Assembly: GCA_040902655.1 (NCBI GenBank)
Contig: JBBDWV010000041.1
Span: 60,647 to 93,405, forward strand
DNA: 32,759 nucleotides
Origin: Mycobacteriales bacterium
GTDB taxonomy: Bacteria > Actinomycetota > Actinomycetes > Mycobacteriales > SCTD01
Direction of reading: 5' to 3'
The notes below the pieces were generated by a model. The model was not told the DNA's origin. It did no database searches and saw only the letters and a program-made list of their open reading frames with translations. A program made the position numbers and the translations under genes. Of this stretch, positions 1-32,759 are shown one piece after another; position 1 is the stretch's first letter, and each line of letters opens with the position of its first letter.

Positions 1-595
1 AGAGGCCGCGGCCGACCTGGTGCCCCACGTCCTCGCCCTGGCCGCCCAGCTGCGCCCAGCTTCCTTGCTCCCTGGCAAGGCGCCGGATGCGCTGCTGGCC
101 GAGGTGCGCAGCCTGCTGGATGTGACGCCCCCGCCCGGCTCCCCACCGCCGCACCACCGTGACGGAGGAGACGAAGACCCAGTAGGCGAGGACGGCCGCG
201 ACGTAGACGACTGCCCAGGTGGGAAGTGGACGCTCCTCGGGCAGGGGCGGCAGCAGCACCGTCGCCAGCAGGGCGGCCGCGGCGGCGAGGCCCGCCGGCA
301 CCTCGAGCCAGTGCGGCAGCCTGCGGAAGGAGCCGGTGAAGCGGAGCAGCAGGTAGGGGAAGGCCAGGAGCAGGAGCACCGGCACCGCGCGCAGGAGGAC
401 CGGCAGCTCGGCATCGTCGGAGACAAGAAGACTCTGGAGCAGCACGACCGACAGCGCAGCGAAGGCCCCTGCGGCCCACCAGCCGCCGGCTCCGGACCTG
501 GGGGCGCGGGCGGCCGCCACCAGCGCCAGGGCGCCGAAGGCCGTCAGGGCGGCTGTGCGGATGACGAGCAGGGCGTCTGCGGCGAGGTGCTCCAT
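1..595 (-). CDS. Multi-pass membrane protein of unknown function (partial, runs off window start)
   Basis: The ATG at 595 lies one base after the TGA of the REC-EAL gene, so the two are probably one transcript. About 198 codons are open to the window edge without a stop. Residues 1-150 hold hydrophobic stretches separated by short basic loops, for example ALTAFGALALVAAA, FAALSVVLLQSLLV, VLLLLAFPYLLL, LAAAAALLATVLL and VYVAAVLAYWVFVSSVTVV, so about five membrane segments. Such bundles often precede signalling output domains in actinobacteria, but no output domain is visible here. The last 40 or so codons before the edge (positions about 1-125) turn Gln/His/Gly/Arg-rich. They look less like protein than the plus-strand frame over the same bases, so the true C-terminus is uncertain. 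I do not recognise the family. Confidence 0.55.
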   Translation of the reverse strand, partial: MEHLAADALLVIRTAALTAFGALALVAAARAPRSGAGGWWAAGAFAALSVVLLQSLLVSDDAELPVLLRAVPVLLLLAFPYLLLRFTGSFRRLPHWLEVPAGLAAAAALLATVLLPPLPEERPLPTWAVVYVAAVLAYWVFVSSVTVVRRWGAGRGRHIQQAAHLGQQRIRRLAREQGSWAQLGGQGEDVGHQVGRGL

Positions 596-596
596 G

Positions 597-1844
597 TCAG
601 GCCGAGTCTGCCACCGCCGCGAACTCGTTCAACGTCAAGGCCGACGGAAGCTGGGCCGGGCGGGCCAGGTGGTAGCCCTGCCCCCAGCCGATCTCCAGCG
701 CTCTCAGCGTCTCCAGCTCGGCCGCGGTCTCGATGCCCTCGGCGACGATCACCGCGTCCAGCTCGCGGGCGAAGGCGACCAGCCCGGTGGCGAGGGCGCG
801 GCGGGCCGGGTCGGTGTCGATGCCCCGGGTCAGGGCGACGTCGAGCTTGACGATCTCGGGGCGCACCCGCAGGAGGTGGTGCAGACCGGCGTAGCCGGCC
901 CCGGTGTCGTCGACAGCGACCCGGACGCCGCGCCGGCGCAGCCGACCCAGGGCGGCGAGCAGCGTGTCGTAGTCGGCCACCTGGCTGTGCTCGGTGAGTT
1001 CGAGCACGATCCGCTCCCCGGGGACGCGGTCGAACAGGTCGGCCAACTGCGGTGACACGGCGGTCGCCGGCGACGCGTTCAGCGACAGGAACGGCCCGCA
1101 GGGCAGCTGGCCGAGCTGCTCCAGCGCCGCCGCGATGGCCGCGAGCTCGAGGTCGACGCCCCGGTCGACGCGGCCCGCGTCCTCGAACCACTCGTTCGGC
1201 GGGCGTGGCGGGTCGGCGGCGAAGCGCGCGAGCGCCTCCAGGCCCACGAGCCGGCTGCGTGCCAGGTCGACGATCGGCTGGAAGACCATGCGGAGCCGGT
1301 CCTCGGCGAGCACGGCGTCGATCCGGCTCGACAGCTCCCGGTGCTCGGCCGCCAGCCGCCGCTCCTGCGAGGCACGCCGGTCGAGTTCGGCGGTGAGGGT
1401 GGCGTTGTGCCGCTGGACGGTGGCGTACAGGCTCCGGGTCTGCAGCAGGTTGCGGACCCGGAGCAGGACCTCGGTGGCGTCGAAGGGCTTGGTGAGGAAG
1501 TCGTTGGCGCCGGCGCGGAGGGCGCGGTCGCGGGTCGTCGACGTGGTGTCGGCGGTGAGGACGAGGATGGGGACGAACTGCTCGTCGGGCGTGGCCGCCC
1601 GCAGCGCCGCCATGACCGCGAAGCCGTCGAGGTGGGGCATCTGGAGGTCCAGCAGCACCAGGTCCGGGCGCGCCTGCTGCCAGCGGTCCAGGGCCTGCCG
1701 GGGGTCGGTCACCCCGTGGGTCCGTCGCACGCCGGCGTCACGGAGCAGGCGGGTCAGCAGCGCGACGTTGGCGGGCGCGTCGTCGACGACGAGGACGGAG
1801 GCGTCACGCAGCAGATCCTCGTCGACGCCGGGCTGAACCGTCAC
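597..1844 (-). CDS. Response regulator with EAL-type c-di-GMP phosphodiesterase domain
   Basis: A receiver domain (about residues 15-135) has the acidic pair in VLVVDDAP, the phospho-acceptor Asp in LLDLQMP and the Lys in TKPFD. A short charged, probably coiled linker follows, then an EAL domain (about 185-405). The EAL motifs look complete: GLEAL, SLNASP, LELTEH, DDTGAGY, IVKLD, VAEGIE and GQGYHLARP. It is therefore predicted to hydrolyse c-di-GMP to pGpG, gated by phosphorylation. The GTG at 1844 gives a 415-residue protein starting just before the receiver fold. Its ribosome-binding site is weak, and the frame stays open to an ATG at 1976 and beyond, so the start is uncertain. It is followed after one base by the membrane-protein gene. 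A c-di-GMP enzyme fits the PilZ protein in the chemotaxis operon at the other end of the window. Confidence 0.88.
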   Translation of the reverse strand: MTVQPGVDEDLLRDASVLVVDDAPANVALLTRLLRDAGVRRTHGVTDPRQALDRWQQARPDLVLLDLQMPHLDGFAVMAALRAATPDEQFVPILVLTADTTSTTRDRALRAGANDFLTKPFDATEVLLRVRNLLQTRSLYATVQRHNATLTAELDRRASQERRLAAEHRELSSRIDAVLAEDRLRMVFQPIVDLARSRLVGLEALARFAADPPRPPNEWFEDAGRVDRGVDLELAAIAAALEQLGQLPCGPFLSLNASPATAVSPQLADLFDRVPGERIVLELTEHSQVADYDTLLAALGRLRRRGVRVAVDDTGAGYAGLHHLLRVRPEIVKLDVALTRGIDTDPARRALATGLVAFARELDAVIVAEGIETAAELETLRALEIGWGQGYHLARPAQLPSALTLNEFAAVADSA

Positions 1845-2061
1845 CGCCGATCTATCCACAGGACAGGGTCGCCGACCACGAGCAGGAGGGTACGCCGCGG
1901 GTCGGCGCCCGACACTCCGCGCTGCTGTCGTGCCTGCGTCCTTTCCCAGTGGTGCTGGGCAAGCCTTCCTCGTCATCACTGTCCACAGATTGTCGAAGTC
2001 GGCTCGGTGCTGCCGCCGCGGAGCCGCAGCCTGAGTGACATGCCGACGAGCGAGGAGCACC

Positions 2062-2610
2062 ATGGACCCCGTGACCCTGCTGCCTGTCCGCCATGACGGC
2101 TGGACCTGCGACGAGCTCGAGGACCTGCCCGACGACGGCCTGCGCTACGAGCTCGTCGACGGCAGCCTGCACGTGAACCCGCCGCCCACCAACCTGCACG
2201 ACTACGCCGCCTTCCGGCTCGCCGTCCTCCTCGACGCGGCGCTGGGCGAGCCCTGGCGGACCGTGCCCGGGGGAGGTATCGCCTTCGGCCCGCGTGACTA
2301 CCGGCAGCCCGACCTGATGGTCATCAGGAGGACGGCGCTGGACAGCCGCCTGGCCTCTCCCATGGACGTGCTGCTCGCCGTCGAGGTGATGAGTCCGAGC
2401 AGCCTCACGGAGGACCGTCTGGTGAAGCCGGCCCAGTACGCCGCGGCCGGGATCCAGCACTACTGGCGGCTCGAACGCCAGGACGCACCGGAACTCGTGA
2501 CGCACGAGCTGGCGGGATCGGTCTACCGGGAGGCGGGCCGCTTCACCGATGAGGTCGTCGTCGAGCGGCCGGTGGGCTTGCACTTCCGGCTCGAGGATCT
2601 CCTGCGCTGA
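2062..2610 (+). CDS. Uma2-family (DUF820) restriction-endonuclease-fold protein
   Basis: This 182-residue protein has the Uma2/DUF820 pattern: an N-terminal GLRYELVDG strand-turn, then RQPDLMVI (acidic residue), VEVMSPSS (Glu of the E-x-K-like core) and KPAQYAAAGIQHYWRL. That is the order of a PD-(D/E)xK nuclease fold. The ATG at 2062 is preceded by GAGGAG at proper spacing and is preferred over upstream in-frame starts. The family is common and often multicopy in actinobacteria and cyanobacteria; its role is not established. It transcribes away from the REC-EAL gene across a 217-bp divergent spacer in which I see no recognisable regulatory element. It has no evident tie to motility. Confidence 0.85.
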   Translation: MDPVTLLPVRHDGWTCDELEDLPDDGLRYELVDGSLHVNPPPTNLHDYAAFRLAVLLDAALGEPWRTVPGGGIAFGPRDYRQPDLMVIRRTALDSRLASPMDVLLAVEVMSPSSLTEDRLVKPAQYAAAGIQHYWRLERQDAPELVTHELAGSVYREAGRFTDEVVVERPVGLHFRLEDLLR

Positions 2611-2793
2611 CCGGGGCTGCCATCCGGCAGCAGGCGCTTCACTGAGCGCAAGCAGTCGAGATTCAGTACTCCGGTGGACCTGCGGTTCGGGCTTCACCTC
2701 CTGATCGGCTGAGGCGGGGTCCTTCCGCCTGACCTCGAGGAGAGGCAGGATCGGCTGGCTTCGCCCTCCGCTGCCCCCGCGTAAGAACGCGAC

Positions 2794-5589
2794 GTGCCCG
2801 CTCAACCCGTGGGGCTGCCTGTCGATAGCACCTGGGTGACGCGCCTCATCTATGCCCTGGCCGAAGATGCTCCCCGTGCGGTCACCTGGCACGGGCCCTT
2901 CTTGAACCACAGCGGGTACGGCGAGGAGATGCGCGGCTTCGTCACCGGCCTCCGAGACCGCGGCGAGCAGATCTCGGCTGCGCCGGTGGCGACGTCTGCG
3001 CGCTACGTGAAGAGCCTGGGGGCCGATCGCCTGGCGCAGTTCGAAGCCGCCGTCGCCGAGCCGGCCGTCGATCACGCCGTCCAGGTCCTGCACCTGCCGC
3101 CGCACGTCCTCCGCCGGCTTCCGGGCGCAGGTCCGCATGTCGCCCGCTCGATGTTCGAGACGGACGGTCTGCCCGCAGGCTGGGCTTCAGGCCTCAACCA
3201 GATGGACGAGGTCTGGGTGCCTGCGGCATTCAACGTGGAGACCTTCCGGCGAGCGGGTGTGACGGTGCCGCTGCGTGTCGTTCCCGGGGGTGTCGACGCA
3301 GACGTCTACCGCCCCGGCCTCGCGCCGCTGCAGATCGACGGTCTGTCCGGGACCGTCTTCCTGTCCGTCTTCGAATGGAGCTTCCGCAAGGGCTGGGACG
3401 TGCTGCTCCGGGCCTGGGCCGACGCCTTCGACCACCGCGACGACGTCACGCTGCTCCTGCGCGCCTACCCGCAGCAGGACTTCGAGGGGCAGCGGCCTGC
3501 AGACGAGATCGAACGACGCATCAACACCTTCCTGAAGAAGATCGGGAAGTCGCGCCGACGTGTTGCTCCCATCGTGGTGCTGCAGGAGATGGTCAGTGAC
3601 GCCGACATGCCCGCCCTGTACGCGCGGGCCGACGCCTACGTCTCCCCGACACGGGGTGAAGGGTCGGGACGGCCTTTCCTGGAAGCGCTTTCGTCCGGCC
3701 TTCCCGTGCTCGCCACGCGCTGGAGCGGCCACCTGGAGTTCCTCGACGACGACAACAGCCTGCTGATCGACATCGACGGCACCGAGCCGATCGATCAGCG
3801 GCAGGAGCTGGCCTTCTACCGGGGACAGCGCTGGGCCAGTCCTTCGGTGCGCCACCTCACGCAGCTCCTGCGCTCGGTGGTCGAGGATCCCGCTGCAGCC
3901 GCAGGGCGGGCGGAGCGTGGGCGGCAGGACGTGCTGCAACGCTTCACCTGGGAGAAGGTCAGCGAGATCGCGGCCGAGCACCTGGACGCGCTCCAGACGC
4001 AGCAGCGTCCGGAGCGCAAGGCGCGCGAGGAGGTGCCCGCCGTCCGCTGGATCGGTGACCAGTGGGGGCAGCACAGCCTGTCGCGGGTGAACCGGGAGTG
4101 GTGCTCACGCCTGGCCGGCTCCGGACGGGTCGAGCTGGAAGTTCTGAGCCATGAGCAGCCGAAGGTCGAGCGCGGACTGCCTGGGATGCGGGCCTTGGAA
4201 GACGCCACTGGGCCGGTCCTGCGGCGTCCGGTCGACGTGGTCGTCCGGCACCAGTGGCCGCCGGACTGGACCGCGCCGCAGGAAGGCGCCTGGGTGGTCG
4301 TACAGCCATGGGAGTTCGGCGGCCTGCCGGACTCCTGGGTACCGGCGTTGCGGGACGAGGTCGACGAGGTCTGGTGCTACACCACCTACGTCCGTGACGT
4401 GTACGCCCGCAGCGGCATCCCCGCGGAGAAGCTGAAGATCGTGCCCTGTGGTGTGGACACCGGCTTGTTCCGACCCGACGGGGCGCGCTACCCGCTCACC
4501 AGCACGCAGACGACGAAGCTCCTCTTCGTGGGTGGGACGATCGCCCGGAAGGGCATCGACGTGCTGCTCTCGACATACTCGGCGACCTTCGGGCCCACGG
4601 ATGACGTCTGTCTCGTCATCAAGAGCACCGGCGCCCAGGACGCCTACCAGGGGAGCGCCATCGACGAGCAGATCCGGGTGATGGCAGCCGACCCGCTGCT
4701 GCCGTCGATCGAACTCATCGACGACGAACTCAGCGACGAGCAGATGGCCGCACTCTACCGCTCCTGTGACCTGCTGGTGCACCCCTACCGTGGGGAAGGC
4801 TTCGCACTCCCCGTCGCCGAGGCCATGGCCTCCGGACTGCCGGTGGTCGTGACAGCCGTCGGTGCCTGCGCGGACTTCTGCGACGACAGCAACGCCTACC
4901 TCGTGCCTGCTACAGAGGTGACGGTGACCGTCAACGACGCCGGGCCGAGCGCCGCGGGCTACTCCTGCGCCGATCCTGACGCCGACGTCCTGTCCCGGAC
5001 ATTGCTCCAGGCGGTCGGGGACGTCGCCGGAAGGCGCGTCAAAGCGTCGCGGGCGCGGGAGCGGATCGTGTCGGACTTCTCGTGGGACAGGGCAGCCGGC
5101 GTGATCGCCGAGCGCTGCACCGTCCTGGCGCGGAGCGTTCCCGCGCGGTTCGTACCACGACAGCCGAGCGCCGACAGCTCGTTCACGCTGGACGCGCCCT
5201 CGGACCGCGCCCTGCTGCTCGACGGAGACTGGCAGAGTGGTGAGGTGGACCGTGCCGTTCGCCTGTTCGCCCAGGCGTGGCTTCCCTCGCGCCCGGTCAC
5301 GCTTGTCCTGCGCGTGCCCGGTCAGCTGCACGCCGCGGCCGACCGGGTGGAGTCGGCCCTGCGGGAGGCCGGCGTCGACGTCGACGCCGACGCCGACGGT
5401 CCGGACATCCTGCTCGTGGACAATGTCGAGGATGACCATCACCTCGACGACCTCTACCTCAGCGTCGCCCGCGTGCTGCGAAGCGGTGACACGACGAGCG
5501 CCGCGCGGGCCGGTCGTGTCGGCACCGCGGTCGTCGCCGCGGACGACCTGCCGTCCTGGACCGACCTGCTCGAGGGGCTGACCACGTGA
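2794..5589 (+). CDS. Tandem two-domain GT4 glycosyltransferase
   Basis: A 931-residue protein with two complete GT-B, family-4-like glycosyltransferase modules. Module 1 (about 25-400) has VVPGGVDADVYRP, the SVFEWSFRKGW strand and the E-x7-E donor site EGSGRPFLE followed by ALSSGLPVLAT. Module 2 (about 415-800) has VPCGVDTGLFRP, LFVGGTIARKGID and EGFALPVAE followed by AMASGLPVVVT. Residues 800-931 form a smaller alpha/beta region I cannot assign. Both donor sites look intact, so it could add two successive sugars from nucleotide-sugar donors. There is no signal peptide or membrane segment, so it is cytoplasmic. The start is GTG at 2794 with no strong ribosome-binding site. The stop overlaps the next gene's GTG (GTGA). 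Its position near the flagellins suggests a role in the flagellin glycan, but cell-surface polysaccharide synthesis is an alternative. Confidence 0.85.
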   Translation: MPAQPVGLPVDSTWVTRLIYALAEDAPRAVTWHGPFLNHSGYGEEMRGFVTGLRDRGEQISAAPVATSARYVKSLGADRLAQFEAAVAEPAVDHAVQVLHLPPHVLRRLPGAGPHVARSMFETDGLPAGWASGLNQMDEVWVPAAFNVETFRRAGVTVPLRVVPGGVDADVYRPGLAPLQIDGLSGTVFLSVFEWSFRKGWDVLLRAWADAFDHRDDVTLLLRAYPQQDFEGQRPADEIERRINTFLKKIGKSRRRVAPIVVLQEMVSDADMPALYARADAYVSPTRGEGSGRPFLEALSSGLPVLATRWSGHLEFLDDDNSLLIDIDGTEPIDQRQELAFYRGQRWASPSVRHLTQLLRSVVEDPAAAAGRAERGRQDVLQRFTWEKVSEIAAEHLDALQTQQRPERKAREEVPAVRWIGDQWGQHSLSRVNREWCSRLAGSGRVELEVLSHEQPKVERGLPGMRALEDATGPVLRRPVDVVVRHQWPPDWTAPQEGAWVVVQPWEFGGLPDSWVPALRDEVDEVWCYTTYVRDVYARSGIPAEKLKIVPCGVDTGLFRPDGARYPLTSTQTTKLLFVGGTIARKGIDVLLSTYSATFGPTDDVCLVIKSTGAQDAYQGSAIDEQIRVMAADPLLPSIELIDDELSDEQMAALYRSCDLLVHPYRGEGFALPVAEAMASGLPVVVTAVGACADFCDDSNAYLVPATEVTVTVNDAGPSAAGYSCADPDADVLSRTLLQAVGDVAGRRVKASRARERIVSDFSWDRAAGVIAERCTVLARSVPARFVPRQPSADSSFTLDAPSDRALLLDGDWQSGEVDRAVRLFAQAWLPSRPVTLVLRVPGQLHAAADRVESALREAGVDVDADADGPDILLVDNVEDDHHLDDLYLSVARVLRSGDTTSAARAGRVGTAVVAADDLPSWTDLLEGLTT

Positions 5590-6401
5590 CCGCATCCGAG
5601 GAGCTCACCGACGGCCGGATCACCGCCGAGAGACTGGTCGAGAACGGCAGACTCGATCAGGCGGAGACCGTGCTGACCCGCTTGCTCGCGGTCCACCCGG
5701 ATCATTCGGCTCTGCTGTCCGACCTCGCCGTCGTCCTCTTCCAGCTCGGCCGCCCGGTGGACAGCCTCGAGCTGCTCGACCGTGCGCTGCAGGTGGATCA
5801 GGCTGCACAGGAGGCAGCCGACAATCATCTCCAGCTGCTCCAGCTGCTCGACCAGGACGCCGACTACCGGCCCATCGCCATCCAGCACAACCTCGTCTGC
5901 ACCGCCGCACCGGGTCCTGCGTCTGCTGGCACCTCGCGACAGCTGCGCCTCAACCTGGGGGCGGGCGACGACCGCCGGGAGGGCTACCTCAACGTCGACC
6001 TGCGCGTGGAGACAGCGGATCTGGTCGCCGACGTCCGCGCACTTCCCTTCGCGGCCGGTGCAGCGGACGAGCTCCTCGCACACGATGTCCTGGAGCACTT
6101 CTGGCGGGATGCCGTCCCAGCCCTGCTGGGGGAGTGGCAGCGGGTGCTGCGACCAGGTGGGCTGCTGCGCGTACGGGTGCCCAACCTCCCGGTCCTGGCC
6201 GCGTTGCTCGACACCGATCAGCACGACCAGGTCGTCGAGAACATCTACGGTGGCCACCGGTGGGGACCGGAGGGCGCCTATGACACCCACCACTGGGGCT
6301 GGAGCCGCACCAGCCTGGTCCGTGAACTCGACCGCGCCGGCTTCGACGTCCAGCTGGTCGACAACGAGCCCAACATGACAGCGCTGGCTGTGAAGCGGTG
6401 A
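5586..6401 (+). CDS. TPR-containing class I SAM-dependent methyltransferase
   Basis: The protein has 271 residues. Residues about 10-80 form one or two TPR-like helical pairs (AERLVENGRLDQAETVLTRL, then LAVVLFQLGRPVDSLELLDRAL). From about residue 118 a class I methyltransferase fold begins with motif I LNLGAGDDRREGYLNVDL, then DLVADVRALPF, AHDVLEHF and the RVLRPGGLLRVRVPN strand typical of Methyltransf_11-like enzymes. It overlaps the double glycosyltransferase by GTGA, so the two are translationally coupled and probably act on the same product. An O-methyltransferase for a sugar or glycopeptide is the simplest reading; the substrate cannot be told from sequence. It ends 32 bp from the convergent gmd-like gene, with no strong terminator visible between them. 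Confidence 0.83.
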   Translation: MTASEELTDGRITAERLVENGRLDQAETVLTRLLAVHPDHSALLSDLAVVLFQLGRPVDSLELLDRALQVDQAAQEAADNHLQLLQLLDQDADYRPIAIQHNLVCTAAPGPASAGTSRQLRLNLGAGDDRREGYLNVDLRVETADLVADVRALPFAAGAADELLAHDVLEHFWRDAVPALLGEWQRVLRPGGLLRVRVPNLPVLAALLDTDQHDQVVENIYGGHRWGPEGAYDTHHWGWSRTSLVRELDRAGFDVQLVDNEPNMTALAVKR

Positions 6402-6433
6402 CCTGAGGCGCCCTGTTCGTTCGGCGGGGAATC

Positions 6434-7414
6434 CTACCGACGGCCTCGCTGCAGCAGGGCTCGGTCGTGATCCACCATCCGGCCGACGATGTCAGCGAAG
6501 TCGAGGTCGGCAGACCAGCCGAGCCTGTCCCGCGCCCGGCTCGCGTCTCCGACCAGCTCGACTGCGTCGGCAGGTCGATGGAGAGCAGGGTCGACGCTGA
6601 CGAGCGCTCTCCAGTCCTGGATTCCCACCCGGGCGAAGGCGGCGGCGACGAAGTCCTCCACGCTGTGCGACCTGCCGGTAGCGATGATGTAGTCGTCTGC
6701 ACTGCTGTGCTGAAGTGCGCGGACCATGGCATCGACGTATTCCGGGGCCCATCCCCAGTCGCGGCGGGCGGCCAGGTTACCCAGTACCAGGCTGCGTTGC
6801 TGCCCCTCTGCGATGGCCGCCACCGCCTGAGTGATCTTGCGGGTCACGAAGGTCGGCGGCCGGCGGGGCGATTCGTGGTTGTAGAGGATGGTGCTGACCG
6901 CATGCAGCCCACGGGCGCGGTAGACCTGCACGAGATGATGGGCGTAGGCCTTGGCGGCCCCGTAGGGCGAGCGGGGGCTCACCTCCGTCGACTCGTTCTG
7001 CGGGGCCTGCTCTGCGCCGGAGAAGATCTCGGCGCTCGAGGCCTGCAGGAAGCGGACGGCGTGTCCGGTCGCCTCCTGTCTCCGCCACACGAGGTCGAGC
7101 AGGAAGGCGACGGCGAGGCCGTTGACCCGAGCGGCCAGAACGGGTTGGTCCCAGGATTCTGCGACCGAGGAGAGGCCGGCGAGGTTGAACACGGCGTCGG
7201 GGGAAGCCGCGGCGAGGACCTGCCGCATCGCGGTGTGATCCAGCAGGTCGGCTTCGTGCAGGACGACTGCCTCGCCGAGCGCCCACAATGCTTCCGGGAG
7301 CGCCTCACCTGGGCGGACGACGCCGTGCACGGACCAGCCGCTGCCGGCCAGCTGTTCGACGAGGTAGCCGCCGTCCTGCCCCGTCACACCGGTGACCAGC
7401 GCGGTGCCGCTCAT
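6434..7414 (-). CDS. GDP-mannose 4,6-dehydratase-like SDR epimerase/dehydratase (second paralogue)
   Basis: This is a 326-residue extended short-chain dehydrogenase. The Rossmann glycine motif TGVTGQDGGYL is at the N-terminus, SSAEIF carries the catalytic Ser/Glu positions, SPYGAAKAYAH carries YxxxK, and NHESPRRPPTFVTRKI is the Gmd signature loop. It is related to but clearly diverged from the Gmd immediately upstream, for example IFSGAEQAP where that enzyme has MFGKVQEVP. Its ATG shares one base with the upstream stop (TGATG), so the pair is translationally coupled. It may be a second dehydratase, a partner in a heteromer, or an enzyme altered to act on the keto-sugar product. Sequence alone does not decide between these. 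Confidence 0.85.
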   Translation of the reverse strand: MSGTALVTGVTGQDGGYLVEQLAGSGWSVHGVVRPGEALPEALWALGEAVVLHEADLLDHTAMRQVLAAASPDAVFNLAGLSSVAESWDQPVLAARVNGLAVAFLLDLVWRRQEATGHAVRFLQASSAEIFSGAEQAPQNESTEVSPRSPYGAAKAYAHHLVQVYRARGLHAVSTILYNHESPRRPPTFVTRKITQAVAAIAEGQQRSLVLGNLAARRDWGWAPEYVDAMVRALQHSSADDYIIATGRSHSVEDFVAAAFARVGIQDWRALVSVDPALHRPADAVELVGDASRARDRLGWSADLDFADIVGRMVDHDRALLQRGRR

Positions 7415-8400
7415 CAGCGACTCAGTAGGAACTGCTGCTCGGCGAGGTCGCTCTCCACCATCATCTGCACCAGCTCCTGGAAGCCCACCGTAGGCTGCCA
7501 GCCGAGCTCCACACGTGCCTTGCTGGCGTCACCGACGAGAAGATCGACTTCGGCTGGGCGGAAGTAGCGGGGATCCTGCACCACGTACCGCTCCCAGTCC
7601 TCGATGCCGGCATGGCGGAACGCCACATCGAGCAGCTCGCGGATCGAGTGCGGCTCCCCGGTCGCCACGACGTAGTCGTTGCCTCGGGGCTGCTGCAGCA
7701 TCAGCCACATGGCTTGCACGTAGTCGCCGGCGAAACCCCAGTCGCGCTGGGCGTCCAGGTTGCCCAGGGAGACGGAGCCCTGCAGGCCCAGGGCGATGCG
7801 GGCGACGGCGCGGGTCACCTTGCGCGTCACGAACTCGGGTCCCCGACGCGGTGACTCGTGGTTGAACAGGATCCCGGACGAGGCGTGCATGCCGTAGGAC
7901 TCGCGGTAGTTGATCGTCATGTAGTGACCGAAGACCTTGGCCACGCCGTACGGCGACCTCGGCCACAGCAGGGTCGACTCACGCTGCGGCACCTCCTGCA
8001 CCTTGCCGAACATCTCTGAGCTGGAGGCCTGGTAGAAGCGGACCCGGTCCAGATTCTCCCCTGCGTAGAGACGAGTCGCCTCGAGCATGTTCAGCACGCC
8101 CTTACCTGTCACGTCCGAGGTCAGGTGGGCGTTCTCCCAGGAGTAGGCCACGAAGGAGATGGCGCCCAGGTTGTAGACCTCGTCCGGTTGCGCGACCTGG
8201 AACGCCCGCATGAGGCTGGACAGGTCCAGCAGGTCGCCGGTGACCACCTCCACGTCGGGCACCGTCTCCTGGAGCAGTGCGAGCTTGGGGTTGTTCTGGC
8301 CGCGCAACAGCCCGACGACGTGATACCCCTTGGCGAGCAGGAGCTCGGAGAGATAGAGGCCGTCCTGACCCGTCACGCCGGTGATGAATGCTCGCTTCAC
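7414..8400 (-). CDS. gmd: GDP-mannose 4,6-dehydratase
   Basis: This 328-residue enzyme matches the Gmd family closely. It has ITGVTGQDGLYLSELLL (NADP-binding glycine motif), VYNLGAISFVAYSW, SSSEMFGKVQE (catalytic Ser/Glu), PRSPYGVAKVFGHY (YxxxK), NHESPRRGPEFVTRKV and LGNLDAQRDWGFAGDYV. Gmd converts GDP-D-mannose to GDP-4-keto-6-deoxy-D-mannose, the precursor of GDP-fucose, GDP-rhamnose and GDP-perosamine-type sugars. The start is GTG at 8400 after GGGAG. It overlaps its paralogue downstream. It lies downstream of the flagellin unit on the same strand, so read-through from fliS could reach it. No reductase or aminotransferase that would finish a deoxyhexose is recognisable in this window. Confidence 0.92.
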   Translation of the reverse strand: MKRAFITGVTGQDGLYLSELLLAKGYHVVGLLRGQNNPKLALLQETVPDVEVVTGDLLDLSSLMRAFQVAQPDEVYNLGAISFVAYSWENAHLTSDVTGKGVLNMLEATRLYAGENLDRVRFYQASSSEMFGKVQEVPQRESTLLWPRSPYGVAKVFGHYMTINYRESYGMHASSGILFNHESPRRGPEFVTRKVTRAVARIALGLQGSVSLGNLDAQRDWGFAGDYVQAMWLMLQQPRGNDYVVATGEPHSIRELLDVAFRHAGIEDWERYVVQDPRYFRPAEVDLLVGDASKARVELGWQPTVGFQELVQMMVESDLAEQQFLLSR

Positions 8401-8445
8401 ACGCTCCCGCTTCCCGACACGGACGACGGCGAGGGCGCCGACCGG

Positions 8446-8480
8446 GGCGCCGCTCCTGAGCCGTGGAGCCTAGCGGCGCC
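8446..8480 (-). other. Inverted repeat between flagellin copy A and gmd
   Basis: GGCGCCGCT at 8446-8454 pairs perfectly with AGCGGCGCC at 8472-8480 across a 17-nt loop. It lies in the 155-bp gap between the fliT stump and gmd. There is no T-run on either strand. It could be a Rho-independent-like terminator of the flagellin unit, a leader hairpin of gmd, or a chance structure in GC-rich DNA. Confidence 0.3.
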
Positions 8481-8555
8481 GCTCCCTACGTCCTCGGGAC
8501 GGTCGAGGTTCAGGCGCCGTGGGCCAGAGGTCGCGGGAGCGCGTGCAGCTGCCGA

Positions 8556-8618
8556 TCAGCGGAGGCGGACCTGGTCGGCGAAGCTGTCGAGGCAGGTTGT
8601 CCAGGTGGTGGTGGTCAT
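8556..8618 (-). pseudogene. Truncated fliT-like stump at the end of flagellin copy A
   Basis: The first 15 codons (MTTTTWTTCLDSFAD) are identical to the intact fliT-like gene at 11484-11774. Its ATG overlaps the fliS stop as ATGA, exactly as in the intact copy. After Asp15 the sequence switches to unrelated DNA, giving QVRLR and a stop. The switch coincides with the left edge of the identical repeat at 8572, so the fragment is a duplication scar. The 20-residue product is unlikely to fold. Confidence 0.88.
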
Positions 8619-9007
8619 GCGGGTTGCAGGGCTTGGAGGGCGGCTTGGCGCCAGGTGTCGCGGAGGGGTTCGATGATTTCGCGGCAGGTGGTGACGCGGG
8701 TGGTGTTCTTGTCGAGGTTGGCGCCGACGAGTTCGGTGTGCAGGTAGGTGTAGAGGTCGGCCAGGCCGGCGGCTCCGTCCCAGGAGTCGAGGTCCAGGCT
8801 GGTGCGCAGTTCCAGGATGATCTGCTGGGCGTGGACGAGTTCGCTGCTGGCTTTGGCGTTGTCGCCGGCGGTCAGTGCGGTTTCGGCGGTGACCAGGTCG
8901 CGGATTAGGCGGTCGTAGAGCATGATGAGCAGCCGGGCGGGGGAGGCGGTGGTGACGGCCTCGCGGGTGTACTGGGCGCGGGCGGCGCCGAGTTGTGCCT
9001 GATACAT
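8615..9007 (-). CDS. fliS: Flagellin export chaperone FliS, copy A
   Basis: FliS is a small cytoplasmic helical-bundle chaperone that binds the C-terminal part of flagellin and prevents premature polymerisation before export. This 130-residue protein has the FliS pattern YTREAVTTASPARLLIMLYDRLIRDL near the N-terminus, then helices ending LREIIEPLRDTW-like. The ATG at 9007 sits three bases after the fliD TAA, with GGGGGAA overlapping the fliD end. It is identical to copy B. The stop overlaps the ATG of a truncated fliT stump instead of an intact gene, so this copy has lost its downstream partner. Confidence 0.95.
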   Translation of the reverse strand: MYQAQLGAARAQYTREAVTTASPARLLIMLYDRLIRDLVTAETALTAGDNAKASSELVHAQQIILELRTSLDLDSWDGAAGLADLYTYLHTELVGANLDKNTTRVTTCREIIEPLRDTWRQAALQALQPA

Positions 9008-9010
9008 GGG

Positions 9011-10360
9011 TTAGTTCCCCCAGCTCGGGAGGCCGGCGATCTGGCCGGACAGCCATTGTCCTTGGGCCTGTGAGGCGCGCAGGGCTTTCTCCAGCCCGGT
9101 GAACTGCCGTTGCAGGGTGAGCTGGCGTAGCTCCAGCCGGTTGTCCCAGTTGCTGATGCTGGCCTTGAGGCCGGTGACCTGGCTTTCGCGGCTGGTGATG
9201 GCGCCGTGGATCAGGCCGGGGCCGTCGCTGTGGTACTGGCCGCGGGAGGCGCCGTCGGCGAGGGTGTGCAGCCGGCCGGCCAGCCCGGTCTCACCGAGGG
9301 TCTTCTCGACCGCGACCGGGTCGTCGGCCATGGCCTTGAGGAACTTGTCCTTGTCGAACTTGACGGTGCCGTCACGTTCGACGCTGACGCCGGCGATGCC
9401 GGCGCTGGTGGTTCCGTCGCCGATGACGGCGTCGGCCAGGGCGCTGCGCAGGCTGCGGATGCCGGAGTCGCCGTAGAGCTTCCCCTTGGCCTTGGTGTCC
9501 AGGTTGTAGGTGGTGAGTGCCTTGATGTCCGAGCGGGCCAGGTTGACCGCGTCGACGAGGGCGGCGACGTTGGCAGCCAGCCCTTCGGCGTCGCTCTTGA
9601 CCTCGACGGTGACGGGCACGCCGGCCTCGGCCTTGGTCAGTGTGAGGGTGACGCCGGTCATCAGGTCGCTGATGGTGTTGCTCGCGCGGGTGATGGTGGT
9701 GGTGCCGACCAGGAGCTTGGCGTCCTGACCGGCCACGACGGTGTCCTGGGCGCCCAGCGTGGCGGCGAAGGGGTTGGCACCGGCTCCGTCGTCGATCGTG
9801 ATCGCGGTGTCGGCGCCGGTGGTGGTGGAGGACAGGTGCAGCCGGTACTCGCCGGTGGTGGTCTGCACGGCGCTGGCCGTCACGCCCGCGCCGGCCTTGT
9901 TGATCGCGTTGACGACGGCGCCGAGGCTGCCGTCACCGGTGTTGATCTCGACAGCTGCGGCGGAGCCCTTGGTGAGGAAGATCGAGGTGTTCGCGGTGGC
10001 GACGGAATCGGCGGTGCTGGCCACGAAGCCGGCGCTCAGCGAGGTGGAGGCCTTGGCGAGCTGCTCGACGCTGAAGGTCAGGCTGCTCTGCGTCGCACCC
10101 GACGTGGCTGTCGCGGCCACCCGGGTGGTGTCGCTCGACGTCGCCGTGGCGAGCTGCCAGCCGGTGGCGGTGTTCAGCTTGCCGGCGGCGGTGGTGATCG
10201 ACAGGAACTTGGTGTTGAGGTCCTTCAGCGCGCTGATGGCGCTCTCGACCATCTTCTGCCTGCCCTGCAGACGCACCTGTGGCTGGCGTTCGAGCTGCAT
10301 CAGCTGCTTGATGATCTCGCTGGTGTTCAGGCCGGAGACCAGACCGTCGATGCTCGCCAC
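9011..10360 (-). CDS. fliD: Flagellar filament cap protein FliD, copy A
   Basis: FliD caps the growing filament and guides insertion of flagellin exported through the central channel. The protein has 449 residues, close to the usual 450-500. The N-terminal FliD_N part has SIDGLVSGLNTSEIIKQLMQLERQP and helical segments through about residue 110. The variable beta-rich middle spans about 110-260. The C-terminal FliD_C part (about 260-449) ends in heptad-like helices (TSRESQVTGLKASISNWDNR, then TGLEKALRA). The start is GTG at 10360 with AGGAG seven bases upstream. It is preceded by a hairpin-containing 95-bp spacer after fliC and followed at three bases by fliS. It is identical in sequence to copy B. 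Confidence 0.95.
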   Translation of the reverse strand: MASIDGLVSGLNTSEIIKQLMQLERQPQVRLQGRQKMVESAISALKDLNTKFLSITTAAGKLNTATGWQLATATSSDTTRVAATATSGATQSSLTFSVEQLAKASTSLSAGFVASTADSVATANTSIFLTKGSAAAVEINTGDGSLGAVVNAINKAGAGVTASAVQTTTGEYRLHLSSTTTGADTAITIDDGAGANPFAATLGAQDTVVAGQDAKLLVGTTTITRASNTISDLMTGVTLTLTKAEAGVPVTVEVKSDAEGLAANVAALVDAVNLARSDIKALTTYNLDTKAKGKLYGDSGIRSLRSALADAVIGDGTTSAGIAGVSVERDGTVKFDKDKFLKAMADDPVAVEKTLGETGLAGRLHTLADGASRGQYHSDGPGLIHGAITSRESQVTGLKASISNWDNRLELRQLTLQRQFTGLEKALRASQAQGQWLSGQIAGLPSWGN

Positions 10361-10410
10361 AGTGGCGCTCCTTGCAGGTGGGGGCGGAGAAGGACGTAAG
10401 AACCGAAGAA

Positions 10411-10440
10411 GGGCGGGGTGAGCGGCTGCTCACCCGCCCC
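10411..10440 (-). terminator. fliC-fliD intercistronic hairpin (attenuator candidate), copy A
   Basis: On the minus strand the 3' side of fliC is followed by a 12-bp GC-rich stem (one bulged base) around a four-base loop, then TTCTTCGGTTCTT. It lies between the fliC stop (10456) and the fliD start (10360). This is the form of a weak intrinsic terminator with an interrupted T-tract. Partial termination here would give abundant flagellin and less cap protein. The strength of the effect is not predictable from sequence alone. Confidence 0.65.
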
Positions 10441-10455
10441 TTTCCGGGTTGGTGC

Positions 10456-11277
10456 CTAGCGGAGCAGGGACAGCACGCCCTGCGGCGCCTGGTTGGCCTG
10501 CGCCAGCATCGCGGTGCCGGCCTGGGACAGGATCTGAGCCCGGGTGAAGCTCATCATCTCCTTGGCCATGTCGGTGTCGCGGATCCGCGACTCCGACGCC
10601 GCCAGGTTCTCCGAGGCCACGTTCAGGTTGTTGACCGTGTGCTCCAGCCGGTTCTGCACCGCACCGAGGTCGGCACGCGTCCCGGACACGGAGTTGATCG
10701 CGGTGTCGAGCGCCGTGATCGCAGCCGTCGCACCGGCCTGGGTGGAGACATCCACCGCGGTCGCGTCGACGCCCAGAGCGGTCGCGTCCTGGTCGGTGAT
10801 GGCCACGCTCAGCGTCTGACCGGAGTTCGCGCCGATCTGGAAGGTGCCGTTGAACGAGCCGTCGATCAGCTTCTTGCCGTTGAACTCGGTGGTGTCCGAG
10901 ATACGGGTCAGCTCGGTCTGAAGAGCCGAGACCTCCTTCTGGATCTGAACCCGGTCGTCATCGGTGTTCGTGTCGTTGGCGCTCTGCACCGACAGCTCAC
11001 GCATGCGCTGCAGGATCGAGTGCGACTCGTTCAGCGCACCCTCAGCCGTCTGGACCAGGCTGATGGCGTTCTGAGCGTTCGACGAGGCGGTGTTGAGACC
11101 GGTGACCTGGCTGCGCAGCTTCTCGCTGATCGCCAGACCAGCAGCGTCGTCAGCCGCCCGGTTGATCCGGAAGCCCGAGGACAGCTTCTCCAGGCTCTTG
11201 GACATCTGACCGTCGGTGACGGACAGGTTGCGGTAGGAGTTCATCGCCGCGATGTTCTGGTTGATACGCAGACCCAT
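10456..11277 (-). CDS. fliC: Flagellin, copy A
   Basis: This is the major filament subunit, exported by the flagellar type III system. At 273 residues it is short: the conserved D0/D1 halves are complete (1-140, starting GLRINQNIAAMNSYRNL; 196-273, ending APQGVLSLLR). Only a small Ser/Thr-rich insert lies between them at about 141-195, in place of large outer domains. The region LQRMRELSVQSAND (89-102), used for protofilament packing and recognised by TLR5 in other flagellins, is conserved. The ATG at 11277 follows GGAGGAAG. The insert would be the natural surface for O-glycosylation by the neighbouring transferases (inference). It has its own FliA-type promoter and leader hairpins, all identical to copy B. 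Confidence 0.97.
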   Translation of the reverse strand: MGLRINQNIAAMNSYRNLSVTDGQMSKSLEKLSSGFRINRAADDAAGLAISEKLRSQVTGLNTASSNAQNAISLVQTAEGALNESHSILQRMRELSVQSANDTNTDDDRVQIQKEVSALQTELTRISDTTEFNGKKLIDGSFNGTFQIGANSGQTLSVAITDQDATALGVDATAVDVSTQAGATAAITALDTAINSVSGTRADLGAVQNRLEHTVNNLNVASENLAASESRIRDTDMAKEMMSFTRAQILSQAGTAMLAQANQAPQGVLSLLR

Positions 11278-11283
11278 TGTTCT

Positions 11284-11298
11284 CTTCCTCCATGGAAA
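11284..11298 (-). promoter_or_regulatory. Hairpin at the fliC ribosome-binding site, loop AUGGA (copy A)
   Basis: On the minus strand UUUCC pairs with GGAAG around the loop AUGGA, so the Shine-Dalgarno GGAGGAAG is partly in the stem. ANGGA in a loop at the ribosome-binding site is the preferred CsrA contact in known targets such as Bacillus hag. Confidence 0.45.
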
Positions 11299-11324
11299 GG
11301 AGATCCCCGCTCGGAGACCCCACT

Positions 11325-11354
11325 GGTGTCGCCCCGCCTTCCTGGCGGGACACC
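11325..11354 (-). promoter_or_regulatory. 5' leader hairpin of fliC with GGA in the loop (copy A)
   Basis: On the minus strand GGTGTC and CCGCC pair with GGCGG and GACACC around the loop AGGAA, with a GGC bulge on the 3' side. The hairpin starts at about the base where a transcript from the FliA-type promoter would begin. This could protect the 5' end and present a GGA motif to CsrA. Its sequence is the same in copy B. Confidence 0.55.
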
Positions 11355-11358
11355 TCAG

Positions 11359-11386
11359 TCATCGGCCGCCGCAGCGTCGACCTGAG
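11359..11386 (-). promoter_or_regulatory. FliA-type promoter of fliC, copy A
   Basis: On the minus strand CTCAG (11386-11382), 15 bases, then GCCGATGA (11366-11359). The enterobacterial sigma-28 -10 is GCCGATAA, so seven of eight bases match. The same arrangement with the same spacing occurs upstream of flgN and, more weakly, cheA. The element is the last identical feature of the repeat before divergence at 11391. Confidence 0.75.
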
Positions 11387-11415
11387 CCCAAACGACAACA
11401 TCGCCCAAAAAACTT

Positions 11416-11457
11416 TCACACCCCACGACCCAACAGCACCCGCGTCACCTGCTCCAC
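11416..11457 (-). pseudogene. Remnant 3' end of a glycosyltransferase paralogue upstream of fliC copy A
   Basis: Read on the minus strand, this stretch ends ...VLLGRGV-stop. The glycosyltransferase upstream of fliC copy B ends ...VLLDRGV-stop at the same distance from its promoter (stops at 11416 and 14572, offset 3,156). Over the last eight sense codons there are four substitutions, three of them silent (CTG/TTG, CGC/CGT, GTC/GTG) and one giving Asp to Gly. Further upstream the similarity fades within about 20 bases and the sequence runs into the fliT-like gene end. The pattern of silent change suggests the fragment came from a functional gene. Confidence 0.6.
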
Positions 11458-11483
11458 CTGGTCTGCGCGCCAGGTGCAAAGAC

Positions 11484-11774
11484 TCAGGCGCGACTGTCGA
11501 TGAAGCTCGGCCGGGCCGGCTCGGAAGGGCGGTGCAGGTCGGCGAGCGCAGCCTGCGTCCGGGTGCGGGCCTCGGAGATGGCGGCGGTCAGGCTCTCAGC
11601 TTGAGCCTGCAGTGCCTTGGCGCGGGCGAGCAGCCCTACGGGCAGCGCGCCGAGGTCGCCCGAGGGGACGAACGGCGTGATGAGCTCCGGTGTGCCTGCC
11701 GCCAGAGCCTGCCGCTGGTGCTCGAGGTGGTCGGCGAAGCTGTCGAGGCAGGTTGTCCAGGTGGTGGTGGTCAT
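11484..11774 (-). CDS. FliT-like small flagellar protein (intact copy)
   Basis: This is a 96-residue mostly helical protein directly after fliS copy B, its ATG overlapping the fliS stop as ATGA. The middle (VGLLARAKALQAQAESLTAAISEARTRTQAALADL) is a long amphipathic helix pair. Size, helix content and place after fliS match FliT-type chaperones, which bind FliD in enterobacteria, but no diagnostic residue confirms this. The ATG at 11774 lies inside the repeat (the first 15 codons are shared with the stump at 8556). The rest is single-copy, so the organism has two fliD genes but one intact fliT-like gene. It ends 206 bp before fliC copy A. Confidence 0.65.
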   Translation of the reverse strand: MTTTTWTTCLDSFADHLEHQRQALAAGTPELITPFVPSGDLGALPVGLLARAKALQAQAESLTAAISEARTRTQAALADLHRPSEPARPSFIDSRA

Positions 11775-12163
11775 GCGGGTTGCAGGGCTTGGAGGGCGGC
11801 TTGGCGCCAGGTGTCGCGGAGGGGTTCGATGATTTCGCGGCAGGTGGTGACGCGGGTGGTGTTCTTGTCGAGGTTGGCGCCGACGAGTTCGGTGTGCAGG
11901 TAGGTGTAGAGGTCGGCCAGGCCGGCGGCTCCGTCCCAGGAGTCGAGGTCCAGGCTGGTGCGCAGTTCCAGGATGATCTGCTGGGCGTGGACGAGTTCGC
12001 TGCTGGCTTTGGCGTTGTCGCCGGCGGTCAGTGCGGTTTCGGCGGTGACCAGGTCGCGGATTAGGCGGTCGTAGAGCATGATGAGCAGCCGGGCGGGGGA
12101 GGCGGTGGTGACGGCCTCGCGGGTGTACTGGGCGCGGGCGGCGCCGAGTTGTGCCTGATACAT
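11771..12163 (-). CDS. fliS: Flagellin export chaperone FliS, copy B
   Basis: It is identical to copy A at the protein level (130 residues) and, as far as can be checked, at the DNA level. Unlike copy A, its stop overlaps the start of an intact fliT-like gene (ATGA at 11771-11774), the usual late-flagellar order fliC-fliD-fliS-fliT. Two chaperone copies keep pace with two flagellin copies if both promoters fire. Confidence 0.95.
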   Translation of the reverse strand: MYQAQLGAARAQYTREAVTTASPARLLIMLYDRLIRDLVTAETALTAGDNAKASSELVHAQQIILELRTSLDLDSWDGAAGLADLYTYLHTELVGANLDKNTTRVTTCREIIEPLRDTWRQAALQALQPA

Positions 12164-12166
12164 GGG

Positions 12167-13516
12167 TTAGTTCCCCCAGCTCGGGAGGCCGGCGATCTGG
12201 CCGGACAGCCATTGTCCTTGGGCCTGTGAGGCGCGCAGGGCTTTCTCCAGCCCGGTGAACTGCCGTTGCAGGGTGAGCTGGCGTAGCTCCAGCCGGTTGT
12301 CCCAGTTGCTGATGCTGGCCTTGAGGCCGGTGACCTGGCTTTCGCGGCTGGTGATGGCGCCGTGGATCAGGCCGGGGCCGTCGCTGTGGTACTGGCCGCG
12401 GGAGGCGCCGTCGGCGAGGGTGTGCAGCCGGCCGGCCAGCCCGGTCTCACCGAGGGTCTTCTCGACCGCGACCGGGTCGTCGGCCATGGCCTTGAGGAAC
12501 TTGTCCTTGTCGAACTTGACGGTGCCGTCACGTTCGACGCTGACGCCGGCGATGCCGGCGCTGGTGGTTCCGTCGCCGATGACGGCGTCGGCCAGGGCGC
12601 TGCGCAGGCTGCGGATGCCGGAGTCGCCGTAGAGCTTCCCCTTGGCCTTGGTGTCCAGGTTGTAGGTGGTGAGTGCCTTGATGTCCGAGCGGGCCAGGTT
12701 GACCGCGTCGACGAGGGCGGCGACGTTGGCAGCCAGCCCTTCGGCGTCGCTCTTGACCTCGACGGTGACGGGCACGCCGGCCTCGGCCTTGGTCAGTGTG
12801 AGGGTGACGCCGGTCATCAGGTCGCTGATGGTGTTGCTCGCGCGGGTGATGGTGGTGGTGCCGACCAGGAGCTTGGCGTCCTGACCGGCCACGACGGTGT
12901 CCTGGGCGCCCAGCGTGGCGGCGAAGGGGTTGGCACCGGCTCCGTCGTCGATCGTGATCGCGGTGTCGGCGCCGGTGGTGGTGGAGGACAGGTGCAGCCG
13001 GTACTCGCCGGTGGTGGTCTGCACGGCGCTGGCCGTCACGCCCGCGCCGGCCTTGTTGATCGCGTTGACGACGGCGCCGAGGCTGCCGTCACCGGTGTTG
13101 ATCTCGACAGCTGCGGCGGAGCCCTTGGTGAGGAAGATCGAGGTGTTCGCGGTGGCGACGGAATCGGCGGTGCTGGCCACGAAGCCGGCGCTCAGCGAGG
13201 TGGAGGCCTTGGCGAGCTGCTCGACGCTGAAGGTCAGGCTGCTCTGCGTCGCACCCGACGTGGCTGTCGCGGCCACCCGGGTGGTGTCGCTCGACGTCGC
13301 CGTGGCGAGCTGCCAGCCGGTGGCGGTGTTCAGCTTGCCGGCGGCGGTGGTGATCGACAGGAACTTGGTGTTGAGGTCCTTCAGCGCGCTGATGGCGCTC
13401 TCGACCATCTTCTGCCTGCCCTGCAGACGCACCTGTGGCTGGCGTTCGAGCTGCATCAGCTGCTTGATGATCTCGCTGGTGTTCAGGCCGGAGACCAGAC
13501 CGTCGATGCTCGCCAC
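12167..13516 (-). CDS. fliD: Flagellar filament cap protein FliD, copy B
   Basis: It is a 449-residue protein identical to copy A, with the same GTG start and the same AGGAG seven bases upstream. The three-base gap to fliS and the hairpin-bearing spacer after fliC are also the same. Because the filament needs only five or so cap subunits, duplication of fliD is more likely a passenger of flagellin duplication than selected for itself (inference). Confidence 0.95.
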   Translation of the reverse strand: MASIDGLVSGLNTSEIIKQLMQLERQPQVRLQGRQKMVESAISALKDLNTKFLSITTAAGKLNTATGWQLATATSSDTTRVAATATSGATQSSLTFSVEQLAKASTSLSAGFVASTADSVATANTSIFLTKGSAAAVEINTGDGSLGAVVNAINKAGAGVTASAVQTTTGEYRLHLSSTTTGADTAITIDDGAGANPFAATLGAQDTVVAGQDAKLLVGTTTITRASNTISDLMTGVTLTLTKAEAGVPVTVEVKSDAEGLAANVAALVDAVNLARSDIKALTTYNLDTKAKGKLYGDSGIRSLRSALADAVIGDGTTSAGIAGVSVERDGTVKFDKDKFLKAMADDPVAVEKTLGETGLAGRLHTLADGASRGQYHSDGPGLIHGAITSRESQVTGLKASISNWDNRLELRQLTLQRQFTGLEKALRASQAQGQWLSGQIAGLPSWGN

Positions 13517-13566
13517 AGTGGCGCTCCTTGCAGGTGGGGGCGGAGAAGGACGTAAGAACCGAAGAA

Positions 13567-13596
13567 GGGCGGGGTGAGCGGCTGCTCACCCGCCCC
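13567..13596 (-). terminator. fliC-fliD intercistronic hairpin (attenuator candidate), copy B
   Basis: It has the same 12-bp bulged GC-rich stem, four-base loop and TTCTTC tail as at 10411-10440, between the fliC stop (13612) and the fliD start (13516). Confidence 0.65.
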
Positions 13597-13611
13597 TTTC
13601 CGGGTTGGTGC

Positions 13612-14433
13612 CTAGCGGAGCAGGGACAGCACGCCCTGCGGCGCCTGGTTGGCCTGCGCCAGCATCGCGGTGCCGGCCTGGGACAGGATCTGAGCCCGGG
13701 TGAAGCTCATCATCTCCTTGGCCATGTCGGTGTCGCGGATCCGCGACTCCGACGCCGCCAGGTTCTCCGAGGCCACGTTCAGGTTGTTGACCGTGTGCTC
13801 CAGCCGGTTCTGCACCGCACCGAGGTCGGCACGCGTCCCGGACACGGAGTTGATCGCGGTGTCGAGCGCCGTGATCGCAGCCGTCGCACCGGCCTGGGTG
13901 GAGACATCCACCGCGGTCGCGTCGACGCCCAGAGCGGTCGCGTCCTGGTCGGTGATGGCCACGCTCAGCGTCTGACCGGAGTTCGCGCCGATCTGGAAGG
14001 TGCCGTTGAACGAGCCGTCGATCAGCTTCTTGCCGTTGAACTCGGTGGTGTCCGAGATACGGGTCAGCTCGGTCTGAAGAGCCGAGACCTCCTTCTGGAT
14101 CTGAACCCGGTCGTCATCGGTGTTCGTGTCGTTGGCGCTCTGCACCGACAGCTCACGCATGCGCTGCAGGATCGAGTGCGACTCGTTCAGCGCACCCTCA
14201 GCCGTCTGGACCAGGCTGATGGCGTTCTGAGCGTTCGACGAGGCGGTGTTGAGACCGGTGACCTGGCTGCGCAGCTTCTCGCTGATCGCCAGACCAGCAG
14301 CGTCGTCAGCCGCCCGGTTGATCCGGAAGCCCGAGGACAGCTTCTCCAGGCTCTTGGACATCTGACCGTCGGTGACGGACAGGTTGCGGTAGGAGTTCAT
14401 CGCCGCGATGTTCTGGTTGATACGCAGACCCAT
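13612..14433 (-). CDS. fliC: Flagellin, copy B
   Basis: It is a 273-residue flagellin identical to copy A, with the same promoter, leader hairpins and GGAGGAAG ribosome-binding site before the ATG at 14433. Its upstream neighbour is an intact GT2-GT2-TPR glycosyltransferase whose stop (14572) lies only 30 bp above the -35 element. This copy sits in what looks like the original gene order: sigma factor, glycosyltransferase, fliC, fliD, fliS, fliT-like. Confidence 0.97.
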   Translation of the reverse strand: MGLRINQNIAAMNSYRNLSVTDGQMSKSLEKLSSGFRINRAADDAAGLAISEKLRSQVTGLNTASSNAQNAISLVQTAEGALNESHSILQRMRELSVQSANDTNTDDDRVQIQKEVSALQTELTRISDTTEFNGKKLIDGSFNGTFQIGANSGQTLSVAITDQDATALGVDATAVDVSTQAGATAAITALDTAINSVSGTRADLGAVQNRLEHTVNNLNVASENLAASESRIRDTDMAKEMMSFTRAQILSQAGTAMLAQANQAPQGVLSLLR

Positions 14434-14439
14434 TGTTCT

Positions 14440-14454
14440 CTTCCTCCATGGAAA
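14440..14454 (-). promoter_or_regulatory. Hairpin at the fliC ribosome-binding site, loop AUGGA (copy B)
   Basis: It is identical to 11284-11298: a five-pair stem (one G-U) with AUGGA in the loop and the Shine-Dalgarno in its 3' arm, seven bases before the ATG at 14433. It is a candidate CsrA site. Confidence 0.45.
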
Positions 14455-14480
14455 GGAGATCCCCGCTCGGAGACCCCACT

Positions 14481-14510
14481 GGTGTCGCCCCGCCTTCCTG
14501 GCGGGACACC
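14481..14510 (-). promoter_or_regulatory. 5' leader hairpin of fliC with GGA in the loop (copy B)
   Basis: It is identical to 11325-11354. The expected transcription start from the promoter at 14515-14542 falls at about 14508, so the hairpin would form the very 5' end of the mRNA. It is a candidate first CsrA site and stabilising 5' structure. Confidence 0.55.
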
Positions 14511-14514
14511 TCAG

Positions 14515-14542
14515 TCATCGGCCGCCGCAGCGTCGACCTGAG
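14515..14542 (-). promoter_or_regulatory. FliA-type promoter of fliC, copy B
   Basis: On the minus strand CTCAG (14542-14538), 15 bases, then GCCGATGA (14522-14515). It has the same elements and spacing as copy A and as the flgN promoter at 18001-18028. Confidence 0.77.
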
Positions 14543-14571
14543 CCCAGACGACAACATCGCCCAAAAAAGTT

Positions 14572-16914
14572 TCAGACCCCGCGATCCAGCAGCACCTGCG
14601 CCTGCTCCACCGCCCCCAACGCCGTCAAGACCTCGGCCAGCGCCGTTGTCCGCGCAGAGTCGCTGGCCGCCAGCTGCACGAAGTCACCCAGCAGCCGCGG
14701 ACAGAGCTCGTCCAGTGAGAGCAAGGCCGGGCGCAGGTCCTCGATCGGCACGGCGGCGGCGGCCGCCGCCAGGCTCATGATCCCACGCGGATCACCGACC
14801 GCCTCGTGGAGCACGGCGCAGGCCCGCAGCCGGTCCAGGACGGGGGCGGAGGTCGAGCCGGCCAGCGCCGCCAGCGTGCACTCTTGCACCAGGCCGTCTT
14901 CGCGAAGTCGCAGGGACCACTCAAGCGCGCGCTCCAGGCTGAGGTGCGGGCCCAGCTGAGCGGCTGTGGCGAGCAGCCTGGGATCTGGCCCCCAGCGCTG
15001 CCAGAGCGTTTCGAGCAGCAGGTCGACCGCCTCCGTCGGAGCCGCCAGCACCCGTCCGAGCACCGGCACGGCATCCTCCGGCAGGACGTCCGCGACCCGC
15101 TCGAGCCCGAGACCGGCCTGCCAGTGCGCCTCCACGATCGCCGGCCAGGAGCGCAGCGGCAGCAGCCCGCCGGAGGCAAGCACCCAGAGCTCCTGAGCGG
15201 CCTCGTGCCAGCGACCGGCGTCGGTGAGGACCCGTGCCCGCTGTACCCCCACGGCGTGCCGGCCGAGGCTCATCTCCTCGTCCGACGCCCGGTCCAGCCG
15301 GGCGAGTGCGTCCAGCGCTGCCTGGGCGTCGCCCGCCTGGGCGTGGGCCAGGCTCTCGAGGTGATCGGCCATGGCACTGCTGCCGGTGTGGGCACGCAGG
15401 CTCTGCAGCCAGCTCAGCGCCTCCTGTGGGCGTTCGAGCGCCACCAGTGCCTCTGCACCGGCACGCAACGCGTGGCGCAGCAGTTCGCTGTCCGAGGTCG
15501 TCGTGCGAACGTGCTGCAGGTGGGGGACTGCTTCCTCGTGCCGGCCGGCCGAGATGAGGGCCCGCGCGAGGCCGATCCTGGTGTGCAGGTCGATGCCGCC
15601 GTCCGCCTCCACGGCGGCGCGCGCGATCCGGAGGTTGCGTGCGACCTTGTCGCCGGCGGCCTGCGCCGCTGCGGTGTAGCCCGAGTGCCGCAGGCGAAGG
15701 CTTGCGCAGCGGGCGAACGTGAGCGTCCCGCCACGGGCGACCACCCGCTCGTGCAGGCGGCCCTGCCAGTGCGCCCGGCGCCGGCGGAAGAGGCGGACCG
15801 CCACGTGCTCGACCGCCACCTCGCCGTCGTCGCCGAGGTTGTCGATCTCCACCTCCAGAGCATCCGCAGTGGTCTGAGCGATCTCGGCGCGTAGCGTGGT
15901 CCGGTCTGTGAGCACCAGCTCGTCCGCGTCCACGTGCAGGATCCACTCCCCGCGGCAGTGCTCCAGGGCACTGTTGCGCGCCCGCGCGAAGTCGTCGTCC
16001 CAGTGGCCGTCGACGACCGTCGCTCCGGCAGCGCGTGCGATCTCCACCGTCTTGTCCGTGGACCCGGTGTCGTAGACCACGATCTCCTCGACCACGTCCT
16101 GCACTGCCGTAAGGCAGGCGGGAAGCGTGTCCTGCTCGTTCTTGACGATCATGCAGGCCGACAGGAGCACGGCACCGCTGCCCGACGTGCGCTGCTGCCG
16201 GCGGTGGGCGGCGGACAGCTGCCCTCCGTCCCGGACCGGCCGGTCGGTACGCCGGATCCCGGACGGCGTGGGCGAGGCGCGGTGCACGAAGCATTCGTCG
16301 GCGACGAGCAGACGGAAGCCGGCCTCAGCGATCCGCCGGCAGAGGCCCTCTGCCTCGGCACCATCCTGGTCGCTCCGGGCCGGCAAGCCCTCCAACCGGT
16401 CGAACAGGTCGCGTCGCACGGCGAGGCACCTGCCGTCCAGGCTGGTGGCGCTGGTCGTCTCCCCGCGATGCTCTGCCCGCCAGGCGCGGGCGTACCGCTG
16501 CAGCTCGGACATGCGCACGGCGTCATACGTCACGTCCGGTACGAGCTGCGCCCCCGAGATGTCGTTCGACCGCGGCCCGGTCGCGCCGACCGTCGGGTCG
16601 GTGAACGGTGCGAGCAGCCCGTCCAGCCAGCGTGAGGGCAGCAGCGTGTCGTTGCCGAGGAAGACCAGCACGTCGCCCTGCGCCACAGCGGCGCCGCTGT
16701 GGCAGCTGGCCGCGAAGCCGAGGTCCTGCGGATGGGAGACCACCGTCACCCAGGAGTAGCGGGCCAGGCCCTGCGCCGTCCCGTCGACCGACCCGTTGTC
16801 GACGACGATGACCTGGTCACGCAGGCCGAGCGTCGGCCGGAGCGACTCGAGACAGGCGCGGGTCAGCTCCCACCCATTCCAGGCCGGGATGATGATGGAC
16901 GCCGTGAGGCGCAT
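14572..16914 (-). CDS. Double GT2 glycosyltransferase with C-terminal TPR region
   Basis: The protein has 780 residues from the ATG at 16914, chosen because GGAG lies eight bases upstream; a GTG at 16941 would add nine residues. Domain 1 (about 1-235) is GT-A family 2: ASIIIPAWNGWELTRACLES, VIVVDNGSVDGT and LGNDTLLP as the DxD-equivalent. Domain 2 (about 250-430) is a second GT2: SACMIVKNEQDTLPACL, VVYDTGSTDKT and HVDADEL (DxD). Residues about 430-780 form TPR-like helical pairs (ARALISAGRHEEAVPHL and similar). There is no membrane segment. TPR parts of some flagellin glycosyltransferases, such as Caulobacter FlmG, bind flagellin. The position directly upstream of fliC makes flagellin modification the leading idea, still inferred. 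A degenerate paralogous 3' end precedes the other fliC. Confidence 0.87.
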   Translation of the reverse strand: MRLTASIIIPAWNGWELTRACLESLRPTLGLRDQVIVVDNGSVDGTAQGLARYSWVTVVSHPQDLGFAASCHSGAAVAQGDVLVFLGNDTLLPSRWLDGLLAPFTDPTVGATGPRSNDISGAQLVPDVTYDAVRMSELQRYARAWRAEHRGETTSATSLDGRCLAVRRDLFDRLEGLPARSDQDGAEAEGLCRRIAEAGFRLLVADECFVHRASPTPSGIRRTDRPVRDGGQLSAAHRRQQRTSGSGAVLLSACMIVKNEQDTLPACLTAVQDVVEEIVVYDTGSTDKTVEIARAAGATVVDGHWDDDFARARNSALEHCRGEWILHVDADELVLTDRTTLRAEIAQTTADALEVEIDNLGDDGEVAVEHVAVRLFRRRRAHWQGRLHERVVARGGTLTFARCASLRLRHSGYTAAAQAAGDKVARNLRIARAAVEADGGIDLHTRIGLARALISAGRHEEAVPHLQHVRTTTSDSELLRHALRAGAEALVALERPQEALSWLQSLRAHTGSSAMADHLESLAHAQAGDAQAALDALARLDRASDEEMSLGRHAVGVQRARVLTDAGRWHEAAQELWVLASGGLLPLRSWPAIVEAHWQAGLGLERVADVLPEDAVPVLGRVLAAPTEAVDLLLETLWQRWGPDPRLLATAAQLGPHLSLERALEWSLRLREDGLVQECTLAALAGSTSAPVLDRLRACAVLHEAVGDPRGIMSLAAAAAAVPIEDLRPALLSLDELCPRLLGDFVQLAASDSARTTALAEVLTALGAVEQAQVLLDRGV

Positions 16915-16951
16915 GCCGTGCTCCAGGAGGTAGGCGGACACTCTGCCCCAT

Positions 16952-16975
16952 CATCTGCCCTGTCGTCGGCAGATG
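16952..16975 (-). other. Perfect 8-bp inverted repeat between fliA and the glycosyltransferase
   Basis: CATCTGCC and GGCAGATG flank an eight-base spacer. It lies in the 99-bp gap between the fliA stop (17014) and the glycosyltransferase ATG (16914). There is no T-run, so it could be an operator, an RNA leader hairpin or a weak terminator after fliA. Confidence 0.4.
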
Positions 16976-17013
16976 TCCCGGCCGGTCGACCGCCCAGGCC
17001 TCTGGCCCGGATG

Positions 17014-17901
17014 TCAGGCGGAGTGCGCCGCCCCGACGAGCGGAGCCGCGGGAACCGGAACGCTCAGCCGGGTGCGGTAGTCCGACTGCGTCGCGATGGC
17101 CGTGTAGTACGCCGCCTTGCGCCGGGCCACCCGGCCGTCGGGGCGCTCCTCCTGCGGCAGCGCCTCGGGGGAGAGGTTGGCCGTCAGGCCGTCCTTGAGC
17201 AGGGCGAGCGCCTCCGAGCGCATCTGCGAGATGCGCGACTCGGTGACACCGAACTCGTCGGCGATCTGCTGCATCGGGCGCTCCTCGAAGAAGACACCGA
17301 CGACGACGGCCCGCAGCCGCTCGGGCAGCAGCTCGACGGCGTCGCGCAGGTAGGCCTGGCGCTCGCGCTCGAGCAGGACCTGGTCCGGGCTCGGCTCACG
17401 GCTCGGCAGGACGCTGTCCACCCCGTGGTCCTCGACGACGGCCTGGAAGCTCAGCACGACCGACCGGTGCACGTCGTGCTGGTTGGCTGCGATCTCGTCC
17501 ACCCGGACGCCCATGGTCTCGGCCAGCTCGGCGGGTGTCGCCTCCCGGCCCAACCGAGCGGCCAGCTGGCCGGCCGCCTCGTCCTGCTCGCGAGCCCGGC
17601 GGCGCACCGACCGGCTGGCCCAGTCGTGGTTGCGCAGCTCGTCGAGCAGGGCTCCCTGGATCCGGCGGGAGGCGTAGCGGCCGAAGGGGACGCCCCGCTC
17701 CTCCTGGAAGCTGCGCGCGGCCATCGCCAGGGCGGCCATGCCCGCCGACATCAGGTCATCGCGCTGGACGTGCGCCGGGAGTCGACGGCTCAGGTCGCTG
17801 ACGGCGTAGCCGACGAGAGGGAGGTGCTGGCGGACCAGGGCGTCCTCCTCGGCGGGAGACAGGGCTGCGGGCGACTCGGGCGCGGCGATCGGCATGGCCA
17901 T
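17014..17901 (-). CDS. fliA: FliA-type (sigma-28 family) flagellar sigma factor
   Basis: This is a 295-residue sigma-70-family factor without region 1.1. Region 2 includes LVRQHLPLVGYAVSDL, DDLMSAGMAALAMAARSF and FGRYASRRIQGALLDELR, the FliA/SigD-type core-binding and -10 recognition helices. Region 3 is at about residues 110-170. Region 4 carries LPERLRAVVVGVFFEERPM followed by the helix-turn-helix QQIADEFGVTESRISQMR. A Gly/Pro/Ala-rich C-terminal tail follows. It should direct RNA polymerase to late flagellar promoters. Three matching promoter types lie within 5 kb, diverging from it or downstream. Alternative starts at 17901 or 17895 exist; the ribosome-binding site is weak. Its promoter must lie in the 175-bp divergent region before flgN, where I see no clear element for it. 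No FlgM anti-sigma is recognisable here. Confidence 0.92.
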   Translation of the reverse strand: MAMPIAAPESPAALSPAEEDALVRQHLPLVGYAVSDLSRRLPAHVQRDDLMSAGMAALAMAARSFQEERGVPFGRYASRRIQGALLDELRNHDWASRSVRRRAREQDEAAGQLAARLGREATPAELAETMGVRVDEIAANQHDVHRSVVLSFQAVVEDHGVDSVLPSREPSPDQVLLERERQAYLRDAVELLPERLRAVVVGVFFEERPMQQIADEFGVTESRISQMRSEALALLKDGLTANLSPEALPQEERPDGRVARRKAAYYTAIATQSDYRTRLSVPVPAAPLVGAAHSA

Positions 17902-18000
17902 GCTCTCGGCCTGCTACCAGCTGCTGGTTGAGTGTTTCGGCCATACGAATCGAGAAATCGCCCGATGGGACTAGTCCGTCGGAGCAGGTGGCCGAAACCC

Positions 18001-18028
18001 CTCAACCGGGGGCAGGAGACGCCGATGA
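18001..18028 (+). promoter_or_regulatory. FliA-type promoter of the flgN-flgK-flgL operon
   Basis: CTCAA (18001-18005), exactly 15 bases, GCCGATGA (18021-18028). It lies 48 bp before the flgN ATG. The -10 element is identical to that of both fliC copies and the spacing is the same. Confidence 0.75.
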
Positions 18029-18076
18029 CAAGACCACGACCCCCGAGAGCCGGGGTGTCAGTTCTGAGGCGAGGGC

Positions 18077-18562
18077 ATGTCACTGACCGAGGTGTCGAGC
18101 ATCCTGTGGCGTGAGCGTGAGCTGTTGGACCTCCTGCTGTTCAAGCTGGAGGAGGAGCAGCTGCTGCTGGCCGCGGGACGTTCGCGCTGGCTGGGTCACG
18201 CCACCCGCGAGGTCGAGATGGTGCTCGAGGAGCTGCGCCGGGCCGAGCTCGGCCGGGCCGTCGAGGTGGAGGCCGTCGCAGCCTCGCTGGGGCTCGAGCC
18301 GGACGTCAGCCTGCGGGTGCTGGCCGAGAAGGCACCGGCGCCCTGGGACGACATCCTGCGCGAGCACCGCAATGCCTTCCTGGCCGCGAGCCAGGAGATC
18401 TCCGCACTGGCCCAGGCCAACAAGGAGCTGCTGACCAGCGGCTTCCGCGCCGCCCGGGAGACGCTGATGTCCCTGGGTGAGCCGGAGGTCGCCACCTACG
18501 ACCCTTCCGGCCAGAGCGTGCAGCGCAACCGTGGCCCCCGACTGCTGAACGAGGCGATCTGA
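18077..18562 (+). CDS. flgN: Flagellar export chaperone FlgN-like protein
   Basis: FlgN-family proteins are helical cytoplasmic chaperones for the hook-filament junction proteins FlgK and FlgL, the two genes that follow. The protein has 161 residues and is almost entirely charged helix (LLFKLEEEQLLLAAGRSRWL, then NAFLAASQEISALAQANKELL). Its disordered tail has the pattern YDPSGQSVQRNRGPRLLN, typical of FlgN C-termini. The ATG at 18077 has GAGG/GAGGG upstream. The TGA is one base before the flgK ATG. It leads a FliA-type operon with the promoter at 18001-18028. Confidence 0.87.
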   Translation: MSLTEVSSILWRERELLDLLLFKLEEEQLLLAAGRSRWLGHATREVEMVLEELRRAELGRAVEVEAVAASLGLEPDVSLRVLAEKAPAPWDDILREHRNAFLAASQEISALAQANKELLTSGFRAARETLMSLGEPEVATYDPSGQSVQRNRGPRLLNEAI

Positions 18563-18563
18563 C

Positions 18564-19985
18564 ATGTCCACCTTCTCCGGCCTGAGTGTCGGACTGTCCT
18601 CGCTCTACGCGCAGCGCCGTGGCCTCGAGCTGACCGGCCACAACATCTCCAACGCCAACACCGAGGGCTACAGCCGCCAGCGGCTGCGGCTGCAGGCAGA
18701 CGGCGGCCCGCTCATCCCGGCGATCCACTCGCGCTGGAACGGTGCCGGTAACGGCGTCACCACCGCGGCTGTCGAGCGCCTGCGGGACGTCTTCCTCGAG
18801 GCGCGCTCGGTGCAGGAGCGCGGTACCGATGCGGGTCTGCGGGGCAACCAGGTGCTGCTCGGTCGCGTCGAGGCGGTCCTGTCCGAGCCGGGCGACTCAG
18901 GCATCCAGTCGCAGCTGGCCGACTTCTGGTCCGGCTGGGACGACGTCGCCAACCAGCCCGACAACCTGGCGGCCCGCAGCCAGCTCCTCGAGCGGGCGCA
19001 GACGCTGGCCGGCGGCCTGAACGGCGCCTCGGAGCGGCTCGAGAAGCAGTGGTCGGCCTCGCGGGAGCAGCTCTCCGCCACCGTGCAGGACATCAACGCC
19101 ACGGCCTCCTCCGTCGCGGAGTACAACCGGGCGATCATGAGCGCGACGAAGGCGGGCCTGTCCCCCAACGACCTGGCCGACCAGCGCGACCTCATGGTGC
19201 AGCGCCTCGGCGAGCTGGCCGGGGTGACGCTTCGTCCGGGCGAGTCCGGCTCTGTGGACGTCTACGTGGGTGGCACGGCGCTCGTCCGCGGCGACACGGC
19301 GGAGCGGTTGGCGGTCACCGGCCCCGAGTCCATGCCGCAGCCGCAGATCGACCCGCCCGCAGCCACGCCGACCCCGCTGGTCGGTTTGGCCTGGGAACGG
19401 GACGGCTACCCGGTCTCGACCGGCGGGAGCAGCGGTGGCTTGGTGCAGGGCATGAACGACGTGCTGCCCCGCCACCGCGACCAGCTCAGCGCACTGTCCG
19501 GCAAGCTGATCACCCAGGTCAACGACGTGCACACCGCCGGATACGACCAGAACGGCCTGCCGGGCGGGGACTTCTACACCTCGAGTGCGGACGGGCGGCT
19601 GGTAGTGGCCTTCACCGACCCGGAGCGAGTGGCGGCCAGCGACGAGGGAGACCCCCTGTCGCCGTCGCCCAACCGCAGCGGCGGCAACGCCGCCAGGCTG
19701 GCCGAGCTGTCGACGGCCAAGGGTGGCCCGGACGAGCTCTACCGGCAGATCGTGGTGGGGCTGGGCGTCGAGGCGCAGACCGCGAACCGCCGGGTCGACA
19801 TCCAGAGCAACATCCTCAGCCAGATCGACGGGGCCCGGGAGGCCGAGGCCGGTGTCAACCTGGACGAGGAGATGACCAGCATGCTCGCCTACCAGCGCGC
19901 CTACGAGGGCGCTGCCCGCTTCGTCAGTGCCGTCGACCAGATGCTCGACACCCTCATCAACCGCACCGGCATCGTCGGCCGCTAG
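18564..19985 (+). CDS. flgK: Hook-associated protein FlgK (HAP1)
   Basis: FlgK is the first junction protein between hook and filament. The protein has 473 residues, somewhat shorter than the enterobacterial 550. It has the N-terminal axial motif GLSSLYAQRRGLELTGHNISNANTEGYSRQ and an internal helical core (DLADQRDLMVQRLGELAGV). The C-terminal axial helix MTSMLAYQRAYEGAARFVS ends in VDQMLDTLINRTG. It starts one base after flgN. Its TAG is part of the TAGGAG ribosome-binding site of flgL. Confidence 0.96.
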   Translation: MSTFSGLSVGLSSLYAQRRGLELTGHNISNANTEGYSRQRLRLQADGGPLIPAIHSRWNGAGNGVTTAAVERLRDVFLEARSVQERGTDAGLRGNQVLLGRVEAVLSEPGDSGIQSQLADFWSGWDDVANQPDNLAARSQLLERAQTLAGGLNGASERLEKQWSASREQLSATVQDINATASSVAEYNRAIMSATKAGLSPNDLADQRDLMVQRLGELAGVTLRPGESGSVDVYVGGTALVRGDTAERLAVTGPESMPQPQIDPPAATPTPLVGLAWERDGYPVSTGGSSGGLVQGMNDVLPRHRDQLSALSGKLITQVNDVHTAGYDQNGLPGGDFYTSSADGRLVVAFTDPERVAASDEGDPLSPSPNRSGGNAARLAELSTAKGGPDELYRQIVVGLGVEAQTANRRVDIQSNILSQIDGAREAEAGVNLDEEMTSMLAYQRAYEGAARFVSAVDQMLDTLINRTGIVGR

Positions 19986-19996
19986 GAGATCTCGCC

Positions 19997-20902
19997 ATGT
20001 CCACCGCTTTCCGCATCACGCAGCGGACCGTCAGCAACACGATGCTGGCCGGTCTGCAGGCCAACATGGGCCGCATGCAGAAGCTGCAGGAGCAGCTGTC
20101 CTCCGGTAAGGAGGTCAGCCGGCCGTCCGACTCCCCGGTCAAGACCGTCGAGGCGATGCAGTTCCGCTCCGGCATCCGGCGCACCGAGCAGTACGCCCGC
20201 AACGCCGACGACGGCCTCGCGGTGCTCGGCACGACCGACGCGGCGCTGACCGACTCGCTGAACATGACGGGCCGTGTACGCGAGCTCACCATCCAGGGGC
20301 TGAACGACACGCTGAACCCGCAGGCACGTGAAGCCATCGCCGCCGAGATCGACACCCTGCGCGAGGGGCTGCTCGGTATGGCGAACACGCGCTACCTCGA
20401 CCGGCCGATCTTCGGCGGCAACACCAACTCAGCCGATGCGTACGACAAGGCAGGGACCTTTCTCGGCGACGGCGGCAAGGTCACCCGGACCGTCGCGCCC
20501 GGGGTCAAAGTGGAGGCGAACGTGAACGGGCCGGACGTGTTTGGCAAGGACGGTGAGGACTCGCACCTGTTCACCGTGCTGAAGAAGATCTCGGACGCAC
20601 TGCGCGGCCAGACACCCGACATGCACGCCGACCTCAGCACAGGGCTGAAGAACCTCGACGTCGCGGTCGACCGCGTGATCACCACCCTCGGCCAGGTCGG
20701 CGCCCGCTTCAACCGCGTCGAGACCATGCGCAACGCGGCCGAGGACCAGCTGCTCACGTTGACGAACAGCCTGTCGGAGGCCGAGGACATCGACCTGCCG
20801 AAGACGATCGTCGAGCTCCAGATGCAAGAGGTCGCCTACAAGGCGGCTCTCGGCGCCACTGCCCGTGTCGTCCAGCCCTCCCTTCTCGACTTCCTTCGCT
20901 AA
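19997..20902 (+). CDS. flgL: Hook-associated protein FlgL (HAP3)
   Basis: FlgL is the second junction protein, with flagellin-like ends. The 301-residue protein starts FRITQRTVSNTMLAGLQANM and has LSSGKEVSRPSDSP, the FlgL/flagellin D1 motif. It includes LDRPIFGGNTNSADAY in the middle and a C-terminal helix TIVELQMQEVAYKAAL that ends SLLDFLR. The ATG at 19997 follows TAGGAG. It continues the flgN-flgK operon and is followed at 12 bp by fliW. Confidence 0.96.
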   Translation: MSTAFRITQRTVSNTMLAGLQANMGRMQKLQEQLSSGKEVSRPSDSPVKTVEAMQFRSGIRRTEQYARNADDGLAVLGTTDAALTDSLNMTGRVRELTIQGLNDTLNPQAREAIAAEIDTLREGLLGMANTRYLDRPIFGGNTNSADAYDKAGTFLGDGGKVTRTVAPGVKVEANVNGPDVFGKDGEDSHLFTVLKKISDALRGQTPDMHADLSTGLKNLDVAVDRVITTLGQVGARFNRVETMRNAAEDQLLTLTNSLSEAEDIDLPKTIVELQMQEVAYKAALGATARVVQPSLLDFLR

Positions 20903-20914
20903 CAGGAGCCTTCG

Positions 20915-21319
20915 TTGACCACTGCCGTTCTGCCTGAGACTGTCCTGCCCGTGCTGACGATGGACGGCGGCCTGGCCGGCTTCCCCGGAGCCGACCGCTA
21001 CGCGCTCGTCGAGCTGCCCGAGGCCAGCCCGCTCTTCCTCCTGCGCAGCCTGGACGTGGAGGGCCTGGAGTTCGTCGTCGCACCGCCGGCCGTGTTCTTC
21101 GCCGACTACGCCCCGGAGCTGGACGACGCCACCGTCGACCTGCTGGGCATCACCGACGCGACGGACGTCCTGCTGCTGGTCATGCTCACGGTCGGGACCG
21201 GTATCGAGACCGCCACGGCCAACCTGCTGGCCCCGATCGTCATCAACCAGCGCACCCGCTCTGCCGCGCAGGTGGTCCTGCAGGCCGACTGGCCGCTGCG
21301 CGCCCCGCTGCGCCCCTGA
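20915..21319 (+). CDS. fliW: Flagellar assembly factor FliW (CsrA antagonist)
   Basis: FliW binds flagellin and, when flagellin is exported, binds CsrA and relieves repression of flagellin translation. The protein has 134 residues, within family length. It has the pattern GLAGFPGADRYALVELPEASPLFLLRSLD, then FVVAPPAVFFADYAPEL, LLLVMLTVGTGIETATANLLAPIVIN and QVVLQADWPLRAPL, which are clear FliW signatures. The start is TTG at 20915 with AGGAG eight bases upstream; no ATG or GTG fits, which may keep the level low. csrA normally follows directly, but here a toxin-antitoxin pair lies between. Confidence 0.94.
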   Translation: MTTAVLPETVLPVLTMDGGLAGFPGADRYALVELPEASPLFLLRSLDVEGLEFVVAPPAVFFADYAPELDDATVDLLGITDATDVLLLVMLTVGTGIETATANLLAPIVINQRTRSAAQVVLQADWPLRAPLRP

Positions 21320-21347
21320 CGCCGATCGGGCTCGACCACCGGCTTAC

Positions 21348-21378
21348 TGGACATGTCGTCGCGGATTCGCGCTAGGAT
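21348..21378 (+). promoter_or_regulatory. Vegetative-type promoter giving a near-leaderless antitoxin transcript
   Basis: TGGACA at 21348-21353 and TAGGAT at 21373-21378 resemble -35 and -10 elements with a 19-base spacer. The expected start point, about seven bases after the -10, coincides with the antitoxin ATG at 21386. Leaderless mRNAs are common in actinobacteria, and no Shine-Dalgarno is visible. Confidence 0.5.
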
Positions 21379-21385
21379 TCTGTAC

Positions 21386-21670
21386 ATGACGACCCTCCCG
21401 TTGGCGGACGCCCGCGCGCAGCTCTCGCGGCTGATCGACGACGCGGCAAGCACCCACGAGCGTTTCGAGATCACCCGCAACGGTCGTCGCGCGGCGGTGC
21501 TGCTCTCCGCCGACGACTACGACACGCTGCAGGACACGATCGCCGTCCTCTCCGACGCCGACCTGCTGGCGGCACACGTGGACGGTCGCGCGGCTCTCGA
21601 GGCCGGTGACGTCCTGGACGCCGAGCAGCTCGCCGACACCATGCGGAGGGCAGGTCGGCTCCGGCGGTGA
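21386..21670 (+). CDS. Type II antitoxin, Phd/YefM family
   Basis: This is a 94-residue protein with the Phd/YefM DNA-binding N-terminus. It has LPLADARAQLSRLIDDA, FEITRNGRRAAVLLSADDYDTLQDT and a C-terminal acidic helical tail that would wrap the toxin. Such antitoxins neutralise a RelE/ParE-like partner and repress their own operon with it. The ATG at 21386 is preferred over an in-frame ATG 33 bases upstream, because the latter would lie inside the probable promoter. The stop overlaps the toxin start (GTGA). It is placed between fliW and csrA and has no link to motility by family. Confidence 0.9.
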   Translation: MTTLPLADARAQLSRLIDDAASTHERFEITRNGRRAAVLLSADDYDTLQDTIAVLSDADLLAAHVDGRAALEAGDVLDAEQLADTMRRAGRLRR

Positions 21671-21939
21671 GCGAGCGCTACCGGCTGCACATCGCGCGCC
21701 CGGCGGCGAGAGCCCTGGCAGAACAGCTGCCCGAGAAGGTGGCCGCAGCGGCCTATGAGTTCATCACCGGTCCGCTGCTCGACGACCCACACCGCGTCGG
21801 CAAGCCGCTCGCGCCGCCGATGGCCCCTGCCTGGACCGCCCGCCGAGGCAGCTACCGGATCCTGTACCACCTCGATGACGTGCACCGCCTCGTCCAGGTC
21901 ACGGCCGTGCGGCATCGCTGCGAGGCCCACCGGTCCTGA
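21667..21939 (+). CDS. RelE/ParE-family toxin
   Basis: This 90-residue basic protein has the RelE-type layout: [24 protein letters not shown], then [10 protein letters not shown], the core strand [12 protein letters not shown] and a C-terminal [12 protein letters not shown] with the basic/His residues used for ribosome-dependent mRNA cleavage. The start is GTG at 21667, overlapping the antitoxin stop. It is complete, with no frameshift, so it is probably functional with its antitoxin. ParE-like gyrase inhibition is the alternative activity. Confidence 0.9.
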
Positions 21940-22022
21940 CCTCGGCGAGGGTGCTGTGCACCCGCCTGCCCGGTCGCCCTGCCTATGCTGGCCTTCCTGG
22001 TCCACCACGGAAGGAACACCAG

Positions 22023-22295
22023 ATGCTGGTCCTCACCCGCCGCAGTCAGCAGAGCATCATGATCGGCAAGGACGTGGTCATCACGATCCTGGAGGTGCGC
22101 GGCGACCAGGTCCGCCTGGGCGTGTCCGCGCCCCGGGACGTGGCGGTGCACCGCGAGGAGGTCTTCCTCGAGCTGCAGGAGGCCAACAAGTCCGCCGCCT
22201 CCCCGTCGGCCGAGGCGATCAGCGCCCTGGGCAGCCTGCTGTCTGCTCCCGATCCCGACAAGGCTGACGAGAAGGACACACCCGGCACGACCTGA
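22023..22295 (+). CDS. csrA: Carbon storage regulator CsrA (translational repressor)
   Basis: CsrA is a dimeric RNA-binding protein that blocks ribosome access at GGA-containing hairpins. Residues 1-58 are a full CsrA core: [45 protein letters not shown], with the RNA-contact residues of the first strand and of the VHREEV strand present. A 30-residue Ser/Pro/Asp-rich tail extends past the usual 60-75 residues. Long tails occur in FliW-regulated CsrA proteins, where FliW contacts this part. The ATG at 22023 follows GGAAGGA. The probable target here is the fliC leader. Confidence 0.95.
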
Positions 22296-22298
22296 AGG

Positions 22299-22326
22299 CT
22301 CAGGTTCGGCGCGAACAGCCCGATAC
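22299..22326 (+). promoter_or_regulatory. Probable FliA-type promoter of the chemotaxis operon
   Basis: CTCAG (22299-22303), 15 bases, CCCGATAC (22319-22326). The -35 element equals that of fliC and the spacing is the same. The -10 element matches GCCGATAA at six of eight positions. It begins four bases after the csrA stop and lies 52 bp before the cheA start. It is weaker evidence than for fliC or flgN. Confidence 0.6.
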
Positions 22327-22378
22327 CAGTGACGAGCGGGACGCACACGTCGTCCCCACTGGTTAGGAGGGACGTGGC

Positions 22379-24679
22379 GTGGAGCTCGACGACATCGTCC
22401 GCGAGTTCCTGCTCGAGAGCCACGAGAACCTCGACCAGCTGGACCTGGACCTGGTCGCCCTGGAGCACGAGCCGGACTCCCGGCCCCTGCTCGGCAGCGT
22501 CTTCCGCACCATCCACACGATCAAGGGCACCTGCGGCTTCCTGCCCTTCCCGCAGCTCGAGCGCGTCGCGCATGTCGGGGAGAGCCTGCTGGTCCAGCTC
22601 CGCGACGGCCGGCTGGCGCTCACGCCGGACGTGGTCGACGCGCTGCTCCGGCTGGTCGACGCGATCCGCAACGCGCTGGCCCGGATCGAGAAGACCGGCG
22701 AGGAGGGCAGCGCCGACAACGCCGACCTGATCGCGACCCTGACCGCGCTGCAGGAGCCCCGGGACGAGTCCGCCGAGCCCCGCAACCAGGCCCCGTACGC
22801 CTCTCCCACGCACGTCGGCCCGGTGGTGGGGACGCAGCCGCTGGGCCAGGTCATGATCCAGACCGGCGACGTCGAGCTGGAGGACGTCACGCTGGCGGTG
22901 CTGGCGCAGGCCGGCGGCGACGAGCGCCGGATCGGCGAGATCCTCGTCGGGCTCGGTGCCACGGACGCCGATCACGTCGTCAACGCGCTCGAGGTGCAGG
23001 TCGAGACCGGCCGGTCCGCCGCTGACAGCACGATCCGGGTCGACGTGGACCTGCTGGACTCGCTCATGCGCCTGGTGGGCGAGCTTGTCCTCACCCGCAA
23101 CCAGATCGTGCAGCACGCGGGAGGTCGCGGCGACGCGGCCCTGACCCGCTCCTCGCAGCGGCTGAACCTCATCGCCAGCGAGCTGCAGGAGGGCGTCATG
23201 AAGACGCGCCTGCAGCCCATCGACAACCTGTGGAGCAAGCTCATCCGCATCGTGCGCGACCTCGGCGTGGCCTGCGGCAAGCAGGTGCACCTGGAGCTGC
23301 AGGGCCGCGACACCGAGCTGGACAAGACCATCCTCGAGGCGATCAAGGACCCGCTCACGCACTGCGTGCGCAATGCGGTGGACCACGGCTTCGAGACGCC
23401 CGAGGAGCGGCAGGCCGCCGGCAAGCCGGCCGAGGGAACCCTGCTGCTGCGCGCTTTCCACGAGGGCGGTCAGGTCAACGTCGAGATCGTCGACGACGGG
23501 CGCGGCATCGACGCCGGGCGGCTGGGTGCAAAGGCGCTCGAGCGCGGCATGGTCACCACCGAGCAGCTGGCCCGGATGACCGAGCGTGAGCTGCTGCAGC
23601 TGGTCTTCCTTCCCGGCCTGTCCACCGCGGGCGAGGTCACGAACGTGTCCGGCCGCGGCGTCGGCATGGACGTCGTGAAGACCAACATCGAGAAGATCGG
23701 CGGCGCGGTCGACGTGACCAGCCGCCCCGGCCGCGGCACGACGTTCCGCTTCAAGATCCCGCTGACACTCGCGATCATCCCTGCCTTGATCGTCGCCTGC
23801 GGCGAGCAGCGGTACGCGATCCCGCAGGTCAGCCTGGTCGAGCTCGTCCGCCTGGAGGAAGGCAGCTCCGGCGCAGGGAAGGCCATCGAGCGCATCTCGG
23901 GTGCACCGGTGCTGCGGCTGCGCGGGAACCTGCTGCCGCTGGTCTACCTCAACGAGCAGCTCACACTGCCCAAGCGCGAGGACGACGGCTCGGCCACCTT
24001 CATCGTCGTCCTGCAGGCCGACGAGCGGCAATTCGGGCTCGTGGTGGACCGGATCCACAACACCGAGGAGATCGTCGTCAAGCCGCTCGGCGCACAGCTG
24101 AAGGGCCTTGCGCTCTACGCCGGTGCGACCATCCTGGGTGACGGCGCGGTGGCGCTGATCCTGGACACGCTGGCGCTGGCTCAGCGGGCCCACGTCCTGC
24201 AGCCGGGCAGTGACCGCCGGTCCTCCGCGCAGCAGGTCGACAGCAGCGCGGCGTCCCGGGTCGCCCAGCCGCTGCTGCTCGTCGGCTGCGGCGGACGTCC
24301 CGCTGCCATCCCGCTGGCGATGGTCACCCGCCTGGAGCAGTTCCCGGCAGCCGCCGCGGAGCAGGTCGGGCATCGCGAGGTCGTGCAGTACCGCGGGGCG
24401 ATCCTGCCCCTGGTTCGGCTCGACCACGGCTCCGGCGGGTCGGCCGACCCGCTCAACGTCATCGTCTACACCGAGAACGGCCGCAGCGTCGGGCTCGTGG
24501 TGGACTCCATCGTCGACATCACCCGCGACGTGGCCGGCAGCGACGAGCAGGAGCAGTCGGGCTCGGCGGTCGTCCAGGGGCGGGTGACCGAGCTGCTGAA
24601 TGTCCGGGAGGCCATCCTCAGCGGCGACCCGCACTTCTACAGCACCGAGCTGCCCACGTCCCTGGGTGTCTTCGCATGA
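22379..24679 (+). CDS. cheA: Chemotaxis histidine kinase CheA with two CheW-like domains
   Basis: This is a 766-residue kinase that passes phosphate to CheY and CheB. The HPt domain (1-105) has the phosphorylatable His46 in IHTIKGTCGFL. A linker domain (about 155-205) has an LG.ilv-like repeat instead of a classical P2. The dimerisation P3 is at about 220-290. The P4 ATPase (about 300-465) has N-box HCVRNAVDHGFE, DDGRGID and GRGVGMDVV. The P5 CheW-like domain (467-600) is followed by a second CheW-like domain (about 627-755: LLLVGCGGRPAAIPLAMV, then YRGAILPLVRLD). The start is GTG at 22379 with AGGAGG eight bases upstream. The stop overlaps the cheW ATG. The second CheW-like domain is unusual and could widen array contacts. 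Confidence 0.96.
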   Translation: MELDDIVREFLLESHENLDQLDLDLVALEHEPDSRPLLGSVFRTIHTIKGTCGFLPFPQLERVAHVGESLLVQLRDGRLALTPDVVDALLRLVDAIRNALARIEKTGEEGSADNADLIATLTALQEPRDESAEPRNQAPYASPTHVGPVVGTQPLGQVMIQTGDVELEDVTLAVLAQAGGDERRIGEILVGLGATDADHVVNALEVQVETGRSAADSTIRVDVDLLDSLMRLVGELVLTRNQIVQHAGGRGDAALTRSSQRLNLIASELQEGVMKTRLQPIDNLWSKLIRIVRDLGVACGKQVHLELQGRDTELDKTILEAIKDPLTHCVRNAVDHGFETPEERQAAGKPAEGTLLLRAFHEGGQVNVEIVDDGRGIDAGRLGAKALERGMVTTEQLARMTERELLQLVFLPGLSTAGEVTNVSGRGVGMDVVKTNIEKIGGAVDVTSRPGRGTTFRFKIPLTLAIIPALIVACGEQRYAIPQVSLVELVRLEEGSSGAGKAIERISGAPVLRLRGNLLPLVYLNEQLTLPKREDDGSATFIVVLQADERQFGLVVDRIHNTEEIVVKPLGAQLKGLALYAGATILGDGAVALILDTLALAQRAHVLQPGSDRRSSAQQVDSSAASRVAQPLLLVGCGGRPAAIPLAMVTRLEQFPAAAAEQVGHREVVQYRGAILPLVRLDHGSGGSADPLNVIVYTENGRSVGLVVDSIVDITRDVAGSDEQEQSGSAVVQGRVTELLNVREAILSGDPHFYSTELPTSLGVFA

Positions 24680-25164
24680 GCAGCCAGCAGTTCACCACCT
24701 TCACCGTCGGCGGCCAGCTGTTCGGCGTGGAGGTCGAGAGTGTCCAGGAGATCATCCGCTACCAGCCGATGACGCCCGTACCGCTCGCCGCTCCGGCGGT
24801 GGCCGGGCTGATCAACCTGCGCGGCCAGGTCATCCCGGCCATCGACGTCCGGCAACGGCTCTCGACGTGGTCGCGAGGCGGCCCGGAGCGGCCGGTGAAC
24901 GTCATCGTGCGCACCGACACCGGTCCGGTCAGCCTGCTCGTCGACCAGATCGGCGACGTCGTCGACGCCCGGGACGACGACTTCGAACCCCCGCCCGAGA
25001 CGCTGGTCGGCCCGGCCCGGGCGCTCATCCGCGGCGCCTACAAGCTCGACACCGAGCTGCTGCTCGCCCTCGACGTCGCCGGCGTCGTCACCATCGCCTC
25101 CCACCCCGACGGCCTGACCAGGCCTTCTTCCCCCTCCACGAAAGGAACGGCCGGTCATGGCTAG
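24676..25164 (+). CDS. cheW: Chemotaxis adaptor CheW
   Basis: CheW links receptors to CheA P5. The protein has 162 residues with one CheW fold: [21 protein letters not shown], then [19 protein letters not shown] and [24 protein letters not shown] 15-20 residue Pro/Ser/Gly-rich tail follows the last strand. The ATG overlaps the cheA stop (ATGA). The last eight bases overlap the receptor gene, so all three are coupled in translation. Confidence 0.95.
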
Positions 25165-26860
25165 CACTCCCACGAGGAGCCCGATCCGCTCGGGCAACGC
25201 CCTCTCCCGCAGGTTCACCGACCTCAACGTCGGCCCCAAGATCCTGGCCGCGGTCCTCGCGGTCGCCGTCGTCGCCGTCGGCATCGGCCTGCTCAGCATC
25301 AGCCGGCTGGGCTCGGTGCAGCAGCGCGCGGCCGTCATCAGCGACAGCAACATGGTGTCGATCCGTACGCTGGGCGACGTGCGGGCTGCCACGCTCCAGT
25401 CGCGCGTGGACCTGACCAACCACGCCCTGAGCGCCGACCCGAAGGTCATGGCGTCGTACGAGAAGGCTATCGAGGAGGACGACGTCCACGTCGACGCGGA
25501 CATCGCGGCCTACCGGGAGAGCAACCCGGCCGGGCTGGCGCAGGTGGAGGAGTTCGTCACGGTCTGGGCCGGATACCGGCAGGTGCGCGACAACGAGCTG
25601 CTGCCGGCCAGCCGGGCGAACGACGAGGCCACCTTCCAGCGGGTTCGTAACGAGAAGGCCGCCCCGATGGCGGAATCCGCTCTCGACCTGCTGAGCCAGG
25701 CTCAGGAGGCCGAGCAGGCGGATGCGCAGGCCAACACGCGCGAGGCGGCGCAGACCGTCGCCGACGCCCGCCAGGCGATCCTGCTCTTCCTGGTCCTCGG
25801 CCTGGTCGCCGGGCTCGGCCTGGCCACCTACGTCGCCCGGCTCATCACCAGGCCGCTGCGCACCGTCTCCGACGTGCTCGAGGGCGTGGCGCAGGGCGAC
25901 CTCACCCGCACCGCCAACATCGACAGCAAGGACGAGGTCGGCACGATGGCCCGCGCCCTGGACGTCGCCACGGAGAACATGCGCCAGGCGGTGCAGGCGA
26001 TGGCCGGCAGCGCCACCACGCTCAGCTCCTCGAGCGAGGAGCTCTCCGCCGTGAACAACCAGATCGCCGCCAACGCCGAGGAGACCTCCGCGCAGTCCGG
26101 CGTCGTCTCCGTCGCGGCCGAGCAGGTCAGCCGCAACGTGCAGACGGTGGCGACCGGCGCCGAGGAGATGGGTGCCTCCATCCGCGAGATCGCCCAGAAC
26201 GCCGACGAGGCGGCCCGCGTGGCGGCCAGCGCGATGAGCGTGGCGCAGACGACCAACGCCACCGTCGCCAAGCTCGGCACCAGCTCCGCCGAGATCGGCA
26301 ACGTCGTCAAGGTGATCACCTCCATCGCCGAGCAGACCAACCTGCTGGCGCTGAACGCGACCATCGAGGCGGCCCGTGCGGGCGAGGCCGGCAAGGGCTT
26401 CGCGGTCGTGGCCAACGAGGTCAAGGACCTCGCGCAGGAGACCGCCAAGGCAACCGAGGACATCGGCCGCCGGGTCGAGGCCATCCAGTCCGACACCCGG
26501 GCCGCGGTCGAGGCCATCGGCGAGGTCAGCGCCATCATCGGCCGGATCAACGACTTCCAGACCACCATCGCCTCGGCGGTGGAGGAGCAGACCGCCACCA
26601 CCAACGAGATGAGCCGCAACATCGCCGAGGCCGCGACCGGCTCGACCGAGATCGCGTCCAACATCTCCGGAGTCGCCTCTGCGGCGCAGACCACCAGCTC
26701 CGGGGTGACCCAGTCGCAGGCGGCGGCCAACGAGCTCGCCCGGTTGGCCACCGAGCTCCAGCAGCTGGTCAACCAGTTCCGGTTCGAGGCTGCTGCACAC
26801 GCCGTCGACCTGCCCGCGCAGCGCGGGCCGGCGACGTACGCCCTGTCCACCACCCACTGA
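25157..26860 (+). CDS. Methyl-accepting chemotaxis protein
   Basis: The 567-residue receptor has membrane segments at about 29-48 and 207-229. Between them lies a roughly 155-residue helical periplasmic-side domain of the four-helix-bundle type. A HAMP domain (230-282) and a long signalling coiled coil follow. The conserved hairpin tip [19 protein letters not shown], followed by [15 protein letters not shown], is at about 385-428. Methylation-type Glu/Gln-rich stretches flank the tip. The C-terminus ends ALSTTH, without the NWETF-like CheR-docking pentapeptide, so CheR must act without a tether. The ligand is unknown. The ATG at 25157 overlaps the end of cheW. Confidence 0.94.
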
Positions 26861-26885
26861 TCCGGCCAGAGGCGAGGAGCAGCTC

Positions 26886-27260
26886 ATGCGGGCACTGGTG
26901 ATAGACGACTCACGCGCGATGCGGAGCATCCTGCGGCGCACGCTGGCCGAGCTCGGCTTCGAGGTCGAGGAGGCCGGGCACGGGCAGGAGGCGATCGACC
27001 TGCTCACGACCGGGGAGGCCCTTCCGGACGTGTGCCTGGTGGACTGGAACATGCCGGTCATGAACGGTCTGGAGTTCGTCAGCGCCGTGCGCCGGACAAA
27101 GGAGTGGCGGCAGATCACCCTCATGATGGTGACCACGGAGAGCGAGCACTCCCAGGTCGTCCGGGCGCTGGCCGCCGGCGCGCACGAGTACGTCATCAAG
27201 CCGTTCACCGGCGACGCGATCGTGGACAAGCTCAACCTGCTCGGGCTGGTCGACGCCTGA
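26886..27260 (+). CDS. cheY: Chemotaxis response regulator CheY (first copy)
   Basis: This is a single receiver domain of 124 residues with the acidic pair Asp7/Asp8 (LVIDDS), phospho-acceptor Asp53 (LVDWNMP), Thr in MVTTES and Lys105 (IKPF), the full CheY set. The aromatic switch position reads HEYVIKP, with Tyr as in CheY. It should carry the signal from CheA to the motor switch. AGGCGAGGAG precedes the ATG at 26886, 25 bp after the receptor gene. It ends one base before cheB. Confidence 0.93.
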   Translation: MRALVIDDSRAMRSILRRTLAELGFEVEEAGHGQEAIDLLTTGEALPDVCLVDWNMPVMNGLEFVSAVRRTKEWRQITLMMVTTESEHSQVVRALAAGAHEYVIKPFTGDAIVDKLNLLGLVDA

Positions 27261-27261
27261 C

Positions 27262-28365
27262 ATGTCCCGCATCCACGTGCTCGTCGTGGACGACTCGGTG
27301 GTGGTCCGCCGGTTCCTCAGCGACGTGCTGAGCGCAGATCCCGAGCTCGCGATCGCCGGTACCGCGGCGTCCGGGCGGATCGCGCTCGCCAAGATTCCCC
27401 AGGTGGCGCCCGACCTCGTCGTGCTCGACCTGGAGATGCCCGACCTCGACGGTCTGGCCACCCTGCGGGAGATCCGCCGGCTCTACCCGAGGCTGCCGGT
27501 CGTGATGTTCGGCAGCATCACCGACGGCAGCGCGGCCGTCAGCCTCGAGGCGCTGGCCCTGGGCCCCACCGAGTTCGTGGCCAAGCCGGCCAACGTCGAC
27601 AGCCTCCATCGCGGGGTGGAGCAGGTCTCCAGCGAGCTGGTCGTCAAGATCAAGGGACTGTGCGCGAGACTGCGCCCCCTGACCACCCGCCCACGACCGC
27701 TGCCCGATCCGGCAGTGGTGTCCCGGATCCGACCCCCGGCTCCGCGACCCGCCTTCGGCGGTATCGGCATCGTGGCCATCGGTGCCTCGACCGGCGGCCC
27801 CGATGCGCTGGCCGAGCTGCTCCCCGCGTTGCCGGCCGACTTCCCGGTGCCCATCGTCGTCGTCCAGCACATGCCGCCGGTGTTCACCACCCGCTTCGCC
27901 CGCCGACTCGACGCAGCCTGCGCCCTCAGCGTCCGCGAGGCGCAGACGGCCGACCTCGTCCTGCCAGGCCGGGTCCTGCTGGCGCCGGGGGACTACCACA
28001 TGCGGCTGCGCCGGGACGACGACACCGTGCGGGTCGTTCTGGACCAAGCGGCGCCCGAGAGCTTCTGCCGACCCGCGGTGGACCCGCTGCTGCGCTCCGC
28101 CGCCGAGGTCTACGGCGGCAGGACCCTCGGCGTGGTCCTGACCGGCATGGGCCAGGACGGCATGCGCGGCTGCGAGCGGCTACGCGGCCTGGGCGCCACG
28201 ATCCTGGCGCAGGACGAGAAGACCTCGGTCGTGTGGGGGATGCCGGGCGCTGTCGCCGGCGCCGGGCTCGCCTCGCGGGTCCTGCCGCTGGAGGCACTCG
28301 CCGGCGAGATCCTCAGGCTGGTGCTCGGCCGCGCCGACGCCGCCGTCCGGGCGGGTGCCACATGA
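27262..28365 (+). CDS. cheB: Chemotaxis methylesterase/deamidase CheB
   Basis: CheB removes methyl groups from receptors and gives adaptation. The protein has 367 residues. The receiver domain (1-125) has Asp10/Asp11, Asp56 (LDLEMPDLDG) and Lys108. The linker is at about 126-165. The CheB esterase domain (166-360) has its triad in place: Ser176 (GASTGGP), His203 (VQHMPP) and Asp299 (LTGMGQDGM). The start follows the cheY stop by one base. The stop overlaps the cheR start as ATGA, so the opposing enzymes are made together. Confidence 0.95.
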   Translation: MSRIHVLVVDDSVVVRRFLSDVLSADPELAIAGTAASGRIALAKIPQVAPDLVVLDLEMPDLDGLATLREIRRLYPRLPVVMFGSITDGSAAVSLEALALGPTEFVAKPANVDSLHRGVEQVSSELVVKIKGLCARLRPLTTRPRPLPDPAVVSRIRPPAPRPAFGGIGIVAIGASTGGPDALAELLPALPADFPVPIVVVQHMPPVFTTRFARRLDAACALSVREAQTADLVLPGRVLLAPGDYHMRLRRDDDTVRVVLDQAAPESFCRPAVDPLLRSAAEVYGGRTLGVVLTGMGQDGMRGCERLRGLGATILAQDEKTSVVWGMPGAVAGAGLASRVLPLEALAGEILRLVLGRADAAVRAGAT

Positions 28366-29201
28366 GCCTGGCCGCGGAGGACTTCCGCTACATCAGCGAC
28401 CTGGTGCACCGGCACTCGGCGATCGTGCTCGAGCCGGGCAAGGAGTACCTCGTCGAGTCCCGGCTGACTCCTGTCCTGCGGGACGAGGGCAGCGGAAGCA
28501 TCGCGCACCTGGTCCAGCGGCTGCAGTCCCGCCGGGAACCCACCTTGACCACCAAGGTGGTGGAGGCGATGACGACCAACGAGACGTCGTGGTTCCGGGA
28601 CCAGCACCCGTTCGACCTGTTCGCGGGGCACCTGCTGGACACGCTGCAGAGCACCCGGAACGCCGAGCGCAGCATCGACGTGTGGTGCGCGGCCGCCTCG
28701 ACGGGCCAGGAGCCCTACAGCCTGGCGATGCTGCTGCAGGACTGGTTGCTCGCCCACCCGGGGTGGCGCGGCCGGATCGTCGCCACCGATCTCGACGAGC
28801 AGGTGCTCACCCGGGCGCGCACCGGCCGTTACTCCCAGCTCGAGGTCAACCGGGGTCTGCCCGTGCAGCGGCTGGTCCGGCACTTCTCCCGGGCCGGGAC
28901 CGAGTGGGAGCTCGACGAGGGCCTGCGCCGGATGGTGGAGTTCCGGCAGCTCAACCTGGCAACCCCGTTTCCCCCCACCACCGGCACGTACGACGTGGTG
29001 TTCTGTCGCAACGTGCTCATCTACTTCGACCTGGCGACCAAGCGCGCGATCCTCGGGCGCCTGAAGCAGGTGCTACGGCCGGGCGGCTTCCTCGTGCTGG
29101 GTGGGGCCGAGACCACCCTGAACATCGACGAGGACTTCGAGCGCGTCCAGATCGAGCGTGCCACCTGTTACCGAGTCCGCAGCGGAAAGGCCCGATCATG
29201 A
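28362..29201 (+). CDS. cheR: Chemotaxis receptor methyltransferase CheR
   Basis: CheR methylates receptor glutamates with S-adenosylmethionine. The protein has 279 residues with the N-terminal helical CheR_N (1-75). It has MTTNETSWFRDQHPFDLF, the SAM site WCAAASTGQEPYSLAM, IVATDLDEQVLTRARTGRYS, FCRNVLIYFD and LRPGGFLVLGGAE, all in family order. The ATG at 28362 overlaps the cheB stop and its own stop overlaps the next ATG. No TPR extension or docking partner is present, consistent with a receptor lacking the pentapeptide. Confidence 0.95.
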   Translation: MSLAAEDFRYISDLVHRHSAIVLEPGKEYLVESRLTPVLRDEGSGSIAHLVQRLQSRREPTLTTKVVEAMTTNETSWFRDQHPFDLFAGHLLDTLQSTRNAERSIDVWCAAASTGQEPYSLAMLLQDWLLAHPGWRGRIVATDLDEQVLTRARTGRYSQLEVNRGLPVQRLVRHFSRAGTEWELDEGLRRMVEFRQLNLATPFPPTTGTYDVVFCRNVLIYFDLATKRAILGRLKQVLRPGGFLVLGGAETTLNIDEDFERVQIERATCYRVRSGKARS

Positions 29202-29683
29202 ACGACACCCTTCTGGAGCTGATCCCCCTCAGCTCGGACGACCTCATCACGATCACCCAGGACGTGTGGTCGTCGTTCCTCGACCTGGACCTTGGTTCGG
29301 TGCCCGTGGAGTCCGCTGCGCTGGCGGGCCCGGTCCTGACGGCCGTGGTCAGCATCTCCGGCGCCTGGGAGGGCTCGCTGCAGCTCGACTGCCCGCAGGG
29401 ACATGCCGTGGCGGCGGCGGCCACGATGTTCTCCGCCGAGATCGGCACGGTGACCCATGAGCAGGCATGCGACGCGCTGGGGGAGCTGGCCAACGTGGTG
29501 ACCGGCAACGTCAAGAGTCTGCTGCCCGCGCCCAGCGCGTTGTCCATCCCCTCCGTCCGGACGACGTCCCCGGACCCACGGCCCGAGGCCGCCGGGGCTC
29601 CGCCGGCGCTCCTGCGCCGCGTCGCCTTCGTCGCCGCACCGGGCCCGCTCCACGTCAGCATCTGGAAGGCAGGGACAGCATGA
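29198..29683 (+). CDS. cheX: CheX-like CheY-P phosphatase
   Basis: The 161-residue protein has the CheC/CheX/FliY motif D-x3-E-x2-N: DALGELANVVTGNVKSLLP, giving candidate catalytic Glu96 and Asn99. These proteins dephosphorylate CheY-P and shorten the response. Only one such motif is present, as in CheX. The ATG at 29198 overlaps the cheR stop, and its stop overlaps the next cheY. The direct coupling to a cheY suggests that CheY is its substrate. Confidence 0.85.
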   Translation: MNDTLLELIPLSSDDLITITQDVWSSFLDLDLGSVPVESAALAGPVLTAVVSISGAWEGSLQLDCPQGHAVAAAATMFSAEIGTVTHEQACDALGELANVVTGNVKSLLPAPSALSIPSVRTTSPDPRPEAAGAPPALLRRVAFVAAPGPLHVSIWKAGTA

Positions 29684-30045
29684 AGATCCTGGTCGTCGAC
29701 GACAGCAAGGCGATGCGGATGCTCATCATCCGCTCGCTGGAACAGGCCGGCCTCGGCAGCCACACCTTCCTCGAGGCCGGTGACGGCTTCGAGGCCTTCA
29801 CCCTCGTGACCACCGAGGCACCCGACCTAATCCTGTCCGACTGGACGATGTCCGGCGTCGGTGGGATGGACCTGCTGCGGGGCCTTCGCGGAGCCGGCAA
29901 CACGGTGCCCTTCGGCTTCGTCACGGCACAGGCGAGCGAGCTGCGTCGCGAGGAGGCCCTCGCGGCAGGCGCCCAGTTCATTCTCGGCAAGCCCTTCCTC
30001 GCCGCATCCCTCGGCGACGTGGTGCGGGAGTACGTCGATGGCTGA
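29680..30045 (+). CDS. CheY-like response regulator (second copy)
   Basis: It is a 121-residue lone receiver with Asp7/Asp8 (VVDDSK), Asp54 (SDWTMSGV), Thr82 (FVTAQ) and Lys104 (GKPF). The Pro that normally follows the Met after the phospho-Asp is Ser here (DWTMS), and the position next to the switch Lys has LGK. It is not a close copy of the CheY at 26886, so it may act as a phosphate sink or signal to another target such as the PilZ protein that overlaps its end by eight bases. Confidence 0.9.
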   Translation: MKILVVDDSKAMRMLIIRSLEQAGLGSHTFLEAGDGFEAFTLVTTEAPDLILSDWTMSGVGGMDLLRGLRGAGNTVPFGFVTAQASELRREEALAAGAQFILGKPFLAASLGDVVREYVDG

Positions 30046-31435
30046 CGCCGGCGACCCTGTCCCGTCGCTGGGAGATGCCTCGGCCCTGCTGCTGAGGTCG
30101 GTGTCGGCCCAGCTCCGCCGGTTGCGGCCGCGGGTCCCGGCTCGGGCTCGGCTGACGCTCCGGCCCCCGGCTGCCCCCACCGTCGCTCGCGACGTCCGCG
30201 CCACGACCCCGCCGGTGCGCCGTAGGATCCTGTGGCGGCACCTGCTGACCTCTGCCGCCCTGCTCGTGGGCATCGCCGGGTCGACCGCCGGACTGACCTG
30301 GTGGAGCTGGCAGACGTTGCAGGACCGCCAGGTCCAGCTCGCGGGCGAGCAGTCGCTGAGCAAGAACAGCTCCGACCGCTCGCTTGTCGGCGACCTGGTG
30401 CGGCGCGAGGAGAAGCGCGAGGAGAAGGGGGTGCTGGCGCCCAGGGAGAAGACCGGCCCGGGAAGCAGGACCCTGGAGAGCTCCGGGGGCAACCGGTCGG
30501 CTTCCGCGCCGAGGAGCGTCAGTGTCGACGGGCGAATCGTCGCCTTCGGCATCATCGCGGCGGCACTGGCCGCCGCGGCCGGCGCGAGTCGGCTGGTCCT
30601 GCGGCGCTACCGGCTGCGTGCTGCGGCAGCGCCGCTGATCGTCGACCTGCGGCCCTCGCTCGAGCCCAGGCCCGAGGTCGAGGTCGCTGCCGACCCGGAG
30701 CTGGAGCCGGACCCCGAGGCGGAGCTGGAGCCGGACCCCGAGGCGGAGCTGGAGCCCGCGGCCGACCCGCACGGGCAGGCAGCTGCGGTCGCCTCCGCCG
30801 AAGACCTGCCGGACGAGGCCGCGGGCAACCTCCCCGACGACGCCGCCGTCGCGGGGCTGCTCGTCGAGCAGCGCCTGCCCGAGCCGGCGGAGCATCGCCC
30901 GGTGGCCCTGGCGGCGGAGCCCGCTGGGCCGGCCGGCACCGCTGTGTCGCTGGCCGAAAACGGTGTGGTTCCGTCCGCCGGCTGGCCGGTGGAGCAGGAG
31001 CCCGTTGCCGCGGGTGGCGCACTCGCGCTGCTGGCGTCGCTGCCCGCCGACTCCGACAGCTACGACGGCGTTTCGGAGGACGAGGCGGCGCGCGAGCGGA
31101 TCTTCGACCGGCGGGCCACCCGGCGGGTGCCGTACGTCCAGCCGGCCTGGATATGGTGGGCGGAGCAGAACGCCCCGGTGACTGTGCAGGACCTCAGCGT
31201 CACGGGGCTGCGGTGCCTGCTCGGCTCCGCACCGGGAGCCGCGGCACTGCAGGCGCCGGCGCTGGGCGACGAGGTCCGGATCTTCTTTCCCGTGAGCGGA
31301 TCCACGATCAAGGTGAACACGCGCGTGCAGTGGAAGGAGTACACCCCGCAGGGGACGGAGATGGGCGTGGAGTTCGTCGACCTGCCGCAGGCGGACGCCG
31401 TGGTCATCCGCCAGTTCGCCGCCGCGGCGGACTGA
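30038..31435 (+). CDS. Membrane-anchored PilZ-domain c-di-GMP receptor
   Basis: This 465-residue protein has a basic N-terminus, two membrane segments (about 69-91 and 166-187) and a charged 75-residue loop between them. A 160-residue acidic Pro/Ala-rich linker includes two direct copies of ELEPDPEA. The C-terminal PilZ domain (about 352-460) has the c-di-GMP-binding pairs in DRRATRR (R-x3-R) and DLSVTG (D-x-S-x2-G). No YcgR-type N-domain is present. It is the ninth gene of the chemotaxis operon, overlapping the second cheY by eight bases. c-di-GMP control of motor or array at the membrane is the likely role. Which side the loop faces is uncertain. Confidence 0.83.
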   Translation: MADAGDPVPSLGDASALLLRSVSAQLRRLRPRVPARARLTLRPPAAPTVARDVRATTPPVRRRILWRHLLTSAALLVGIAGSTAGLTWWSWQTLQDRQVQLAGEQSLSKNSSDRSLVGDLVRREEKREEKGVLAPREKTGPGSRTLESSGGNRSASAPRSVSVDGRIVAFGIIAAALAAAAGASRLVLRRYRLRAAAAPLIVDLRPSLEPRPEVEVAADPELEPDPEAELEPDPEAELEPAADPHGQAAAVASAEDLPDEAAGNLPDDAAVAGLLVEQRLPEPAEHRPVALAAEPAGPAGTAVSLAENGVVPSAGWPVEQEPVAAGGALALLASLPADSDSYDGVSEDEAARERIFDRRATRRVPYVQPAWIWWAEQNAPVTVQDLSVTGLRCLLGSAPGAAALQAPALGDEVRIFFPVSGSTIKVNTRVQWKEYTPQGTEMGVEFVDLPQADAVVIRQFAAAAD

Positions 31436-31445
31436 GGGCCGAGCG

Positions 31446-32288
31446 GTGAGTTCGACCGAGGCGCCGGCCGACGGTGCCGGCATGCTCGTCCGGGAGCTCC
31501 TCCTGCAGCTCGAGCAGCTTCCGCCCGCCCAGGCTGCGGCGCTGCGCGTGGTGCAGATCGTCGACGACCCGGACAGTTCCGCGGCCGGCGTGGCGACGGC
31601 GGCGAGCGTGGACCCCGCCCTCACCGCCCGGATGCTCCGGATGGCCAATTCCGCCTACTACGGCCTGTCCGGGCGGGTGGCCTCGGCATCCGCCGCGGTC
31701 ACGGTGATCGGCTTCGACACCGTCCGCTCGCTGGCCGCGCTGGCCGCGGCCGGTCTCGGGCCGGACGGGGAGCTGCCGCCCGGCTTCTGGAGCCGCGGTG
31801 CGGCGACGGCGTCCGGCGCGGCCCTGCTCGCCCGCAGGGTCGGCGCCGACGTGCCCCAGGCGTTCTGCGTGGGGATCCTGCACGACCTGGGCACGGCGTT
31901 GCTGTGGCGCAACAATCCCGCCCTGCACCGCACTCTGCTGGCCCGTGCGGTGACCGGTCCGCCGGCGCACGTCCTGGAGTTCCGGGAGTACGGCGCGACC
32001 CACGCCACGCTCGGCGCGGACGTCCTGGGCACCTGGAACTTCCCGGAGGACCTGTGCACGGCCATCGGCCGGCACCACGACCCGCCGTCCGCCGGCGCGA
32101 CGCCGCTGCGACGGGCTCTGCAGGGGGGTATCGCGCTGGCCGGGCTGGCCGCCAGGTCCGTGCGGGCCCAGGACCGTTTCGTGGTCGCCTCGCTGGCTGC
32201 GGCGGGCGTCGGCGTGGCCGATCGCACCGACCTGGTGGCGCAGGTGCGCAGCGAGGGCCAGGCGCTGGCCGGTGCGCTGCTGAGCTGA
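31446..32288 (+). CDS. HDOD-domain signalling protein
   Basis: The 280-residue protein is a single HDOD domain. It has the pattern LRVVQIVDDPDSSAAGVATAASVDPALTARMLRMANSAYYG, then VTVIGFDTVRSLA, the reduced HD pair CVGILHDLGTALL and a later AIGRHHDPP. HDOD proteins are helical signalling modules, often next to c-di-GMP or chemotaxis genes, and usually without phosphohydrolase activity. The start is GTG at 31446, ten bases after the PilZ gene, so it is the last gene of the chemotaxis transcript. The end is followed by an inverted repeat shared with the convergent globin. Confidence 0.88.
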   Translation: MSSTEAPADGAGMLVRELLLQLEQLPPAQAAALRVVQIVDDPDSSAAGVATAASVDPALTARMLRMANSAYYGLSGRVASASAAVTVIGFDTVRSLAALAAAGLGPDGELPPGFWSRGAATASGAALLARRVGADVPQAFCVGILHDLGTALLWRNNPALHRTLLARAVTGPPAHVLEFREYGATHATLGADVLGTWNFPEDLCTAIGRHHDPPSAGATPLRRALQGGIALAGLAARSVRAQDRFVVASLAAAGVGVADRTDLVAQVRSEGQALAGALLS

Positions 32289-32312
32289 CCTGCGGCGGGG
32301 TCAGCGCAGCAG
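32277..32312. terminator. Inverted repeat at the convergent ends of the HDOD and globin genes
   Basis: CTGCTG-A-GCTGACC pairs with GGTCAGC-G-CAGCAG around an eight-base loop: 13 pairs with one A-G mismatch. It spans both stop codons. There is no T-run, but its place suits a two-way terminator. Confidence 0.5.
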
Positions 32313-32693
32313 GCTGTCCTCCTGCGGGGGGTGGTTCACCAGGGAGTACGCCGCCCGCTCCAGGTGCTCCCAGATCGCGGTGTGCGCCTCGTCCGTCAGG
32401 TCCAGCCGGTCCAGCGCCGCACGCATGTGCGCCAGCCAGGCGTCGCGCTCCCGCTCGCCGATCTGCCAGGAGACGTGCCGCATCCGCAGCCGCGGGTGCC
32501 CGCGCTGCTCGGAGTAGGTGGTGGGCCCGCCCCAGTACTGCACCAGGAACATCCGCAGCCGCTCCTCGCCGGGCCCCAGGTCCTCGGGGTAGAGCGGCCG
32601 CAGGACCGGGTCGTCCGCGACGCCTTTGTAGAAGTCGGCGACCAGCTGCCGGAAGACCGGCTCGCCACCCACCGCGTCGTACAGGCTCGTCAT
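32301..32693 (-). CDS. glbO: Group II truncated haemoglobin (TrHbO type)
   Basis: This is a 130-residue 2-over-2 globin with [63 protein letters not shown] (proximal His) and [13 protein letters not shown] (Trp G8). These are hallmarks of the mycobacterial GlbO group. It binds oxygen or nitric oxide in the cytoplasm and is linked to redox or NO stress. The ATG at 32693 is near the window end, so its promoter is only partly visible and I see no clear element in the last 66 bases. It is not functionally tied to the motility genes, only convergent with them. Confidence 0.93.
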
Positions 32694-32759
32694 GCCTCCA
32701 TCCTGCCTCAGCCCGGATCCACCGTCTCGGGAGTTGTTGATCTTCCGGACGGCTTGTTG

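Follow-up and report, generated by a model that had tools for sequence, protein, structure and literature searches.

In the Alteromonadales, tandem pairs of flagellin (fla) genes are reported to evolve in concert (PMC6053082). The copies within a genome are more alike than their age predicts, gene conversion was proposed, and independent tandem duplication is given as an alternative by the same source. Two fliC copies are also reported for some Geodermatophilaceae (PMC9686282), and in Bacillus subtilis the flagellin level is described as being held by a FliW/CsrA feedback (PMC6529632). The locus analyzed here resembles the Alteromonadales pairs in that its copies are more alike than their age would predict. 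In contrast, flagellin is the gene listed there, whereas here promoter, fliC, fliD and fliS are duplicated together, with a relic of a neighboring gene as an internal clock. Concerted evolution of tandem flagellins is already known (PMC6053082); what is new here is that the gene following fliS was found intact only once, in the spacer between the repeats.

The analysis covered a stretch of 32,759 nucleotides (the window), which contains no N and belongs to a draft assembly of 62 contigs. A sequence-only reading had claimed a perfect duplication of fliC-fliD-fliS including the promoter region. Direct comparison within the window verified this for the assembly: 8572-11390 and 11728-14546 are identical at 2,819 of 2,819 bases, with 0 mismatches on the same strand, and the identity ends precisely at both boundaries. 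A perfect repeat of 2.8 kb is far beyond chance. The assembled sequence thus contains two head-to-tail copies of one segment, i.e., a tandem gene duplication, with a direct spacing of 3,156 bp and a spacer of 337 bp. When the genome was searched with the unit, two full places were found in addition to one stray match of 37 bp with 86% identity (scoring covered 40 of 393 first-look candidates). All genes of the unit are encoded on the minus strand. The upstream copy (copy 2, 11728-14546) comprises a promoter motif, a leader, fliC (13612-14433, flagellin, 273 aa), fliD (12167-13516, filament cap, 449 aa), fliS (11771-12163, flagellin chaperone, 130 aa) and the start (15 codons) of the post-fliS gene. 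The identical downstream copy (copy 1, 8572-11390) has fliC at 10456-11277, fliD at 9011-10360 and fliS at 8615-9007. The FliC, FliD and FliS proteins of copy 1 scored above the curated Pfam cut-offs, and the assignment extends to copy 2 by its identical sequence. Two features were absent from the sequence-only reading, namely a diverged homology past the right-hand end of the repeat and, within the repeat itself, the 15-codon start of a fourth gene.

The diverged homology is a relic of 68 bp at 11391-11458 (minus strand), which comprises the 3′ end of a glycosyltransferase/TPR gene and the start of the fliC upstream region. Its parent sequence, 14547-14611, lies at the 3′ end of the intact glycosyltransferase/TPR gene (14572-16941, minus strand). 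Between relic and parent there are substitutions at 7 of 65 sites and an indel of 3 bp. A chance similarity was considered and is ruled out, because blastn aligned the flank to 14547-14611 with 58 of 67 identical positions (E 2e-18) and the relic spans the end of the glycosyltransferase reading frame. In the core, in contrast, the two copies exhibit no difference at 518 fourfold sites (Fisher p 1.6e-7 against the 7 of 65 of the relic). The probability of 0/518 differences is 2e-26 at the rate of the relic, and 6e-11 at the lower 95% bound of that rate. It should be noted that the relic is short, that the age estimate rests on seven substitutions and one indel, and that its lack of function is assumed. 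The presence of a diverged relic directly beside an identical core speaks against one recent duplication event and in favor of a later homogenization. The copies are closer than the age of the duplication would allow (0/518 versus 7/65), which is a sign of concerted evolution, with the reservation that the assembler could have merged the copies.

Two explanations had been put forward in the sequence-only reading, a very recent event and active gene conversion, and the relic separates them. A single very recent tandem duplication, which had no time to acquire mutations, would agree with the head-to-tail arrangement and with the absence of differences over 2,819 bp. However, it would also have left identity in the part of the segment outside the core, where 7 of 65 sites are substituted and the 3-bp indel is present, and thus it is improbable. 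The second explanation gained support, with merging of close copies by the assembler as a third, less likely option. The sequence comparison points to an old tandem duplication of fliC, fliD, fliS and the gene in the FliT position, which was probably homogenized later by RecA-type recombination, either by gene conversion or by unequal exchange.

The following course of events would account for the locus. A segment from the last codons of the glycosyltransferase gene to just past the post-fliS gene would have been duplicated head to tail, with the junction at a short GGT microhomology, leaving the glycosyltransferase-end relic between the copies. The downstream post-fliS gene would then have been lost through a deletion between short GACCA repeats; these two steps rest on matches of 3 and 5 bp, respectively. 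Leftward of 8572 no homology was detected when the spacer was compared with 8001-8571 (blastn, cut-off E 1), and therefore the left end of the repeat looks like a true breakpoint or deletion. The relic subsequently diverged from its parent, as seen in the seven substitutions and the indel, while the 2.8-kb core, which reaches from the promoter to where the homology ends, would have been made identical by recombination, the identity itself being that of the assembled sequence. At present, flagellin, cap and flagellin chaperone would be produced from two equal operons, putatively driven by FliA, as judged from the promoter motifs. If the arrangement is borne out by reads, the decaying scrap of a neighboring gene would serve as an internal clock beside a perfectly kept 2.8-kb repeat, and the balance of mutation and homogenization would be directly measurable at this locus.

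Because the assembly is a draft with identical copies, the assembler could have walked a loop wrongly and no duplication might exist at all. However, the spacer of 337 bp leads from the intact post-fliS gene via the diverged relic to fliC, a sequence that neither of the outer flanks could supply, and the two ends can be told apart by the loss of the downstream post-fliS gene, so that this is hardly credible. More weight has to be given to the possibility that the tandem arrangement is real, but that copies with some differences were merged, so that their perfect identity is in part artificial. Near-identical copies can be merged by a metagenome assembler, and metaSPAdes, which may or may not have produced this assembly, is described to collapse bulges of similar sequence (PMC8021871). 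The 62 contigs are in line with merging, as are two genomes of the same family (G016 and G023) in which a contig ends within fliC. No SSU rRNA was found in the genome (26 of 34 candidates scored), a weak test from which nothing firm follows, since it was also not found in the one-contig genome G171, while five of eight genomes did yield it (18 candidates scored in each). Against merging speaks that the one-contig genome also contains an exact fliC repeat of 1.3 kb. Furthermore, merging is judged to erase scattered differences rather than a divergence of 11% like that of the relic, so that even then the two cores would have to be far more alike than relic and parent. Taken together, merging as the source of the identity is rather unlikely, and a later homogenization of an old duplication is preferred. 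One boundary of the tract coincides with the point where homology ceases and the other falls directly at the first mismatch, a pattern that is also expected from assembler merging.

To put the locus into context, 33 fliC genes from 18 hand-chosen loci were compared and used for a tree. In six genomes of the same order with fliC arrays (G171, G224, G275, G105, G268 and G279), the closest pair per genome reaches an identity of 94-100% (257 common codons), while the other pairs are 70-90% identical; G059 has only a pair with 70%. The fliC repeat of the one-contig genome G171 is exact over 1,341 bp. Among the relatives with three fliC genes (G105, G268, G275 and G279), the tree joins the two copies nearest fliD within each genome, as concerted evolution predicts. 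The first copies of genus g31 cluster across genomes rather than within them, and G279_3 is equally close (96%) to G268_3 and to G279_2. Within the family to which the window belongs, the tandem pairs of fliC have diverged (83% in G010 and 89% in G018), indicating that homogenization is not general in this family. The arrays of the order have the same order of genes as the window locus, fliC(n)-fliD-fliS, but they repeat only fliC and have a single fliD and a single fliS.

None of the relatives surveyed in the genus, the family and the order was found to share the fliC-fliD-fliS duplication. Tandem fliD genes were present in one of the 110 FliD-bearing genomes of the order over the cut-off and in none of 58 further ones in the phylum, bearing in mind that draft assemblies can hide identical repeats; 21 of the 110 are listed as assemblies of at most two contigs, all lacking a tandem FliD, and in G287 and G319 of the order survey a second FliD is located on another contig. 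Apart from the window's own genome, the phylum survey revealed no two whole FliD matches side by side. In several of its genomes a single FliD is split into two pieces (for G667 in different frames), and in G431, G521, G529 and G680 the pieces lie on different contigs. In the genus, no FliD_C match was detected in any of the eight other genomes, several of which are incomplete; two yielded weak FliD-like hits only (E about 5e-4). A scan for named loci with FliD yielded no confirmed case among 72 pattern matches. A second scan with a flagellin alignment covered 80 of 575 loci, and 44 of the 80 showed FliD by tblastn, none with two tandem FliD; the hits in two pieces in L081 and L085 were read as one gene each, and a very long match row in L155, due to self-matching of what is probably a run of N, was ignored. 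A duplicated fliC-fliD-fliS unit was also not found in the literature at the level of titles and abstracts, a weak result because most subscription journals are outside this scope, and in PMC13317340 nothing pertinent on identical tandem flagellins was found.

The intact post-fliS gene (11484-11774, minus strand, 96 aa) overlaps fliS by 4 bp and lies mostly in the spacer, while downstream of copy 1 only a truncated remnant is present (8556-8618, minus strand), which has 15 codons in common with the intact copy, followed by five unrelated codons and a stop. A genome search revealed this one intact and one truncated copy; two more hits with E 0.11 and 0.24 were taken as chance. A gene at this position is kept in 17 of 17 fetched relatives, although for several of them a longer ORF in another frame exists near the fliS stop and the ORF with the fliS overlap and the common motif was chosen. 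It is also present in 28 of 30 named loci, which were hand-picked from the 80; 22 of these 28 ORFs were used for the alignment (L081, L111, L120, L124, L128 and L144 were left out). The gene lies directly after fliS, the position of fliT, and it is a putative fliT by position only. The Pfam and NCBIfam hits of 23 sequences included no flagellar model; the gene, although kept throughout most of the actinobacterial loci surveyed, thus lacks a flagellar match in these databases. FliT is described as highly divergent (PMC10746217). The protein is predicted to fold into a two-helix hairpin (mean pLDDT 88), for which Foldseek returned no hit at E 0.001 or better and VIA gave Z values of at most 3.3 over 31 chains.

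Because the only intact post-fliS gene found lies in the spacer, a collapse to one copy would delete it, and this cost would tend to keep the duplication. The duplication may therefore be locked in place and not serve as a tunable dose. It is tempting to speculate, as a tentative possibility, that the duplication locks itself: recombinants with one operon would lose the post-fliS gene, so that both operons would be kept without any benefit of dose, and gene conversion would keep them identical. If this is borne out, the position of a third gene, and not selection for dose, could hold a duplication in place.

The opposite proposal, a tunable flagellin dose, had been made in the sequence-only reading. 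The locus would expand and contract, and forms with one, two and three copies would exist in the population. The direct spacing of 3,156 bp with 2.8 kb of identity should indeed suit RecA, and RecA-dependent variation of a tandem duplication is reported for Burkholderia thailandensis (PMC9946442), which likewise involves direct repeats permitting copy-number change. However, the unit reported there has 208.6 kb and is bounded by IS elements, whereas no IS was noticed by eye at the ends here, and one recombination product would lose a gene, the only intact post-fliS gene found. In addition, the relic exists only at two or more copies and is diverged, and thus the locus seems to have been held at two or more for long. 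The window also contains fliW (20915-21319, plus strand, Pfam, flagellin-level feedback) and csrA (22023-22295, plus strand), which could buffer the dose. The proposal is thus not supported, and such a switch is very doubtful.

FliA-dependent promoters have the consensus CTCA-N(14-17)-GCCGA before flagellar genes. A motif of this type for each copy had also been proposed, and CTCA-N16-GCCGA is indeed present on the minus strand at 11362-11386 (copy 1) and 14518-14542 (copy 2), starting 109 nt before each fliC ATG. As promoters the motifs are candidates: one also precedes flgN, the window contains seven matches versus 2.78 expected (2 of 100 shuffles reach seven), and few fliC genes of relatives have the same pattern ahead of them. 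The fliC leader that follows (11284-11353, minus strand, the same sequence at 14440-14509) is predicted to form hairpins with a z of -1.79, and 9 of 200 shuffles fold equally well. GGA is located in two loops, the second of which adjoins the Shine-Dalgarno sequence; by motif these are candidate CsrA sites. The presence of fliW and csrA in the same cluster and of a GGA motif by the fliC Shine-Dalgarno sequence resembles the Hag-FliW-CsrA system of B. subtilis (PMC6529632). Unlike the situation there, where CsrA expression is reported to be translationally coupled to FliW (PMC6529632), fliW and csrA are here parted by a toxin-antitoxin-like pair.

The two copies of the flagellin unit, copy 1 (8572-11390, downstream) and copy 2 (11728-14546, upstream), were compared within the window and were identical at 2,819 of 2,819 bases. 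The identity ended exactly at both limits, so the perfect repeat claimed in the sequence-only reading was borne out in length and extent. Each unit lies on the minus strand and contains a promoter motif followed by fliC (273 aa), fliD (449 aa) and fliS (130 aa); a scan of copy 1 placed all three genes over the Pfam cut-offs. With the unit as query, no third copy was found among the best 40 of 393 candidates, which were scored in the 3.56-Mb assembled genome (62 contigs, 97.9% complete). Window position 32759 (G000:C41:93405 in this genome) is the end of the contig.

Beyond the right-hand end of the repeat the homology ran on in decayed form. The 68 bases of this relic (11391-11458) correspond to 14547-14611, a stretch that contains the final codons of the glycosyltransferase gene lying upstream, together with the beginning of the fliC upstream region. 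The two stretches differed by 7 substitutions at 65 aligned sites and by a 3-bp indel, versus 0 differences at 518 fourfold sites of the unit (Fisher p 1.6e-7). The probability of zero differences at these 518 sites is 2e-26 at the relic rate, 6e-11 at its lower 95% bound and 0.005 at a rate of 1%. Because the relic has diverged while the fourfold sites of the unit are identical, the duplication is probably older than the identity of its copies. A very recent event or active gene conversion had been proposed from the sequence. The recent event is unlikely, since it would have left the relic identical as well. Later homogenisation by recombination between the copies is one of two readings that are left. 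The other is that the assembler merged close copies and thereby produced an apparent identity; the identity and the copy number of the units given here are those of the assembly. If the genome is a metagenome assembly, metaSPAdes as described in the available text of PMC8021871 makes merging a serious reservation. In our judgement merging could conceal dispersed differences of about 1%, not of 11%. The spacer with the relic is present only at two or more copies and, since the relic has decayed, this suggests that the locus has been at two or more copies for a long time.

The perfect repeat also takes in codons 1-15 of a fourth gene, which has a 4-bp overlap with the fliS stop. This post-fliS gene is intact after copy 2 (11484-11774, 96 aa), and in copy 1 it exits the repeat after codon 15 and meets a stop 5 codons on. 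A genome search revealed the gene once intact and once as the truncated remnant; two further matches (E 0.11 and 0.24) were taken as chance. A small ORF (79-142 aa, start -4 to +7 bp relative to the fliS stop) followed fliS in 17 of 17 fetched relatives, in some of which a longer ORF in another frame also begins near the fliS stop. The same was found in 28 of 30 loci chosen from 80 named loci, including one doubtful ORF of 51 aa (L120). When 22 of the 28 ORFs were aligned with that of the window (A2), the alignment had invariant positions (W, L, P and R) and a shared LGPLP-like core. The gene is conserved across the actinobacterial loci examined, yet no flagellar Pfam or NCBIfam model fitted its products. 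The predicted structure is a helical hairpin (mean pLDDT 88), for which structural comparison gave no telling match; it is therefore referred to as the FliT-position gene rather than as FliT.

At the junction that follows the intact post-fliS gene the sequence is ...AGACCAGGTGGAGCAGG..., and at the end of copy 1 it is ...CCGACCAGGTCCGCC... A tandem duplication would link a GGT beyond the post-fliS gene with a GGT in the end of the glycosyltransferase gene, and the downstream copy would then lose sequence by deletion between GACCA repeats. From these very short matches we infer that the two steps could account for both ends. Recombination between the copies would delete 3,156 bp and with it the one post-fliS gene that was found intact. 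Should this gene be important for motility, the duplication would be locked in; this weakens the earlier proposal of a freely tunable flagellin dose.

In Bacillus subtilis cytoplasmic flagellin is kept near a set level by FliW and CsrA, according to the available text of PMC6529632. Because fliW and csrA are also present in the window, the doubled flagellin gene may, by analogy, be buffered by FliW-CsrA. The two genes are coupled neighbours in B. subtilis, whereas in the window they are separated (21353-21939) by an antitoxin gene of the Phd/YefM type (Pfam E 4.8e-19) and then a ParE-like ORF (22.4 bits, slightly below the 23-bit cut-off). The flagellin units are flanked by two GDP-mannose dehydratase-like genes (6434-8400) and a glycosyltransferase/TPR gene (14572-16941), and flagellin glycosylation is possible.

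In both copies a CTCA-N16-GCCGA motif starts 109 nt upstream of the fliC start. The promoter was assigned by motif only, because the pattern is found upstream of few relatives' fliC genes and occurs 7 times in the window versus 2.78 expected, one occurrence preceding flgN. In the fliC leader GGA lies within hairpin loops, one of which adjoins the Shine-Dalgarno sequence, a weak signal (z -1.79; 9 of 200 shuffles fold equally well). Among the 33 fliC genes inspected, 22 are preceded by a YCCNNGGAGGA motif.

Flagellin was matched at E 1e-40 or better in 80 of 298 genomes of the order, several of which have fliC in two or three tandem copies. The closest fliC pair, compared over 257 common codons, was 94% identical in genome G224, 95% in G105, 96% in G279, 97% in G268 and G275, and 100% in G171; other pairs within these genomes were 70-90% identical, and G059 had a 70% pair only. 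In G171, a one-contig genome, an exact 1,341-bp repeat with 1,053-bp spacing lies over tandem fliC genes (locus L056, 5921-8314). In a phylogenetic tree the two fliC copies nearest to fliD paired by genome in G105, G268, G275 and G279 despite the common gene order, a result expected under concerted evolution and under repeated duplication alike. The first copies clustered across genomes, not by genome, and G268_3 was 96% identical to G279_3, as close as G279_2 to G279_3. For Alteromonadales, the available text of PMC6053082 describes tandem flagellin genes evolving in concert, with independent tandem duplication as the stated alternative.

Tandem fliD was found in 1 of 110 FliD-bearing genomes of the order (397 searched), in 0 of 58 further FliD-bearing genomes of the phylum (396 searched) and, among 80 named loci that were fetched, in 0 of the 44 that have FliD; these counts are lower bounds, and identical repeats can be hidden in drafts. 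Within the window's family, G010 (83%) and G018 (89%) each have two diverged fliC genes and then a single fliD. A FliD_C match was present in 0 of 8 further genomes of the genus and in 5 of the 15 remaining genomes of the family (G001-G023, some incomplete); the flagellar locus looks patchy, possibly by loss or transfer. Some Geodermatophilaceae have two fliC copies, according to the available text of PMC9686282. As far as the literature was searched, what is new is that the duplicated unit reaches from the promoter as far as fliS, that it is dated by a relic inside the locus, and that the post-fliS gene is stranded. Two tandem fliC genes of Kurthia sibirica (locus L087, 10973-13123) contain an exact 882-bp repeat. 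Four tandem fliC genes of Acidimicrobiales MAG-142 (locus L141, 1-3794) share exact tracts of 184-287 bp in a patchwork, the pattern expected from repeated gene conversion.
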